Assembly: GCA_017513905.1 (NCBI GenBank)
Contig: JAFWMR010000010.1
Coordinates: 1 to 64,000, forward strand
Direction of reading: 5' to 3'
DNA from: Candidatus Saccharimonadota bacterium
GTDB lineage: Bacteria; Patescibacteriota; Saccharimonadia; Saccharimonadales; Saccharimonadaceae
Length of the DNA: 64,000 nucleotides
The translations under genes were made by a program, and so were the position numbers. Below, piece by piece: positions 1 through 64,000 of this stretch. Each line of letters starts with the position of its first letter. Within the stretch, counting starts at the first letter, position 1. Under the pieces are notes generated by a model, which saw only the letters and a program-made list of their open reading frames with translations, did no database searches and had not been told where the DNA came from.

Positions 1-2
1 AC

Positions 3-140
3 GCAAACGGCAGTACCATTACCAAACCTGCAGAATTAGTCGACCTCAACCCAGGCGTCTATCTGTTTGGCTATAACGAGACTTCAAACGACTCACAACC
101 AATCACTACATATCTACATAAACTACCGGTGAGGTATTAG
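3..140 (+). CDS. C-terminal end of an unknown protein (5' truncated by the window)
   Basis: An open frame runs from the window edge to a TAG at 138-140 and encodes the last 45 residues of a protein, ending LHKLPVRY. Nothing in this fragment identifies a family; it is polar and has no membrane segment. It ends five bases before the next start codon, so the two genes are probably cotranscribed. The real start lies outside the window. Confidence 0.6.
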   Translation, partial: ANGSTITKPAELVDLNPGVYLFGYNETSNDSQPITTYLHKLPVRY

Positions 141-145
141 AGCGT

Positions 146-820
146 ATGGAAAACGACGCTAGTAATTCGGCCAATGTGAATCAATCAATTAATTTTCACA
201 GCGAAAATATCGCCAATACTAAAGCGAAAGAAAAACGCGAAATCTTTATTAACGTACAACAAGAAAGGCCGCTAGAAAGAGGTGTTAAATCCATACAACA
301 AAAATACGACGAAATAAGAACAAGCGCCAGAGATGCAATTGCGTCTCAGAAGGAGAGAATAGTCGAGGTAAAGAAACGAGGGAACAACTACAATATCAAG
401 AAAATCATAATAATCATACTGATTATTACGGCACTTGGAGCTGGAAGTTATTTAATATATCGCTATTTAATAAAAGACGATCAGCCATCTACATACAATA
501 CAGTAAGCGAATACCTCGCAACAGATCCAGAAAAATTTATTTCGACATACGATCAGCTGATAGACAAAGCCAGCTCGTCTATCGAAAAAATCGATTTGCT
601 ATTTGCCAGAATAAATGCATTAAGATATACATATGGCGAAGAATACGCAGAGCAAATGTTGCAAGATGCTTACCGTGCGCATGAGATATATCCATCATAC
701 ACAACCGCAAAAATGATAATCGAGCTCGAACAGGAGTACGGTACAGATGAAAAAGCAAAAGAATGGCAAAACAAGCTCAACGAGTATCGTGGCATAGAAA
801 TATACATCAGCAATGGCTAG
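146..820 (+). CDS. Single-pass membrane protein with a helical C-terminal domain, unknown function
   Basis: A 224-residue protein. The first 83 residues are charged and probably cytoplasmic, followed by a hydrophobic segment at about residues 84-107 rich in Ile, then about 115 residues of Tyr-, Glu- and Ala-rich helices that resemble tetratricopeptide-like repeats; this resemblance is by eye only. It starts 5 bases after the preceding stop, so it is likely the last gene of that operon. No family was recognised. The intergenic stretch after it carries the promoter of the S12-S7 operon. Confidence 0.65.
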   Translation: MENDASNSANVNQSINFHSENIANTKAKEKREIFINVQQERPLERGVKSIQQKYDEIRTSARDAIASQKERIVEVKKRGNNYNIKKIIIIILIITALGAGSYLIYRYLIKDDQPSTYNTVSEYLATDPEKFISTYDQLIDKASSSIEKIDLLFARINALRYTYGEEYAEQMLQDAYRAHEIYPSYTTAKMIIELEQEYGTDEKAKEWQNKLNEYRGIEIYISNG

Positions 821-853
821 ACAATACACCGTTTATTACGCCTCAACAAATAC

Positions 854-882
854 TTGCCGAAAAATAGCAAGAGTGGTATAAT
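854..882 (+). promoter_or_regulatory. Promoter of the rpsL-rpsG operon
   Basis: A -35 box TTGCCG at 854-859 and a -10 box TATAAT at 877-882 are separated by exactly 17 bases. Transcription should begin near 889, leaving a leader of about 85 bases before the S12 start. Confidence 0.75.
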
Positions 883-973
883 AACACTAAAGAGTTTCCG
901 CTCTGAGGTTTATGCTGAAACCAGAAGAGCAATACATACTAAATACTAACAACAATAGTTAAGGAATTTGGCT

Positions 974-1387
974 GTGCCAACAATTAATCAATTAATCCGC
1001 AAGCCTCGTAAAAAGGCTTCCAAAAAGTCAAAGTCTCCAGCTCTTGGCTCAATAGTTAACACTCTCAAAACGCGTTACTATGACCAGGCTGCCCCACTAA
1101 AACGTGGAGTTTGTATCAAAGTAACCACAAAGACTCCAAAGAAACCTAACTCTGCTCTTCGTAAAGTAGCACGCGTCCGTCTCACGAACGGACAAGAAGT
1201 CTGGGCCTATATCGGAGGAGAAGGTCATAATCTTCAAGAGCACGCTGTCGTCCTCGTACGCGGCGGTCGCGTTCCAGATCTCCCTGGTGTTCGCTATCAT
1301 ATCGTCCGCGGCACTCTCGACCTTCAAGGTGTCGAAGGCCGCAAACAAGGCCGTTCTAAATACGGCGCAAAGAAAGGAGACAAATAA
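974..1387 (+). CDS. rpsL: 30S ribosomal protein S12
   Basis: S12 of the small-subunit decoding centre. The family start PTINQL, the KKPNSALRK segment and the [17 protein letters not shown] segment are all present. I take the GTG at 974 as the start: it lies 8 bases after AAGGA and gives the usual MPTINQL beginning, whereas the TTG at 968 is too close to the ribosome-binding site. The protein is 137 residues. It overlaps rpsG by one base (TAATG). fusA and tuf, which usually follow in the str operon, are absent here. Confidence 0.95.
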
Positions 1388-1866
1388 TGCCTCGCAAAAC
1401 TACCAAGTCTCTCGAACGTAAAGTTTCTCCGGATCGCCGTTATCAGAGTATTCTTGTGCAACGCTTAATCAATAAATCTATGCTCGACGGCAAGAAGCAC
1501 GCGGCAGAACGCGCCGTTTACGCCGCACTTGAAGGCGCCGCAAAACACTTAAAAAGCGAAGATCCAGTTGAAGTATTTGAAAAAGCGCTCACAAACATTT
1601 CGCCAGATTTTGAAGTTAAATCACGACGCGTTGGTGGCGCCAACTATCAGATTCCATTCCCAATCTCTGGCCACCGCCAACAGCACTTTGCGTTCACCTG
1701 GCTCGTCCAAGCAGCGCGTGCTCGTAGTGGCATGCCATACAGTAAACGCCTAGAAGCGGAAATTATCGACGCCTATAATGAAACCGGTGCCGCTTTCAAG
1801 AAGAAAGAAGACTGTCATCGTATGGCTGAAGCAAACCGCGCTTTTGCGCATTTCGCCAGAGCGTAG
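1387..1866 (+). CDS. rpsG: 30S ribosomal protein S7
   Basis: S7, 159 residues, the primary 16S rRNA binder that organises the head of the 30S subunit. Family features include the opening MPRK segment, RRVGGANYQIP and the C-terminal KKEDCHRMAEANRAFAHF. The ATG overlaps the S12 stop, indicating translational coupling. A strong terminator follows directly, so this is a two-gene operon. Confidence 0.96.
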   Translation: MPRKTTKSLERKVSPDRRYQSILVQRLINKSMLDGKKHAAERAVYAALEGAAKHLKSEDPVEVFEKALTNISPDFEVKSRRVGGANYQIPFPISGHRQQHFAFTWLVQAARARSGMPYSKRLEAEIIDAYNETGAAFKKKEDCHRMAEANRAFAHFARA

Positions 1867-1873
1867 CATAGCG

Positions 1874-1907
1874 AAAAAATCAGCTATTAAAAATAGCTGA
1901 TTTTTTT
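1874..1907 (+). terminator. Rho-independent terminator after rpsG
   Basis: Arms AAATCAGCTATT and AATAGCTGATTT form a stem with a short A-rich loop, followed by a T run at 1901-1907. Because the arms carry A and T runs it could also act on the opposite strand. Confidence 0.85.
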
Positions 1908-2018
1908 ATTAAATAAATTCATACAGATTTTTCCCATTGCAAGTGCCAGTTCGAAGAAATAAGCAGAATACTTCGTCACCTCTCCATCAAAACTCTGCAT
2001 AATATGCGAGGTATTTTC

Positions 2019-2047
2019 TTGTAAAAAAATATCGGCCATGGTAGAAT
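2019..2047 (+). promoter_or_regulatory. Promoter of the gap operon
   Basis: TTGTAA (2019-2024) and TAGAAT (2042-2047) are 17 bases apart, with a TGG extended -10 element. The leader is about 28 bases and contains GGAGG before the gap start. Confidence 0.65.
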
Positions 2048-2081
2048 AAACGTAAGTATATTTATTGGAGGAAATACTCAT

Positions 2082-3083
2082 ATGGTAAAACTAGCAATCA
2101 ACGGATTTGGCCGAATCGGCAGAAACGCCCTAAAAATCGCCATGGAGCGCCGTGATATCGATATCGTAGCAATAAATGACCTTACCGATACCAAGACGCT
2201 AGCCAAGTTGCTGCAATATGATTCGAGCTATGGTATTTACGATTTGGATGTAAAATACGACGAAAATAACCTCATCATTGGCGATCATAAAATCCGCGTA
2301 CTAAGCGAAAAAGACCCCGCTGCTCTTCCTTGGAAGGAGTTAGGAGTAGATGTGGTAATTGAATCCACAGGCCTGTTCACCGACCCAGAAAAGGCTCATG
2401 CGCACATTGACGCAGGAGCGCGTAAAGTTGTCATTTCTGCCCCAGCCAAAGGAGAAGGCGCCAAGACAATCGTTATCGGTGTGAATGAAGATACATTAGA
2501 TAAAGATGATGTAATTATTTCCAATGCATCATGCACAACTAACTGTATTGCTCCAGTTATGAAAATCCTAGAAGATAACTTCGGCATCGACAAAGCCATG
2601 ATGACAACTGTGCATTCATACACCGCCTCACAACGCTTGCAAGACGCACCAGCAAAAGACCTTCGTGAAGCACGTGCCGCTGCAGAAAATATTGTTCCAA
2701 CCACCACAGGTGCGTCAAAAGCGGCTGCACTTACTATTCCATCACTAACTGGACGCTTCAACGGTCTTTCAGTCCGCGTCCCAACGCCAGTCGTCTCTCT
2801 TGCTGACATCACTGCAGTTCTTAAACGCAACGTCACTAAAGAAGAACTTGTCAAAACACTAAAGAATGCTGCCGCAGAACCATACTATGAAGGAATTGTA
2901 GATGTCACAGAAGAAGAATTGGTATCAACTGATTTCCGCGGCAACGCTCATTCTTCTATCATCGATTTACCTCTTACTGACGTCGTTGGCGGCAATCTCA
3001 TCAAGGTCGTTGCTTGGTACGACAACGAGTGGGGCTATTCCAATCGTCTGGTCGAGCTAGCTGCCGATTTCGGAAAGGATTAA
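2082..3083 (+). CDS. gap: Glyceraldehyde-3-phosphate dehydrogenase
   Basis: Oxidises glyceraldehyde 3-phosphate to 1,3-bisphosphoglycerate in glycolysis. The 333-residue protein has the N-terminal NAD-binding GFGRIGR motif (residues 8-14) and the catalytic NASCTTNC motif with the nucleophile Cys151. The C-terminal WYDNEWGYSNR signature is present. GGAGG precedes the ATG. It heads a run of sugar-phosphate genes (rpiB, rpe, a PfkB kinase) spaced by a few bases, so the genes are probably cotranscribed. Confidence 0.97.
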   Translation: MVKLAINGFGRIGRNALKIAMERRDIDIVAINDLTDTKTLAKLLQYDSSYGIYDLDVKYDENNLIIGDHKIRVLSEKDPAALPWKELGVDVVIESTGLFTDPEKAHAHIDAGARKVVISAPAKGEGAKTIVIGVNEDTLDKDDVIISNASCTTNCIAPVMKILEDNFGIDKAMMTTVHSYTASQRLQDAPAKDLREARAAAENIVPTTTGASKAAALTIPSLTGRFNGLSVRVPTPVVSLADITAVLKRNVTKEELVKTLKNAAAEPYYEGIVDVTEEELVSTDFRGNAHSSIIDLPLTDVVGGNLIKVVAWYDNEWGYSNRLVELAADFGKD

Positions 3084-3091
3084 TCAGCACC

Positions 3092-3601
3092 ATGCAAATA
3101 TTCCTCGCCTCCGACCACCGTGGTTTTTCACTCAAATCAAAGTTAGCTACAGATCTTCCGCATATTCAGCTCGCATCAGAATCCCATATAAGCATTGTCG
3201 ATTTGGGTCCGAACGCCTACGATCCAGATGATGATTTTAACGACGCCGCTATAGCGGTCTCAAGAGCAATCATCGAATCGCAAAAAAATAGAGACGAGGA
3301 AGTTATGGGCATACTTATCTGTGGATCTGCAATTGGGATATCCATTCAAGCTAATCGCTTTAAAGGCATTCGCGCAGCTGTAGTGACGGACATAGAAACA
3401 GCAATGTCATCACGTGAGCATAACAATGCGAACGTACTCTGTTTATCCGCCGACCATCTTGCGCAGGCCAAGGATCCGCTAGAAGGTGAAAAAGCCTACG
3501 AAGATTTGCTTGCTATAGTCGAAAAATTTTTAACTACGCCATTCTCTGGCGAAGCACGTTATGTTCGTCGCACAAAACGTTTAGATGAGGAGGTAAAATG
3601 A
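3092..3601 (+). CDS. rpiB: Ribose-5-phosphate isomerase B (RpiB/LacAB family)
   Basis: Interconverts ribose 5-phosphate and ribulose 5-phosphate in the non-oxidative pentose phosphate pathway. The 169-residue protein starts at the ATG eight bases after the gap stop; a longer frame into gap is unlikely. Visible signatures are SDHRGF near the N terminus, the CGSAIGISIQANRFKGIRA segment and SREHNNANVL. It overlaps rpe by four bases (ATGA), consistent with both acting on ribulose 5-phosphate. Confidence 0.9.
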   Translation: MQIFLASDHRGFSLKSKLATDLPHIQLASESHISIVDLGPNAYDPDDDFNDAAIAVSRAIIESQKNRDEEVMGILICGSAIGISIQANRFKGIRAAVVTDIETAMSSREHNNANVLCLSADHLAQAKDPLEGEKAYEDLLAIVEKFLTTPFSGEARYVRRTKRLDEEVK

Positions 3602-4248
3602 GCATCATTGCTCCAACAATATTAACTAACGATAGAAATCTCTATGCCAGGCAATACGAAGTCTATTCAAAGTTTGCCAAACGGATTCAGGTTGATATTT
3701 GCGATGGAGTGTTTTCGCCTGCGCTCACTATAGACGAATCTAACGCGCTACGCCAACCAGACTGGGCATCGCTTGACTTGCATATGATGGTTATGAACCC
3801 ATCTCAACATATCGCGACAATCTTGAAAGTTAAGCCAAGTCTATGCATCTTCCACGCAGAAACTAACGAGAACCTTTTGCCAATTTTCCAGACGTTGAAG
3901 CAAGCCGGTATCTCTGCAGGTGTTGCTATTCTAAAGCAAACCTATCCTGGCAGTATCGCTCCATATATTGAAGCCGCCGATCATGTACTAATTTTCGCAG
4001 GACGTTTAGGTCAACAAGGCGGAGAAGCAGACATGATTCAATACGAAAAAGTTCCTATCATTCGCAGTATCAAAAGCGAGGTTGAAATCGGTTGGGACGG
4101 CGGAGTAAACATGCAGACCGCGCGAACCCTAGCGCATTGCGGTATAGATGTCTTAAATGTTGGTGCAGCACTCGCAACATCACAAGACCCGGCCAAGACC
4201 TTCGCCGATCTCACAGCTGAATTAGACAAATCTGGGGTAGTCATCTAG
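3598..4248 (+). CDS. rpe: Ribulose-phosphate 3-epimerase family protein
   Basis: A 216-residue TIM-barrel protein matching ribulose-5-phosphate 3-epimerase: IAPTIL at the start, VDICDG with a catalytic Asp (D33), DLHMMV, and GWDGGVN with the second Asp. The first metal-binding His of the family, two residues before the catalytic Asp, is replaced by Gln31, and the usual Ser in the IAPSIL motif is Thr. Activity may therefore differ from standard Rpe. It overlaps rpiB and precedes the PfkB gene by 2 bases. Confidence 0.82.
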   Translation: MSIIAPTILTNDRNLYARQYEVYSKFAKRIQVDICDGVFSPALTIDESNALRQPDWASLDLHMMVMNPSQHIATILKVKPSLCIFHAETNENLLPIFQTLKQAGISAGVAILKQTYPGSIAPYIEAADHVLIFAGRLGQQGGEADMIQYEKVPIIRSIKSEVEIGWDGGVNMQTARTLAHCGIDVLNVGAALATSQDPAKTFADLTAELDKSGVVI

Positions 4249-4250
4249 TT

Positions 4251-5216
4251 ATGGCGCGCATTGTTTCCCTCGGATCGGCTTTACAGGATATCTATCTCAT
4301 CGACCGGGACGATTTCGGGTCCGTCGAATTCGGCAGTGTATCTATGTTTAAGAACCTTGAAATCGGTAGCAAATACGACATTGAAAAACTAAACTTTTTT
4401 ATTGGTGGCGGTGGCACCAACTCCGCAGTAACGTTTGCGAGGGCCGGACACGAAGCAATCTACTTCGGGAATCTTGGTCATGATCCAGCAGGCGAAGCCG
4501 TATTGAAGAAACTCGACGAGGAAGGCATAGACACTAGCTACATTTCGTTCCCGCCTCGCGGCAAAACCGGTTGTTCAATTATCTTACTAGACAGTAAGTC
4601 CGGGGAGCGCACCGTTCTAACATTCAGAGGAGCATCAGCACGTTTTAATAATATTTCGTCTTCTGACCTCGATTTAGTTCAACCAGACTGGCTATACGTA
4701 ACTACCTTACGCGGAGACATGGGAACGCTTTTGGATTTCTTCGAGAAAGCTCATTCAATTGGCACGAAAGTCATGTTCAACCCTGGCGTCTTGGAACTCG
4801 CTAATCCAAAGCAAGTACTTGGATTATTAAGCGATGTCAACATATTACTGCTCAACAAACGCGAAGCTAGCTCTCTAGTCGGAGGGTCATTGCTAGATGA
4901 ACTATTGAACAAACTGAAAAATTACTGCGAAACCGTAATAATCACCGATGGGGCTATGGGCGGGATTGCGACTAACGGGGAAAGAACTTACCGCTTTGGC
5001 ATCTACGAAGATTCCAAGATAAAAGATACTACAGGGGCCGGCGACGCATTTGGCTCAGGATTCCTCGCTTCGATTGCGTCCGGAGATAGTTTCCGCACCG
5101 CACTTATCTATGCAAGTGCCAATTCTACGGCCGTCGTTCAACATTTAGGAGCAAAAAACGGTATCATTTCACGCGATGTCACATTACACCCTATGCCAAT
5201 CCAACTCATTAAATAA
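4251..5216 (+). CDS. PfkB-family carbohydrate or nucleoside kinase
   Basis: A 321-residue ribokinase-fold enzyme that transfers ATP phosphate to a sugar or nucleoside. It shows the GGGGTNSAVTFARAG motif near residue 55 and the C-terminal DTTGAGDAFGSGF motif with the catalytic Asp and anion hole. The substrate cannot be read from sequence; ribose would fit its position just after rpiB and rpe. It begins two bases after the rpe stop. Confidence 0.88.
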   Translation: MARIVSLGSALQDIYLIDRDDFGSVEFGSVSMFKNLEIGSKYDIEKLNFFIGGGGTNSAVTFARAGHEAIYFGNLGHDPAGEAVLKKLDEEGIDTSYISFPPRGKTGCSIILLDSKSGERTVLTFRGASARFNNISSSDLDLVQPDWLYVTTLRGDMGTLLDFFEKAHSIGTKVMFNPGVLELANPKQVLGLLSDVNILLLNKREASSLVGGSLLDELLNKLKNYCETVIITDGAMGGIATNGERTYRFGIYEDSKIKDTTGAGDAFGSGFLASIASGDSFRTALIYASANSTAVVQHLGAKNGIISRDVTLHPMPIQLIK

Positions 5217-5228
5217 AAAGGAGAGAAA

Positions 5229-5969
5229 ATGCAAGAAAAGAACGCAAAAGAAAGCCCAATAATTCAAGAAAATCTCCTCGCAGAACTCGAGTCAGCCGAC
5301 TACGACCGTGCACAAGCCTATGCTAAAGATTTGCTTGCCGGCCTCAAAATTGTCAGAACTTTTCCGCAAGGCGTAACAGTTTTCGGTTCTGCACGCCTCA
5401 AGGAGACCAATAAGTATTATAGACAAGCACGCAAGCTTGGCGAGCTCCTCGCAGAGAATGGCCACACGGTAATCACCGGCGGAGGCCCAGGCATCATGGA
5501 AGCAGCCAATCGCGGAGCATTCGAATATGGTGGACGCTCTATTGGACTGAATATCACGCTTTCCGATGAGCAACACCCTAATCCATATCTCACCGATATG
5601 CTCAAATTCGAGTACTTCTTCGCCCGCAAAGTCATGCTCGCTATGAGTGCAAAAGTTTACGTTTTCTTCCCAGGCGGATTTGGAACTATGGATGAATTTT
5701 CAGAAATTCTCATCTTAATGCAGGAAGGTAAAATGCCAGTTATGCCGATGTTTCTGATAGGCAAGAGTTTCTGGCGACCGCTAGATAAATTTTACGCCTC
5801 CAAGATGATACCATTAAAGACGATCAGATCTGAAGATCGTAGAATCTACAAAATAACTGACAATATCGAAGAAGTCGTCGCTGCAGCAAACAAAATAGGC
5901 CATCCTAAAGTCAAAACTAATTATTATGACGGTTTTGCCGCCGCACAACACAAGAGCTCAATCATCTGA
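5229..5969 (+). CDS. LOG family (TIGR00730) nucleoside-5'-monophosphate phosphoribohydrolase-like protein
   Basis: A 246-residue Rossmann-fold protein with the two family signatures GGGPGIMEAANRGA and PGGFGTMDE. Characterised members release a base from a nucleotide monophosphate; some make free cytokinins. It may act in nucleotide recycling, which fits a cell that scavenges nucleotides, but this is inference. AAGGAGAG precedes the ATG. It is the last gene of the sugar-phosphate run, and its UGA stop is read as a normal stop. Confidence 0.85.
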   Translation: MQEKNAKESPIIQENLLAELESADYDRAQAYAKDLLAGLKIVRTFPQGVTVFGSARLKETNKYYRQARKLGELLAENGHTVITGGGPGIMEAANRGAFEYGGRSIGLNITLSDEQHPNPYLTDMLKFEYFFARKVMLAMSAKVYVFFPGGFGTMDEFSEILILMQEGKMPVMPMFLIGKSFWRPLDKFYASKMIPLKTIRSEDRRIYKITDNIEEVVAAANKIGHPKVKTNYYDGFAAAQHKSSII

Positions 5970-5978
5970 TAATATAGG

Positions 5979-5987
5979 TGATATAAT
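5979..5987 (+). promoter_or_regulatory. Extended -10 promoter giving a leaderless desulfurase mRNA
   Basis: TGATATAAT ends 6 bases before the ATG at 5994. With the usual 6-base gap to +1, transcription would start on the A of the start codon. No Shine-Dalgarno sequence is present. Confidence 0.75.
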
Positions 5988-5993
5988 GGGTGT

Positions 5994-7229
5994 ATGATTT
6001 ATTTTGATGCATCTGCAACCACGCCACTTCTACCGGAAGCACGGGAAGCCATGGTCAACCTCATGGATTTATCCATATCAGGCAATCTTGGGAATGCGTC
6101 AAGTCTTCACACGGCTGGTTCACGCGCCAAAGGAGAACTCATTAGAGCGCGTACGGAAATTGCGAAACTTATCGGAGTGCCACCTCTAGAGCTAATATTA
6201 ACAAGTTCGGGCTCCGAATCTAACAATACCGTGCTGCATACATTCGAGCATTGTCCAATCTTTGTCAGCGCCATAGAACACCCATCAGTACTCCGCCCGG
6301 CAGAAGAATATGGAAATCCATGCATCAAAGTCCCCGTCAACGAACAGGGAACCATCAATCTGAACTATTTAAAATTAAAGCTAACCGAAATAGCAAAAGC
6401 AGACCCAAAACAAAAAATACTAGTTTCTATTATGCTCGCAAATAACGAGATTGGCACCGTAGAGCCAATTAGAAAAGTCGCAATTATAATCAGCGAACTA
6501 CGGAAACAAGGGTATCGGAACATCTATCTACACACAGATGCTACGCAAGCCATTGGTAAAATACCAGTTGACGCAAAAAAATCGATGATTGATTATCTAA
6601 CATTTACGGCACATAAGCTCGGCGGGCCAATCGGTATAGCCGCATTGTATGTCCGCACCGGAGCACCATTTAGGCCACTCATCCTTGGAGGATCACAAGA
6701 AAACAAACGCCGTGCCGGCACCAGCAATGTCGTTCTCGCTGCCGGTTTCGCCGCTGCTGCCAAATATAGCAACGACAATAAAACTTGGGGAAAATACCTA
6801 AAAATAAAAGAATTACGAAATTATTTAGCCGAAAGAATAATGCAAATAATTCCCAGCGCTAGAATTATCACACCATTAAACAATCTATCTTCAGAACACG
6901 AAGAGAGCGCTCTTCCGAACATTTTAAACGTTTCGTTTCCTGCTGCCGAAGGGGAATCGACACAACTATACCTCGACCTCAACGGCATCGAAGTATCTAC
7001 TGGCTCCGCCTGTGCTTCTGGCGCTTTAGAACCAAGCCACGTTCTCATGGCTATGTTTCACGACGCCGAAATAGCACATGATTCGGTCCGTTTTTCCTTC
7101 AATCTAGACACGACAAAACAACAGATAGACGTACTACTAGACAAAATCCCCGGAATCGTAGCGAAGATACAAGATCTATCAACCATGAACAAGGAGCCGT
7201 ACAATGAGCGACAACGAATGCACCAATAA
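5994..7229 (+). CDS. iscS: Cysteine desulfurase (NifS/IscS family)
   Basis: A PLP enzyme of 411 residues that removes sulfur from cysteine for Fe-S clusters and tRNA thiolation. The PLP lysine lies in TAHKLGGPIG (K208), HTDATQAIGK precedes it, and the persulfide-forming cysteine is C340 in STGSACASG. The mRNA is predicted to be leaderless (-10 box 5982-5987). Its 3' end overlaps the scaffold gene by 26 bases, so the two are coupled. Confidence 0.94.
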   Translation: MIYFDASATTPLLPEAREAMVNLMDLSISGNLGNASSLHTAGSRAKGELIRARTEIAKLIGVPPLELILTSSGSESNNTVLHTFEHCPIFVSAIEHPSVLRPAEEYGNPCIKVPVNEQGTINLNYLKLKLTEIAKADPKQKILVSIMLANNEIGTVEPIRKVAIIISELRKQGYRNIYLHTDATQAIGKIPVDAKKSMIDYLTFTAHKLGGPIGIAALYVRTGAPFRPLILGGSQENKRRAGTSNVVLAAGFAAAAKYSNDNKTWGKYLKIKELRNYLAERIMQIIPSARIITPLNNLSSEHEESALPNILNVSFPAAEGESTQLYLDLNGIEVSTGSACASGALEPSHVLMAMFHDAEIAHDSVRFSFNLDTTKQQIDVLLDKIPGIVAKIQDLSTMNKEPYNERQRMHQ

Positions 7230-7635
7230 ACCAAAAAAAGCTGACCCCTGGGCTTATACTGAAATTGTCAAAGACCATTTTCTGAATCCAAGAAATTTCA
7301 TTATGGGGGATGAAACTAAATGGCAAGCAGACGGCGAGGGCTTAGTCGGAAATCCAGTCTGTGGCGACCAAATGCTAGTCAAAATTCGTGTTAAAGGCAA
7401 TAAAATAACAAACATCGGCTGGAAAACTTACGGCTGCGCCTCAGCAATCGCATCCACTTCCGCTCTTTCAGAACTAGCAAAAGGCAAAACGTTAGAAGAC
7501 GCCGATCGTATCACCGCCAAAGAAATCTGTAATTACCTTGGCGGCCTTCCGGAACATAAATTTCACTGCTCAGTCCTCGGTCACCAAGCCCTTCATAAAG
7601 CCATTCAAAACTACAAAGCCAGCCACGATTCATGA
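7204..7635 (+). CDS. iscU: Fe-S cluster assembly scaffold (NifU N-domain/IscU-like)
   Basis: A 143-residue scaffold on which Fe-S clusters are built. The three conserved cysteines are present in GNPVCGD, YGCASAIAS and HCSVLGH, with the Asp after the first Cys. The start lies inside the end of the desulfurase gene, preceded by AAGGAG. The pair forms a minimal assembly system; no other isc or suf gene is visible in the window. Confidence 0.92.
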   Translation: MSDNECTNKPKKADPWAYTEIVKDHFLNPRNFIMGDETKWQADGEGLVGNPVCGDQMLVKIRVKGNKITNIGWKTYGCASAIASTSALSELAKGKTLEDADRITAKEICNYLGGLPEHKFHCSVLGHQALHKAIQNYKASHDS

Positions 7636-7641
7636 TATAAT
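7633..7641 (+). promoter_or_regulatory. Extended -10 promoter upstream of gpsA
   Basis: TGATATAAT overlaps the scaffold-gene stop codon. It leaves a leader of about 23 bases with AAGGAGAG before the gpsA start, so this gene uses a normal ribosome-binding site. Confidence 0.6.
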
Positions 7642-7670
7642 AGTACAAGGAAAAGGAGAGATTTTTTGAA

Positions 7671-8522
7671 ATGAAAATAGGAATTCTTGGCGCAGGGGCC
7701 TATGGATCAGCCATGTCAGGAGTATTACGCGACAATGGGCATAAGGTAAAATTATTTGACCCATATCGGCTCCCTGATACAAGCCTAGAGGAAACCATCA
7801 AATACGCCCAAGTATTAGTAATTGCCACACCGGCGGAGGTAATTTCAGGGCTCTTCAAACAATTCCCCGCGAATACTTTTGAAAAACCGGTTATTATCCT
7901 TACAAAAGGAATTATGGCGCTCGAGCCATGGGAAAACTTTAAGTATTACGAAATCGTCTCAGGGCCTGGTTTTGCCGAAGAAATATGCAAGCGCAAACGT
8001 GTCAAACTTACAGTAGCTGCGCGCGGCGCGCTAGAAGGAATGACTCTCTCCGAAAAACTATTCTCAAATTCTTATGTCAAATTTGATAAAACAGACGATC
8101 GGATTGGCGTAGCTCTCCTCTCTGGATTAAAAAACATCTACGCTATTGAATCCGGACGACGCGGTCTAGCATCTCAATCAATTGATTTCAAAGAATATGC
8201 CGCAGACGTAGCGCGAGAATGTGAAAAGTTTCTACTCTATAATGGCGGGTTCATAGAAACCGTACGACTTTCTGCTGGGCTCGGAGACATAGTTTTAACA
8301 TGTGGTAGCGAACAATCACGTAACTATCAGTTTGGCAGTCTCTTAGGCGGTAGACGACGCGTTATGGAACGTAAGCGCCTTGTTAGAAAATTTTTGAAAG
8401 AAAATACAGTCGAAGGCGTATTCGCTACTAAAGAAATTGATAAGTTAGGCCTAGCCATGCCAAAAGAAGCTGAAATTCTAGCCGATGCGACAAAGAGAAT
8501 TAAAAATGTCGTTAAACGCTAG
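7671..8522 (+). CDS. gpsA: Glycerol-3-phosphate dehydrogenase [NAD(P)+]
   Basis: Makes sn-glycerol 3-phosphate, the phospholipid backbone, from dihydroxyacetone phosphate. The N-terminal dinucleotide motif GILGAGAYGSA, the LTKGI lysine, VSGPGFAEEI, GLKNIYAI with the second catalytic Lys, and AGLGDIVLTCGSEQSRN are all visible. At 283 residues it is shorter than the usual 330 or so. It overlaps the helicase gene start by 17 bases. Confidence 0.92.
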   Translation: MKIGILGAGAYGSAMSGVLRDNGHKVKLFDPYRLPDTSLEETIKYAQVLVIATPAEVISGLFKQFPANTFEKPVIILTKGIMALEPWENFKYYEIVSGPGFAEEICKRKRVKLTVAARGALEGMTLSEKLFSNSYVKFDKTDDRIGVALLSGLKNIYAIESGRRGLASQSIDFKEYAADVARECEKFLLYNGGFIETVRLSAGLGDIVLTCGSEQSRNYQFGSLLGGRRRVMERKRLVRKFLKENTVEGVFATKEIDKLGLAMPKEAEILADATKRIKNVVKR

Positions 8523-11500
8523 ACAAAAAGAAGCTGTAGAATACATCGAAGGCCCACTCTTAGTATTGGCGGGGCCAGGAACAGGCAAAACGCACTTATT
8601 AAGTAACCGCGTAGAATACATCCTTCAAAATACTGACACAAATCCAGAAAACATTTTATGTCTGACATTCACAGAAAACGGCGCTAGTAATATGCGCACG
8701 CGTCTTATTTCTACTGTTGGTAAAGCGGCGCGTAACTTAGAAATTCATACTTATCATGCATTTGGAGCCGATTTACTTGCAAAATATCGTAATTACACAA
8801 CAACATTCGATCGTAACCTTGATGCATCAATCGACGAAGTAACACAATTCAAGATAATAAAAGAGATTCAAGAGAACCTAAACGCCAACGATATCCTGCG
8901 CTCAGATAGCACAAAAGACATCGTAGATACAATCAACAGCGCTAAGTCCGCAAGATTAACTAGCGAGAATTTAGCGAAAATAGCAGAAGACAACATATTG
9001 TTTTCAGATAAATTTACAGACGAAATTCAAGACTTATTTTCCGAACTCGTACCGCGCATGAAATTTAACGATGCTCTCGAAAAATTCTACAAGCCGCTAC
9101 TTACGGCATTTGCGAGCCATACCTCAAATCGAAACATCGTCAAAGACATAGAACCGCTCGCCAACACTTTATATTTAGAACTAAAGAAAACAATTTTAGA
9201 AGAATCTGCACGAGAAAGACCGAGCATCAGTCCACTAACTAAATGGACCAGAGCAAACTTCATAGTAAACGACAATGGGGAACATCAGCTAAAAACTCGC
9301 GTACCCAATCTCAAATTAAGGTCACTTAGCAATATCATGCGGCTTTACGACGAAAAGCTCTCAAGCGAAGGCCTATATGATTTCTCCGACATGATCGAAC
9401 AAGCCATCAAGGCGCTAAAAACCGATAAAGGTTTTCGTCTCACTATGAGTGAGCGGTTCCAATATATCCTTCTCGATGAATTTCAAGATACCAATCCTTC
9501 ACAATTCGAGATAGTTAAGCTACTTACAGATTACGAAGATCCCAATATCATGGCTGTAGGCGATGACGATCAAGCTATTTTTGAATTCCAAGGCGCAGAA
9601 GCATCCAACCTCCTTACATTCCAACAACACTATCATGCTAAAGTCATCAATCTTGAAGAGAACTACCGTAGTAACCAAGAAATTCTTGATTTATCACGTA
9701 AGATCGCCGATCAAATAGATGGCAGTTTTGTAAAAAATCCAGCCATAGAAAGTAAGACCACTATCTCTAAGCAACTCCAAGCCGCAAAGGGCGCAGGAGC
9801 AACAATAGTTCGACACGAATTTTTAACTAGCGATGGCGAATACTCATTTGTAACTTCAGAGATCGAAAAGCTAATAGACGCTGGAGTTCCACAAAAAGAA
9901 ATCGCAATTATTGCACCAAAGCACAAATATATCGCACCGATGCTTCCGTTTTTAAAGGATTCAGGCAAAATAAATATCTCCTACGAAAAACGCGATAATT
10001 TGTTAGAAGATCCTCGACTATCAGAAATACTTACACTGGCAAAGTTTATCTATAATCTTAGCCAAGGAAGAAATATATCGTCTCAGCTCCTTGAAATACT
10101 CAGTTTCGGTTTTTGGGAAGTAAGCCCATCCGAAGCAATCCGCTGTATATGGTCTGCTAAACAGGATAAAAAGGCTCCTATTGACTATTTGGTAAAAGCC
10201 GATTCCCCTCGTCTCCGTGATATCGGCGAATTTTTAGCTAGGTGTGCTATGCTCAGCTTCGACACGCCGCTAGAGCTAATGCTAGATTATTTTGTCGGCA
10301 CGGTTGCCGTAAAACTTCCGAGCGAATTCTCTTCCGACAAAGATCTCAGTACGGCTATGATTTCCAAAGAGCCAGAAGAAGAGTTAATCTCGAAAGAAGG
10401 CAAGCTCCGTCGCGAAGCACACGAATTTCGCAGCCCATTCATAGAGTTCTACAGCCACGAGCAAAACGAATACGAGACCTTTGAACTATACGAAAACCTT
10501 TCTGTTCTTAAAGATGCAATCTTATCACATACTAAAACTAAAAACCTGCGCCTTAAAGATCTAATTACGTTACTCAATGATTACGAAACAGCCGGCGCAG
10601 CCATTATCAATACTTCGCCGTATCGAGATAACGATGACGCGATACAAATCCTCACGGCACACAAAGCCAAAGGTCTAGAATACGAATACGTCTTTTTGAT
10701 CGCTACCGACAATCTAAACTGGGGCCGCGCAAAAGGCAATAACAATATGCTCGTTCTGCCAAAAAATATGCTTCAAATCCGTCATACAGGCATCACGGAC
10801 GATGAACGTCTCCGTCTATTATTTGTAGCTATGACTCGCGCCAAAAGCTGCTTAATAATGACAAATAGTCTCAAAGACTTCTCTGGCAAAACACCTGCTC
10901 GACTAGATTACCTCGAAGAATATGTAGACAAAGACACCGGTGATGTCGTCTCGCCATTTGTCGGCAAAGTCGTTCTGCACTACGATGATTTAAGCAGTCT
11001 TCGCAAGAAAATCGATCTCAGAAAAAGTTGGCGCTCAGCCTACACCAAACTATCCCCAGATCTCAGATCTATCTTACTCGCACAAATGGAGAACTATCTT
11101 CTTTCTCCATCTGACCTCACATCTTTCATCGATATCAGCTATGGCGGGCCAATGGAATTCTACAAAAATAGAGTTTTAAGAGCACCCAGTGAGCCAGCCA
11201 CTGGCAGTATGGTATTCGGCACATTAATGCACAAGGTTTTCGAACAAGCAACAATGGCAGCATCAACAGGTGAAAAATTCACCGACGAAGATGCCATAAC
11301 AATGTACCGTAAAGAAGTCGAAGAGGCCGATTTGCCCGATGCCGACACTAAGTTCATGTTAGAACGCGGCGAAGTTAGCCTCAAAATTTCATTAGAAACC
11401 TTTAAAGATATCTTGCGTGATCCCAAAGCTCGCGCTGAAGTAAATCTTTACGGCGAGCATCCGGTTATAGACGGCATTCCAGTCATCGGCGTCATCGATC

Positions 11501-11913
11501 ACATGCACATCGACGAAGAAAAGAAAGAAATAGAGGTCTATGACTTTAAGACCGGCAAATATCACAAAGAGCGCTGGGGCTCCATTAATACACTTTACAA
11601 GTATTCATTACAACTCGGCATGTATAAACTTATGCTCGAACATAGTCCAACTTATTCTAAATACAAAGTAACACGTGGTCATATTCTTTTCGTTACGCCA
11701 GATGATGAGGGCAAAGTATACGACAAGACTCTGGACTTTGACAAAGACATTGACGAAAATGAGCTCCGCGCCCTCATTAGAGCCGTCCATAAACAAGCAA
11801 CCACGCTAGCTTTCCTAGATGATGACGAACTCCGAGTTGAACCAAACAAAGAAAATGGCATGAAAGAAATCCGAAACTTTATTCAGCTTCTGCTTGAAAA
11901 AACCGATACATAA
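8506..11913 (+). CDS. UvrD/PcrA-type superfamily 1 helicase with C-terminal PD-(D/E)XK nuclease
   Basis: A large 3'-5' DNA helicase and nuclease of about 1135 residues. Helicase motifs in order are Walker A AGPGTGKT near the N terminus, LLDEFQDTN, GDDDQAIFEFQGAE, NYRSNQ, TAHKAKGLEY and LLFVAMTRA. The last 280 residues hold a RecB/AddB-like nuclease: GTLMHKVFEQ, then GVIDHMHID and VYDFKTGK. The ATG at 8506 gives the usual SLNARQKEAV start; the in-frame ATG at 8485 is less likely. Role: recombinational repair, probably in place of AddAB or RecBCD. Confidence 0.93.
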   Translation: MSLNARQKEAVEYIEGPLLVLAGPGTGKTHLLSNRVEYILQNTDTNPENILCLTFTENGASNMRTRLISTVGKAARNLEIHTYHAFGADLLAKYRNYTTTFDRNLDASIDEVTQFKIIKEIQENLNANDILRSDSTKDIVDTINSAKSARLTSENLAKIAEDNILFSDKFTDEIQDLFSELVPRMKFNDALEKFYKPLLTAFASHTSNRNIVKDIEPLANTLYLELKKTILEESARERPSISPLTKWTRANFIVNDNGEHQLKTRVPNLKLRSLSNIMRLYDEKLSSEGLYDFSDMIEQAIKALKTDKGFRLTMSERFQYILLDEFQDTNPSQFEIVKLLTDYEDPNIMAVGDDDQAIFEFQGAEASNLLTFQQHYHAKVINLEENYRSNQEILDLSRKIADQIDGSFVKNPAIESKTTISKQLQAAKGAGATIVRHEFLTSDGEYSFVTSEIEKLIDAGVPQKEIAIIAPKHKYIAPMLPFLKDSGKINISYEKRDNLLEDPRLSEILTLAKFIYNLSQGRNISSQLLEILSFGFWEVSPSEAIRCIWSAKQDKKAPIDYLVKADSPRLRDIGEFLARCAMLSFDTPLELMLDYFVGTVAVKLPSEFSSDKDLSTAMISKEPEEELISKEGKLRREAHEFRSPFIEFYSHEQNEYETFELYENLSVLKDAILSHTKTKNLRLKDLITLLNDYETAGAAIINTSPYRDNDDAIQILTAHKAKGLEYEYVFLIATDNLNWGRAKGNNNMLVLPKNMLQIRHTGITDDERLRLLFVAMTRAKSCLIMTNSLKDFSGKTPARLDYLEEYVDKDTGDVVSPFVGKVVLHYDDLSSLRKKIDLRKSWRSAYTKLSPDLRSILLAQMENYLLSPSDLTSFIDISYGGPMEFYKNRVLRAPSEPATGSMVFGTLMHKVFEQATMAASTGEKFTDEDAITMYRKEVEEADLPDADTKFMLERGEVSLKISLETFKDILRDPKARAEVNLYGEHPVIDGIPVIGVIDHMHIDEEKKEIEVYDFKTGKYHKERWGSINTLYKYSLQLGMYKLMLEHSPTYSKYKVTRGHILFVTPDDEGKVYDKTLDFDKDIDENELRALIRAVHKQATTLAFLDDDELRVEPNKENGMKEIRNFIQLLLEKTDT

Positions 11914-11922
11914 TGTTATAAT
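11894..11922 (+). promoter_or_regulatory. Promoter of the 58-aa small gene
   Basis: TTGAAA (11894-11899) and TATAAT (11917-11922) with 17-base spacing and a TGT extended element. It overlaps the end of the helicase gene. The predicted leader is about 26 bases. Confidence 0.75.
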
Positions 11923-11954
11923 CCCCGAGACATTTTCGGAAAGGGGGTGAAAAT

Positions 11955-12131
11955 GTGGGATTGTTTGAAAACCTCTTCGGGACGAATCCGCAATTTACCG
12001 TCACAGACAACAAGACAGGCAAGCAGGTCGTCGTAAGGGACGCCAAGGAACTCGAAAAACTCGCCGCGCGCGAACAAGACAAGGACCCTGACAAACCCCG
12101 TCCTTTCTTCGAGAGAATCTTTTCCAAATAA
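11955..12131 (+). CDS. Small charged protein of 58 residues, unknown
   Basis: A GTG-started frame encodes MGLFENLFGTN, then a charged helical middle and the C terminus PFFERIFSK. The start is chosen because AAGGGGGTG lies 5 bases upstream; an ATG two bases earlier leads to a short frame without support. It has its own promoter and a terminator directly after it, which strongly suggests a real monocistronic gene. No homologue was recognised. Amphipathic Phe-rich ends could touch a membrane; that is speculation. Confidence 0.7.
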   Translation: MGLFENLFGTNPQFTVTDNKTGKQVVVRDAKELEKLAAREQDKDPDKPRPFFERIFSK

Positions 12132-12147
12132 TTCAGTACTTTACCAC

Positions 12148-12172
12148 GAGCGCCACCAGGGCGCTCTTTTTA
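12148..12172 (+). terminator. Terminator of the 58-aa gene
   Basis: Stem GAGCGCC/GGCGCTC with a five-base loop, followed by TTTTTATT. Confidence 0.85.
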
Positions 12173-12197
12173 TTAAGAATATGTTATAATATAAAAC

Positions 12198-13151
12198 ATG
12201 AATATATGGGAAGAACTCAGCAAAAAGGGAACTATTAGCTGTCTTGCGCCAATGGAAGGCGTAACTGACATTTGTTTCCGTCAGGTTATCGCAAAAGCTG
12301 GCCGACCAGATCTATTCTTTACAGAATTTACCAATGTTTCTTCTTACGCATCAGAAAAAGGCCGCGCCAACGCCCTTGAGCGCCTCAAAATCGCTCCTAC
12401 TGACCCACCCATCATTGCCCAAATATGGGGTAAGAACCCAGATCATTTTGCAGAGATCACCTCAGCTCTCAAGTCGCTTGGATTCTCTGGCGTAGATCTA
12501 AACTTCGGTTGTCCAGATAAACACGTTAATAAAGCCGGTGGTGGGGCCGCAATGATTCGCACACCAGACTTAGCCATCAAATGTTTTCAAAATGCTATGA
12601 AACATTCCAACGGGTTACCGGTATCCATTAAGACACGTTTAGGTTTCACTCATATCGACGAATATAAAATTTGGGTGCCAACGTTACTACGCGAACATCC
12701 TTCAGCCCTCACGGTTCACCTCCGTACTCGCAAAGAAATGTCCAAAGTCCCAGCCCATTATGAATTAATACCAGACATCATCAATCTTAAAAATGAACTC
12801 AGCCCTGAGACCAAACTCCTAATAAACGGTGATGTTTTAGATCACATACAAGGCGAGAAACTGGTTCATAATAACCCAGGGCTTGACGGCTACATGATCG
12901 GCCGTGGCGTCTTCCAAAACCCATATTGTTTCATTGACCACCAACCTACCAAGGAAGAGTTACTAACGCTTCTGGACATACATTTAGATTTATTCGATAA
13001 AGAAAGTAACCATACTAAGATATCGTTCGAGCCACTCAAGCACTACTTCAAGATCTATATCAAAGATTTCCCGGGAGCATCCGAGCTTCGCCAAAAGCTC
13101 ATGGAATGCCATTCGACCATCGAAGCTCGACAAATCCTCCAAAGCAAATAA
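12198..13151 (+). CDS. dus: tRNA-dihydrouridine synthase
   Basis: A 317-residue FMN TIM-barrel enzyme that reduces uridines in the tRNA D-loop. Signatures are CLAPMEGVTD at the start, VDLNFGCPDKHV with the catalytic Cys, SIKTRLGF, and MIGRG near the C-terminal phosphate-binding region. The usual HGRTR segment is HLRTR. TGTTATAAT (12182-12190) ends 7 bases before the ATG, so the mRNA should be leaderless or have one base of leader. Confidence 0.92.
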   Translation: MNIWEELSKKGTISCLAPMEGVTDICFRQVIAKAGRPDLFFTEFTNVSSYASEKGRANALERLKIAPTDPPIIAQIWGKNPDHFAEITSALKSLGFSGVDLNFGCPDKHVNKAGGGAAMIRTPDLAIKCFQNAMKHSNGLPVSIKTRLGFTHIDEYKIWVPTLLREHPSALTVHLRTRKEMSKVPAHYELIPDIINLKNELSPETKLLINGDVLDHIQGEKLVHNNPGLDGYMIGRGVFQNPYCFIDHQPTKEELLTLLDIHLDLFDKESNHTKISFEPLKHYFKIYIKDFPGASELRQKLMECHSTIEARQILQSK

Positions 13152-13165
13152 GATTTAAAGACATT

Positions 13166-13215
13166 TAAAAAGCCCCGCAGAGCTTCTGGCCTATTGAACA
13201 GAAGTCCCGCAGGGG
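13166..13215 (-). terminator. Terminator hairpin of the minus-strand acidic gene
   Basis: Read on the minus strand, CCCC(T)GC pairs with GCGGGG, and after an internal loop CTTCTG pairs with CAGAAG; the hairpin is followed by CTTTTT. It closes a 3' untranslated region of about 130 bases. Confidence 0.6.
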
Positions 13216-13240
13216 TAGTCGCAAGAAAGGCTTATGCTTG

Positions 13241-13333
13241 GTTCAGCCCCAGTTCCACAATGGAAACATGGGATGATCACAGTTGCTTAATTGGTCCAGC
13301 CCCAGCTTCACAATGGAAACATGGGATGTTCAC
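13241..13333. repeat. Tandem 40-bp imperfect direct repeat forming stem-loops
   Basis: Copies at 13241-13280 and 13294-13333 (53-base period) match at all but four positions. In copy 1, CCCA pairs with TGGG and TTCCA with TGGAA around a three-base loop, so each unit can fold. They lie in the predicted 3' untranslated region of the acidic gene. Two copies only, no cas genes, so not a CRISPR array. Confidence 0.7.
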
Positions 13334-13342
13334 GATAAGGTA

Positions 13343-13972
13343 TCAGGGCAGGCAATCAGCGAGGTCGCGGGAGAAGTAATCCGGATCCACCGGATCGCCG
13401 TTTTCATCTCCGATGGGATAGCTCACTTCCACGCCATCATCATCCACAGAGAAAGTGTACGCTTCGCATACCGTGGTACCATCATCGCAGATCACCGAGG
13501 CGTCAAACTTCAGGCCTTCGCCCAGATCGTCGTATTTCACAGGTACGACCACGTCAAACAGAAAGTCGCCGTCGCCATCATAGCACTCCAAGAGCACCTC
13601 AAGATGGTCAGTAAACAGAAATACGCCGCAGACGCAGCAGCTATCGGCGTAATCACGCCAATCCGGCAGCACATCGTCTTCGTCCTCATCACAGGAGTCA
13701 TCGGCGGAGCAGTCGTTTGCTTCATCTTTATTCGGAGAGGATTCGTCGTCGTCCGATTCCGCATCGCACAGATAGCACGCGAAGTCATCGTTGAGCTCGC
13801 TGTAGAGATCATAGTCGACATTATCAGCTAGGAAATCGATCGCGGAATCATTATCGTAGGTATCGCCATCGCACTCGAGGGAGAGCTGAATAGACTGATC
13901 TTCTTCAGCAATAACCTCGAAATTCGGGTCCACCTGCTGAATACGGACTTCATCATGGAACTCGTGAGCCAT
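13343..13972 (-). CDS. Very acidic, cysteine-containing orphan protein
   Basis: A 209-residue protein extremely rich in Asp and Glu, with about a dozen cysteines in clusters such as CYLCD and CCVCG. No known domain was recognised; the second half has a beta-like alternation. The ATG at 13972 is preferred over the GTG 12 bases upstream because AAAGGTGG lies about 8 bases before it. There is no signal peptide or membrane segment. Its GC content is higher than the neighbours'. It could chelate metal or bind a basic partner; neither is shown. Confidence 0.6.
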   Translation of the reverse strand: MAHEFHDEVRIQQVDPNFEVIAEEDQSIQLSLECDGDTYDNDSAIDFLADNVDYDLYSELNDDFACYLCDAESDDDESSPNKDEANDCSADDSCDEDEDDVLPDWRDYADSCCVCGVFLFTDHLEVLLECYDGDGDFLFDVVVPVKYDDLGEGLKFDASVICDDGTTVCEAYTFSVDDDGVEVSYPIGDENGDPVDPDYFSRDLADCLP

Positions 13973-14036
13973 TGGGCAATCCACCTTTCTTAATCGAATT
14001 GAAAAGAGCTAAGCCACTTCAAGCGACATCCTGGAT

Positions 14037-14065
14037 ACAGTAACACATTATTTCATGCAAATCAA
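14037..14065 (-). promoter_or_regulatory. Possible promoter of the acidic gene
   Basis: On the minus strand TTGATT and TACTGT are 17 bases apart with a TGT extended element. It is weaker than the other promoters listed. The implied leader is about 58 bases. Confidence 0.4.
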
Positions 14066-14122
14066 GACCAAAATAGCCGTTTTCACAAGAACGTTTTGCA
14101 ACTCGTAGGCGCAATGGTATTA

Positions 14123-14151
14123 TTGACTTATCAACACACTTATGCTATAAT
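14123..14151 (+). promoter_or_regulatory. Promoter of the 112-aa membrane protein
   Basis: TTGACT (14123-14128) and TATAAT (14146-14151), 17-base spacing, with a TGC extended -10 element. Confidence 0.8.
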
Positions 14152-14162
14152 AGAAGGAGATA

Positions 14163-14180
14163 TTAACACAAACGTGTTAA
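14163..14180 (+). promoter_or_regulatory. Palindrome or hairpin in the 5' leader
   Basis: TTAACAC and GTGTTAA flank a four-base loop, starting about 5 bases after the predicted transcription start. It could be an operator for a dimeric repressor or an mRNA-stabilising hairpin. Confidence 0.5.
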
Positions 14181-14207
14181 TCGGACATTGAAAGGGAGGG
14201 TAACCAT

Positions 14208-14546
14208 ATGGACGCGGTTTCGAACGTAAGATCTATTCTGGTATTCTTAGCCTATGTCTTTGACATCTTCTGCTCGCTAATCCTGTTAGCGGCTCTGATC
14301 TGGCTACTGCGAGTAATCCCTGAGTTACATAAAACTTGGATGCCCAGCTATTACAACGGTCAAAACCGCAAAGACTACATTGACTGCTGGGAGAAGATGG
14401 AACCATGGGAAAAAGCTCATGCACACAAACAAAGAATCGTCAGCATCGTCGGAATCATCATCTTATTTCTGGTGCTTGCAGGAACGGTATATCTAGCCAT
14501 CAAGTTCATCTTTCCTGCCGTAATATCATTCGCCCAAAACATTTGA
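14208..14546 (+). CDS. Small two-pass membrane protein, unknown
   Basis: A 112-residue protein with hydrophobic segments at about residues 9-36 and 80-108 and a polar loop with several Trp, Tyr and Lys residues between them. The strong AAAGGGAGGG site 7 bases before the ATG, the full promoter and a following hairpin mark it as a separately controlled gene. No family was recognised. It belongs to the group of short orphan genes with GGGAGGG ribosome-binding sites in this window. Confidence 0.7.
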   Translation: MDAVSNVRSILVFLAYVFDIFCSLILLAALIWLLRVIPELHKTWMPSYYNGQNRKDYIDCWEKMEPWEKAHAHKQRIVSIVGIIILFLVLAGTVYLAIKFIFPAVISFAQNI

Positions 14547-14560
14547 GCCCCACCCTCACA

Positions 14561-14584
14561 TAGCCCCGCTCCAGAGCGGGGCTA
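14561..14584 (+). terminator. Terminator-like hairpin after the membrane protein gene
   Basis: A GC-rich 9-10 bp stem, AGCCCCGCT/AGCGGGGCT with a CCAG loop. The T run is poor, so termination efficiency is uncertain. Confidence 0.55.
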
Positions 14585-14592
14585 AATTCGTC

Positions 14593-14622
14593 AAAAAACT
14601 CCCCGCTATTAAACAGGGAGTC
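14593..14622 (-). terminator. Terminator of the rplJ-rplL operon
   Basis: On the minus strand ACTCCCTG pairs with CGGGGAGT around an 8-base loop, followed by six T residues. Confidence 0.85.
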
Positions 14623-14665
14623 TTTGCAATTCGTGAACAAATTATTAAAAGATTTGACTCGAGAC

Positions 14666-15046
14666 TTAGGCGAGTTCGACAGTAGCACCAGCTTCTTCAA
14701 GAGTTTTCTTGAGAGCTTCAGCTTCGTCTTTCTTGACTTTCTCTTTAACAGTAGCAGGAGCACCGTCAACGATAGCCTTAGCTTCGCCAAGACCGAGACC
14801 AGTAGCTTCCTTCACAGCTTTGATGACGGCAATCTTCTGAGCGCCAGCCTCTTTGAGGACAACGTCGAATTCAGTCTTGCCTTCATCGGCAGCTGCAGCA
14901 CCTTCAGCAGGAGCAGCAGCAACGGCAACAGCGGCAGCAGCCGGCTCGATGCCATATTCATCTTTAAGGGTATTTTTGAGTTCGTTAACTTCAAGAACAG
15001 TCAAATTGACAAGTTCTTCAGCCAATTTTTTGATATCAGCAGCCAT
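14666..15046 (-). CDS. rplL: 50S ribosomal protein L7/L12
   Basis: The 126-residue stalk protein that recruits elongation factors. The N-terminal dimerisation helix, an Ala-rich hinge (about residues 35-55) and the C-terminal domain with [20 protein letters not shown] and [15 protein letters not shown] are all present. It follows rplJ by 46 bases and has its own purine-rich ribosome-binding site; a strong terminator follows. Confidence 0.97.
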
Positions 15047-15092
15047 TTAAGACTCCTTTCAAATTAACAGTTAATAACAGTCACTTTTTTGA

Positions 15093-15614
15093 CTATTTAG
15101 CGTGGTTTTCCAAGCCAGAAATGATACCGGATAGGCCACCAGCAGTGGCAGAAATGGTATCATTGACCGGCGAAAGAAGGGTAGCGACCACTTGCGCAAT
15201 CATCTCGTTCTTCGTCGGCATCTGCGCGAGAGTCTTCACATCGTCAGCAGAAAGCGTAGCACCAAGATTAGAAAAACCACCAGCAAGCTCAAGAGCTTCG
15301 TGAGTTTTCGCAAAGTTTGCTAGCACCTTTGCCGGCATGATTTCATCGGAATCAGAAATCGCATATAGAAGTTGACCAGTAAGACCAGTCGTATCCGTGT
15401 CTTTATAGACGGCGATTTCGTTCATCGCGACCCTCACCAAACGGTTCTTCACGACTTTGATTTTCACACCGTTTTCACGGGCAGCTGCACGAAGCTCTTG
15501 GAGCTCTGCAACAGTCAAGCCCTGATAGCGTGCGAACACAGTCGCTTGGGCATCATTTAACAATGCAGTCAAATCAGCAACTAAAGTGGATTTTTTATCT
15601 TTTGAGATAGCCAT
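15093..15614 (-). CDS. rplJ: 50S ribosomal protein L10
   Basis: The 173-residue stalk base that anchors L7/L12 dimers. The N-terminal AISKDKK, the FARYQGLTVAELQELR segment and VKNRL are typical. It is the first gene of the rplJ-rplL operon, and the C-terminal helix that binds L12 ends GLENHAK. A leader of about 115 bases precedes it, in keeping with L10-L12 leader autoregulation in other bacteria. rplK and rplA are not adjacent. Confidence 0.95.
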   Translation of the reverse strand: MAISKDKKSTLVADLTALLNDAQATVFARYQGLTVAELQELRAAARENGVKIKVVKNRLVRVAMNEIAVYKDTDTTGLTGQLLYAISDSDEIMPAKVLANFAKTHEALELAGGFSNLGATLSADDVKTLAQMPTKNEMIAQVVATLLSPVNDTISATAGGLSGIISGLENHAK

Positions 15615-15765
15615 TTAGTTTCCTTTTCGATTAGGTTCACGAATTGTTAGTGAACGTCACCAAAACCTGAAATAAGAGATTCCTCGGCGACATGATTAAG
15701 GACTAACTCCCGTCGCTGTCTTTGGCAACTTGCGTTATTATACCAAATAATGCTAAAATTGTAAA
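15615..15765 (-). promoter_or_regulatory. Promoter and long leader of rplJ (candidate L10 leader)
   Basis: On the minus strand TTTACA (15765-15760) and TATAAT (15742-15737) are 17 bases apart with a TGG extended element. The leader, about 115 bases, contains a GTTCAC/GTGAAC inverted repeat near 15632-15655. The rlmH promoter overlaps the -35 and spacer. Confidence 0.65.
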
Positions 15766-15766
15766 T

Positions 15767-16198
15767 ATGATTCATGTGCTTGCAGGGGGTAAGAAAACAA
15801 AAGGCGAATACTTCTGGCTAATCGAAGATTATCGTAAAAAATGCCGTGGGCCGTACGAGTTCGATTTTACCTTCTACGAAGAAGATAAACTTGCCGCTGT
15901 CCTAGAGAAATGGCCATTTCCTCAAGACGCCTTTGTCATTATCGCCGACGAACGAGGTGAAGAACTTTCTTCTCCAGATTTCGCACAACTACTTCAAGAA
16001 GAATTCAATTACTCAAGACACGTCTATATAGTCATCGGTGGACCGTTTGGTGTCTCCCAAGACGCTCGAGACCGTGCTCATTACGTCTGGAGTTTTGGTA
16101 AATTAGTCTTTCCGCATATGATTGCTCGTTTAATCGTTTCGGAACAAATATATCGTGCAAACGAAATTGCCCGTGGTTCCGGATATCACCACGCATAA
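15767..16198 (+). CDS. rlmH: 23S rRNA pseudouridine-1915 N3-methyltransferase RlmH
   Basis: A 143-residue SPOUT methyltransferase that modifies helix 69 of 23S rRNA. Family features are DERGEELSSPDFAQ, the knot motif VIGGPFGVS and the C-terminal PHMIARLIVSEQIYRA ending GSGYHHA. A longer frame from 15722 would include the promoter and is rejected. TGCTAAAAT (15751-15759) ends 7 bases before the ATG, so the transcript is leaderless or has one base of leader. Confidence 0.93.
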   Translation: MIHVLAGGKKTKGEYFWLIEDYRKKCRGPYEFDFTFYEEDKLAAVLEKWPFPQDAFVIIADERGEELSSPDFAQLLQEEFNYSRHVYIVIGGPFGVSQDARDRAHYVWSFGKLVFPHMIARLIVSEQIYRANEIARGSGYHHA

Positions 16199-16255
16199 AT
16201 TTCTTATTTTTTACAACATTCTTACACCCATATCTTAAAATTTGGTGGAAAACTT

Positions 16256-16287
16256 TCGACTTGACATATCGACTTGCGTCATATAAT
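16256..16287 (+). promoter_or_regulatory. Promoter region with a TCGACTTG direct repeat
   Basis: TTGACA (16261-16266) and TATAAT (16282-16287) are only 15 bases apart. TCGACTTG occurs at 16256-16263 and 16269-16276, a 13-base period overlapping the -35 box; this could be a regulator site that compensates for the short spacing. Confidence 0.5.
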
Positions 16288-16328
16288 ATAACAATAGTAC
16301 TATATCAAAATAGACAGGACGCGAGGTG

Positions 16329-16847
16329 ATGTCTGAACTACCAGAAAAACAAATAAAACGACTACGCAGTCTCATCCAAGATGCTGAGACAAATTTGGCT
16401 GCTGCCAAAGAGCTTTTGAATTCCGTCGTCGGCGACGGTGATGTCATCACCGCTCCACGCGCTACTGTTGTATCTGATCCAGACGGAAAAGTCATCGAAG
16501 GCGTCTTCGATGGTCAAATCATGATCGGTCCTGATGGTAAGAATTATCCTGTTCCAGCAAACTACGCATCAAAATCCAAGCTCGTCGAAGGCGATCTCAT
16601 GAAACTCACCATCACTCCAGATGGTCGCTTCCTCTACAAGCAAATTGGCCCAGTCGAGCGCAAGACAGTTATTGGCACGCTCACTCACCATGACGATAAG
16701 TACTTCGTTGAAGTTGCCGGGCGTGAATACGAAATCCTCTATGCATCCGTTACTTACTTTCACCTCCGTGAAGGTGCTCAAGTATCCGTCGTTATCCCAG
16801 CCAAAAACGACGATGCGCAATGGGCAGCCGTCGAAGCAGCTCTCTAG
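16329..16847 (+). CDS. Conserved-looking protein of unknown function with coiled N terminus and beta-rich C terminus
   Basis: A 172-residue protein. Residues 1-33 form an amphipathic helix; two beta-rich modules follow, the first with a PDGKV repeat and a VEGDLMKLTITPDGRF segment that suggests an OB- or S1-like fold. No family was assigned. The ATG at 16329 is preferred over the GTG at 16326. A terminator follows immediately, so it is monocistronic, just upstream of dnaX. Confidence 0.7.
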   Translation: MSELPEKQIKRLRSLIQDAETNLAAAKELLNSVVGDGDVITAPRATVVSDPDGKVIEGVFDGQIMIGPDGKNYPVPANYASKSKLVEGDLMKLTITPDGRFLYKQIGPVERKTVIGTLTHHDDKYFVEVAGREYEILYASVTYFHLREGAQVSVVIPAKNDDAQWAAVEAAL

Positions 16848-16858
16848 ATTATTCTCAA

Positions 16859-16883
16859 AATCCGGCTCTAGGGCCGGATTTTT
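16859..16883 (+). terminator. Terminator between the unknown gene and dnaX
   Basis: Stem AATCCGGC/GCCGGATT with a six-base loop and a T run. Confidence 0.8.
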
Positions 16884-16901
16884 CGTATATAATATATACA
16901 T

Positions 16902-18302
16902 ATGCTAGCCCTATATCGTAAATATCGTCCAAAAGCTTTATCTGATGTCGTAGGTCAGGATCAAGTCACTAAACCGCTAAGCTCCGCTCTAAAAGCTGGT
17001 AAAATTTCTCACTCCTATTTATTTACCGGCCCACGTGGCTGTGGTAAGACATCCGTCGCACGCATTCTTGCTCATGAGATCAATGGTTTTAAATATGAAC
17101 TCGAAGATAATTACCTAGACATCATTGAAATAGATGCCGCATCTAACACTGGCGTCGACAATATCCGCGAACTACGCGAAAAGGCCGTCATTGCGCCGTC
17201 CGAAGGTAAGTATAAGGTCTATATCATCGATGAAGTTCATATGCTGACTAAATCCGCATTCAATGCATTACTCAAGACCCTTGAGGAACCGCCCGCTCAT
17301 GTTGTGTTCATTCTTGCTACAACAGATCTCGAAAAAGTCCCGGTCACTATCACTTCCCGCTCCCAAGTTTACACTTTTCGTCTCGCTCCACTAGAAATCA
17401 TGCTGCCGCATTTGCAATCTATCTGCAGAAAAGAGGAGATAAAGATATCTGAACCCGCACTTAGCCTCATTGCTCAAAAAGGCGGCGGATCCTTCCGCGA
17501 TAGTCTCTCGCTCCTTGACCAAATTTCTACACTCAGCGCTGATGATAAAGAAATCTCCGAATCCATCGCTGCTGATTGTCTCGGTCTACCTATGGACACA
17601 AAAATCAGTCATCTTCTAAACGCCTATGCCCATGGGGATACTAATACCGTTACAGTGGACTTAAAAAATCTCATCGCTGAAGGATTAAAGCCAGAGAGCA
17701 TCGCTTCCTCGTGTCTAAACAAAATCATTACGCTTCCTACACCAGAACTTCTCCCGCTTTTAGGTGAACTGCCCAAAGTCATTGCGCCATATTCCGATGC
17801 CAAACTATTATTAGCGTTCTTGAACAATATGGGTAATTCCTTCGAGCACATTAAAGAATCGCCAAAAGCAATTCTATGCTCGGGGTCTAAGCCAGACGCG
17901 CAACCGCATGCGGCAATCCGCAAAGAACAAAAAAAAGAAACTATCATCAAGGAACAGAAACCATTATCCGGGCCAGAAACAGTAGAACAGTCGGAGAAGA
18001 AAATCCCGTCATCCGCTCACGCAATCAATCCGCCAGCCGCTCTTACTCCAGCCTTATCTCAGCAACTCAAGAAATGCAAAATCGTTGAAACGGAAGACCA
18101 AATCGATATTTATCCATCAAGCAAAATAGTCAAGAATATCCTCAGCAAGCCAGCCAACGAAGAGATTCTAAAGAGTAATTTTGGTAAAACTTTCGTAATT
18201 CATGACCCAGATGATCTTAAAAACTCTCCAGAAATTCAGAAAATTTCTGATATAATGGGTGGTATACAGGAGGTGAATGATAATGGAGGAATCCCGTTCT
18301 AG
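16902..18302 (+). CDS. dnaX: DNA polymerase III subunit gamma/tau, without the zinc module
   Basis: The AAA+ clamp-loader ATPase, 466 residues. Walker A is GPRGCGKTS, Walker B YIIDEVHML, sensor 1 ATTD, and the arginine-finger region is TSRSQVYTFR. The four-cysteine zinc module normally lying between Walker A and EIDAAS is missing: the chain passes from ILAHEINGFKYEL directly to DIIEIDAASN. The C-terminal third is low-similarity tau-like. TATAAT (16888-16893) ends 8 bases before the ATG. Confidence 0.94.
   Translation: MLALYRKYRPKALSDVVGQDQVTKPLSSALKAGKISHSYLFTGPRGCGKTSVARILAHEINGFKYELEDNYLDIIEIDAASNTGVDNIRELREKAVIAPSEGKYKVYIIDEVHMLTKSAFNALLKTLEEPPAHVVFILATTDLEKVPVTITSRSQVYTFRLAPLEIMLPHLQSICRKEEIKISEPALSLIAQKGGGSFRDSLSLLDQISTLSADDKEISESIAADCLGLPMDTKISHLLNAYAHGDTNTVTVDLKNLIAEGLKPESIASSCLNKIITLPTPELLPLLGELPKVIAPYSDAKLLLAFLNNMGNSFEHIKESPKAILCSGSKPDAQPHAAIRKEQKKETIIKEQKPLSGPETVEQSEKKIPSSAHAINPPAALTPALSQQLKKCKIVETEDQIDIYPSSKIVKNILSKPANEEILKSNFGKTFVIHDPDDLKNSPEIQKISDIMGGIQEVNDNGGIPF
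18248..18256 (+). promoter_or_regulatory. Internal extended -10 promoter for dnaB
   Basis: TGATATAAT lies within the last codons of dnaX, upstream of AGGAGGTG and the dnaB start. It would let dnaB be transcribed apart from dnaX. Confidence 0.5.
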
Positions 18303-19647
18303 CGGTGGTCGTATCCCACCGCAAGACTTAAACGCCGAGAAATCGTTGCTCGGTGCGATTATGCTGTCCGATGCAGGTTTTCCGGAAATTCTTGAAGTGG
18401 TAAAATACAAAGATTTTTATGACGAACGTCATAGCAAGATCTTCCACGCGATGACATTACTTTATCAGCACCATTCGCCTATCGATTTATTAACTACTAC
18501 TGCTGAGTTGCGCAAAAATAAGGAGCTAAGAGCTGTTGGTGGAGCAGCTTACTTAACGGAACTCACTAACTACGTTCCTACTGCAAACCATGCCAAGGCC
18601 TATGCAGACATCATAGCTTCAACGGCAGTACGTCGTCGCCTTATCAACGCCGGTACTACCATCAGCGAAAGTGGTTACGAAGAAAACAGAGATATCAAAG
18701 AAATCCTAGGCGATGCCGAGCGAGAACTATACGCCGTTTCGAACCAAGTCACCAAGACAGAATACGTCGCTCTCGGCAATCTCCTCGTTGATGCTTACGA
18801 CCGCATGGAGGAGCTCCAAAAGAATAAAGGCGCACTCCGCGGCCTCAAAACAGGTTTCCACGATCTCGACAAGATAACCGCTGGCTTCCAAAAAGGCGAC
18901 CTGATTATCATCGGCGCTCGCCCGGCCATGGGTAAAACTACATTCGCGGAAAACTTAGCCTACAACGCCGCCACCATCAACAACAAAGGTGTGCTGTTTT
19001 TCTCTATGGAGATGGCTAGTGCCGAGATCGTCGACCGTATGATTTCCGATGTGTCGGGCATCGATAACTGGAAAATTCGCACCGGCAACGTCACAGAAGG
19101 GGACTATAGCGCCATCACAGATGCGCTAGAAGAAATGGAGTCCGTCCCGCTATATATCGACGACTCGTCTGTCATGTCTATCCTCGAATTACGCAATAAA
19201 GCCCGCCGTGCCGCCCATGAGCACAATATCGGAATGATTATCGTCGACTATTTGCAGCTGTTAAGTGGCTCTGACGTCTACCGCAAAACCGGCCAACGCG
19301 TCCAGGAAGTTTCAGAAATTTCCCGAGGCCTCAAGCAAATTGCGCGTGAGTTGGAAATACCAGTCATCGCCTTGGCGCAGCTTTCCCGTAATGTCACCGG
19401 ACGCGAGGATCCTCGCCCAGTTTTATCTGATCTCCGCGAATCAGGCTCCATCGAGCAAGACGCAGACCTTGTCATGTTCCTACATCGCGTAGACTACTAC
19501 CATATGAACGAGCCAGATTATCAACAAACAAATATCACTGAACTAATAATCGGCAAACATCGCCACGGTCAAGTTGGCAAGGTTGAACTCTACTTCCATC
19601 CAGAACTATTACGCTTTGTCTCGCTTGATAAAGACCATGGCGAATGA
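18283..19647 (+). CDS. dnaB: Replicative DNA helicase DnaB
   Basis: The hexameric replicative helicase, about 454 residues. The N-terminal primase-interacting domain begins PPQDLNAEKSLLGA; the RecA-like domain has Walker A GARPAMGKTT, Walker B MIIVDYLQLL and DLRESGSIEQDADLV. The ATG at 18283 is chosen over that at 18277 because AGGAGG then has a 9-base spacing. It overlaps the dnaX end by 20 bases. Confidence 0.96.
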   Translation: MEESRSSGGRIPPQDLNAEKSLLGAIMLSDAGFPEILEVVKYKDFYDERHSKIFHAMTLLYQHHSPIDLLTTTAELRKNKELRAVGGAAYLTELTNYVPTANHAKAYADIIASTAVRRRLINAGTTISESGYEENRDIKEILGDAERELYAVSNQVTKTEYVALGNLLVDAYDRMEELQKNKGALRGLKTGFHDLDKITAGFQKGDLIIIGARPAMGKTTFAENLAYNAATINNKGVLFFSMEMASAEIVDRMISDVSGIDNWKIRTGNVTEGDYSAITDALEEMESVPLYIDDSSVMSILELRNKARRAAHEHNIGMIIVDYLQLLSGSDVYRKTGQRVQEVSEISRGLKQIARELEIPVIALAQLSRNVTGREDPRPVLSDLRESGSIEQDADLVMFLHRVDYYHMNEPDYQQTNITELIIGKHRHGQVGKVELYFHPELLRFVSLDKDHGE

Positions 19648-19661
19648 TATAATAAAGCATA

Positions 19662-21131
19662 ATGAGTAAACTCGTTATTTCGAAGCTCTTCCTTTATCGT
19701 TACCGTTTTTATATCGGCTATATCATTCTGGGCCTCGCATTTATCGCACTTATTTTTTTGCTCCCACTCATTAGCCCATCCGGACTTTCCGATTTAGAAC
19801 GTCAATCGGTTGTTTCTAGCTACAATCTCCATTTCTCGTCCATCACTTCTGGCGACTTGATAGATCTGCCGTACCATATTTTACAAAAAATCAGCATACT
19901 GACCTTCGGCCTCACGCCCTATGCTGCGAAGCTCCCGTCTATTATCATCGGCCTCATGCTCGGTTTACTTCTAATCCTTCTCCTCAACCGCTGGTTTAAG
20001 AGTAACGTCGCATTGCTTGCATCTATTCTGACTGTCCTTTCTACGCCGTTTCTCTATCTTGCCGGCTCTAGTACACCACTTATTATGTTGATCTTCTGGC
20101 CTACGCTTTTGTTATGGCTCGGCTCCAAAATCCAAGGCGAGAAAGAGCCTAAACCACTTTGGTGCTTCGCTTTCGCTTTAGCACTTCTACTAGCAATTTA
20201 TACGCCACATCTCATCTATTTAGTAGTCTTTATTATCTTCTTTGCAATCTGGAATCCACATTTACGTTTTACTATTAAATCTCTACCTAAATTCCCGCTA
20301 TTTTGCATGGGTATTATCGTCCTTGCCGGTATCGCAATTTGGATTACTAATATCATATCATCATCTACGGTTGCCCTGACGCTCTTTTTCGGTGAAAACT
20401 TTTCACTCTCGCATTTCTTTGATAATATCAAGACTGGGTTCGCACCGTTCTTCTCTTGGGGACAGCCACTCGAAGGCGTTTATCTATCGCCGCTCATTGG
20501 CCTATCTTCGCTTGCTTTAGCAGTTACAGGTCTCTTCAGTACTCGTCAGGGTTTTTTTGCCAGTCGTAACGCAATAGCTAGCTGTTTCATTGTCTTTGCT
20601 ATCATCCTAGCCGGCCTAACTCCAGATTCATCACTCCTTATCGTTCTACCATTTTCAATCCTTACCGCCCACGGTCTCCGCTACATCCTCGAGAAATGGT
20701 ACGGCCTCTTCCCATCAAACCCATATGCCCGTGTCTTTGCTATCTTTCCACTTTCTATCCTCTTAGCACTCATGATTGTGCCTAGCCTCAATCACTACGT
20801 TTATGGCTATAAATACACTCCAGCCGTCGCCAACGAATTTAATATCGACCTCACGCTAATTTCCGAAAATCTCGACGATGATACCTTCCTAATCGTGCCC
20901 ACTGACACTCTAGACCACGCCTTTTATCAAGTATACGAGGATCGCCACCATCGTATCAAACTCTACGCGTCTACTAGCGATATAAAGGATACCGCCCCAA
21001 GAAACGATATCGCCACCATAAATAAGGCAGAGGAAATTACGCTTCCAGAAGGCTACACACTCTCACGTATTATCACCTCCCCAAATTCAGATAATTCTGA
21101 TAGAATATACATATATAGCTTTAATAATTAA
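19662..21131 (+). CDS. Polytopic membrane protein, possible GT-C glycosyltransferase
   Basis: A 489-residue protein with about 10 hydrophobic helices followed by a soluble C-terminal domain of about 115 residues. The segment AAKLPSIIIGLMLGLLLILLL resembles the second helix region of ArnT/PMT-type (GT39) transferases, and an acidic SDLER lies in the first loop where these enzymes keep catalytic acids. The call is tentative. TGATATAAT (19645-19653) leaves 8 bases before the ATG, so the mRNA is nearly leaderless. Confidence 0.6.
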   Translation: MSKLVISKLFLYRYRFYIGYIILGLAFIALIFLLPLISPSGLSDLERQSVVSSYNLHFSSITSGDLIDLPYHILQKISILTFGLTPYAAKLPSIIIGLMLGLLLILLLNRWFKSNVALLASILTVLSTPFLYLAGSSTPLIMLIFWPTLLLWLGSKIQGEKEPKPLWCFAFALALLLAIYTPHLIYLVVFIIFFAIWNPHLRFTIKSLPKFPLFCMGIIVLAGIAIWITNIISSSTVALTLFFGENFSLSHFFDNIKTGFAPFFSWGQPLEGVYLSPLIGLSSLALAVTGLFSTRQGFFASRNAIASCFIVFAIILAGLTPDSSLLIVLPFSILTAHGLRYILEKWYGLFPSNPYARVFAIFPLSILLALMIVPSLNHYVYGYKYTPAVANEFNIDLTLISENLDDDTFLIVPTDTLDHAFYQVYEDRHHRIKLYASTSDIKDTAPRNDIATINKAEEITLPEGYTLSRIITSPNSDNSDRIYIYSFNN

Positions 21132-21146
21132 TCAGGAGTTGTTGTT

Positions 21147-21443
21147 ATGGGCCAAACTATGGACCAAATGAAAATGCTTAATCAGTTGCGCAAGGCACAA
21201 AAAGAGCTCAAAAACGAAATCGTCGAAGTCGAAGCAGGTGACGGCGCTGTTGTCGTCCAAATCAACGGAGAGCTCAAAATCAAGAAAATCACTATCGATC
21301 CAGATCGCGTCGACCTCGACGACATCCACGAGCTTGAACGCTGGCTAGAGAATTGTCTCCGTGATGGATACGCCAAAGCACAAGAAATCGCTTCAGAAAA
21401 AATGAAACCCCTCATGGGTAAACTAGGCGACCTCGGGTTGTAA
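21147..21443 (+). CDS. YbaB/EbfC family nucleoid-associated protein
   Basis: A 98-residue DNA-binding protein. The N-terminal helix carries MKMLNQLRKAQKELKNE, followed by the beta hairpin with GDGAVVVQINGELKIKKI. It sits directly before recR with TAATG overlap, the conserved dnaX-ybaB-recR neighbourhood, although dnaB and a membrane gene intervene here. AGGAG precedes the start. Confidence 0.93.
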   Translation: MGQTMDQMKMLNQLRKAQKELKNEIVEVEAGDGAVVVQINGELKIKKITIDPDRVDLDDIHELERWLENCLRDGYAKAQEIASEKMKPLMGKLGDLGL

Positions 21444-22048
21444 TGCTCCCGGAGGCTCTCAACAAAGTCATTGAAGCGCTAGGGCATTTACCAGGCGTAG
21501 GACCACGCACTGCAGAGCGCTATGCATATTTTCTGTTTCGCTCCAACTCACGTATCTCAGAAACTATCGCAGAATCTCTCGGTGCTTTACATTCCGGCGT
21601 AAAATCATGCCCCAAAACTTTTGCACTCATAGACAGCACGGAATCCGTCTCGAATCTATATTCAGACCCAGAACGTGACAAGTCTGTCATCCTCGTTGTC
21701 GAAGAGCCGCTCGATATTTATTCTATCGAAGCTACCAAGCAATACCATGGCACATATCATGTGCTCGGTGGAGCTATTTCGCCAATTGACGGCATCACCC
21801 CAGATCAGCTTCATATCAAAGAACTTCTCGATCGCGTTCCAGAAGATCAAGTGACCGAAATCATCATCGCAACCAACCCTTCTGTCGAAGGTGAATCCAC
21901 CGCTCTCCTCCTTCAAAAACTTCTTATCGAAAAGTTTCCAGATCTTAAAATCACTCGGCTTGCCCGTGGCCTACCTCTCGGCGTCGATCTTTCTTATGCC
22001 GATCAAACCACCATCTCCGCCGCGCTTCAAAACCGCACCAAACTATAA
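21443..22048 (+). CDS. recR: Recombination protein RecR with a degenerate zinc finger
   Basis: A 201-residue recombination mediator acting with RecO and RecF. The helix-hairpin-helix LPGVGPRTAERYA and the Toprim domain (VVEEPLDIYSIE, LGGAISPIDG, ATNPSVEGESTA) are intact. Of the four zinc cysteines only the first (in KSCPKTF) remains; the second pair is replaced in ESVSNLYSDPER. TAATG couplings link it to ybaB upstream and the AlkD-like gene downstream. Confidence 0.95.
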   Translation: MLPEALNKVIEALGHLPGVGPRTAERYAYFLFRSNSRISETIAESLGALHSGVKSCPKTFALIDSTESVSNLYSDPERDKSVILVVEEPLDIYSIEATKQYHGTYHVLGGAISPIDGITPDQLHIKELLDRVPEDQVTEIIIATNPSVEGESTALLLQKLLIEKFPDLKITRLARGLPLGVDLSYADQTTISAALQNRTKL

Positions 22049-22734
22049 TGTACTCCGACTTTCGTTCCAAGCTCATCTCACTTAACGATGAAAAATATCG
22101 CCAATTCTCCATGAATGGCATCCCTTGCGATCGTCCATTTTTAGGCGTTCGCATCCCAGACATCAGGAAGCTAGTCAAAGAAATCCCTAGAGACCAATTA
22201 AACGACTTTATCGCTGAGACACCTACCGCCATTGAAGAAGTCATTGCTCGTGGATTCGCTATCGCAAGATTACCATACGAAGAAATGATGGAAGTCTTTG
22301 ACTCTCAAGTAAGATTGCTCGACAATTGGTGTACAGTCGACACTTTTTGCGCATCGCTAAGGAAGACCATAAAGAAACACGAAGACGATTTCTTTGATCG
22401 TAAAGTCGCTTCACTTCTTATGTCGAAAAACGAATTTGGCGCTCGTACTGGGCTAGTATGCTTATTAGATTTTTACGTCCAGCCAGATTATCTACCAGTC
22501 ATTTATGACCAAATAGAATGCCTAAAAAACCGCCAGGAATACTATGTTAAAATGGCCATAGCCTGGCTTCTTGCCGAATGCTTTATCAAGTTCCCCAACG
22601 AAACCTTTGGATATCTCAAAATCACAAAACTCAATAGTTGGACATTCAACAAAGCTCTCTCCAAAATCTGTGACTCCTATCGCGTAAATCCAGATACGAA
22701 AAAACAAATCAAACTTCTACGAAGAGATAATTAA
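22048..22734 (+). CDS. AlkD-like DNA alkylation repair protein (HEAT-repeat)
   Basis: A 228-residue all-helical protein of the DNA alkylation repair family, which removes bulky or alkylated bases without base flipping. Visible features are FLGVRIPDIRKL, the DNWCTVDTFC segment and YVKMAIAWLLAEC. It overlaps the recR stop (TAATG), so the repair genes are cotranscribed. Its last four bases overlap the convergent minus-strand gene. Confidence 0.88.
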   Translation: MYSDFRSKLISLNDEKYRQFSMNGIPCDRPFLGVRIPDIRKLVKEIPRDQLNDFIAETPTAIEEVIARGFAIARLPYEEMMEVFDSQVRLLDNWCTVDTFCASLRKTIKKHEDDFFDRKVASLLMSKNEFGARTGLVCLLDFYVQPDYLPVIYDQIECLKNRQEYYVKMAIAWLLAECFIKFPNETFGYLKITKLNSWTFNKALSKICDSYRVNPDTKKQIKLLRRDN

Positions 22735-24476
22735 ACTCTTCTCAAAATGTATTTTTGAAGGTGCGTTCTTAATCCTTCATCACAGACATATACAAATGTA
22801 CCAAGCATGCCACGAGTACAAAGAACTTTATAGATATTTAAAATATACTCTAAGAGTTCATCGTCACTTGCTGATTTTGAACCATTAACGTCGCGGTAAC
22901 TTTTTCTGTCAATGTATAAACCTCTTTCTTCAGAATAACGAAGTTCATTACCGATAATTACGCCAGCATAGTTCAAATCAAAACCTTGAATAGTATGAAT
23001 ACATCCAATTTCATTAATCGAATTAGGCGACGCTAGCCAACCATTATACTCAGTATTCCAGATAAACCTCGCTCCATCTATATCAATATCGTATATTCCG
23101 TTTTTAATCAACACGTCCGTGGCAAAAGAATCTTCTTTTTTAAAAACAAGCTTCTCTTTTTTTGTACGCCAATCCCAAGCATATCCTGCCACCGTACGGC
23201 ATAGACCGCGTTCAGCATTTCTCTTTTTTATTTCTTCAACCATCTCGCTAACATCATCATAAATTATGAAATCATATCTTGGAAAATCTAGTCTTTCCTT
23301 TGGAGGACAATTACTAAAGATTCGCGAAATATAGTCAACGTAACGCTCCCCGCCACGATTACATCGTATTTGTGTCCGCAATGACAATATACGACAATCG
23401 CGAGTGCGTTTCATGTCTTCTATCTTTTCTTTAGGAATATCAGTAGGTTTTATAGATTGAGTACTATCATAAAGAAAAACTTGATTTTTACTCTGTTTCA
23501 AAATCCAGTCAAGTTCTGTACCATCAGTGCTAAATGATAATTTTTTATTACTAGAATCAAACGCTTTATATTGAACAATATTCCTGCGACGACGAAGGCG
23601 ATGCGCCTCATCGACAATCAAAAGATCATATTTCTCCTTTGAATTAGCCACATCCGTAGGGCTCAGCACCATGCTAGAAGATAGGCCATAGGTATGACGA
23701 AAGGTATTCTTGACTATAGTACGAAGATTAGACATCGGGATAACAATCCCAACCCTAAAATTGTCTCTCTTTTCATGAATCAAATTCAAACAGGAAACAG
23801 TCTCGCCATCTTCTAAATTAGCAGTTTCCGAAATATCAGCAACTAAAAGCTTTGCTAAATAAATGCCGAGAACAGTCTTGCCTGTGCCAGCACCACCATT
23901 AACTAAAAACGTTCTATTTTTATCTTTGGCAATCGCATCGGACAAATCACGAATGATATCGGATGTAACCAAATATTGATCAGAGGTAAGCGTCTTATAA
24001 GGTGAATACTTAAATATATTACTATTCTCAATTACTTTTGCGCTTTTTCGTGCGAGCTCGCGCTTGACCAACTCATCCCAAACTTTTCTGAATTCAGCCT
24101 CATATTTTTTACAATTATAATATGCATGCTTTTGAAAGCCACTGTTGCCATTCTGAAGCTTTTGAAATTTACTATCTGCAGCTACGTGAGAGATAAGATA
24201 AGCCTCGAGGTCTTGAATTACAGATTTATTAAACGAGCCATCCGAAATTAACACGACAGATTTTAGCCGACGCCGTTCACTTTTTGCATAATGTTGAGCC
24301 ATACGACTTTTAGCATCAACCGTCTCACCGACATATACCTCAGTATCATTATAGATAAGATAAACTACGGGCCACTCTTTTCCTGGCCATTTCTCTTCGC
24401 CAAACTCAAAAGTATCCAAAATTTCCGGAGTCTTTTCAGAAAATTCTATCTCATTCGAAATGTCTATATTAAACAT
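22731..24476 (-). CDS. GIY-YIG nuclease fused to a DUF2075 helicase-like ATPase
   Basis: A 581-residue two-domain protein. Residues about 33-120 form a GIY-YIG-like nuclease (VYLIY, VYVGET, then a downstream Arg and Glu). From about residue 180 a P-loop ATPase follows: GGAGTGKT, LLIVDEAHR, LRTQIRCNRGG, HTIQGFDL and LCTRGMLGT, as in DUF2075 proteins. Such fusions are common in accessory and defence regions; the role here is inferred. Extended -10 TGCTATAAT ends 6 bases before the ATG, giving a leaderless mRNA. Confidence 0.88.
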   Translation of the reverse strand: MFNIDISNEIEFSEKTPEILDTFEFGEEKWPGKEWPVVYLIYNDTEVYVGETVDAKSRMAQHYAKSERRRLKSVVLISDGSFNKSVIQDLEAYLISHVAADSKFQKLQNGNSGFQKHAYYNCKKYEAEFRKVWDELVKRELARKSAKVIENSNIFKYSPYKTLTSDQYLVTSDIIRDLSDAIAKDKNRTFLVNGGAGTGKTVLGIYLAKLLVADISETANLEDGETVSCLNLIHEKRDNFRVGIVIPMSNLRTIVKNTFRHTYGLSSSMVLSPTDVANSKEKYDLLIVDEAHRLRRRRNIVQYKAFDSSNKKLSFSTDGTELDWILKQSKNQVFLYDSTQSIKPTDIPKEKIEDMKRTRDCRILSLRTQIRCNRGGERYVDYISRIFSNCPPKERLDFPRYDFIIYDDVSEMVEEIKKRNAERGLCRTVAGYAWDWRTKKEKLVFKKEDSFATDVLIKNGIYDIDIDGARFIWNTEYNGWLASPNSINEIGCIHTIQGFDLNYAGVIIGNELRYSEERGLYIDRKSYRDVNGSKSASDDELLEYILNIYKVLCTRGMLGTFVYVCDEGLRTHLQKYILRRV

Positions 24477-24491
24477 AAGCCCATTATAGCA

Positions 24492-25676
24492 TTATACCCC
24501 AGATTCTAGAGCCTCTTTTTCGCTCTCCGGCAAGCTTTCGACATCATTCATGGTCTTTTCGATTCGTCGTGCCTGCTTTCTTGTGTCTTCGATCTTTTTT
24601 GCTGACTCACTAAGTTTCTTTTCTACGCCCTCAAGAAGGTCGCCAAACTTACCGAACTGTGCTTTGACGCCTCCAAGAATCTTCCATACCTCAGCGCTGC
24701 GTTTCTCGATTGCTACACTCCTATAGCCCATAAGAAGGCCGTTAAGCATCACTGGAAGTGTTGCGGGTGAAGAAAGGGAAATGCTGTACTTTTGTCGAAT
24801 CTCTTCGTCAACACCAGAAATCCGCAGAATCTCAGCGTAGAGCGACTCCGTTGGCACAAACATCATCGCAAATTCCGTTGTTTTTGGTACTTCGATATAC
24901 TTATCGTGAATTTTCTTTGCTTGCTCCACAACATCCTTGCGCAACGCTTTACGGTATGTCTCAATCTCGGACTTGCTACCGTCATCATAAGCTTTCAGAA
25001 GTCTCTGGTAATTCTCGACAGGAAACTTCGAATCTATTGGTAATAGCACTTCCGCATCTTTACCAGGCATTCGTACTGCAAACTCTACTCTATCACTCGA
25101 ACCCTTCTTTGTAATAGTGTTAGTGAGATACTGTGTTGGCGTCAAAATATCTTCAATAATCGCACCGAGTTGCACTTCGCCATAAATCCCACGCGTCTTA
25201 ACTCCCTCCATCACCTTCTTGAGATCGCCCACACCAGTCGCAAGATTCTTCATCTCGCCTAAACCTTGATAGACTTGAGACAGCTGCCCAGATATCTGCT
25301 TGAAACTTTCGTTAAATCTTTTTTCGACACTAGCTTGCAGCTTCTCGTCCACCGTCTCACGCATTTGCTCTAACTTCTTCTCGTTTGAATTTTGCAGCTC
25401 CTTAACACGCGAGTCCATCGTCTTTGATATTCCTGATAGATTCTCAGATATTTCCTTACGGTTCTCACGAAATTCGCTCGTAATCTTAGGCGTCAAATCG
25501 TCTACTTTTTTTGAAAGAACCTCAATCTTTGTATCGGATTTAATGATTTGTTCCTTAATCTGATCAAAATCTTTTGACGATAAATCGTCAGGTTTTCGCA
25601 TCTTTGCAACCATAGCAACAATTACCAAACAAAGCAATAAATTTAAAACCACTAATACTAGAACAACAATTTCCAT
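24492..25676 (-). CDS. rmuC: RmuC family DNA recombination protein
   Basis: A 394-residue protein that in E. coli limits inversions at short inverted repeats. A hydrophobic anchor at residues 3-25 is followed by a coiled coil to about 130 and the RmuC nuclease-like core: KTRGIYGEVQLGAIIEDIL, LPIDSKFP and FVPTESLYAEI. GGAGAT precedes the start. It is upstream of the GIY-YIG gene on the same strand, separated by 15 bases that include that gene's promoter. Confidence 0.92.
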   Translation of the reverse strand: MEIVVLVLVVLNLLLCLVIVAMVAKMRKPDDLSSKDFDQIKEQIIKSDTKIEVLSKKVDDLTPKITSEFRENRKEISENLSGISKTMDSRVKELQNSNEKKLEQMRETVDEKLQASVEKRFNESFKQISGQLSQVYQGLGEMKNLATGVGDLKKVMEGVKTRGIYGEVQLGAIIEDILTPTQYLTNTITKKGSSDRVEFAVRMPGKDAEVLLPIDSKFPVENYQRLLKAYDDGSKSEIETYRKALRKDVVEQAKKIHDKYIEVPKTTEFAMMFVPTESLYAEILRISGVDEEIRQKYSISLSSPATLPVMLNGLLMGYRSVAIEKRSAEVWKILGGVKAQFGKFGDLLEGVEKKLSESAKKIEDTRKQARRIEKTMNDVESLPESEKEALESGV

Positions 25677-25700
25677 TTCTATCTCCTTTCACTGTAGCTT

Positions 25701-26873
25701 TTAATCATTTTCTATCTTCTGCAATTTACGATAATAATAATCCCTGCGGTTATCATCTATCACCTTTCGAACAGACTTAGCCGCATTTGGACAATATTTC
25801 TCAAGATGAGCCAAAAGTGGTAGTTCGTATTGCATACATTCTTCTTCGTATTTGTCAGGACTATGAATATAAAACGGGCCCATCCCGGCTTCTAATGGCA
25901 ATCCAGCTATTTTAGCCATGCCGCGCTTAATAAAGTAGTCTGTTGCAGACTCTGGATATCCAAGCATTTTGCCAAGCTCTCGAGTCTTCGAACCAATTTG
26001 ACGTTCCGCCGTAGATTTATCAAATAAATCTTTAGCGCCATCCACGCTAACTCTATCTTTACCAAAAATCAAAAGATCCCCAAACGCCGTCTGCTCAAGG
26101 CCCAACCTATCAACGGCCGCCCTGATGTCCTCGACATGTTCAGGCGAGCATATCAACGCTCCAGCCTGTTTTATGCCAACAGTCACACCGGTCAAATCAG
26201 CCAATTCATAACCATCAAACGTACCTTCTTCGACTCTACTATCTAGCTCAGCAAGTACTCGGCTTACATCCTCACGAAGAGGAGCAATATCAAACTTAGC
26301 AGCCCTTCTAATCTCGCTCGTTCTAGACATTTCTAACGCCAAAGCCGCCTTCTTTTCTTCGCGTCGGAGAGCTTCAGATCCTTCTTTATTTAGCTCGTCA
26401 AAATTCTCATAGTCATTCGCAGCCAGTGTATTCTGACGCCAACGATTACGCACACTTAAATATTTTGGATTAGAAAGCATACGCCAATCTCCATATTCCT
26501 CCACAACTTTCCGCAATAATGCATCTTTATCACTAGACCCTTCGTTAGCAATTTCTTTTCCAGTAAATTTTCCACGCGCCTGTATTCCTAAGGCCCCAAA
26601 TTCACCCAACCTATCAATATATTCATATATTGTCTCACCGACCTCTGGATCAACCCCAACGCCATCATTCTCATAAATATCCGATGGGTAGTCGCCAGAT
26701 TTTAACACTACATTGTCGTCTGAATCAACCGGCTGTTCCACATCTGGCGAAACATTATCTTCACCGTTAAACTCAACACCAGAAAGAGTATTCCAAACAT
26801 CGAAATCCGTTCCAGATTGTTCGTTCGTTTCAAGGTGTTTATCCGCCCCTGAACGAGAAGCAAACTCACTCAT
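25701..26873 (-). CDS. Unknown acidic protein of 390 residues
   Basis: No family was recognised. The first 95 residues are acidic and probably disordered. The remainder is mixed alpha/beta with an Arg-, Ala- and Glu-rich helix near residues 165-190 and a C-terminal segment YIHSPDKYEEECMQYELPLL that looks structured. TGCTATAAT upstream gives a leader of about 15 bases with GGAGG. rmuC follows 24 bases later, so the two are probably cotranscribed. Confidence 0.65.
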   Translation of the reverse strand: MSEFASRSGADKHLETNEQSGTDFDVWNTLSGVEFNGEDNVSPDVEQPVDSDDNVVLKSGDYPSDIYENDGVGVDPEVGETIYEYIDRLGEFGALGIQARGKFTGKEIANEGSSDKDALLRKVVEEYGDWRMLSNPKYLSVRNRWRQNTLAANDYENFDELNKEGSEALRREEKKAALALEMSRTSEIRRAAKFDIAPLREDVSRVLAELDSRVEEGTFDGYELADLTGVTVGIKQAGALICSPEHVEDIRAAVDRLGLEQTAFGDLLIFGKDRVSVDGAKDLFDKSTAERQIGSKTRELGKMLGYPESATDYFIKRGMAKIAGLPLEAGMGPFYIHSPDKYEEECMQYELPLLAHLEKYCPNAAKSVRKVIDDNRRDYYYRKLQKIEND

Positions 26874-26972
26874 ATTACCTCCAATATAAACTATATTATA
26901 GCATAATAACTAAGCACTGTTAGTTTTTACAACATCAAGCCAGATTAAAAGCACGTATGATATAATTCAAAT

Positions 26973-27971
26973 ATGTATGCTAGCTTCACAAAATTCTTAA
27001 ACGAGAAAGACCATATATCAATCATCCAAGCAGAAAATCCCGATGGAGATTCCCTTGGTGCGGCAATCGCATTAGACTATCTAATTTCTCTTATCAATCC
27101 TAAAATTGAAATTTCTCTCTACTGTCCAGTCGACATTCCCAAATATCTTCGATATTTTACCGACTGGTCCCGTGTTACTAACGAGTTCGATTGGAAAGCC
27201 GACGGTTATATCATTGTTGATACGGCCGCAGAAATTTTATTATCTAAGCTGCTCGATGATTCCGCAATTAAAAACCGTCTCTACACAAACCCGATCTTAG
27301 TACTCGATCACCACGAAACACCAGATGATCTCAATTTTGAGCATACATCTATCATCGAATCACTTCCGGCTTGCTGCAGTCTCATCTATAAAATTGCCAA
27401 AGACCAGAACCTGAAAATCGATCAAAACGTCGCAAAAAATCTCATATATGGCATATCGTCTGATACGCTTGGGCTCACTTCCGCATCAACTAATCCAGAG
27501 ACTTTCCGTACAATTGCTGATTTATTAGAGATCAGTTCACTCAACATCGCCGACCTTGAAGAAGCTCGCCGCGAATTCATGAAAAAATCTCCTCGCATTC
27601 TCAGCTACAAAGCAGACCTCATCAAACGCATCGAATATTCGCTCGATGGCATCATCGCTACAGTCCATATCCCATGGGATGATATTGCCGAATTTTCCGA
27701 TGAATACAATCCTAATGTTCTTATTCTAGAAGAACTAAGGCTTGTAGAAGGCGTCAAGGTCGCAGTTGCAGTTAAAACTTATCCGGACGGCAAAATCACC
27801 GGCAAAATCCGCACAAGTGTGCCTATAGCTGACCAAATTGCCGGATATTATGGTGGCGGCGGACATCCATATGCTGCGGGTTTCCGTACCTACGATATAT
27901 CATACGAAGACGTCATTCATGATCTAGTCGAAATAGTGCCTAGTTTAATCGCTACAGCAGAGAAAGAATAA
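26973..27971 (+). CDS. DHH/DHHA1 phosphoesterase (NrnA-like)
   Basis: A 332-residue phosphoesterase of the nanoRNase/pAp or cyclic-dinucleotide type. Motifs are NPDGDSLGAA, VDTAA, the hallmark LDHHETP, GISSDT and the C-terminal DHHA1 motif GGGGHPYAAGF. The His that normally starts the first metal motif appears replaced by Ala20. Extended -10 TGATATAAT ends 6 bases before the ATG: a leaderless mRNA. cysS follows after 5 bases. Confidence 0.88.
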   Translation: MYASFTKFLNEKDHISIIQAENPDGDSLGAAIALDYLISLINPKIEISLYCPVDIPKYLRYFTDWSRVTNEFDWKADGYIIVDTAAEILLSKLLDDSAIKNRLYTNPILVLDHHETPDDLNFEHTSIIESLPACCSLIYKIAKDQNLKIDQNVAKNLIYGISSDTLGLTSASTNPETFRTIADLLEISSLNIADLEEARREFMKKSPRILSYKADLIKRIEYSLDGIIATVHIPWDDIAEFSDEYNPNVLILEELRLVEGVKVAVAVKTYPDGKITGKIRTSVPIADQIAGYYGGGGHPYAAGFRTYDISYEDVIHDLVEIVPSLIATAEKE

Positions 27972-27976
27972 AAATA

Positions 27977-29329
27977 ATGAAACTATACAATACTGCAAGC
28001 AAAAAAATTGAAAAATTTCAGCCATCTAATCCAAATGATGTCAAGATATACACTTGTGGCCCAACCGTTTATTCAGCACCACACATCGGCAATTTTGCCG
28101 CCTATATCTACTGGGATCTTCTTATCCGCACCCTCAAAGCAAACGGATACACCATTCGGCGTGTTCTTAATCTCACCGACGTTGGCCACCTTACATCTGA
28201 TGGAGACACAGGCGAAGACAAACTTGAAAAAGGCGCTAAACGTGAAGGTAAAACCGTCTGGGAAGTCGCTGATTACTACATCAAAACTTTTAAAGATGGC
28301 TTCAAAAAATTAGGCCTCATCGAACCAACTAAATGGGCGCGCGCTACTGACTACATAGAACAATCCGAAGCACTCGTCGAAAAACTTATCGAAAACAACT
28401 TCACTTACGAAACCGCCGACGGGATTTATTACGACACTTCTAAGTTTTCTAATTATGCCGACTTTGCCAACCTCGATCTAGAAAACCTCAAAGCCGGAGC
28501 GCGCGTAGCTTATTCTGACGAAAAGAGGAACCCCTCTGATTTTGCAGTCTGGAAGTTTATTAAACCAGGCGAAGACCACGCTATGCGTTGGGACTTTCTT
28601 GGCCGCCCAGGCTACCCTGGATGGCACCTAGAATGTTCGTCCATTATCCACACAGAACTCGGCGAGCCCATCGATATTCACACTGGCGGAGTAGACCATA
28701 TCCCAGTGCACCATACCAACGAGATCGCCCAAACCTACGGCGCCTACAACGAGAGTCTTGCTCACACATGGCTTCATTGTAACTTCATCACTATAGACGG
28801 CAAAAAGATTTCAAAATCACTTGGCAACATTATCACATTGGAAGATATCGAAGCAAAAGGTTATTCCGTATTTGACTACAAGCTCTGGCTCTATCAAGGC
28901 CACTATAAAGCAGAGCGAAATTTCACATGGGATGATCTCGAGTCTGCTAAAAACCGTCGTCTTTCTTGGCGTAACAAAATCGCTTTGCTTTATCAGACAA
29001 AAACCAAACCAGAAACAATTCCAGATTTTAAAGAACAATTACTGGAAAAACTGAGTGATGATCTCAACTCAGCCGCAGCTTTTGCCTATGTTGACGCTTC
29101 TACAGATCAGATAGCTATCGAAGATTGGAAATATATAAGCGAGCTCTTCGGTTTAAACCTTATACCTGATGATTTGACCAACAAAGTAATACAAAGAATT
29201 CATCAACGTAACGATGCTAGAGACAAAAAAGATTGGGCAATCGCCGATCAAATCCGCGACGACTTGCTCAAAGACGGTGTCTCACTACTCGATACATCAA
29301 GCGGCACGTATTGGCAATTAACTAAATAA
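27977..29329 (+). CDS. cysS: Cysteinyl-tRNA synthetase
   Basis: Class I synthetase of 450 residues that charges tRNA-Cys. The zinc-site Cys in YTCGPTVY, the HIGN form of the HIGH motif, WHLECSS, DIHTGGVDHIPVHHTNE and KISKSLGN are visible, so the catalytic zinc site is kept, in contrast to the lost zinc fingers elsewhere in the window. It is coupled to the DHH gene upstream. Confidence 0.96.
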   Translation: MKLYNTASKKIEKFQPSNPNDVKIYTCGPTVYSAPHIGNFAAYIYWDLLIRTLKANGYTIRRVLNLTDVGHLTSDGDTGEDKLEKGAKREGKTVWEVADYYIKTFKDGFKKLGLIEPTKWARATDYIEQSEALVEKLIENNFTYETADGIYYDTSKFSNYADFANLDLENLKAGARVAYSDEKRNPSDFAVWKFIKPGEDHAMRWDFLGRPGYPGWHLECSSIIHTELGEPIDIHTGGVDHIPVHHTNEIAQTYGAYNESLAHTWLHCNFITIDGKKISKSLGNIITLEDIEAKGYSVFDYKLWLYQGHYKAERNFTWDDLESAKNRRLSWRNKIALLYQTKTKPETIPDFKEQLLEKLSDDLNSAAAFAYVDASTDQIAIEDWKYISELFGLNLIPDDLTNKVIQRIHQRNDARDKKDWAIADQIRDDLLKDGVSLLDTSSGTYWQLTK

Positions 29330-29345
29330 AGCCACCATAACACTA

Positions 29346-29374
29346 TTGCTAAAAATCACCAAATATAGTATAAT
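29346..29374 (+). promoter_or_regulatory. Promoter of the 81-aa membrane protein
   Basis: TTGCTA (29346-29351) and TATAAT (29369-29374) with 17-base spacing. Confidence 0.7.
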
Positions 29375-29415
29375 ATATAAGCCGAGGTAGTCACCAATTT
29401 TAAGGGAGGGATTAG

Positions 29416-29661
29416 ATGAAAATCTTCCTGGGCATCCTGATAGTGTTCGCCGTTATCGCATTACTAGTGTTCGTTTTCATCTGCAAAATGGCAATGGTAA
29501 TGTACCCGTTCATGCATCGAAAGATGTATGGCCCGCCACTCGAATACGAAGAATCATCTTCCGACAACCATGCGACGTTTGCAAAATCGTCAGACAAAGC
29601 CCCTAACAATACACCCAGTCTCTTCGAAACCGTCGTCGACGAAGCCCGTCAAGAAAGATAA
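29416..29661 (+). CDS. Small single-pass membrane protein, unknown
   Basis: An 81-residue protein with one hydrophobic segment (residues about 3-30) and a polar, Ser- and Glu-rich tail. AAGGGAGGG lies 6 bases before the ATG. It has its own promoter and terminator and resembles in layout the other short GGGAGGG genes of the window. No family was recognised. Confidence 0.65.
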   Translation: MKIFLGILIVFAVIALLVFVFICKMAMVMYPFMHRKMYGPPLEYEESSSDNHATFAKSSDKAPNNTPSLFETVVDEARQER

Positions 29662-29697
29662 CCCAAACAGCCCTACCCACACCTCCGCACATTACTA

Positions 29698-29722
29698 ATC
29701 TCCCACGCCGTGGGAGATTTTC
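29698..29722 (+). terminator. Terminator of the 81-aa gene
   Basis: Nine-base-pair stem ATCTCCCAC/GTGGGAGAT with a three-base loop and TTTTCT. Confidence 0.85.
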
Positions 29723-29762
29723 TATATCTTCGCACATGCGTATACCATGATATAATGTTCTT

Positions 29763-30224
29763 ATGGCTACTAAAAAATCAACAAAATCAAAAACAAAATC
29801 TAACACATCGAAAACCACAAGGAGTGCCGCCGTTGATCCAAATTATTGCGGCAAATGTTTTGTCGCTTTAGCCCTAATAATAACAGCTCTACTGTTTGGC
29901 TTATTCTATTACATGGGCCAAGCCAAGACGCATGAAGAAAGCAAACGTCTCGAAGCGTTCGAAACCTTAGCTCGCGCATACATTTATGACAACTACTCAA
30001 AAGAAGGCGTGGAAGTTGCCAACCTTGATAATATAGGTATAACCGAAGATGACGACCTGTATCTCGAATTTACAGTAACAAAATACGAAGAACACATTCC
30101 GGCACTCCACCGCAAACAGCGCATTCATTTCCAGTGCGACGACAACGACCAGCCAAACGCTATAAAAATCGGCTGTGGTTTAGCTACATGGATAGGTGAA
30201 TGGGAAGAAGTTTCTAAAGAATAA
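29763..30224 (+). CDS. Membrane-anchored protein with a basic N terminus, unknown
   Basis: A 153-residue protein: a Lys-, Ser- and Thr-rich N terminus (1-25), a hydrophobic segment at about 31-52, then an acidic domain probably outside the cell with cysteines at FQCDD and GCGLA that may form a disulfide. TATAAT (29751-29756) with a TGA extension ends 6 bases before the ATG, so the mRNA is leaderless. No family was recognised. Confidence 0.65.
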   Translation: MATKKSTKSKTKSNTSKTTRSAAVDPNYCGKCFVALALIITALLFGLFYYMGQAKTHEESKRLEAFETLARAYIYDNYSKEGVEVANLDNIGITEDDDLYLEFTVTKYEEHIPALHRKQRIHFQCDDNDQPNAIKIGCGLATWIGEWEEVSKE

Positions 30225-30258
30225 TAACCCACTCAACGTCCTATGAAATAGTACAGTC

Positions 30259-33028
<2,770 letters not shown>

Positions 33029-33106
33029 TCCATATATTCTAACATTTTTAGCTCAAAAATGAAAACATATGCTATTATATAATAGTATAAGGAATAGGAG
33101 GTCATC
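33029..33106. promoter_or_regulatory. Divergent promoter region between queA and the AI-2E family gene
   Basis: On the minus strand the extended -10 of queA is at 33036-33041. On the plus strand TATAAT at 33078-33083 serves the transporter gene, whose leader carries AGGAGGT. Confidence 0.6.
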
Positions 33107-34228
33107 ATGGCTCGACAGATTGTGGAAATAGAAACCAAAACATTTATACGATTTTGGCTCGTTGTCTTAGGTATAGGCCTAATCCTCTTCTTTATTGTCA
33201 AGGCTTCTGAAGCCTTAGCAATCATCGGCATTGCCGTTCTTCTTGCAGTAGCTATTCGTCCATTAGCCGTAAAGGTAGACAACATCATAGGCACCAAAAC
33301 CCAGGCACGACTCGCTTCCATACTTGCATATATCATAGTCCTTCTCGTCATCGCTTCGGTCGTTGCTGTTATAGCTCCAGTCGTTGCTACCGAATTCGCT
33401 AAGTTCGTTACCACCCTACCAGAAACAGTCAAAAACGCCGACCTATCCACGCTAAACAACATAGCTAAATCAATCGGCATCGAGAACCTATCCGCTCAAA
33501 TCGTTGAATCAACAGAAGACTTTTCGAAAACGATCCTTTCTGGCTTTGGTACAGGAGTCATTTCTGGCATCTCCATACTCGGAGGCCTCATTGGCAAAGC
33601 CGTCATTACTCTCATTCTTACTCTTTTCCTTCTTTTAGATGGACCGAGTCTCATGGATTCGTTATGGACTAAGCTTGGCGCGAAACGTACCAAGAAAGAA
33701 GTAAAAGACGAAAAAGACCCAGACGTTCGCGCCATCACCGAAGCACGTATCATCGTCCGTAAGATGTCGCACGTTATTTCGACTTTCTTCGCTAAGCAAG
33801 TCACTGTCGCCATCATGGACGGATGCTTCACGGCTATCTCGGTTCTTATTTTCTCTTGGATTTTCGGCGTAGGCACACATTTGGCTATTCCAATGGGGCT
33901 AATCACTATGACCTTCTATCTCATCCCAATGTTCGGACAAGTCATCGGTGGCGGTATAGTCACTCTCCTTCTAGCTTTCAATAATCCGCTCATGGCAATC
34001 TTATGGCTCACCGTCTATATTATTTACGCCACCATCGAAGTTAACGGTATTGCACCTAAAATTCAAGGAAACGCGCTCAACCTCCGTCCAGTCATCATCC
34101 TCGTTGCAATGATTATCGGAACTTATATGTTCAGCCTATTTGGCGCCATTATCGCTATACCTATTGCTGGATGCATCAAGGTACTAATCGAAGAATACCC
34201 AACCATACGTGCTATTCGTGCACAGTAG
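33107..34228 (+). CDS. AI-2E family transporter (PF01594-like)
   Basis: A 373-residue membrane protein with seven or eight predicted helices, two N-terminal helices, a long hydrophilic region after them and an elongated helical core. PMGLITMTFYLIPMFGQVIGG, IYATIEVNGIAPKIQG and the terminal SLFGAIIAIPIAG match the family (YdiK, TqsA, Na+/H+ antiporters of this type). The transported substrate cannot be inferred. Confidence 0.88.
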   Translation: MARQIVEIETKTFIRFWLVVLGIGLILFFIVKASEALAIIGIAVLLAVAIRPLAVKVDNIIGTKTQARLASILAYIIVLLVIASVVAVIAPVVATEFAKFVTTLPETVKNADLSTLNNIAKSIGIENLSAQIVESTEDFSKTILSGFGTGVISGISILGGLIGKAVITLILTLFLLLDGPSLMDSLWTKLGAKRTKKEVKDEKDPDVRAITEARIIVRKMSHVISTFFAKQVTVAIMDGCFTAISVLIFSWIFGVGTHLAIPMGLITMTFYLIPMFGQVIGGGIVTLLLAFNNPLMAILWLTVYIIYATIEVNGIAPKIQGNALNLRPVIILVAMIIGTYMFSLFGAIIAIPIAGCIKVLIEEYPTIRAIRAQ

Positions 34229-34296
34229 TATTAGATTTTTATAAGAAAATATGATATAATTTACCCCAAATTTTGCACCTTAAAAGGAGGGGTATC

Positions 34297-35007
34297 ATGG
34301 AATTCTTTGCGATCATAGGCTTAATCACAGTAATCTGGATTATCTACGACCTGACAAAATACATTTTCATCGATTGTCCCCGGCAAATCGAAGAAGAAGA
34401 CCGAATCGCAAACGAAGATATCCAAAACGGTATGCTACCAGAAGAATTCATCTTTGATAGATCGGATGACCAGCTTCACAACAAAGTATTCGATCCAGTA
34501 GAACCCAGTTCAAAGCCGTTCATTGCGCCTATCAACTTTTCGCTCGACAAAATCGGAGCATACGTCCGACTCTACTATCATCTTCTCAGTGTTTATGAAG
34601 ATTCCGTAGAAGAAGATACCGCAGTTCGTACAGCCGTCTATCGCATAGAAATGCTCCGTTGCGAAATTCAAGAGAAAATTTTGACTGCTAGTGAAGATTC
34701 AGACAATGCTTTCCGGCTCGAGCTGCAGAACGCAAGTAATACAATTCTTGCCTACGGCGGCCCGATTATCAACGCGTACGAAAAAGCTCGTGATCTATGC
34801 CTGTCGAAAGAGATACCTACTAGAACTGAAAGACTCAACTGTATCTATAGCGTCCTTGATGCGGAAAAAATCCTATTTCATAATTTCCCAGAAACCAACA
34901 GTTACTATGCAAAGACTGGCGAAACCTATCTCGCCAAAGTCTTCAGCACCAACGAACAAATCGCCAAAACCGCACAAGCCATCAAAAACAGTCAACCGCA
35001 GACTTAA
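34297..35007 (+). CDS. Membrane-anchored helical protein, unknown
   Basis: A 236-residue protein: an N-terminal hydrophobic anchor (1-24) and a helical domain with many Glu, Tyr and Leu residues. The ATG at 34297 lies 6 bases after AAAGGAGGGG; the longer TTG-started frame from 34273 would run through this site and is rejected. TGATATAAT at 34252-34260 provides the promoter, with no clear -35. No family was recognised. Confidence 0.65.
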   Translation: MEFFAIIGLITVIWIIYDLTKYIFIDCPRQIEEEDRIANEDIQNGMLPEEFIFDRSDDQLHNKVFDPVEPSSKPFIAPINFSLDKIGAYVRLYYHLLSVYEDSVEEDTAVRTAVYRIEMLRCEIQEKILTASEDSDNAFRLELQNASNTILAYGGPIINAYEKARDLCLSKEIPTRTERLNCIYSVLDAEKILFHNFPETNSYYAKTGETYLAKVFSTNEQIAKTAQAIKNSQPQT

Positions 35008-35034
35008 AGCCAGCTTCATCCCTCCCCATTCATG

Positions 35035-35054
35035 CCTCCGCCCCCAAGCGGAGG
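35035..35054. terminator. Hairpin between convergent genes
   Basis: CCTCCGC/GCGGAGG with a six-base loop. T runs are poor on both strands, so its terminating strength is uncertain. Confidence 0.5.
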
Positions 35055-35058
35055 TTAC

Positions 35059-35394
35059 TTAAACTCGCTTAATTTTTTCAAACCTCAACGCGACAGAATT
35101 CTCATCCATTGGCTTACCCATCTTTTCGAATGCATCTTTCGTTTTAATCTCATCGTCTTCTTCGGCTACCTCCGCCATAAATCTGCACGCACCAAACTCA
35201 TTCAAAGCAAACACTTCAACATTTGGATTTTGCTTTATTTGTGCAAACATCTTTTTTGCGCGACTCGTTCCGAAATACACATTCCCGTCCACTTCTGCCG
35301 CCTTATCGAGCGGACGCACATGTGGCTGATTATCTTCCACTGTCGCCAAATACCACACGCCAGATAGAGCGTCAACGATCTCTGAATTATCCAT
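35059..35394 (-). CDS. Pyridoxamine 5'-phosphate oxidase-like flavin-binding protein
   Basis: A 111-residue split-barrel protein related to PNPOx: LATVEDNQPHVRPLDKA, GNVYFGTSRAKKMF and a C-terminal FEKIKRV strand. It is shorter than enzymes that make pyridoxal phosphate, so a small FMN- or F420-dependent redox role is more likely. GGAGG precedes the ATG. Confidence 0.85.
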   Translation of the reverse strand: MDNSEIVDALSGVWYLATVEDNQPHVRPLDKAAEVDGNVYFGTSRAKKMFAQIKQNPNVEVFALNEFGACRFMAEVAEEDDEIKTKDAFEKMGKPMDENSVALRFEKIKRV

Positions 35395-35481
35395 AGAACC
35401 TCCAACTTCAAAACCATAAAATTTTAAGGTTTCATTTATTTATCGTTTATATAATGTATATTATAAACAAGGAATCAGAAA

Positions 35482-36150
35482 ATGAGAATATTATACGTAG
35501 AAGACGAACAGCTATTAGCCGACGCCGTTACACATTTATTAGAAAAGGCCAGCATTAATGTTGATTGGGCCAAAGACGGAGAAGAAGGTCTCGACCTCGC
35601 CAAAAAACCAATCTATGATGCGATTGTCTTAGACATCATGCTTCCGAAAATGTCTGGTTTAGAAATTTTAGAAATCATCCGCAAACACGGCATTAAAACA
35701 CCAGTCATTATGCTATCAGCGCTAAGTGAGGTGGAAGATAAAGTCAAAGGCCTAGAAATCGGCGCTGACGATTATCTCGCCAAGCCATTCAAGACCAAAG
35801 AACTCATCGCAAGGCTAAACGCTTTGACTCGCCGCCCAGCTCTGCGCGAATCCAAAACGCTAAAATACGAAGATCTAGAGCTTGATCCAGATAATCGTTC
35901 TGTAAATGGTATGCCACTTACCGAAAAAGAAACTGAAATCCTTGAAATGCTTATCAAGTCAGGCGATAAAACCGTTCAGAAAGACTATATTCTCGCCCAT
36001 GTTTGGGGCGCCGACATGATGGCCGAAGACAATTATGTCGAAGTCTACATGTCATATCTCCGCAAAAAACTTAAAACGCTAAAGTCTAAGGTCGAAATAA
36101 AGACTATTCGCGGCCTCGGCTATAAGCTCATGACGAAAAGCGACAGATAA
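35482..36150 (+). CDS. OmpR-family response regulator
   Basis: A 222-residue two-domain regulator. The receiver has the acidic pair in VEDE, the phosphorylated Asp51 in VLDIMLP, and Lys in AKPF. The winged-helix domain contains LTEKETEILEML and VYMSYLRKKL...IRGLGYKL. The histidine kinase follows after 23 bases with its own -10. It is the only two-component system in the window. Confidence 0.95.
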   Translation: MRILYVEDEQLLADAVTHLLEKASINVDWAKDGEEGLDLAKKPIYDAIVLDIMLPKMSGLEILEIIRKHGIKTPVIMLSALSEVEDKVKGLEIGADDYLAKPFKTKELIARLNALTRRPALRESKTLKYEDLELDPDNRSVNGMPLTEKETEILEMLIKSGDKTVQKDYILAHVWGADMMAEDNYVEVYMSYLRKKLKTLKSKVEIKTIRGLGYKLMTKSDR

Positions 36151-36173
36151 TTTCACTTTGTTATAATAAAACC

Positions 36174-37127
36174 ATGTTTAGAAAACTCAGAAATCATTTC
36201 ATATTAATCAATCTTGCGACGACATCTTTCATCTTAATCGCAGCGTTTTCTAGCATCTATATCGTCGCAAAAAATTCCTCTGATACGCGTCGCCCCATTC
36301 CTATCGAAATAAATTTTGAAGAGTCTACCGACAAACAAGAAATTAAATTCCGTCAAATCATGGAAGAGCGTATCATCGCTGACCGCGAGGTTTCGCTAAA
36401 GTCACTCTTGGTTACACTAATTATTATCGGTGTAGCAGTAGAAATAGTCGTCGCAATTTTTTCCTATCTTTTCGCCGAGCAAGCCATCAAACCAGTTAAA
36501 ACTGCATACGAAACTCAAAAAATTTTTATCGCCAATGCGTCGCACGAGATAAAGACGCCTGTCGCCGCAATCAAGGCAAACTTAGAAGCCGCCGACTTGA
36601 GCGAAGAGAATCACTGGATCAAAAACATCGAAATCGAAGCCGACAAAATTGAAACCCTAAATCTTGCCCTGCTACGCTTGGCAAAAACCGATGCAGTACA
36701 AGAAACGCTTTTCGTCGAAGAGTTCGATCTAAAACGCACTACGAGCGGCATAGTTTCATCCTTCTCTTCGCGCATTAAACAAAAGGGAATCAAGCTAAAA
36801 AACAATGCTGTAAGCAAAAAGATTAAGCTAAACCGTAGCGACTTCAAAGAAATCTTCGAAATCCTATTAGACAACGCCATCAAATATTGTGACAAATCAA
36901 TCGACATTACAGTCACGTCAAAAACCTTGACCATCACAAATGACGGCACGACAATTCCGAACGATAAAATCTCTCACGTGTTCGATCGTTTCTATCAAGT
37001 CGACAAAACCAGCTCTGGCTCAGGCCTAGGGCTCGCAATCGCCGACTCGCTCGCCAAAAGGAACAATTGGCAACTCACTGCCAAGTCGAATAACAACTCC
37101 ACTACATTTGAGTTATATTTCGCATAA
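36174..37127 (+). CDS. Sensor histidine kinase
   Basis: A 317-residue kinase. Transmembrane helices at about 10-32 and 78-100 enclose an extracellular loop of only about 45 residues, so it may sense the envelope rather than bind a large ligand. The phosphorylated His124 lies in NASHEIKTPV; ATP-binding motifs are LLDNAIKYC and GSGLGLAI. TGTTATAAT (36159-36167) ends 6 bases before the ATG: leaderless. Confidence 0.94.
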   Translation: MFRKLRNHFILINLATTSFILIAAFSSIYIVAKNSSDTRRPIPIEINFEESTDKQEIKFRQIMEERIIADREVSLKSLLVTLIIIGVAVEIVVAIFSYLFAEQAIKPVKTAYETQKIFIANASHEIKTPVAAIKANLEAADLSEENHWIKNIEIEADKIETLNLALLRLAKTDAVQETLFVEEFDLKRTTSGIVSSFSSRIKQKGIKLKNNAVSKKIKLNRSDFKEIFEILLDNAIKYCDKSIDITVTSKTLTITNDGTTIPNDKISHVFDRFYQVDKTSSGSGLGLAIADSLAKRNNWQLTAKSNNNSTTFELYFA

Positions 37128-37265
37128 ATAGCGAGCGGGGAGATAGTCTCGTCTCCGTCGGCGTACCGCAGGTTACGACCGAGGTCCGGCAAGCGCCTCG
37201 CCCGTGACGACGGGCCGAGGCGACTTGCGTCCGACGGAACGAGCTATCGACCACAAGCGAGCTAT
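37128..37265. ncRNA. GC-rich element with a predicted three-way-junction RNA fold, no known family
   Basis: Nested complementary segments: ATAGC/GCTAT (37128-37132 with 37261-37265), GATAG/CTATC, CTCGT/ACGAG and TCCGTCGG/CCGACGGA (37154-37161 with 37231-37238) form a long closing helix. Inside are two hairpins: CGTACC with GG(T)TACG at 37162-37177, and GCAAG, GCCTCG, CCCGT with ACGGG, CGAGGC, CTTGC at 37189-37228. Composition is far more GC-rich than its surroundings. AGCGAGC is repeated at both edges (37130-37136, 37256-37262). No clear promoter or T-run terminator, so strand is open; a mobile repeat is the alternative. Confidence 0.55.
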
Positions 37266-37322
37266 ACTCCGCACATCAGAGTTTGGCAAGAACAACGATA
37301 TCAAACATGCTATAATGGGATT

Positions 37323-37562
37323 ATGATTAGAGTGTTCACAACCCCAACTTGCGTCTACTGCCACGCTCTTATGGACTGGCTAGATGACCAAAACATTAAA
37401 TACAAAGAAATTGATGCCACCACATCAGACGAGGCCATCAAACTCGGGATTTCTAGCGTCCCAGTCACAATCGTAACTAACGCCGACGGCGAAGAAATCG
37501 CCAAAATCGTCGGCTTCGATCGTCCCGCCCTCAAGAAAGCCATCAAGAAACTAGCTTTGTAA
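37323..37562 (+). CDS. Glutaredoxin-like protein
   Basis: A 79-residue thioredoxin-fold protein with the active site TPTCVYCH (CxxC) and the cis-Pro motif SSVPVTIV, ending in a helix. It is likely a NrdH- or glutaredoxin-type disulfide reductase. TATAAT (37311-37316) with TGC extension ends 6 bases before the ATG: leaderless. Confidence 0.9.
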   Translation: MIRVFTTPTCVYCHALMDWLDDQNIKYKEIDATTSDEAIKLGISSVPVTIVTNADGEEIAKIVGFDRPALKKAIKKLAL

Positions 37563-37592
37563 CTATATAATAATCACAGATATTGTCAAGTC

Positions 37593-37621
37593 TTCAAAAA
37601 CAGTTGCGATTTCCTTATAAT
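37593..37621 (+). promoter_or_regulatory. Promoter of the 83-aa gene
   Basis: TATAAT at 37616-37621 with a weak -35 TTCAAA at 37593-37598, 17 bases apart. Predicted start at 37628. Confidence 0.5.
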
Positions 37622-37627
37622 GAAATT

Positions 37628-37765
37628 GTCTAGTCATACTACGGTCACTGTCTAGACAAAACCAACATAGCAGTCGGAAGTTACGTCATTTACTTCCTTC
37701 TGCCAAGAGCCTTAAAAGTTTGGGCTCACATAAATGACTCTAAGATTAAAATCAAGGAGTTGTCT
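37628..37765 (+). promoter_or_regulatory. Structured 138-base leader of the 83-aa gene (candidate cis-regulatory RNA)
   Basis: Three stem-loops can form: GTCTAG/CTAGAC (37628-37657), GCAG plus GGAAGT with ACTTCC plus CTGC (37670-37703), and GAGCC/GGCTC (37707-37727). AAGGAG and the start codon follow. No known riboswitch class was recognised. Confidence 0.5.
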
Positions 37766-38017
37766 ATGAAAAACAATAAAACTAAATCTGAGCGCGTCGA
37801 AGTAATGGCCCTCTTCGGGTACGAGATGACGCCGTGTCAACCGCTTTCATACAAAAGGCGGGGCGAATCAGAAGTTGAAGTCACGGAGCTTCTCCGTACT
37901 CACATCAAGTTCGTCGGCACAACAGCGCATCATATCTTCGACATAATCGCTGGCCAAGCTAGATATATGTTGGAGTTCAACTCAACAGATCTTAGCTGGC
38001 ACCTAACAAGCGTTTAG
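37766..38017 (+). CDS. Small unknown protein of 83 residues
   Basis: A soluble mixed alpha/beta protein with no recognised family. The ATG at 37766 has AAGGAG at the right spacing; the in-frame TTG at 37760 is rejected. It has a long structured leader, its own promoter and a strong terminator, which argues that it is a real regulated gene. Confidence 0.65.
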   Translation: MKNNKTKSERVEVMALFGYEMTPCQPLSYKRRGESEVEVTELLRTHIKFVGTTAHHIFDIIAGQARYMLEFNSTDLSWHLTSV

Positions 38018-38026
38018 CCCAGATTA

Positions 38027-38063
38027 GAAAGCCCCCCCTTAAAAAAGGGGGATCTTTCTTTTT
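38027..38063 (+). terminator. Terminator of the 83-aa gene
   Basis: GAAAG and CCCCC pair with GGGGG and CTTTC around an A-rich loop, followed by TTTTT. Confidence 0.85.
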
Positions 38064-38070
38064 CAATTAT

Positions 38071-38721
38071 CTAGAAGAATCTAAACCTATCAAGAGGGAA
38101 CAAACGGACGATTACCGGTCCTGCAATTCTACAATAGGGAACGGTACCAAGACCATTACGGCTATCGTAACTATTGGAACCCTCGCGATTATCGCCCGAT
38201 ACGAATAATTCACCCTCCGGCACAATAATATCAATTTCTCCGCTCGTATGTTCTTTTGGTCCATCATCTTCAGCCTTACGCCATTCCGTATCATACACAA
38301 ATCCGTCGCGATGTTCCTCATTATAAATAGTCATTACACCATCCTTTACTTGAACCCTTTCGCCAGGAAAAGCAATTACCCGTTTAATAATATACTGATC
38401 TTTAATACCGGTTGGAGCAGCACAAGTCATTTCACCACTAGAACTGCCGTTTGCGAAAACAATAATTTCACCGCGTTTTGGGACATATTCCTGACCCAAA
38501 AAATGCGACCAAGACACGACCAAACGATTCACAATCACACGATCATCGCCAAGTAATGTTCTTTCCATACTACCACCAACAACATTATAAGATTTAAAGA
38601 CGAAAAGATTCAAAATCGTCGTACCCAAAGCGACAGCACCAACAAACAAAACCAAGCTAAAGATATCCTTAAGCAAAGGATGCTTCTGAAAAAAAGTAGC
38701 GTGACCGAATTCTTTCTCCAT
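38071..38721 (-). CDS. lepB: Signal peptidase I
   Basis: Cleaves signal peptides of exported proteins. The protein has 216 residues from the ATG at 38721; an upstream ATG at 38745 would overlap the -10 box and is rejected. One N-terminal membrane helix (21-43) precedes the catalytic Ser51 in GGSMERTL and Lys113 in IIKRVIAFPGE; SGDNREGSNSYDSR follows. TGCTATAAT ends 9 bases before the ATG, giving about 3 bases of leader. Confidence 0.94.
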   Translation of the reverse strand: MEKEFGHATFFQKHPLLKDIFSLVLFVGAVALGTTILNLFVFKSYNVVGGSMERTLLGDDRVIVNRLVVSWSHFLGQEYVPKRGEIIVFANGSSSGEMTCAAPTGIKDQYIIKRVIAFPGERVQVKDGVMTIYNEEHRDGFVYDTEWRKAEDDGPKEHTSGEIDIIVPEGELFVSGDNREGSNSYDSRNGLGTVPYCRIAGPVIVRLFPLDRFRFF

Positions 38722-38812
38722 ACGAAGTCTATTATAGCACAACAAAAAGCGCTTATGTAATTTATTTAACTTTTAAGTTTTCTTTTATGTTTTCTGATAT
38801 AATATATACCAA

Positions 38813-39601
38813 ATGGCATCAGATTTCATATTTATTCGCAAAGGCCGTAACGCCCTATCTACATTCCTACACTTTGCTCTTAATATCTTATTGGGCGTCG
38901 GTTCCGTATTCGTCACAATCGTATCTGGTTCATGGATTATCGGTTTCGTCTTAGTTCTACTCAGCAAATGGCGCATGTTCGCCGTCCGACCACGCTACCT
39001 ATGGCTCAATATTAAAAGTAATCTAGTAGATCTCATCGTCGGATTTAGTTTTGTTTTGTTAGCGTATTTTTCCGGATCCACAGTCCTACCAGTCCACTAT
39101 ATACTTGCAGCTAGCTATGCTTTCTGGCTGACCATCATCAAACCGAAAACTGCAGAATCCTGGACGCTAGTCCAAGCCCTCTGTGCAACCTTTCTCGGTA
39201 CAACTGCTGCCAGCATCATGTGCGCCAGCTTCAGTTCTGCCATACTAGTCATTTTAGAGTTCATCATCGGCTATAGTGCCACCAGGCATGTTCTAGCACA
39301 AAATGACAATATGAACGATGCCGGCTACCCGGCCCTCATCTTTGGCACTATTTTCGCCGAAATCGCATTGCTTTGTCATTCGTGGCTCATCGTATACACC
39401 TTCACAAATGCAGGTATTATCATCCCGCAGTTATCCGTTATACTCACCATTTTTAGTTTCATGGCTGAACGCATTCTTCGCTCCGTTGAAAAACATGACG
39501 GACAGTTCCGTCTCAAAGACATTACGGCTCCACTCATATTCAGTTTGATAGTTTTATCTGTCATTATTATCGGTTTTAGCGAACCAATATTCAACGTTTA
39601 A
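38813..39601 (+). CDS. Polytopic membrane protein, unknown
   Basis: A 262-residue protein with about seven hydrophobic helices and few polar loops. It shows no recognised transporter motif. TGATATAAT (38795-38803) ends 9 bases before the ATG, so the leader is about 3 bases. The htrA gene follows after 17 bases with its own GGAGG, and the two may be cotranscribed. Confidence 0.65.
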   Translation: MASDFIFIRKGRNALSTFLHFALNILLGVGSVFVTIVSGSWIIGFVLVLLSKWRMFAVRPRYLWLNIKSNLVDLIVGFSFVLLAYFSGSTVLPVHYILAASYAFWLTIIKPKTAESWTLVQALCATFLGTTAASIMCASFSSAILVILEFIIGYSATRHVLAQNDNMNDAGYPALIFGTIFAEIALLCHSWLIVYTFTNAGIIIPQLSVILTIFSFMAERILRSVEKHDGQFRLKDITAPLIFSLIVLSVIIIGFSEPIFNV

Positions 39602-39618
39602 TAAACAAAGGAGGTTAT

Positions 39619-40791
39619 ATGCAAGAAGCAACCATTATTAAAGATGTAGAAAAAACATCAAAGAAAAAAGGCAACGGTGTCGCAACCGCCGCTATTGTCT
39701 TATCAATCATTGCAATTATCTGTTCAACATTTATCGCATTCCTCGCGCTAGGTGTCATTGCTGTCTCTCCTCTCTACGACGATAGAACAGGGTTTGTTTC
39801 CGAATTTGCCGCAGACGGCAACTCAGCAAATTTCACCGAAGGATCCATCGCCGAAGTCGCCAACCGCGTATCTTCTTCAGTCGTTTCCATCATTACTGAA
39901 ATCAAGACTACAAGCTATAATTTCTTTTACGGCCAGACAGAGTCTACTGGTGAAGCAGCCGGTACCGGCATCATCGTCTCGAAGGACGGCTATATTCTCA
40001 CTAACAAACACGTTATAGAAGGCGCAACAAAAATATATGTCGTCCTAGACGACGGAACGGTCTATAAAGACGTCAAGCTCGTCGGCACAGATCCGCTCAA
40101 TGATGTAGCCTTCCTAAAAATCGAAGATGTGGATGATTTAGCCGCCGCAACACTAGGAGACTCAAAGACTATTACCGTCGGCGAACAAGTGATTGCCATA
40201 GGTAATGCCCTCGGTCAATATCAAAACACGGTCACATCCGGCATAATTTCCGGCACCGGCCGCTCTCTTACAGCTACAGATTCATCATATCAAAATGCAG
40301 AAACTCTCACCGATATGATTCAAACTGACGCCGCAATCAACTCCGGCAACTCAGGCGGACCACTCGTCAACGCAGCCGGCGAAGTCATTGGCATTAATAC
40401 CGCAGTATCATCCGGCAATAATATTGGTTTTGCCATTCCAATTGCTTCAGTTAAAGGCATGCTAAATTCCATCCTTGCATCGGGCGAAGCTAAGCGCGCC
40501 TACGCTGGCATATCTTACGCAGGCATTGATGCGTCCATAGCAATAGAAAATGATCTTGACTCTACTTTCGGTGCCTACGTTTCGAGTGTAATTAAAGGCT
40601 CACCAGCTGAAAAAGCAGGGCTCAAGAAAGAAGACATTATCTTGGCGGTTGATGGTATCAAAATCGGCGCCTCAACATCACTCGGCACGCTCCTCGGCGA
40701 GCATTCAGCTGGCGACACAATTACACTCACAATTCTTCGCGACAACAATAAGTCGACCGTTACCCTCACCTTAGCCGAGTACACTGAATAA
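39619..40791 (+). CDS. HtrA/DegP-type membrane-anchored serine protease with PDZ domain
   Basis: A 390-residue protease. A membrane helix at about 22-50 anchors a trypsin-like domain with the triad His131 (TNKHV), Asp162 (LNDVAF) and Ser245 (GNSGGPL). A C-terminal PDZ domain follows with SPAEKAGLKKEDIILAVDG. The likely role is quality control of envelope proteins. Its last 21 bases overlap the convergent prmC gene. Confidence 0.95.
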   Translation: MQEATIIKDVEKTSKKKGNGVATAAIVLSIIAIICSTFIAFLALGVIAVSPLYDDRTGFVSEFAADGNSANFTEGSIAEVANRVSSSVVSIITEIKTTSYNFFYGQTESTGEAAGTGIIVSKDGYILTNKHVIEGATKIYVVLDDGTVYKDVKLVGTDPLNDVAFLKIEDVDDLAAATLGDSKTITVGEQVIAIGNALGQYQNTVTSGIISGTGRSLTATDSSYQNAETLTDMIQTDAAINSGNSGGPLVNAAGEVIGINTAVSSGNNIGFAIPIASVKGMLNSILASGEAKRAYAGISYAGIDASIAIENDLDSTFGAYVSSVIKGSPAEKAGLKKEDIILAVDGIKIGASTSLGTLLGEHSAGDTITLTILRDNNKSTVTLTLAEYTE

Positions 40792-41427
40792 GATTTGATA
40801 CCCTCGAGTCTCAAGGCATCTCATGCCTTGAGATTTTGCTCTCTCTTTCACTTTATCATGTTGTACAGGGTCAGCTTCAATCACTAAATATTTGGCTCTA
40901 TCTTTTACCTGTCCTAACAACCTATAGATTAACCCTAGACCACCGTCTTCCGCATATAAAGCCAAATTTGGTTCATATTCTACTCCAGAAATCCATGACC
41001 AGTTTTTATCAACATATGGCAAATTCGCCACAACCACATCGAAATCTCCATGAATATCTTCAAGAAGATTACTTTCAAAAAAATCGATATCGACACCATA
41101 CTTGCGTGCATTTGTAATAGCAACATCTAAAGCCGGCTTAGAAACATCGGAAGCAGCCACTGAGGCTTCTGGAAGTTCTAATTTTAGAGTCACGGCGACA
41201 CATCCGCTGCCCGTCCCAACATCAAGTATCCTCGGTCTATCTGGTAAAACCCTCCTAGGAACAATGACGCCAGGAAGATACTGCACACCCGCCAAACTCA
41301 ATACTATCTCTACAATAGTCTCAGTTTCGGGTCGAGGAATCAGAACATCACGGGTGACCAAAAATTCACGCCCATAAAACTCCTTAAACCCGTCTTTATA
41401 CGCTTTCGGAAATGAGCCCTCGCTCAT
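40771..41427 (-). CDS. prmC: PrmC/HemK-like release factor glutamine methyltransferase, short form
   Basis: Methylates the Gln of the GGQ motif in release factors, which fits its overlap with prfA. At 218 residues it lacks most of the N-terminal helical domain of the usual 280-residue Prm[12 protein letters not shown], the SAM motif [12 protein letters not shown] and the active-site motif are present, but the NPPY motif reads NLPY. The ATG lies within the end of prfA. Confidence 0.87.
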
Positions 41428-42448
41428 ATTTCCTCAACTCCTCAACAATATCCTCAATATCACCATCCATCGCAGAGCCGATATTACTACGCGAATAATG
41501 AATTCTATGATCCGTAATCCTGTCTTGCGGGAAATTATATGTACGAATCTTTTCGCTACGATCGCCAGTACCAATCAAGGATTTTCTAGCCTCAGAAGCA
41601 TTCTTGCGTTCTTCTTCACGTTGCTTCTCAACCAAGCGAGTGCGTAACACCGCCATCGCTTTTTCTTTATTCTGTCGCTGACTACGTTCATCCTGCATAG
41701 CTACCACAATTCCGCTTGGTAGATGTGTAATCCTTACCGCTGAGTTCGTCGTATTAACACTCTGACCACCGTGTCCGCCAGAATGATAAATATCAATACG
41801 CAAGTCTTCTTCACGAATCTCTATGTCTTTTTCTTCGGCTTCTGGTAAAACAGCAACGGTTACAGTTGATGTATGAATGCGCCCCTGGCTTTCCGTCACC
41901 GGCACACGTTGGACACGATGAACGCCACCTTCAAACTTCATATGCCCATAAGCATCATCACCCATAATCTTAAAAATCACTTCTTTCATTCCGCCTGCTT
42001 CGTTTTCGTTCTGAGAAATCAGTTCCGCTCTAAGACCAATTCTTTCAGCATAGCGCAAGTACATTCTATATAATTCTCCGGCAAAAAGCGACGCTTCGTC
42101 ACCGCCAGCCCCTGCGCGAATTTCAATAATTGCAGGTCGATCATCAAGAGGATCTTTAGGTAATAGTTTCTCTTCTAAGTCGGCCTTTTCATTTTCTATT
42201 TTACTTATCAACTCTGCCTCATCAGCCCTTGCAAGATCACCTAACTCTGGATCATCAAGTAGAGCCTTCGTTTCATCCAACGATTTTTCATCAGCCAAAA
42301 TCTGCGCATGCAATTCCAAAATATCAGCAAGTTCAGCGCCGCGCTTAGATTTATTTGCAAACTCAGGATCAGCATATGCGTCTGGACGCGCCAAAAATCT
42401 CTGAATTTCATCACGTTCTTTTTCCAAACTCAAAAAATCATATTCCAT
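41396..42448 (-). CDS. prfA: Peptide chain release factor 1
   Basis: Recognises UAA and UAG. The 350-residue protein has the [15 protein letters not shown] segment with the PxT-type anticodon motif and the catalytic GGHGGQSVN. The start at 42448 is chosen because the upstream ATG (42457) lies in the -10 box TGATATAAT, which ends 7 bases before 42448; the mRNA is thus leaderless. It overlaps prmC by 32 bases. Confidence 0.95.
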
Positions 42449-42509
42449 ACACAACATTATATCATAAATTAATGTTCCACTTTTGCCACTAGCATGTTAC
42501 AATACAAGT

Positions 42510-44870
42510 ATGCTTAACCATATTAATAATTCTTTTCGTAAAGGTGACACTTTAATTGAAGTCATGCTCGCCGTTGGTGTATTTGGACTAGTGGTAGTAG
42601 GAGCCATTTCACTAATGAACCGCGGCTTAGCCACAGCACAAAATACACTGGAAGTAACAATGGCCCGCCAGGAAATTGATACACAAGCTGAAGTCTTGCG
42701 TTTCCTTCAAAACGCTTATATTTCGACTAAGGACGCTCTCTCGGACGATTACTGCGGCAATCCAAAGTCCTACCGTGATATTTGGAAGTGCATTACTAGC
42801 GACACACACGTTTATGCATACGACAAAATCGCCGTAGCTGACCCAAATTTTTACACTCGTACCACTGAAGCAGGAATGAGTTGCGACGATCTCTTCCGTG
42901 TGGGCAACCAGACTGCTTTCTCGATTCCAGACAAATCTTTCATTCTTAATCCGCGCACCCTTGGTATTACCGATATCGATACTTCCGATCCCGCTACCGC
43001 TCAAGCAGCTCAAGACGCAGTTACTAATAGATTGAAGCAAATCATTGGCAGTACATCTATAGTCACTACCACTGGCACTTATCCACGTCTCCTTTATAAT
43101 GCTACAGGTAACGAGAACATGTCCGACGCAGAAATAGACAGCACGGGTAAACTTATCACTAAAGATAGCCAGAAAACACTCAATAATGCTGAAGGTATCT
43201 GGGTAACAGCTATAGCCTCCGAGTCAGGCGTAGAATGCGTGGACGAATCAAGCCCCACAGGTAAGTCCATCCGACCAGATTACTACGACTTTCATATTCA
43301 GACTTGCTGGGATTCCGTAGCCGGCAATATGCCATCCACGATCAACTCCACCGTAAGATTATTCAACCCAGATCAAGTCTCCTTAACCTCAAAGAAAAAT
43401 ACCCTCACGTTCGACAACGCCAACTGGGAAGAATACGGCACTCGCACTGACCACACTGGCGAATCATATATCGGTGGCACTTGCAGCACTCAACCTCAAA
43501 ACTACAACTACGACCACGTTGTCGCAGAGTCAAACACCGACGGCTCCGTCAACGTTACTTTCTCCGGTTATACTAATTATGCAATGGACGAAGGCATCAA
43601 ACATACGATTGAGGGCATCAACCATTTCACAATCGACATGGATATCGATTCGTCCAACATTATACCCCATCCGGGCGGCACGCTTACAATTGCTCTCGGT
43701 CCAGTCAAGGCAGAAATTGGCGTAAACGGGGCCGTAACCATATCTGCTACCGGCGGCGCAAGCGAAAGTGCTACTCTATCCGGTTTTCACCTCTTACTTG
43801 AAAAGAACGGGACTTCTTACAAAGTATGTATTACCACCGCCAACAAATGCGTAAGCACTTCAGGAGACTCTGCCAGCGCTACTATTGATTACAATTTTCA
43901 ACACGGTTCGCATGCTTGCCCTTGTATTTCTAAAGTTTTCCTAACCAACATCATGATGGTTAACCACGACGCCGGTGCGTCAATTGAAGCCGGAGACTGT
44001 GTTAGGTATACCGTTGTGCCACCACCACCAGATCCACCAGCTCCTACTGAAACATTTACCCTAACACTAAACGCCAACGGGGGATCGTTTGCCGCCTCGG
44101 CCATCAGATCAGCTAGCTGTACTGCATCCGGTAGTGTTGTCCCAAGCTGCCAAGTAGGAGTACCAAACACGACGCCAACCAACGGAACCAAACAATTCTT
44201 GGGCTGGGCAAGCAGTCCATCAGCAACAACAAGCGAATACGGGTCTGGGCAACGAATTCAATTATCTCAAGACAAAACAATCTACGCGGTTTGGAAGACC
44301 GAACTCGAAGCCTCCAGCGTCTTTATTGTCACCACATGGAATAGCAGAAACTCAGATATCGATTCTCACTTACTCCGTGGAAATATGCACATAAGTTTCC
44401 GTAATAAAAGTTATGGCGAAGACGTCACTCTCCAAGACGGGAATATCGTCAAGCAGTTTTTCCTAGACGTCGACGCCTTGAGCTCCACGAACTATGATTC
44501 GTCAACGGATAGGAACTGTGGCTCAAACTGTGGCGACGGATACATAGAAGTCATCGCAATGAGAAAACTCAGACCCGCTACTTACCAGTTCTATACACAC
44601 GACTGGAATGGACACGCCGGCGGAGAAGGAAGGCTCAGCAATAGTAACCTAACCGTCAGAATTTATAAAGGCGAGGCAAGTGCTGGAATTGGACAATTCC
44701 CTAGAAATGTTGCACCTATAGCTACATTAAAATATGATGATATAATGAGGTCGCATAGCCAATATAACGGCAAAGACATCTCCTGGTTCGTCTGCACGAT
44801 CGAAATCACAGAAAACGCAGAAGTTAAAGTTGTGTCGAAAAAACAAATTACATCGGGTGAGCCACAATAG
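42510..44870 (+). CDS. Large prepilin-like surface protein with an InlB-type repeat
   Basis: A 786-residue protein that starts as a type IV pilin: prepilin peptidase site after Gly12, then DTLIEVMLAVGVFGLVVVGA with Glu at +5. A large extracellular domain follows with several cysteines. Near residue 520 a Pro-rich linker leads into a Listeria-Bacteroides repeat (LNANGG ... FLGWA ... TIYAVWK), and near residue 605 TWNSRNSDIDSHL begins a C-terminal domain. TGTTACAAT ends 6 bases before the ATG (leaderless). It is probably a minor pilin-adhesin for host contact; this is inferred. Confidence 0.82.
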   Translation: MLNHINNSFRKGDTLIEVMLAVGVFGLVVVGAISLMNRGLATAQNTLEVTMARQEIDTQAEVLRFLQNAYISTKDALSDDYCGNPKSYRDIWKCITSDTHVYAYDKIAVADPNFYTRTTEAGMSCDDLFRVGNQTAFSIPDKSFILNPRTLGITDIDTSDPATAQAAQDAVTNRLKQIIGSTSIVTTTGTYPRLLYNATGNENMSDAEIDSTGKLITKDSQKTLNNAEGIWVTAIASESGVECVDESSPTGKSIRPDYYDFHIQTCWDSVAGNMPSTINSTVRLFNPDQVSLTSKKNTLTFDNANWEEYGTRTDHTGESYIGGTCSTQPQNYNYDHVVAESNTDGSVNVTFSGYTNYAMDEGIKHTIEGINHFTIDMDIDSSNIIPHPGGTLTIALGPVKAEIGVNGAVTISATGGASESATLSGFHLLLEKNGTSYKVCITTANKCVSTSGDSASATIDYNFQHGSHACPCISKVFLTNIMMVNHDAGASIEAGDCVRYTVVPPPPDPPAPTETFTLTLNANGGSFAASAIRSASCTASGSVVPSCQVGVPNTTPTNGTKQFLGWASSPSATTSEYGSGQRIQLSQDKTIYAVWKTELEASSVFIVTTWNSRNSDIDSHLLRGNMHISFRNKSYGEDVTLQDGNIVKQFFLDVDALSSTNYDSSTDRNCGSNCGDGYIEVIAMRKLRPATYQFYTHDWNGHAGGEGRLSNSNLTVRIYKGEASAGIGQFPRNVAPIATLKYDDIMRSHSQYNGKDISWFVCTIEITENAEVKVVSKKQITSGEPQ

Positions 44871-44888
44871 TAAAGCTTCTTGAACTCA

Positions 44889-44917
44889 GAGCCACCGCCA
44901 TAAGCGGTGGCTCTTTT
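44889..44917 (+). terminator. Terminator of the pilin-adhesin gene
   Basis: Ten-base-pair stem GAGCCACCGC/GCGGTGGCTC with a five-base loop and TTTT. Confidence 0.88.
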
Positions 44918-44965
44918 ATGTAATATTTAGGTGACTATTCGGACGCAAAATGTATATATTCTTTA

Positions 44966-44995
44966 TTGACACGGGCATGTTTCAAAAAGTATAAT
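44966..44995 (+). promoter_or_regulatory. Promoter of the 721-aa surface protein
   Basis: TTGACA (44966-44971) and TATAAT (44990-44995), 18 bases apart. The leader is about 41 bases. Confidence 0.75.
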
Positions 44996-45042
44996 AAACA
45001 TAAGTAGGTTATAAATTTTTACTAATAAGGGTTAGTACTAAA

Positions 45043-47208
45043 ATGCACAAATTCAAAACATTCATTAGTGGAAGCCTTCTTTTGCTTCTTACTTTTCTTT
45101 CTGGAGCACTTTTATCTTCGCCAAATACACATGCCGAAGAATCCGATATGGGCTTCAACGTAGTCGTCCCTACTTCATGCTCTCTTTCTGCTAATAATGT
45201 CTCCCTTTCTGAGACTATTAATCCAGGTCAATCTAAGTCAATCGGTACTGCTAAAATCAATGCGGTTTGTAATGACCCAAATGGATTAGCTATTTATGCC
45301 GTAGGCTATACAGATGATACCTATGGTAAAGATGTTCTTACTACCGATCTTACTACTCCAGACCATAGCTACGATATTCCTACTAATACTAACTCAGAAG
45401 GCGATGCTGAATCTGGTTGGTCTATGCAAGTAGTCAATGATGACGACCAAGCTAACTATGACGCCACTATAGTAGATAACTTTAACAATCCGCATATCAT
45501 TCCAAAAACCTATTCTAAGATTGCTTCAAGGACTGCTCATACTGACCTAATTACTGGTACTAATTTAGATATTTCCTTCAATGCTTACATTTCTACCACT
45601 CAGCCTGCCAGTACTTATAGGGGCAAGGTGAAGTTTACGTTGGTACATCCAAGTGTTCATACTGCTCCAGAAACTCCCGTCGCCACCCCAGGTCAAATTT
45701 GCTACTATGGCAACGGTGCCGATGAAGGTTCGATGGCTTGTCAAACGACTATCGATATAAACCGTTCCACTATAGCTCTCTCTGCTAACGCCGAAGCTCA
45801 ACTCCGTGCTTCCAACTTCTCTCGCGCTGGCTACGGCTTTACTGGCTGGAACACTAAAGAAGACGGCACTGGTACTCAGTATGGCCCTATGGAGACTATT
45901 GTCTTTACGGAAGACATGAATGCAGATGGTCTTATGCTCTTCGCTAATTGGAAAGCCGCAGAAACTGGTGTAACTATGCAAACCTTTGACGCTTCCGTCT
46001 CTCCATATTCCACTATGCCAAATAATACCGTCATCGCTCTAAGAGACGAACGTGATGATGACGTCTATGCTGTCGCTAAACTAGCTGATGGCAACTGGTG
46101 GATGATCGAGAACTTAAGACTTGACTATGACGCTAATATTACTATCTCAAATACCCAAAGCAACAACAACGGTGCCTTTGGTGGGGTCTTTGCTGGCCTA
46201 GCTGAGCCAGAATCAACCAACTTCAACGACGTCACCACTGCTAACTCCCTCTACACTACCGACACTTCCTCTACCAGCCTACAGATTATCACTGGCAGTA
46301 ATCAGGGCTATCGTTTCCCACGCTACAATAACAGCAACACTGCTTCCCGCACCGCCAACAATACCACTTCTGACACTAATGTCTACGGTTATGGCAACTA
46401 CTACACTTGGTCTGCCGCTGTAGCCGATACTACAGCTTACTCCACTTACAACCAATCCGTAACCTCCACTTCTCTCTGTCCTTCTGGTTGGCATTTACCA
46501 ACTGGCGGAACTGCCGATACTACAGACTTAAAAGCCCTTAACACTGCCGTAAACTCTGGCTCTACTTCTTCAAGCACTGGGCTTCGAGCCTACCCTACCA
46601 ATCTTTTGTACTCTGGGCTCTACGATAGTTCGTCGGCCCACAACCGTGGTGTGAACGGCGACTACTGGTCTAGTACTGTCTTCAATTCCGGCGACGCTTA
46701 CTACGAGTGCCCCCTTAGTAGCTTCGTCGTCCCAGGTACGCGCGAAATCAGTAAGTACTACGGGCTAACGGTTCGCTGTCTCGCAGATATTCCTGCTTCT
46801 TCTAGCGAGCCGACCAATCCGACCAACAACGATCCTTCTTCTCCATCCAGCGATCCAAGTACTCCAACCAATAGCCCAACCAACGCTCCTTCTAACTCTC
46901 CATCTTACTCTTCTCAGTCTTATAATCCTCAAACAACCAACAGGTCTAGCTCTAACCAAACTGACGAGTTAGATAAGAATGTTAATAAGAAAGATGATAC
47001 AAAGAGTACTAGTGCTAAGTCCACCAGTACTGAACCACTTGGTGTAAAGAACTCTAGAGAAGACACTGAGAATATCGCTAGAGTCGGCGGGAATGGTGCT
47101 GAAGTATACGGTACAATAGCAATCGCTGGTGCAGCGGCGCTTGGTGCAGCTGGACTATTCTTCCTTGCTGGTAAACGCAGGAAAGATGATGAAGAAGAGG
47201 AAAAATAA
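45043..47208 (+). CDS. Secreted surface protein with InlB repeat, Fib-succ domain and C-terminal membrane anchor
   Basis: A 721-residue protein: signal peptide 1-31 (cleavage near THAEE), a beta-rich domain, an InlB-type repeat near 250-305 (GYGFTGWNTKEDGTGTQYG), then a Fibrobacter-succinogenes-type domain (DGNWWMIENLRL, CPSGWHLPT, GDYWSST, GLTVRCL). A Pro/Ser/Thr/Asn-rich stalk of about 70 residues and a final membrane helix with a basic-acidic tail (GKRRKDDEEEEK) follow. There is no LPXTG motif. Codon use favours T-ending codons more than in neighbours. Likely a cell-surface adhesin. Confidence 0.88.
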   Translation: MHKFKTFISGSLLLLLTFLSGALLSSPNTHAEESDMGFNVVVPTSCSLSANNVSLSETINPGQSKSIGTAKINAVCNDPNGLAIYAVGYTDDTYGKDVLTTDLTTPDHSYDIPTNTNSEGDAESGWSMQVVNDDDQANYDATIVDNFNNPHIIPKTYSKIASRTAHTDLITGTNLDISFNAYISTTQPASTYRGKVKFTLVHPSVHTAPETPVATPGQICYYGNGADEGSMACQTTIDINRSTIALSANAEAQLRASNFSRAGYGFTGWNTKEDGTGTQYGPMETIVFTEDMNADGLMLFANWKAAETGVTMQTFDASVSPYSTMPNNTVIALRDERDDDVYAVAKLADGNWWMIENLRLDYDANITISNTQSNNNGAFGGVFAGLAEPESTNFNDVTTANSLYTTDTSSTSLQIITGSNQGYRFPRYNNSNTASRTANNTTSDTNVYGYGNYYTWSAAVADTTAYSTYNQSVTSTSLCPSGWHLPTGGTADTTDLKALNTAVNSGSTSSSTGLRAYPTNLLYSGLYDSSSAHNRGVNGDYWSSTVFNSGDAYYECPLSSFVVPGTREISKYYGLTVRCLADIPASSSEPTNPTNNDPSSPSSDPSTPTNSPTNAPSNSPSYSSQSYNPQTTNRSSSNQTDELDKNVNKKDDTKSTSAKSTSTEPLGVKNSREDTENIARVGGNGAEVYGTIAIAGAAALGAAGLFFLAGKRRKDDEEEEK

Positions 47209-47226
47209 CAGAGTCCAAATAAAACA

Positions 47227-47250
47227 AACCCCTCGCAAAAGCGAGGGGTT
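47227..47250 (+). terminator. Terminator hairpin of the surface protein gene
   Basis: Stem AACCCCTCGC/GCGAGGGGTT with an AAAA loop. The T run is short. Confidence 0.7.
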
Positions 47251-47602
47251 AAATATTAAACACTATACATAATAATCCCGCTCAAAATCAATTAAGGCAG
47301 CACTTGGAACACTGTACGGTTAATTTGCCCGATATTATTCTTTCAAAAACTACAAAACCCCTGATTAACAGGGGCCTTGTAGCGAGCGACAACGTATCGT
47401 TATTGCACATGTTTCTGGTGGGGGCGAATTGGGCAGGCATTAACAATCTATAGAGATGAAATAAAAAACAAGCTAGTCAGTCCATAAACTAATATTTAGA
47501 ATACGTCAAATATCATTAATTGGGGTAGCTATTCGGTTTGTCGACCCTATTTCGACAAAAATTGTCGTATATTACCTCTGTTATTATTCTTTTGTTACAT
47601 CC
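47251..47602. other. Intergenic stretch without a recognised gene
   Basis: No open frame with a ribosome-binding site is visible. A hairpin CCCCTG/CAGGGG at 47358-47374, read on the minus strand, is followed by TTTTG and could end a minus-strand RNA. TGGTGGGGGCG near 47426 resembles a reversed tRNA end, but no tRNA or tmRNA fold could be built from it. The stretch may hold decayed sequence. Confidence 0.4.
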
Positions 47603-47605
47603 ATA

Positions 47606-47634
47606 TTGACAAAAATAAGCATATGTGCTATAAT
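47606..47634 (+). promoter_or_regulatory. Consensus promoter of the 184-aa gene
   Basis: Perfect TTGACA (47606-47611) and TATAAT (47629-47634) with 17-base spacing and a TGC extended element, the strongest promoter in the window. The 16 bases around its -35 (47603-47618) recur exactly at 52692-52707. Confidence 0.85.
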
Positions 47635-47640
47635 GTAAAT

Positions 47641-47812
47641 ATAGTTAGTAAAGCTCATGCGCTGACTAAGCACGTTAAATAGATTAGTTGTTGAAAACCC
47701 TTTCGCAAGTCTGCGACCCGTTTTGATTATCTATATGGTAGTTAAAACGGGTTGCAGAATAGTCTAGCGACCTAATAATTTGTCGCGAGACGAAAAACGA
47801 AAGGAGAACATT
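47641..47812 (+). promoter_or_regulatory. Long structured leader (about 172 bases), candidate cis-regulatory RNA
   Basis: Hairpin 1: TTAGT/ACTAA with inner AGC/GCT (47645-47669). Hairpin 2: a 22-bp stem (47710-47731 with 47737-47758) with a five-base loop; all pairs form if G-U is allowed, and the wobbles favour the plus-strand RNA. Hairpin 3: GCGAC/GTCGC (47767-47786). AAAGGAGA and the start codon follow. No riboswitch family was recognised. Confidence 0.6.
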
Positions 47813-48367
47813 ATGTACAGTATATACACGGAAGTTTTAGAGGAAAGAGTTTACAAATTGTACCGTGAGGCCATCCTTGACGACAGGACCGCTAGCTACG
47901 ATTCCGCCAAAAAGAGCGTGATGAAGCAGCTCGGCTGGGCGGAAGAGCAGTGGGACCTGTTCTTGGAAGAGTTGCACAAAGCAAAGGAGGCTGCTGAGGC
48001 AGCCCTCGATGCAAAAATCGCTGAAAAGCTCGAGACCAACCGCAAGACCGGCATCAAGAAGATCACTGCTGCGTTGGTCGCCTCAGGTCTCAAGTACATC
48101 ATGTCTAAATCGGGAGGAACATCTAGGGAGGAGCTCGTTGATGGGCTTTTGGCTATCGGGTGCAATTATACACTCGATGAAGTCAATGCGCAGTTCCCGG
48201 AGTCGCAAGGACACCCGCTATTTGACGGCATGCGACAAGGCGAGCTCGCCGCTATGGCGGCAATCATACTGAACGTAAGAGACACAGACTACGGACGAGC
48301 GAAATTCATCGACATGATGAAAGGGTCGCTCGCCGATGACGTGAACCGATTCATCGCAAAGAACTAA
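47813..48367 (+). CDS. Helical unknown protein of 184 residues
   Basis: A soluble, mostly helical protein. Residues 1-45 are charged helices, 60-90 form a Lys/Glu/Ala coiled coil, and the second half contains SREELVDGLLAIGCNYTLDEVNAQFP, which looks like a winged-helix-like unit, by eye only. Its GC content is higher than the surroundings'. The ATG at 47813 follows AAAGGAG; the upstream in-frame start is rejected. It has its own promoter, leader and strong terminator. Confidence 0.7.
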   Translation: MYSIYTEVLEERVYKLYREAILDDRTASYDSAKKSVMKQLGWAEEQWDLFLEELHKAKEAAEAALDAKIAEKLETNRKTGIKKITAALVASGLKYIMSKSGGTSREELVDGLLAIGCNYTLDEVNAQFPESQGHPLFDGMRQGELAAMAAIILNVRDTDYGRAKFIDMMKGSLADDVNRFIAKN

Positions 48368-48413
48368 GCCATCCGCAACCTGATTCGTCCAATCCAACTA
48401 ATTTTGATTAAAA

Positions 48414-48467
48414 CCCCCGACTTCCACACAACCAGTGTGGGCAGAGTCGGGGGCTCTCTTTTTTTGA
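48414..48467 (+). terminator. Terminator of the 184-aa gene
   Basis: Outer stem CCCCCGACT/AGTCGGGGG with an inner CACAC/GTGTG stem, then CTCTC and a T run. Confidence 0.88.
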
Positions 48468-48519
48468 AAAGGTTTAGACCAAATCGTTTAGGGTATTAAC
48501 AGACAAATTAATAGGGGTG

Positions 48520-48546
48520 AAAATGTGCTTTCGGGCACATTTTTTG
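48520..48546 (+). terminator. Terminator-like hairpin, transcript unknown
   Basis: AAAATGTGC/GCACATTTT with a six-base loop and a T run. It may be a second terminator for the upstream gene; no gene lies directly before it. Confidence 0.5.
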
Positions 48547-48607
48547 TGCAAAATTGGTGCAAAATAGCACTCTAGAACCTGCAAGGTACTTAACAGAATT
48601 TTACTAC

Positions 48608-48629
48608 TAAAAAATCGGCCAAAATGCCG
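48608..48629 (-). terminator. Terminator of tRNA-Val
   Basis: On the minus strand CGGC/GCCG with a six-base loop, then ATTTTTT, about 15 bases after the tRNA 3' end. Confidence 0.7.
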
Positions 48630-48643
48630 AGTTAGATAAAATT

Positions 48644-48720
48644 TGGTGGATCTTGCTGGGCTCGAACCAGCGACCTTACGAATGTGAATCGTACGCTCTA
48701 GCCAGCTGAGCTAAAGATCC
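48644..48720 (-). tRNA. tRNA-Val (anticodon CAC)
   Basis: A 77-base tRNA on the minus strand with the CCA end encoded. Acceptor arm GGATCTT/AAGATCC with discriminator A, D-stem GCTC/GAGC, anticodon stem TACGA/TCGTA around TTCACAT (anticodon CAC, reading GUG), and T-arm GCTGG TTCGAGC CCAGC. All stems pair perfectly. No duplicated tRNA end that would mark an attachment site was found nearby. Confidence 0.97.
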
Positions 48721-48729
48721 GCTCTTCAG

Positions 48730-48758
48730 AGTATAGCATACCTAAACGGCTATTTAAA
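48730..48758 (-). promoter_or_regulatory. Promoter of tRNA-Val
   Basis: On the minus strand TTTAAA and TATACT, 17 bases apart, with a TGC extended element, starting just upstream of the mature 5' end. The -35 overlaps the end of the DUF3137 gene. Confidence 0.6.
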
Positions 48759-49712
48759 TATCTTTCTATTAATCTCAAGTGCGTCAATCAAATCAAACAC
48801 AACATTAAACTCAGATGAAAGTCGCTCTATCTCTTCAACTGTATCAAGATCGCCTTTCTTGTGTTTCGGTGGCTCAAACGAATCAAAGCCATTATTTAGC
48901 CCTATATGCAACTTCTTATCCACAAATAGAAAAAAGATTCTTCCAGCAAATTTTTCAGCCAGTGCCTGCATAGTTTCAATCATCTTAGGATCGAGAAGAT
49001 AAAACATTTCTACACCATCTTGCATATATACCTTAAATTCTTTATTGAATTCCACAGATTCGGTAGGGAATTTCTCCATCCCTCTAGCATAAATCGACGA
49101 TTGAGTACGGCGCCCTACTACGGCCAGCTTTGCCACAAATCTTCGCGGGAACTCAAACACCATCCATCTTCCATTGAAATATGTCTCAGTGCGTGTATCA
49201 CCATCAGAGTCGGTATGTTCGTCTTGAATCAAAATATCGGCCTGCGCGAACCCAACGTCTTTATAACGACCCGACACATAATCTTCCGAACGATAACGGT
49301 TACCAAGCCTTACCATGCCAACGCTAGACAAATCAGTCTTAGAGATTCCAGAAGCATGGTCATAATAATATTCTTTCAAAAGCTCAGTCAATACACGATG
49401 TGAAAAGAATTTTTTATATGCCGCACGATACGCCGAACGCCTCTTAACCATAAAGATAAGAAAAATTATGAGCGTAATCATCAAAGCGACAACGATAATA
49501 GGAAACAGCGCAAAGCCGCCCACGATCATCCCAACAATCCCATCATTATTGCCAGTAAACACTCTATCAAATGAAACAAAAGTAGCAACAAAAATTAGAA
49601 ACGGGATAATAAACACAAATAACCCCACTATCCCAGTCCGTTTGGACCATTTGTCGCTTTCGCTTTTTAATTGATTAACTTGCTCTATAGTTAAATCAGA
49701 ATTTTCTTCCAT
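48750..49712 (-). CDS. DUF3137 domain-containing membrane protein
   Basis: A 320-residue protein. Two hydrophobic helices at about 26-48 and 60-90 precede a cytoplasmic domain of DUF3137 type, with YYDHASGISKTD, FAQADILIQDEH and GRWMVFEFPRRF. The function of the family is unknown. The -10 TATAAT (minus strand, 49726-49721) ends 8 bases before the ATG, just after the L31 terminator, so the leader is about 2 bases. Confidence 0.85.
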   Translation of the reverse strand: MEENSDLTIEQVNQLKSESDKWSKRTGIVGLFVFIIPFLIFVATFVSFDRVFTGNNDGIVGMIVGGFALFPIIVVALMITLIIFLIFMVKRRSAYRAAYKKFFSHRVLTELLKEYYYDHASGISKTDLSSVGMVRLGNRYRSEDYVSGRYKDVGFAQADILIQDEHTDSDGDTRTETYFNGRWMVFEFPRRFVAKLAVVGRRTQSSIYARGMEKFPTESVEFNKEFKVYMQDGVEMFYLLDPKMIETMQALAEKFAGRIFFLFVDKKLHIGLNNGFDSFEPPKHKKGDLDTVEEIERLSSEFNVVFDLIDALEINRKIFK

Positions 49713-49730
49713 ATATAAATATTATACAAA

Positions 49731-49756
49731 AAATCGCCCCGTTTGGAGCGATTTTC
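49731..49756 (-). terminator. Terminator of rpmE
   Basis: On the minus strand AAATCGCTCC pairs with GGGGCGATTT around a short loop, followed by T residues. It abuts the -10 of the DUF3137 gene. Confidence 0.8.
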
Positions 49757-49765
49757 TCGAACGAT

Positions 49766-50104
49766 TTACTCAGCCTTCTTAGCTTTCTCGGCCTTACGAA
49801 CAGCTTCTTTCTCAGCCTTCTTTACCTTATTACCAAGGCTAGCGCGAAGCTTTGCAGCACGTTCTGCGCGAGCTTTAAAGCGATCAACGCGACCTTCAGT
49901 ATCGATAATCTTCTCTTCACCAGTGAAGAATGGGTGACTCTTAGAAGAAATCTGAATCTTAACTAATGGGTATTCTTTACCATCTTCCCATTTGATGGTT
50001 TCATCACTCTTGGCAGTCGAACGGGTCAAAAACGAAAAATTGGCCGCGTCATCAGAAAAGACTACAAAGCGATAATCTTTAGGTTGTTTTTCTGCGTTAC
50101 TCAT
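49766..50104 (-). CDS. rpmE: 50S ribosomal protein L31, cysteine-free (type B) form with a basic tail
   Basis: A 112-residue L31. [21 protein letters not shown] and [18 protein letters not shown] match the type B (zinc-independent) form; there is no cysteine. A Lys/Ala/Glu-rich tail of about 35 residues extends beyond the family core. The ATG at 50104 is chosen: TGATATAAT (minus, -10 at 50120-50115) leaves about 4 bases of leader, and the longer frame from 50164 would include that promoter. Confidence 0.92.
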
Positions 50105-50207
50105 AATTGCCGATATTATATCAGTTTTCTTTATTTCTGTAAATATAGAAATTGGGGAGCACATTACTCCCCAATGGTGAAAGGTGAAAACAAGTCAATG
50201 CGAATAG

Positions 50208-50555
50208 TTAGTCTTCGTCACGTTCAATGTCTACGTCGGCTTCGCCGTTCAACACCTCCTGCAGAACTTCGACCAACTTCCTGGCAGTATTGATGGTCTC
50301 GCACTGATCATCAGCGAAAGTGGACGAAACGTCGAAATCATCCTCGATCTTCTTCAGCCTCCGAATCATTCGCTGATTTTCAGCAAGCACTTCACCAAGT
50401 AACACCACAACATCCTCTGTCGGCAAAATGGCTCCTTCACTGATGAGTCTCATGACGAACTTCCTCTTGAAGTCACCATTTGGACAACGGCAACGGATTC
50501 GCTTCTCGATGCCAAGATCGTCCCTGACCAGTATGGTATTCACGCCTGTTTTCAT
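50208..50555 (-). CDS. Unknown protein of 115 residues
   Basis: The ATG at 50555 follows GGGAGGGTG and gives 115 residues: a beta-rich start with KRIRCRCPNGDFKRKFVMRL, then a long acidic helix ending DIERDED. No family was recognised. Its leader carries a CGCAAG/CTTGCG hairpin (50580-50602). It belongs to the short GGGAGGG genes and is divergent from rpsB. Confidence 0.65.
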   Translation of the reverse strand: MKTGVNTILVRDDLGIEKRIRCRCPNGDFKRKFVMRLISEGAILPTEDVVVLLGEVLAENQRMIRRLKKIEDDFDVSSTFADDQCETINTARKLVEVLQEVLNGEADVDIERDED

Positions 50556-50613
50556 AATGTGCACCCTCCCAACTTTTTTTCGCAAGTATTGTCTTCTTGC
50601 GATAGTAAGAATA

Positions 50614-50641
50614 ATTATAACACACTTGTAATTATTGGCAA
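50614..50641 (-). promoter_or_regulatory. Promoter of the 115-aa gene
   Basis: On the minus strand TTGCCA and TATAAT, 16 bases apart, with TGT extension. It overlaps the divergent rpsB promoter. Confidence 0.7.
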
Positions 50642-50654
50642 ATCGTGATATACT
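50626..50654 (+). promoter_or_regulatory. Promoter of rpsB-tsf
   Basis: TTGTAA (50626-50631) and TATACT (50649-50654), 17 bases apart, with a TGA extended element. Confidence 0.7.
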
Positions 50655-50680
50655 CGACTCGTAATAAAATTAATGAATCA

Positions 50681-50720
50681 CTTGGGAGAAGATTTCCTGA
50701 TTTTAATCTAGTCTCCCGGG
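50681..50720 (+). promoter_or_regulatory. Hairpin in the rpsB leader, candidate S2 autoregulatory site
   Basis: CTTGGGAGA pairs with TCTCCCGGG (two G-U pairs) and AGATT with AATCT, leaving an AG bulge and a ten-base loop. The first gene product S2 is a known autoregulator of rpsB-tsf in other bacteria; the match here is by position and structure only. Confidence 0.55.
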
Positions 50721-50741
50721 GAAGAGAAAGGAAATCATATT

Positions 50742-51428
50742 ATGGCAGTTTCTGTCGATATGAAAGCACTGTTTGAAGCAGGCGCGCATTTTGGGCACAA
50801 AACCAGTCGCTGGCACCCAAAAATGGCCGGCTACATTCACAGCAAGCGCGATGGCGCACACATTATCAACCTTGATAAAACCGTTGACGGTATAGAGAAA
50901 GCTCTTGCCTTTACTTCTGAACTTGCCAAGAACGGCAAAAAAGTTCTTTTCGTTGGCACCAAAAAACAACTTAAGGCTCCAGTCAAAGCTGCAGCCGAAA
51001 CAGTAGAGATGCCATATGTTACCGTTCGTTGGGTTGGTGGAACTCTCACTAACGTTGAGACTGTTAACAAACAAATCCGTAAACTCAAAGATCTCGAGAA
51101 GAAAATGGCTTCCGGCGAGCTCGAATCCCGCTACTCTAAGCTTGAAGTTCAACGCTTTCAAGAAGAAATCGATATGCTCAACGAACGCTATGGCGGCATC
51201 AAGAGCATGAGCGAACAACCAGCAGCCGTCATCGTCACGGACGCAGTCGAAGACAAGAACGCCGTCAAAGAAGCAAAGACTCTTCATATTCCGGTTATTG
51301 CTTTCTGCGATACCAACGTCGATCCGACCGACATCGATTATGTCATTCCGATGAACGACGATTCTATTAAGGCAGAAGAGCTTGTTTTGAATTACTTTGT
51401 TGAAACTATCAAAGAAGCTAAAAAATAA
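50742..51428 (+). CDS. rpsB: 30S ribosomal protein S2
   Basis: S2, 228 residues, needed for S1 and tRNA positioning on the 30S subunit. GAHFGHKTSRWHPKM, VLFVGTKKQ, VRWVGGTLTN and IPVIAFCDTNVDPTDIDYVIP are characteristic. tsf follows after 13 bases with AGGAGG, the usual rpsB-tsf operon. Confidence 0.97.
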   Translation: MAVSVDMKALFEAGAHFGHKTSRWHPKMAGYIHSKRDGAHIINLDKTVDGIEKALAFTSELAKNGKKVLFVGTKKQLKAPVKAAAETVEMPYVTVRWVGGTLTNVETVNKQIRKLKDLEKKMASGELESRYSKLEVQRFQEEIDMLNERYGGIKSMSEQPAAVIVTDAVEDKNAVKEAKTLHIPVIAFCDTNVDPTDIDYVIPMNDDSIKAEELVLNYFVETIKEAKK

Positions 51429-51441
51429 TTAGGAGGCACAA

Positions 51442-52032
51442 ATGTCTAAAATTTCTATTGAAGAAATCAAAAAACTCAAAGAGCTTTCCGGCGTTGGCTT
51501 GACCGATGCCAAGAACGCACTCGTTGAAGCAAACGGCGATTTCGACAAGGCGCTAGAAGCTATGCGTAAAAAAGGTCTCACCAAAGCTGAGAAACGCGGC
51601 GATCGCGAAACTCGCGAGGGATTAATCGACGCTTATATCCACGATGGTCGCATCGGCGCTATCATCGAGCTCAACTGTGAAACCTCCTTCGTCGCTAAAA
51701 CAGACGAATTCAAAGACCTCGCTCACAAGCTTGCCATGCAAGTCGCTTCCATGAATCCGCTTTACGTTTCCGAAGATGATATTCCAGAAGACGTCAAGAG
51801 CGCAAAGATGAAAGAGTTAGAAGAAAACTTCAAAGGGCCAGAAAAAATGAAAGAACAAATTTTAGGTGGCCAAATGAAGAAATCCTTCGCCGACAAAGTT
51901 CTCATGAATCAGCCATACATTCTTGACGATACCAAGACTGTCGAAGCATTCATCAAAGAGTCTATTGCGAAGACTGGCGAAAACATCACCGTTCGCCAAT
52001 TCAAACGCATCGAGCTCGGCGTCACAGAATAA
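51442..52032 (+). CDS. tsf: Elongation factor Ts
   Basis: Guanine-nucleotide exchange factor for EF-Tu, 196 residues. The N-terminal UBA-like domain (IKKLKELSGVGLTDAKNALVEANGDFDKA), the core ELNCETSFVAKTDEF and MNQPYILDDTKTV are present. It is of the short type without the extended C-terminal domain. A strong terminator follows. Confidence 0.96.
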   Translation: MSKISIEEIKKLKELSGVGLTDAKNALVEANGDFDKALEAMRKKGLTKAEKRGDRETREGLIDAYIHDGRIGAIIELNCETSFVAKTDEFKDLAHKLAMQVASMNPLYVSEDDIPEDVKSAKMKELEENFKGPEKMKEQILGGQMKKSFADKVLMNQPYILDDTKTVEAFIKESIAKTGENITVRQFKRIELGVTE

Positions 52033-52048
52033 AAACATATTAAAAACT

Positions 52049-52073
52049 CCCCGCCTGAAAAGCGGGGATTTTT
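52049..52073 (+). terminator. Terminator of rpsB-tsf
   Basis: CCCCGC/GCGGGG stem with a seven-base loop followed by ATTTTTG. Confidence 0.88.
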
Positions 52074-52090
52074 GTTGAATAATAATGTAC

Positions 52091-52612
52091 TTACTTGAGA
52101 AAATCGGGATTCAGGAGCAAGCGAACCCTCATGCCCTCATCTCTTGGACGATATCTGACATTGAATTCTCCGGAAGGATGGAACACCACGGCACGCGCCT
52201 TTTCTTTATCAGGTCCACTAGATCCGGACCAATAGTAGGCGGAACCATCTTGCGTCTGCGAGAAAGAAGTTCCTTCCCAGGTATGACCGGCGGTAACAAA
52301 GTGGAGTTTAGTCTCACCGTGATACTCGCCGCCAAATGTTACGAACGACCCAATAGCACGCCACTCATGTGCCCGCGGAAGTCTCAAACCGTAATCATGG
52401 CCGATTGCCTGGATTTGAATTGCTTCGTCGAAAGTGAACATCTTCTGATCATCAAGCACGAAATCGTCGTCAAGAATAAAGAACCTCATATCCATTCTGT
52501 CGTCCGGGTCCGATCCGGCTACCAATGACGAACCGAGTACATGGTAGGCCTTTCCAGCAATCGCTTCACTCTGCATCCTTTCGAGTCGTCTCCTCAAGCT
52601 TTTAACGTCCAT
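52091..52612 (-). CDS. Cytoplasmic protein with a Fib-succ/FGE-like (C-type-lectin-like) segment
   Basis: A 173-residue protein without signal peptide. The C-terminal half shows GLRLPRAHEWRAIG, SAYYWSGSSG and a final GMRVRLLL, the order seen in Fib-succ and formylglycine-enzyme-type folds. The N-terminal half (residues 1-75) is acidic and unknown. GGGAGGG lies 6 bases before the ATG. Its promoter faces that of the 120-aa gene. The fold assignment is by motif order only. Confidence 0.6.
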   Translation of the reverse strand: MDVKSLRRRLERMQSEAIAGKAYHVLGSSLVAGSDPDDRMDMRFFILDDDFVLDDQKMFTFDEAIQIQAIGHDYGLRLPRAHEWRAIGSFVTFGGEYHGETKLHFVTAGHTWEGTSFSQTQDGSAYYWSGSSGPDKEKARAVVFHPSGEFNVRYRPRDEGMRVRLLLNPDFLK

Positions 52613-52636
52613 ACTTACCCTCCCAAGTATTATTTT

Positions 52637-52650
52637 CCCATAAGGGAAGA
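52637..52650 (-). promoter_or_regulatory. Leader hairpin of the 173-aa gene
   Basis: TTCCC and GGGAA flank a four-base loop between the promoter and the ribosome-binding site. Confidence 0.5.
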
Positions 52651-52655
52651 AGGAA

Positions 52656-52684
52656 ATTATAGACTATATGATCGAAATTGTCAA
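52656..52684 (-). promoter_or_regulatory. Consensus promoter of the 173-aa gene
   Basis: On the minus strand a perfect TTGACA (52684-52679) and TATAAT (52661-52656) are 17 bases apart. Confidence 0.82.
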
Positions 52685-52694
52685 ACCCTCTATA

Positions 52695-52723
52695 TTGACA
52701 AAAATAAATATTTATTCTATAAT
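52695..52723 (+). promoter_or_regulatory. Consensus promoter of the 120-aa gene
   Basis: A perfect TTGACA (52695-52700) and TATAAT (52718-52723) are 17 bases apart. The two divergent -35 boxes are 10 bases apart, and the leader holds CTAGC/GCTAG and TGCCT/AGGCA hairpins (52732-52767). Confidence 0.85.
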
Positions 52724-52784
52724 AGAGCAAGCTAGCGTATGCTAGACTCTGCCTATAAGGCAAGATCTTTAAGGAGGTGCTTGT

Positions 52785-53147
52785 ATGAGCACAAAAGCTA
52801 CCATGTTCAAGATTCTCAATGGACCGAACCGGCAAGACTTTGTCAATGCATTCTCGTATGCATATGACGGAGAAATCGGAAAAAGTCTCTGCCAGCTCAA
52901 GATCGAATCCGAAGAAAACGGCAACAGAACCCAGGTAAATGTCCGGCTCTGCGAAATCCAGCATGTGGTCACGGTCAGCGGCAAAACCAAGATGTCTATC
53001 ACCGAACTCCAGCACGAGGACGGAAGCGGTCACAGCTTCAACTTCAAGGGCTGGTACAGTGCGCCCAATCTCGACAAGGCAGTCCCCTGCGAAGGGTACT
53101 ACAACGCCGATAACCGTACTGGATGGCTTAGAACCACGCTCAACTAA
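52785..53147 (+). CDS. Unknown protein of 120 residues
   Basis: A soluble beta-rich protein with no recognised family; SFNFKGWYSAPNLDKAVPCEG and GYYNADNRTGWLRTTLN near the C terminus look structured. AAGGAGGTG precedes the ATG by 6 bases. It has a perfect consensus promoter, a leader with two small hairpins and a strong UUCG-type terminator. It is more GC-rich than the ribosomal genes around it. Confidence 0.7.
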   Translation: MSTKATMFKILNGPNRQDFVNAFSYAYDGEIGKSLCQLKIESEENGNRTQVNVRLCEIQHVVTVSGKTKMSITELQHEDGSGHSFNFKGWYSAPNLDKAVPCEGYYNADNRTGWLRTTLN

Positions 53148-53160
53148 TCCTCCCTTTCTC

Positions 53161-53185
53161 GGGGCCTTCGCGGCCCCTTTTTCTT
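53161..53185 (+). terminator. Terminator of the 120-aa gene
   Basis: GGGGCC/GGCCCC stem with a TTCGC loop and TTTTTC. Confidence 0.9.
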
Positions 53186-53191
53186 TTCCTC

Positions 53192-53220
53192 TTGAAAAAA
53201 ACCATAAGATATGATAAAAT
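53192..53220 (+). promoter_or_regulatory. Promoter of the L6-L18-S5-L15 operon
   Basis: TTGAAA (53192-53197) and TAAAAT (53215-53220), 17 bases apart, with a TGA extended element; leader about 25 bases with AAGGAAA. Confidence 0.65.
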
Positions 53221-53251
53221 GCGCTAGATATTATTAACAATAAGGAAACAA

Positions 53252-53788
53252 ATGAGTCGTATCGGAAAACAACCTATCCAAATTCCGGCAGGAGTGACAA
53301 TTACGGTCGGCGACAAAGAGATTACTGTCGCTGGACCTAAGGGTTCGCTCAATGTTCCGGTTCAGCAAAATACGAAAACTGCTGTTGAAGGCGACAAAAT
53401 CGTTGTAACCCGCAAAGATGACGAGCCAGAATCTCGCGCTTGGCATGGTCTACAGCGCGCCCTCCTCAACAACGCAGTCATCGGCGTCACTCAGGGCTTC
53501 AAGAAAGAGCTCGAAGTGAATGGCGTCGGCTTCCGCCTACAAGGCGGCGGCAAACAAATCGAGATGGCCTTAGGCTTCTCTCACACAGTTAAATACACCG
53601 CACCAGAAGGCGTCGAGCTCAAAGTCGACAAGATGAATATCATCGTCACTGGTATCGACAAGCAAAAAGTCGGACAATGCGCTGCAGAAATTCGTGCACT
53701 TAAGAAACCTGAACCTTACAAGGGCAAGGGTATTAAGTATGTGGACGAAGTTATTCTCCGCAAGGCCGGAAAGGCAGGAAAGAAATAA
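53252..53788 (+). CDS. rplF: 50S ribosomal protein L6
   Basis: L6, 178 residues, near the factor-binding site of the 50S subunit. MSRIGKQPIQIPAGV, VAGPKG and the C-terminal PEPYKGKGIKYVDE are typical. It starts the operon: the genes that normally precede it (L14, L24, L5, S14, S8) are not here, so the spc operon is broken before L6. Confidence 0.96.
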   Translation: MSRIGKQPIQIPAGVTITVGDKEITVAGPKGSLNVPVQQNTKTAVEGDKIVVTRKDDEPESRAWHGLQRALLNNAVIGVTQGFKKELEVNGVGFRLQGGGKQIEMALGFSHTVKYTAPEGVELKVDKMNIIVTGIDKQKVGQCAAEIRALKKPEPYKGKGIKYVDEVILRKAGKAGKK

Positions 53789-53789
53789 T

Positions 53790-54119
53790 ATGAAAGCTAT
53801 TTTCCGCGCTAATCGCACCCGTGCAAAGATCCACGGCACCAGCGAGCGCCCACGCTTAAGCGTTAATATCAGTAATCAACACGTCACCGCACAACTAATT
53901 GACGACGACAAAGGCGCAACGCTCGCCTATGCCACTACCATTGGTAGCAAGATTAAAGGCACCAAAACCGAACTCTGCGCAAAAATTGGCGAAGAAATCG
54001 GCAAAAAGGCTCAAAAAGCTGGCATCAAAAAAGCCGTCTTCGATCGCGGTTCTAAACTTTACGCTGGCCGCATGGCAGCTCTTGCCGATGCAGCTAGAAA
54101 AGAAGGATTGGAGTTCTAA
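53790..54119 (+). CDS. rplR: 50S ribosomal protein L18
   Basis: L18, 109 residues, binds 5S rRNA. RTRAKIHGTSERPRLSVNIS, the FDRGSKLYAGRM segment (form of FDRGGYLYHGRV) and the final ADAARKEGLEF are present. The ATG at 53790 is one base after the L6 stop. A longer frame reaching into L6 is rejected. Confidence 0.94.
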   Translation: MKAIFRANRTRAKIHGTSERPRLSVNISNQHVTAQLIDDDKGATLAYATTIGSKIKGTKTELCAKIGEEIGKKAQKAGIKKAVFDRGSKLYAGRMAALADAARKEGLEF

Positions 54120-54121
54120 TT

Positions 54122-54937
54122 ATGCCCGAATCTAAAGACACTAAAGCTAAGGTCATCAACCAGTCCGGCACGCTCAAGATGAGTGACAAGATGGCTGCAA
54201 CTCGCCAAATCCGCGACATTTCTGGACGCCGCATGAATCGTGGCAATCGTCGCGATCGCGTTCGTGCAAATGACGCACCTAAGGAATTTGATGAGACAAC
54301 CATTCACATTTATCGCGTTTCTCGTACCGTCGCCGGTGGCCGCCGCATGCGCTTCAAAGCTCTTGTAGCCGTTGGCAATCACAAGAATAAAATCGGTATC
54401 GCAGTCGCCAAAGGTAACGACGTCACTTCTGCAGTCCAAAAAGCTGCCACTAAAGCTAAGAAAAACATGGTCACCTTCTCTATGGATGGTGAGACTATCT
54501 GCCACGAAGTCGAGACTAAAGTTACTGGTGCAAACGTTCTCATGAAGCCAGCTGCACCGGGTACTGGTATTATCGCAGGTGGCGTCGTCCGTTCAATCAT
54601 CGGTCTCACTGGTGTCAAAAACCTAATTTCTAAGAGTCTTGGCTCTACTAATAAGGTCAACATTGCCTATGCTGTTATCGAAGGCCTACGCCAACAGACC
54701 CCACGAAAAGAATGGACCACAACTGCAATCAAGGCGGCTGAGCCAAAAACTGAAAAGATCGCTCCGAAGCAAGAAAAGAAAGCAGAAAAAACAGCTGCAC
54801 CTAAAGCAGAAAAAGTAACAGAAAAGAAACCTACTACTGAACCTACCGCCAAGAAAGCACCTGCTAAAAAAGTTGCAGCTAAAGCCACTCCAAAGAAAAC
54901 CGTCGCCAAGAAAGCTACGGCCAAGAAGGAGAAATAA
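54122..54937 (+). CDS. rpsE: 30S ribosomal protein S5 with a long Lys/Ala/Pro-rich tail
   Basis: S5, 271 residues. The core (about 54-200) has the RNA-binding FDETTIHIYRVSRTVAGGRRMRFKALVAVG and GTGIIAGGVVRSIIGLTGVKN. It extends beyond the usual 165-175 residues by a basic N-terminal segment and a tail of about 70 residues with repeated AAKK/APAKK-like units resembling histone H1. The tail may add rRNA contacts. L30 does not follow. Confidence 0.94.
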   Translation: MPESKDTKAKVINQSGTLKMSDKMAATRQIRDISGRRMNRGNRRDRVRANDAPKEFDETTIHIYRVSRTVAGGRRMRFKALVAVGNHKNKIGIAVAKGNDVTSAVQKAATKAKKNMVTFSMDGETICHEVETKVTGANVLMKPAAPGTGIIAGGVVRSIIGLTGVKNLISKSLGSTNKVNIAYAVIEGLRQQTPRKEWTTTAIKAAEPKTEKIAPKQEKKAEKTAAPKAEKVTEKKPTTEPTAKKAPAKKVAAKATPKKTVAKKATAKKEK

Positions 54938-54939
54938 TC

Positions 54940-55404
54940 ATGAAGTACAACGAACTCATAGTTGAAAAGAATACCCGCCCATCCCGCAAGGGTCGCGGCA
55001 TTTCGGCTGGTCAAGGTAAAACCGCAGGACGCGGCACAAAGGGTCAAAAAGCTCGTACCGGCCACCGCAAAATGCCAACCGGATTCATGGGCGGTCAACG
55101 CGCCATCATGCAAGCCGTTCCTAAACTCAAAGGTTTTAAAACCCTACAGGATAAAGCTCAAGTCGTCTATACCGACGTCTTGAACGAACTAAAAGGCAAC
55201 GTTGACAACTTCGTCCTCGCTGAAAAGAATTTCATCTCTAGCCCATATGTCAAGGTGAAAGTCATCACCCGCGGTGAGCTCAAGAGCAAAATCACTCTCG
55301 AGACCCAATTTGCCTCGAAATCAGCTATCGAAGCCATCAAAAATGCCGGCGGCGATTTCAAGAAAGTCCCAGTGCCAATGCGCGCCAAAAAAGAAGAGAA
55401 ATAG
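54940..55404 (+). CDS. rplO: 50S ribosomal protein L15
   Basis: L15, 154 residues. The Gly-rich N terminus RKGRGISAGQGKTAGRGTKGQKAR is characteristic, and the C-terminal domain ends with AIEAIKNAGGDF. It follows S5 by 2 bases without rpmD between them. A terminator separates it from secY. Confidence 0.94.
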   Translation: MKYNELIVEKNTRPSRKGRGISAGQGKTAGRGTKGQKARTGHRKMPTGFMGGQRAIMQAVPKLKGFKTLQDKAQVVYTDVLNELKGNVDNFVLAEKNFISSPYVKVKVITRGELKSKITLETQFASKSAIEAIKNAGGDFKKVPVPMRAKKEEK

Positions 55405-55423
55405 TTTATCCGTTCTCGAACTA

Positions 55424-55452
55424 AAAATAACCCCATTTAGGGGTTATTTTTT
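55424..55452 (+). terminator. Terminator between L15 and secY
   Basis: AAATAACCCC/GGGGTTATTT stem with a five-base loop and a T run. Confidence 0.85.
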
Positions 55453-55463
55453 TAGCAAATATA

Positions 55464-55472
55464 TGCTATATT
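55464..55472 (+). promoter_or_regulatory. Possible extended -10 promoter for secY
   Basis: TGCTATATT, about 22 bases of leader with GAGGT, placed after the L15 terminator. The -35 is unclear. Confidence 0.4.
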
Positions 55473-55501
55473 AGATAGAGTAAATTCTAGTTGAGGTCCG
55501 T

Positions 55502-56989
55502 ATGCATTTCAAAACTATTTTCAAATCCCTAAAGAATAAAGATATGCTGAAAAAATTCCTAGTCATTATCGGTATTTTGTTCGTCTATCGTTTTCTGGCC
55601 CACATTCCTTTACCACTAGGCGAAATCAGCACATTCCGCGATGCGGTGCATAACCTCATCAACTCCTCCAACTTCGGATCATTTATAAATATGATTTCAG
55701 GTGGCGGCCTAACCAATTTCTCTATCATTCTAGTCGGCATTTCTCCATATATCACCTCAAGTATCGTCATCCAGCTCCTCACTAAAGCCATACCGTCGCT
55801 AGAAGAAATTTCCGAGGACGGCGAAGTCGGTCGCAGAAAAATCAACCAATGGACTCGCATCCTTACCGTCCCATTAGCTATAATCCAATCAATAGCCTAC
55901 ATCTATATCTTGAACCAAAATGTACTAGCATCCGCAACCGCCGTTACTCCTGAACTCACCGTTTCGCAATGGTCTATAGCTATCATAGCCATGGTTGCTG
56001 GCTCTATTATCCTTATGTGGCTAGGTGAGCTCATGACCGAACAGGGAATCGGCAACGGTATGTCCACCTTAATCCTTGCTTCTATCGTTTCTTCTCTTCC
56101 GCAGACCCTTGCCGCATTTTGGACAAGCCTCACCGATACATCCGCTGGCACCCTTAGTTTATTCGGATGGTTCAACCTCCCAGTCAACCCAGTGACCTTC
56201 TGGATCACCCTAGGTTTCGTTATTGCCATCATAACCGTCATTTATTTCTTGACAAAGCTAAACGAAGCCCAGCGTATCTTAACTATCAACTACGCCAAAC
56301 GCGTACATGGCAACTCCGCTTATGGGGACATTCGTTCAATCCTGCCACTAAAACTCATCTCCGCCGGTGTCATACCAGTAATCTTTGCGACGGCCTTCCT
56401 CTCACTTCCAGCACTTATCGGGCAGGTTATCTTAACTAAGAACGCTGACTCGGCTATCGGTCAACAGCTAGTTGCAATATTTACAGCACCAAATTCTAGT
56501 AATTTTGCTGATCTCTACCCACTGGGTATCACCTGGAAGTGGTTTATCTATCCAGCCGCTCTATTTGTGCTCATCGTCATGTTCACTTACTTCTACTCTA
56601 GCGTCAACTTCAATACCAAAGAAATCGCCGACAACCTGCAAAAACAAGGCGGCTTCATCGAAGGCGTTCGTCCAGGGCTCAAAACGGCCGAATATCTCGA
56701 GAAAATTGTTAGACGTCTTAATCTATTTGGGGCACTATCCCTCGGTATCGTCGCAATGCTTCCATTTATTACGGACTACATATTCATTATTGTCCAGGGC
56801 GCTCCGGCCGGTCTCTCCCTATCTGGCACCGGACTTCTCCTCATCGTCACAATCTCATTAGAGAACCTACGCGCTCTTGACTCCCGCGCACTCATGGTCA
56901 CGTACGATGATTATGGTAAGGACACGAACAAGCGCAAACGCATCAAACGTCTAAAGAAATCTAAAGTAGTCAAAGCGGAAGCGAACTAA
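55502..56989 (+). CDS. secY: Protein translocase subunit SecY
   Basis: Channel subunit of the Sec translocon with ten membrane helices in 495 residues; about 60 residues longer than many SecY proteins. GILFVYRFLAHIPLPLG, GGGLTNFSIILVGISPYITSSIVIQLL, LMTEQGIGNGMS and the cytoplasmic loop with GGFIEGVRPG are conserved. The C terminus is Lys/Arg-rich. adk and map, its usual downstream partners, are missing; a sortase gene follows after 15 bases. Confidence 0.96.
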   Translation: MHFKTIFKSLKNKDMLKKFLVIIGILFVYRFLAHIPLPLGEISTFRDAVHNLINSSNFGSFINMISGGGLTNFSIILVGISPYITSSIVIQLLTKAIPSLEEISEDGEVGRRKINQWTRILTVPLAIIQSIAYIYILNQNVLASATAVTPELTVSQWSIAIIAMVAGSIILMWLGELMTEQGIGNGMSTLILASIVSSLPQTLAAFWTSLTDTSAGTLSLFGWFNLPVNPVTFWITLGFVIAIITVIYFLTKLNEAQRILTINYAKRVHGNSAYGDIRSILPLKLISAGVIPVIFATAFLSLPALIGQVILTKNADSAIGQQLVAIFTAPNSSNFADLYPLGITWKWFIYPAALFVLIVMFTYFYSSVNFNTKEIADNLQKQGGFIEGVRPGLKTAEYLEKIVRRLNLFGALSLGIVAMLPFITDYIFIIVQGAPAGLSLSGTGLLLIVTISLENLRALDSRALMVTYDDYGKDTNKRKRIKRLKKSKVVKAEAN

Positions 56990-57004
56990 TTCTGAAAGGG
57001 TGGC

Positions 57005-57781
57005 ATGAAAAACGACAAAGAAGAAAAGATCAAAACATCTAGTTCTAAGCATCAAAGCAAAAAAACCGATCCTGACAATAAAAAACCGCTCAGGCTCAGC
57101 CATATAAAAAAGATTCTTGGAAAAGTAGCTTTCGCATTATTTATCGCCCTAATTGCATTCTTTTTCATTAAAACCGCCGTATGGGAATATTACTATTATA
57201 ACGAAAAAGAAGGCAGCGAACGCGCCCCTGTAGTCTCGGTTGACCCAGATGCCGTTATCGAAGTTCAAGAAGTAGACGAAACTGAAGTAACAGTAGAACA
57301 ACGTATTGAATGGACCGTTCCAGCAGACGAGCCTAGATACTTATCTATCGAAAAATTAGGCATTTATAATGCGCGCGTTCGTTCCATGGGTTTAACTAGA
57401 GACGGATCACTAGATACGCCATATAGCATCTTTGATGTCGGCTGGTACAATCGTTCCAGCAAACCTGGCAGCGGTGGTGTTCTCGTTATTGATGGGCACA
57501 ACGGTGGTCCAAACGTCCACGGCGTTTTCAAAGATTTGAACGCACTCTACGCTGATGATCTTATCGTTATAGAACGTGGCGATGGACAGAAGTTCACCTA
57601 TCGTGTTGTCGACAACAAAGAAGTCCCTCTAGCCGACGCTAATGATTACATGTCAAAAGCCTTCCAAACTCCAGTGCAAGGACTAGAATCAGTCACGCTC
57701 ATATCCTGCGTTGGCGAATGGTCACAAGCACAACAAACCTACTTAAGTAGACAATTTACCCGAGCAGTTTTAGTAAAATAA
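57005..57781 (+). CDS. Sortase (class E/F-like)
   Basis: A 258-residue membrane-anchored transpeptidase: basic N terminus, membrane helix at about 38-58, acidic linker, and sortase domain from about 105. The catalytic His165 is in DGHNGG, Cys235 in TLISCVG and the Arg is 249 or 253. It lies between secY and infA, where adk and map usually are. Its substrate is not evident: the surface protein at 45043 lacks an LPXTG motif. Confidence 0.9.
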   Translation: MKNDKEEKIKTSSSKHQSKKTDPDNKKPLRLSHIKKILGKVAFALFIALIAFFFIKTAVWEYYYYNEKEGSERAPVVSVDPDAVIEVQEVDETEVTVEQRIEWTVPADEPRYLSIEKLGIYNARVRSMGLTRDGSLDTPYSIFDVGWYNRSSKPGSGGVLVIDGHNGGPNVHGVFKDLNALYADDLIVIERGDGQKFTYRVVDNKEVPLADANDYMSKAFQTPVQGLESVTLISCVGEWSQAQQTYLSRQFTRAVLVK

Positions 57782-57784
57782 CTA

Positions 57785-57813
57785 TTGCGTTTTTTTCAAA
57801 AATCTGCTAAAAT
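57785..57813 (+). promoter_or_regulatory. Promoter of infA-rpmJ-rpsM-rpsK-rpsD-rpoA-rplQ
   Basis: TTGCGT (57785-57790) and TAAAAT (57808-57813), 17 bases apart, TGC extension. The start codon at 57827 would follow a leader of about 7 bases. Confidence 0.65.
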
Positions 57814-57826
57814 TACCAAGTAATTT

Positions 57827-58045
57827 ATGGCTAGTCAAAAGGAAGTGATTAAACTCACAGGCAAGGTCGTTGAGGCGTTGCCTAATGCTCAATTTCGAGT
57901 AGAACTCGAGAATGGCCATATTATCATTGCGCACATGAGCGGAAAAATGCGCAAAAACTTTATCCGTCTTGTGCCTGGTGATACGGTCGATGTTGAGTTA
58001 ACCCCTTACGATCTTACAAAGGGTAGAATCAGCTTCCGCCGCTAA
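57827..58045 (+). CDS. infA: Translation initiation factor IF-1
   Basis: IF-1, 72 residues, an OB-fold protein that occupies the ribosomal A site during initiation. [27 protein letters not shown] and [22 protein letters not shown] are characteristic. It is the first gene of the alpha operon in this genome and has almost no leader. Confidence 0.97.
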
Positions 58046-58107
58046 CTTCGCTTTACACGAGGCGAAGAATTACATATATCAACCTTAAACAAGGAATTTT
58101 TTACACT

Positions 58108-58224
58108 ATGAAAGTACGCGCCAGTGTTAAAAAAATCTCCCCGGATGACATTATAGTTCGTCGCAAAGGCGTTCTACGTGTTATCAACAAGAAAAAACCT
58201 AAGAATAAACAAAGGCAGGGTTAA
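58108..58224 (+). CDS. rpmJ: 50S ribosomal protein L36, cysteine-free form
   Basis: A 38-residue L36: [10 protein letters not shown] at the start and [10 protein letters not shown] at the end. The zinc ribbon is lost: the first Cys pair reads S-P-D-D and the third Cys is Asn, and the His is Asn. It is thus a zinc-independent type. It follows infA and precedes rpsM by two bases, as expected for this operon. Confidence 0.95.
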
Positions 58225-58226
58225 GC

Positions 58227-58613
58227 ATGGCACGAATTGCTAGTGTTGTTATCCCTTCCGAAAAGCAAGTCGAAACCGCTCTGACTTACATCTACGGAAT
58301 TGGGCCGACAACCTCCAAAGCCATCCTTGCGGAGGCGAAGATTGCGCCTACCACTCGGGTGAAAGATCTCACCGAGGCTGAAGAACAAAAACTCAACGAC
58401 ATTATTTCATCGAAATATTCAGTTGAGGGTGATTTGAAACGCCTCGTGACCAATAATATCAAACGTCTTAAAGACATTAATTCATACAAAGGTTTGCGTC
58501 ATAAAGCTGGACTTCCAGTTAACGGTCAACGCACCCGCACGAATGCGCGTACTCGTAAGGGTAAAGCAATAGCCGTTGGTGGCACACAACCTAAAGCAGC
58601 AAGCAAAACCTAG
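58227..58613 (+). CDS. rpsM: 30S ribosomal protein S13
   Basis: S13, 128 residues, in the head of the 30S subunit and contacting the P-site t[65 protein letters not shown] and the basic RTRKGK tail are present. Confidence 0.96.
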
Positions 58614-58622
58614 GAGTAGAAC

Positions 58623-59057
58623 ATGTCTGAAGAAGCAAAAAATCCAATCGAAGCTCCTGTGGTTGAAGCTAAAGCCACAAAAGCGAAGGCTAAAAAGAGT
58701 AAAAGAATTGTCCAATCTGGCCAAGTTCATATTCAAGCGACCTTCAACAACACTATTATCAGCATCAGCGATAGCAAAGGCGAAGTCCTTGCGAATTCCA
58801 GCGCTGGCGCCAACGGTTTCCGCGGTTCTAAGAAAGGCACCGCCTATGCCGCTCAAATCGCCGCAGAAAAAGCCTTGGAAATCGCAAAGAGAGACCACGG
58901 TCTTTCATCAGTCGATGTATTCGTCAAAGGTATCGGCCTTGGTCGTGACAGCGCTATTCGCGCCGTCAGTTCTCTCGGCATCAAAATCAATAGCATCACT
59001 GACATAACCCCGATCGCTCACGGTGGTGTGCGACCTAAGGGAGAAAGGAAACCGTAA
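58623..59057 (+). CDS. rpsK: 30S ribosomal protein S11
   Basis: S11, 144 residues, on the 30S platform. The core GQVHIQATFNNTIISISDSKGEVL, FRGSKKGTAYAAQIAAEKA and DITPIAHGGVRPKGERKP is intact. An extra 30-residue Ala/Lys/Glu-rich N terminus precedes the core. Its stop overlaps the S4 start (TAATG). Confidence 0.96.
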   Translation: MSEEAKNPIEAPVVEAKATKAKAKKSKRIVQSGQVHIQATFNNTIISISDSKGEVLANSSAGANGFRGSKKGTAYAAQIAAEKALEIAKRDHGLSSVDVFVKGIGLGRDSAIRAVSSLGIKINSITDITPIAHGGVRPKGERKP

Positions 59058-59659
59058 TGGCTCGCGATAATTCTCCAATTGTCAAACAAAGCCGCCGCGA
59101 AAGTTACGCACTTGCACCTAAATCTGCCAAGATCATGGCCAAGAAAAGCGGAATTCCTGGTGAGCATTCTGGACAACGTTCTCGCTCTCAAAGCCTCTAC
59201 CTAGTCCAGCTTCGCGAAAAGCAAAAAGTTCGCCGCATGTATGGGCTCCTCGAGAAGCAATTTGCTAAACTCATGAAAGAGGCCACTCGCGCAGAAGGAC
59301 TCACTGGTGAAAATCTCCTCCAGTTTCTCGAGCGCCGCGCCGATAACGTCGTTTATCGTGCAGGCCTTGCAACTACGCGTCGCCAAGCTCGTCAGCTGGT
59401 TTCTCATGGACATTTTATCCTAAATGGCAAGCGAATTAATATTCCATCAATTCGCTTGAACCCAGGTGATGTACTTGAAGTACGTCCGAAATCCCAGAAA
59501 TCAGATTACTTCAAATCCGTCGAAGGAATGGCTCAACCACTATCATGGATGAAAGCCGACGCCAAAAAACTTAAAATCGAAGTTACTGGTTTGCCAAAGC
59601 GCGAAGAAGCCGAGGTGGGCATTAACGAACAACTAATCGTCGAGTTCTACTCACGCTAA
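59057..59659 (+). CDS. rpsD: 30S ribosomal protein S4, cysteine-free form
   Basis: S4, 200 residues, a primary 16S rRNA-binding assembly protein. The core segments are EKQKVRRMYGLLEKQF, ENLLQFLERRADNVVYRAGLATTRRQARQLVSHGHFILNGKRINIPS and the S4 RNA-binding domain. The N-terminal zinc cysteines of some S4 proteins are absent, which is common. Confidence 0.96.
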   Translation: MARDNSPIVKQSRRESYALAPKSAKIMAKKSGIPGEHSGQRSRSQSLYLVQLREKQKVRRMYGLLEKQFAKLMKEATRAEGLTGENLLQFLERRADNVVYRAGLATTRRQARQLVSHGHFILNGKRINIPSIRLNPGDVLEVRPKSQKSDYFKSVEGMAQPLSWMKADAKKLKIEVTGLPKREEAEVGINEQLIVEFYSR

Positions 59660-59680
59660 GGATAAGGAGAGAAATAACAT

Positions 59681-60631
59681 ATGACAACAAAAGCTATCAA
59701 TGATGCAATGCTTGCAGAAGTTAAAGAACTTGGCGAGAACAGTGCCGAATTTGTGATCCGTCCACTTTACTACGGATACGGCAACACTCTTGGCAATTCT
59801 CTCCGCCGCGTCCTTCTCTCCAGCATCAAAGGCGCCGCAATCACGTCATTCTCGATTGAAGGTACCACTCACGAATTTACTGCCATCCCAGGAATTCGCG
59901 AAGACGTCGTCGACATCATGTTGAATCTCAAAAACATTCGACTCAAATCTCACAGTGATACGCCAGTTGAAGCAACCCTTACAATAAAGGGCAGCGAGCA
60001 ACACGAAAAAGATGGCGATAAGCGCGTTATTGCGTCCGACATCAAGCTACCAGCAGAAGTCGAACTCGGTAATCCAAATCAAGTCATCTGCCATATCGAT
60101 GATCCAAACTACACTCTTAAGATGAATTTCGTCATCGAGACCGGACGTGGCTACCTAACCATTGATGAATCAAGCAAAGATCGCCTTCATAGCAATATGA
60201 TCGCCCTCGATGCAGTTTTCACACCAGTCCTCCGCGTTCGCTACAAAGTCGAAAACACGCGTGTCGGTCGCGACACCAACTTGCAACAGCTCACTCTTAC
60301 CATCGACACCGACGGTACAATTACCCCGAAAGATGCCTTTGAGGAAGCTGCTGCTATTCTCGTTAATCAATACCAAGCTCTTGCTGGCTCAACCAAAGTC
60401 GAAAACGCGCCAGTGCCTGGTTGCGATACCGAAGAAGATAATACTGGCCTTCTCCTACCAATCGAGGAGCTAGGTCTTTCCGCTCGTACTGCTAACGCCC
60501 TTACCAACAACGGGATCAAGAACTTGAGCCAGCTCATCGGTCTCACCGACGCGCAACTCAAAGATCTTAAAGGTTTCGGCACAAAAGCTCTCGAGGAAGT
60601 ACAAGAAAAAATAACGGAGTTCAGAAAATAA
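59681..60631 (+). CDS. rpoA: RNA polymerase subunit alpha
   Basis: Scaffold for RNA polymerase assembly, 316 residues. The N-terminal domain has FVIRPLYYGYGNTLGNSLRRVLLSS and EFTAIPGIREDVVDIMLNLK; the C-terminal domain (ELGLSARTANALTNNGIKNLSQLIGL) is complete, so UP-element and activator contacts are possible. It overlaps rplQ by one base. Confidence 0.97.
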   Translation: MTTKAINDAMLAEVKELGENSAEFVIRPLYYGYGNTLGNSLRRVLLSSIKGAAITSFSIEGTTHEFTAIPGIREDVVDIMLNLKNIRLKSHSDTPVEATLTIKGSEQHEKDGDKRVIASDIKLPAEVELGNPNQVICHIDDPNYTLKMNFVIETGRGYLTIDESSKDRLHSNMIALDAVFTPVLRVRYKVENTRVGRDTNLQQLTLTIDTDGTITPKDAFEEAAAILVNQYQALAGSTKVENAPVPGCDTEEDNTGLLLPIEELGLSARTANALTNNGIKNLSQLIGLTDAQLKDLKGFGTKALEEVQEKITEFRK

Positions 60632-61032
60632 TGCACCGCCACGGATATAAAGGCCGCAAGTTTGGCCGCAAAACCGATCAGGCAACAGCGCTAGTTCGTG
60701 GGCTTATGTGCTCCCTGATCAAATACCAATCTATCACCACTACCCTCGCTCGTGCCAAGGAAATTCGTCGCGATGTAGAAAAGCTCATCACTCTTGCAAA
60801 GAAGAATGATCTTGCTTCTCGTCGCCTCGTAATTGCCCGACTTGATGACATGGAAACCGCTGATCTTCTCATAGATGTAATCGCTCCACAAATCAAGCGC
60901 AATTCTGGCTATCTCAAGATTGAGCATGCCGGATTCCGTAAAGGAGACCACGCTGAGATGGGTACTATTTCCTTCGTCGACGATATCGAACTAAATGTCG
61001 AAAAAACCGACGATAAGAAAGGGGATAAATAA
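60631..61032 (+). CDS. rplQ: 50S ribosomal protein L17
   Basis: L17, 133 residues, near the exit tunnel. MHRHGYKGRKFGRKTDQATALVRGLMCSLIKYQSI is characteristic, followed by the RAKEIRRDVEKLITLAK segment. Its acidic-basic tail of about 15 residues is an extension. rplM follows 2 bases later. Confidence 0.96.
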   Translation: MHRHGYKGRKFGRKTDQATALVRGLMCSLIKYQSITTTLARAKEIRRDVEKLITLAKKNDLASRRLVIARLDDMETADLLIDVIAPQIKRNSGYLKIEHAGFRKGDHAEMGTISFVDDIELNVEKTDDKKGDK

Positions 61033-61034
61033 TC

Positions 61035-61460
61035 ATGAAAACCTATTCACAGAAATCTTCTGAGGTTTCCCGCGAATGGTGGCTAGTCGACGCTTCTACC
61101 ATGCCTCTTGGCAAACTTGCCGTCGTCATCGCCGACAAGTTAATGGGTAAAAGCAAAGTCACCTTCACCCCTCACATCGATAATGGCGACTATGTAGTTG
61201 TTATCAATGCCAAAGACCTAAAAGTTACTGGTACCAAAGCAACCGATAAGAAATACTATCGCCACTCTGGCTTCCCAGGCGGACTCACCGAGCTCAGCCT
61301 CGAAGAAGTCATCGAAAAAGACCCGTCTCTCGCAATTCGCGAAGCCGTCAAGGGAATGCTCCCGAAGAACAAATTAGCCGCTGATCGTCTCGAACGCCTC
61401 CGTATCTTTGCTGGTGCCGAACACGCTCATACAGCTCAAAATCCAAAGGAGATTAAATAA
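61035..61460 (+). CDS. rplM: 50S ribosomal protein L13
   Basis: L13, 141 residues, an early 50S assembly protein. REWWLVDASTMPLGKLAVVIADKLMGKSK, DNGDYVVVINAKDLKVTG and KKYYRHSGFPGGL are characteristic. It is coupled to rpsI by a TAATG overlap. Confidence 0.97.
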   Translation: MKTYSQKSSEVSREWWLVDASTMPLGKLAVVIADKLMGKSKVTFTPHIDNGDYVVVINAKDLKVTGTKATDKKYYRHSGFPGGLTELSLEEVIEKDPSLAIREAVKGMLPKNKLAADRLERLRIFAGAEHAHTAQNPKEIK

Positions 61461-61858
61461 TGGCTGACAAGAAATACATCTACGGTCTCGGCCGCCGCAA
61501 AGCCGCATCTGCTCGCGCTCGTCTTTACAAAGGTAAAGGCGAAATCACCATCAATGGTAAACCAGCTCTTGACTACTTCTCTGGTAACAAGAGTATGCTC
61601 GCAGAAATTACCGATCCACTTGCTCTCGCTCAGAAGCAAAAAGATTACGATATCTCTGTACGCGTTACTGGTGGTGGCCTTGCAGGCCAAGTCGACGCTA
61701 TTAAACTAGCTATTTCCAAAGCTCTACAGACCGAAGCTCCGGATCTTCGTCCCGTCCTCAAGAAAGCAGGGTTCGTCAAACGCGATCCACGCGAAAAGGA
61801 AAGGAAGAAATACGGTCTTCGCTCCGCACGCAAGAAAGAACAGTTCAGCAAGCGTTAG
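61460..61858 (+). CDS. rpsI: 30S ribosomal protein S9
   Basis: S9, 132 residues, whose C-terminal tail reaches the P-site tRNA. YIYGLGRRKAASARARLYKGKGEITING, VRVTGGGLAGQVDAIKLAISKAL and the final RSARKKEQFSKR are present. It is the last gene of the large ribosomal operon and is followed by a strong terminator. Confidence 0.97.
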   Translation: MADKKYIYGLGRRKAASARARLYKGKGEITINGKPALDYFSGNKSMLAEITDPLALAQKQKDYDISVRVTGGGLAGQVDAIKLAISKALQTEAPDLRPVLKKAGFVKRDPREKERKKYGLRSARKKEQFSKR

Positions 61859-61875
61859 AACGACCAAAAATCACG

Positions 61876-61907
61876 AAAATGGCCCCAATCGCAGGGGCCA
61901 TTTTTTT
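61876..61907 (+). terminator. Terminator of the ribosomal operon
   Basis: ATGGCCCC/GGGGCCAT stem with a seven-base loop and seven T residues. Confidence 0.92.
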
Positions 61908-61929
61908 AGGCCCCGCCATGACTAGACTA

Positions 61930-61958
61930 TTGACTTTTATAACGAAAAATAGTATAAT
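61930..61958 (+). promoter_or_regulatory. Promoter of the 218-aa gene
   Basis: TTGACT (61930-61935) and TATAAT (61953-61958), 17 bases apart. Confidence 0.78.
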
Positions 61959-61991
61959 TAAAGAGTAAACATTTTACAGACGGAGGCGAAT

Positions 61992-62648
61992 ATGCCTCAT
62001 TTTTTATTCAGGAAACCCAAGACATTCTCTATAAATTTCACTGAAATCGAAGATGATACCTCTTCCGAGACTCCTTTTTGGGAAATCCAGCGTGCCGAAG
62101 CACTAGAAATTATTACAAGATTTTATTCATCTTGGCAAGTACTTTGGGAATCCACCCGTCTGTCTTTTGGGGACCTTGGATTATCCGAAGAAGGGCTTCG
62201 CCGCTTGATTTATTACGAAAACGAACAAAAGAAAACAGTCATTAATCTCCTTGCTGAAATGCTCGTCGCTTGGGAAAAAGACGACCAAATCGACTTTTCT
62301 GCAGCTGTCCTTTGCTTGGCGAAAGAACTCCGTCCAAGTCTTACTCATTTCGAAACTACCGAATCAGAATCGTTTGCTCTAACCCCCGAACAACTAGAGC
62401 GCCTCAAAGTCTATACAAAGAACGAGGCGAACTCGCTAAAAACCGCTATTGAAGACCTTCAACGTCTTTCTTGGCACAAGTTCGAATTCGGAGATAAAGT
62501 TCTCACTGTACCGATCGCTGAATCGCTCATTAAAGAAAAACTCAATATCTCAAGCTTAGAATACCTAGATTTCGCAACTGAACCTGAGTTCAACGCGCAC
62601 GGATTCTTCCCGGCACTTCTTCAAGAATCCACTGATTTTGGCTTTTAG
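61992..62648 (+). CDS. Helical unknown protein of 218 residues
   Basis: An acidic, mostly helical protein without membrane segments. A helical part at about 30-170 ends in a small domain with FGDKVLTVPIAESLIKEKL. A distant kinship to ScpA-like or plasmid-partition proteins was considered but no motif supports it. CGGAGG precedes the ATG by 6 bases, and the gene has its own full promoter. Confidence 0.65.
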   Translation: MPHFLFRKPKTFSINFTEIEDDTSSETPFWEIQRAEALEIITRFYSSWQVLWESTRLSFGDLGLSEEGLRRLIYYENEQKKTVINLLAEMLVAWEKDDQIDFSAAVLCLAKELRPSLTHFETTESESFALTPEQLERLKVYTKNEANSLKTAIEDLQRLSWHKFEFGDKVLTVPIAESLIKEKLNISSLEYLDFATEPEFNAHGFFPALLQESTDFGF

Positions 62649-62689
62649 AAAAATGCATGAAATTATAACGCTTATGTTATAATTTTTCC

Positions 62690-63241
62690 ATGGAAAGCTC
62701 AATCCTAACATTTATTCTAGAACAAGCCTTCGGCATTTTTGCATTGATTTGCACAGTAGTTAGCATGCAGCTCAAAAAGAAGCGCACACTAATGATCTAT
62801 CAGACCGCATCCGAAGCCTTTGCTGTGGCGCAGTATTTTGTTAAAGGTGCTATTACCGGATCATTCATGACGATAGTTGCTTTTATTCGCGATCTCGTTC
62901 TTACAAAGTTCGACAAAAAACGAGCGCCACTTTGTTTTCTAATTTTGCTCTACACTGTCATGACTATACTCGTAATTATTAGCTGGAGCGGACCACTCTC
63001 GCTCTTACCATTTATCGGATCGCTCATTTTTGCCTGGTCTCTATGGTATGGCGAAGTCAAATGGATACGACTTGGAGATGCCGTCGGCAACTCGCCATAT
63101 CTCGTATATACTCTATTAACAGGGAACTATGCTTTATTTGCAATGACCTTACTAGAAGTTATTTCTGCTGCAGTCGGATTCATTCGCATTGATATTCTAG
63201 GTAAGAAAAAGAAAAAGGCAACTCGCAAACGCAAAAAATAG
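62690..63241 (+). CDS. YgjV-like inner membrane protein
   Basis: A 183-residue protein with about six hydrophobic helices and a Lys/Arg-rich C-terminal tail. QLKKKRTLMIYQTASEAFAVAQYFVKGAITG and the following IRDLVLTKFDKKRAP match the YgjV family (Imp-YgjV), whose function is unknown. TGTTATAAT (62675-62683) ends 6 bases before the ATG: leaderless. Confidence 0.8.
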   Translation: MESSILTFILEQAFGIFALICTVVSMQLKKKRTLMIYQTASEAFAVAQYFVKGAITGSFMTIVAFIRDLVLTKFDKKRAPLCFLILLYTVMTILVIISWSGPLSLLPFIGSLIFAWSLWYGEVKWIRLGDAVGNSPYLVYTLLTGNYALFAMTLLEVISAAVGFIRIDILGKKKKKATRKRKK

Positions 63242-63257
63242 CTCTGAGACCCAATTA

Positions 63258-64000
63258 CTAATTATTTTTGAACCGCTCAAATTGTTCTTTTGAAAGATTA
63301 TCAGAAACAATTCTCCATGAAGAGACAACGTTAAATCCTTCTTGAATCAAATACGCTAACACTCTATCAAAAACAACTGGGGCCTTTATTCCAGTCTCCG
63401 TAACAAATTTATCACTCGTGTAGCACGGGACGCCAAAGCAAGGAGCGCCTGCGAGGCTAGGTTTTTCCAACTTCACAGGCATAAAATTAGATAGCCTCGA
63501 ATCAATCCAACGGCTTTCCGTCACGTATATTTCCGTTCTAACGGGAATTATATTCGAACCAACAGGGCCAAAAACCATAATAGGAACCCGGCTAATAATA
63601 TAAGCAAGATGCTCTTCTTCAACCTCCGATAATGCATCCGGATCAATTTTAATAACTTGATATCTATCACTAAACTTCTTCAATGCCATCTCATACCCTT
63701 TTTTACTAGCGCCAAAAATTATCAAACGTCGTGGTTCGAGTCTTTGTTTATTGAACTCCGTCTGAACTCTATAAAATATGTCTTGAGTAGCAGTAACTTT
63801 CTCAATTTTTTCGACAAAATCTTCAAACTCTGGATTCTTGAAATACATAGTCTTAACAGCATAACCACCATGAGAGTATTTTTCTCTAAGATGTATACGA
63901 ACTTGTTCAATAACTTCCTCTTCAGACCAATCGGGGTGAAGACTCTTTTCATAATCATAGGCACGGCCAAGAGGTTCGGCAATATTCGTAGACCGATCCG
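63258..64000 (-). CDS. Unknown protein, N terminus cut off by the window edge
   Basis: The reading frame stays open from the ATG at 63848 up to the window edge, adding at least 50 residues that look coding (for example EPLGRAYDYEKSLHPDW and VIEQVRIHLREKYSHGGY), so the true start lies outside the window. The visible 247 residues are alpha/beta with PRRLIIFGASKKGYEMALKKF, resembling a nucleotide-binding turn. No family was recognised. It is convergent with the YgjV-like gene. Confidence 0.7.
   Translation of the reverse strand, partial: DRSTNIAEPLGRAYDYEKSLHPDWSEEEVIEQVRIHLREKYSHGGYAVKTMYFKNPEFEDFVEKIEKVTATQDIFYRVQTEFNKQRLEPRRLIIFGASKKGYEMALKKFSDRYQVIKIDPDALSEVEEEHLAYIISRVPIMVFGPVGSNIIPVRTEIYVTESRWIDSRLSNFMPVKLEKPSLAGAPCFGVPCYTSDKFVTETGIKAPVVFDRVLAYLIQEGFNVVSSWRIVSDNLSKEQFERFKNN

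Follow-up and report, generated by a model that had tools for sequence, protein, structure and literature searches.

The window (the whole stretch of 64,000 nt of DNA that was analyzed) contains a response regulator and histidine kinase gene pair, followed by a 138-base block that begins immediately after the stop codon of the kinase and, downstream of it, a glutaredoxin gene (Table 1). A TATAAT box ends 6 nt before the glutaredoxin ATG, with the spacing of an apparently leaderless gene. This box and the Pfam assignments agree with the location given in a first-pass annotation made from the sequence alone. The GC content reaches 0.65 in the sliding interval with the best coverage of the block, against 0.32–0.53 in the surrounding DNA, as that annotation had noticed. 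It had also seen no convincing protein in the block; there is indeed no start codon, but an open frame on the plus strand continues from the block into glutaredoxin, and such a start-less frame fits a family that is probably often translated within other genes.

Table 1. Coordinates of the element and its neighbors in the window
Feature	Position	Strand	Support
Histidine kinase gene, stop codon abutting the element	36174..37127	+	Pfam HATPase_c and HisKA
Entire hairpin with its outermost ATAGC/GCTAT pairs (not common to the siblings)	37128..37265	+	Fold z −6.7; flank comparison
Left AGCGAGC of the edge duplication; the GCGAGC within it is the left end of the unit	37130..37136	+	Also in most subfamily siblings, which lie at different loci
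Fixed-arm subfamily unit (GCGAGC ... GCGAGC), ~132 bp, mobile palindromic element	37131..37262	+	Seven siblings from four other genomes aligned; empty site in five relatives
Core hairpin 1 (GGT-TACG-ACC)	37165..37185	+	Covariation: both-sided changes in 4/6 pairs
Core hairpin 2, 17 pairs	37189..37228	+	15 pairs modelled, both-sided changes in 8; 99.3% of cells paired
AGCGAGC repeat at the right edge, where the unit ends	37256..37262	+	Also in subfamily siblings, which lie at different loci
Probable −10 box (TATAAT) of the glutaredoxin gene, beyond the element	37311..37316	+	Sequence; G002, G022 and G087 also have it ahead of the glutaredoxin ATG
Glutaredoxin gene	37323..37562	+	Pfam Glutaredoxin

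Energy-model folding of the block gave a minimum free energy of −78.4 kcal/mol, compared with −53.2 ± 3.8 for shuffled sequences (z −6.7; 0 of 200 shuffles as good), while the minus strand also folds (z −4.6). The fold obtained is the three-way junction described beforehand, in which a closing helix surrounds a small and a large hairpin, the latter with 17 pairs in our count vs. 16 in the earlier one. An Rfam search returned no family at the gathering threshold for the block, the only gathering-score match in the window being a tRNA elsewhere, and at a permissive threshold the best sub-threshold match had an E-value of 8.1, which agrees with the earlier statement that the block does not match RNase P, SRP, 6S, or tmRNA signatures.

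We compared the locus among relatives. The distance from the histidine kinase stop codon to the glutaredoxin ATG is 195 nt in the window, 33 nt in genome G002, and down to 2 nt in other relatives, and five relatives have an empty site between the two genes. A sixth, G087, contains upstream of glutaredoxin a short stretch resembling the right end of the element, which by this resemblance is probably a decayed copy. In addition, a unit of ~132 bp that begins and ends with GCGAGC emerges from alignment with siblings that have the same arms as the window copy and come from four other genomes, although variants occur; in the stretch examined of L004, the left-hand GCGAGC is missing. The consensus fold of the window copy and its siblings has 44 pairs, 15 of them with changes on both sides. 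The AGCGAGC duplication reported at the edges of the block is thus present at both, but its origin as a target-site duplication was rejected, since GCGAGC ends most of the siblings at different loci and is therefore part of the element itself. The arms of the window copy are fixed and element-borne rather than locus-specific, and this copy is most likely a neutral insertion, not a dedicated RNA.

By blastn, which had been proposed as a check for further genomic copies, the block is single-copy in its own genome, but related matches (E ≤ 1) occur in 88 of 100 genomes of the genus, many of them at several loci, and these lie in scattered contexts other than the histidine kinase/glutaredoxin pair. 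A covariance model of the two-hairpin core found it in 90 of the 100 genomes, with 0–33 copies per genome, which upholds the mobile palindromic repeat that the first-pass annotation had left open. With this model, the window's own genome contains three core copies: that of the window, one in a cysteine desulfurase on a short contig, and one decayed. Across the phylum, the core was detected in 5 of 287 genomes, four of these belonging to the same family. An exact composite pattern matched 47 stretches among ~85,000 species, all from Saccharibacteria and mostly from sheep or goat gut, while longer queries against phages, plasmids, and IMG/VR gave zero matches. An exact 18-base viral match (L031) was dismissed as a chance match within a phage gene, the second hairpin being missing. 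Y1 transposase is found in 3 of the 100 genus genomes and is absent from the window's own genome; given this near-absence, we rejected a Y1 (RAYT) transposase as the mobilizer. As a separate observation, a 3,653-base contig (C11 of G000, locus L033) carries a second cysteine desulfurase with an in-frame core copy that is 95–98% identical to the desulfurase of G080, though both genomes differ far more elsewhere, reflecting either horizontal transfer or a misbinned contig.

Among 45 unselected copies, with a median hairpin of 120 nt, 34 lie within open frames, in frame. The other 11 adjoin genes without a clear gene break, mostly ≤ ~50 nt from a 3′ end, and several intergenic copies have A-tract/T-tract stems resembling terminators. 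Conserved genes that host copies without being broken by them include gatB, dnaX, mnmA, truB, ligA, polA, pheT, leuS, tsaD, der, and others, as named from translations, with three of the proteins checked by Pfam. At one site in cysteine desulfurase, 39 alleles have a short linker (13–21 aa) and 26 have one of at least 33 aa; all 26 long alleles are in frame and contain no stops, and their linkers do not all necessarily belong to this family, the shortest showing no clear palindrome. The 13 alleles that carry this core have a median linker of 50 aa. Filled and empty alleles both exist for tsaD and leuS as well.

Several further observations concern these host genes. Different palindromic cores occur at the same in-frame desulfurase site in other genomes (L139/L147/L150, L142/L144/L146, and L143/L151), indicating that more than one element family inserts at this hot spot. 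The alleles L104/L107 and L142/L144/L146 were considered as an exact empty/filled desulfurase pair and set aside, because a deletion between GTCC repeats gives the same result. The tsaD gene of G002 contains a full copy, and that of G060 (L174) retains, in frame, a short piece of the element's left end, which we read as a deletion derivative kept as a linker. The leuS proteins of G031 and G060 (L184 and L185) are 96% identical before the insertion but only 72% beyond it, which looks like a recombination tract that stopped at the element. A single gene, mnmA of G044 (L009), harbors two in-frame core copies.

A shared core within a long stem whose sequence differs at almost every site sets this family apart from an ordinary repeat. 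One genome has four copies with identical 67-nt cores and different outer stems, and another has three such copies. The stems of the 45 copies average ~25 Watson–Crick pairs; between loci, the identity of the outer arms is 0.46, vs. 0.40 after shuffling, with a weak common purine/pyrimidine pattern, and part of the stem may thus belong to the element. In the core, 12 of 21 pairs show compensatory changes, and 49 cells are changed on both sides vs. 2 on one side, a scarcity of one-sided changes that is unusual for an RNA evolving through G-U. The compensatory changes that the first-pass annotation would expect of an RNA are therefore present, but their pattern, together with the in-frame insertions in conserved genes, points to a palindromic DNA element. 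In the outer stems of coding copies, read in the mRNA sense, there are 30 A-C mismatches vs. 5 G-U (p = 2e-5), and on the element strand of all copies G-T mismatches exceed A-C by 40 to 11, these counts being partly dependent, with homologous sites included. Such an excess of A-C over G-U makes it unlikely that the pairing being preserved is that of the mRNA, and points to stems that are made or repaired at the DNA level rather than selected for mRNA structure, with template switching probably the best-fitting process. The net gain at the desulfurase site is ~102 nt vs. a hairpin of ~120 nt, which suggests that one arm could be host sequence, as this would be expected to leave the gain below the hairpin length. 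When close empty alleles were sought for a two-copy region, the best relative had 83% identity and itself carried the element, and among the alleles compared no closely related filled/empty pair revealed the origin of the arms.

Based on these results, we consider it very probable that the block in the window belongs to a family of non-autonomous mobile palindromic DNA elements in Saccharibacteria. The element combines a two-hairpin core (~65 nt) with an extended inverted repeat at its base. It recurs at unrelated loci in one genus and is nearly absent from the rest of the phylum, and orthologous sites without it exist; its copies within genes are in frame without stops, and the fold of its core is conserved through paired changes. 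In the model that we propose, copies would spread via a putative mobilizing enzyme, and insertions would survive in the least harmful places, either immediately behind a stop codon, the position of the window copy, or in a variable protein loop where the insert forms an in-frame linker. As for the basal stem, its complementarity would arise or persist at the DNA level. The most likely process is template switching during replication at the hairpin, in which one arm, from the element or from flanking host DNA, would be copied onto the other. Points that weigh against the model are the near-absence of Y1 transposase, the fixed arms of the window copy, the weak pattern common to the outer arms, and the search for a close filled/empty pair, which found none. 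A bolder version, which we offer tentatively and rather doubt, is that core insertion creates a locus-specific inverted target duplication (a host arm plus its new reverse complement), unlike known transposons, coupled to continual repair of the stem by template switching and to recurrent in-frame domestication in proteins.

Alternatively, the core could insert into the loop of pre-existing hairpins, such as terminators or chance palindromes, the locus-specific stem then being older than the insertion. The proximity of intergenic copies to gene 3′ ends and the terminator-like stems of several of them speak for this scenario, which we nevertheless judge unlikely, given that most copies lie in conserved genes, that the empty alleles examined have no long palindrome there, and that the net length gain in desulfurase suggests a single pre-existing arm. 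The reading favored by the first-pass annotation, a structured regulatory or non-coding RNA acting at the histidine kinase–glutaredoxin locus or in trans, would account for the very stable fold and the many compensatory changes of the core, but is highly improbable: the block is not conserved at this locus, as the five relatives without it show, and copies are dispersed over unrelated genes, frequently within frames that are probably translated. Moreover, paired changes almost never pass via G-U, wobble pairs in genes are not kept on the mRNA strand, and Rfam offers no match. That the element is an intron or is bypassed in translation, its stem pairing the flanking exons, would suit the always stem-flanked insertions in conserved genes, and can be given hardly any credence, since the in-frame, stop-free state of all 26 long desulfurase alleles would be needless under splicing or bypassing and since G-U pairs are not kept in the mRNA stem.

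A literature search for such elements in Saccharibacteria found no paper and, as far as could be searched, the mobile palindromic element is new to this phylum. Most knowledge of protein-coding palindromic repeats comes from Rickettsiales, though some other microbes have yielded reports. Among known kinds, the nearest is the Rickettsia palindromic element (RPE), which the Saccharibacteria element closely resembles in its described properties. RPEs are palindromic repeats of 105–146 bp, located between genes and in frame in many conserved genes, and one RPE-bearing enzyme has been reported to be translated and active (PMC2229807, PMC10969869); these reviews, which cover the work of Ogata et al., assign no transposase to RPE or to the counterparts in Wolbachia. 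Both families are thus dispersed palindromic repeats of ~100–150 bp with a stable hairpin (median 120 nt in Saccharibacteria), inserted between genes and in frame in unrelated conserved genes. They belong to different phyla, and the common two-hairpin core with a locus-differing stem has no equivalent in what the reviews describe for RPE. Bacterial MITEs, e.g., ERIC, RUP, and Correia/NEMIS, are short, non-autonomous, hairpin-forming dispersed repeats, many of them intergenic and some with open frames (PMC2229807, PMC10969869). The Saccharibacteria element shares these general properties; however, MITEs have constant terminal inverted repeats, and several have target-site duplications, whereas most Saccharibacteria copies have no constant terminus. 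Constant ends are found in the window subfamily and not in most other copies, and a search for a related transposon, which covered Y1, yielded none.

REP elements are dispersed palindromes mobilized by Y1 (RAYT) transposases, often near gene 3′ ends. The Saccharibacteria element is likewise a dispersed palindrome often located near gene 3′ ends, but it is longer and frequently in frame in genes, and the rarity of Y1 transposases (3/100 genomes) excludes a REP/RAYT identity. In mitochondria of Nematomorpha, long inverted repeats, or coding palindromes, occur in protein genes (PMC6649704, PMC8794818), and template switching can, within a single event, generate a perfect stem or restore it (PMC8794818). 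Unlike the Saccharibacteria element, these hairpins, as described, have no common mobile core repeated across loci.

The density of copies throughout a genus of ultrasmall Saccharibacteria suggests more than one colonization of reduced genomes in this way. The identical cores with different complementary stems, together with the filled and empty forms of conserved genes in many species, make two questions testable, namely by what means elements of this kind insert when no transposase is obvious, and what creates long inverted repeats in coding DNA and keeps them perfect. For annotation, these inserts show up as unexplained linkers in conserved proteins.

Two minor features of the copies were also noted. 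At L066, L062, L064, and L087, as in the window (37255–37316), a TATAAT box and an ATG follow shortly after the right end of the element, and such copies may adjoin, or contribute to, promoters. Finally, at stem positions 3–6 from the core in the 45 copies (L190–L236), many have adjacent A-G/G-A mismatches beside the first three stem pairs, resembling, on the element strand, tandem sheared G-A pairs.
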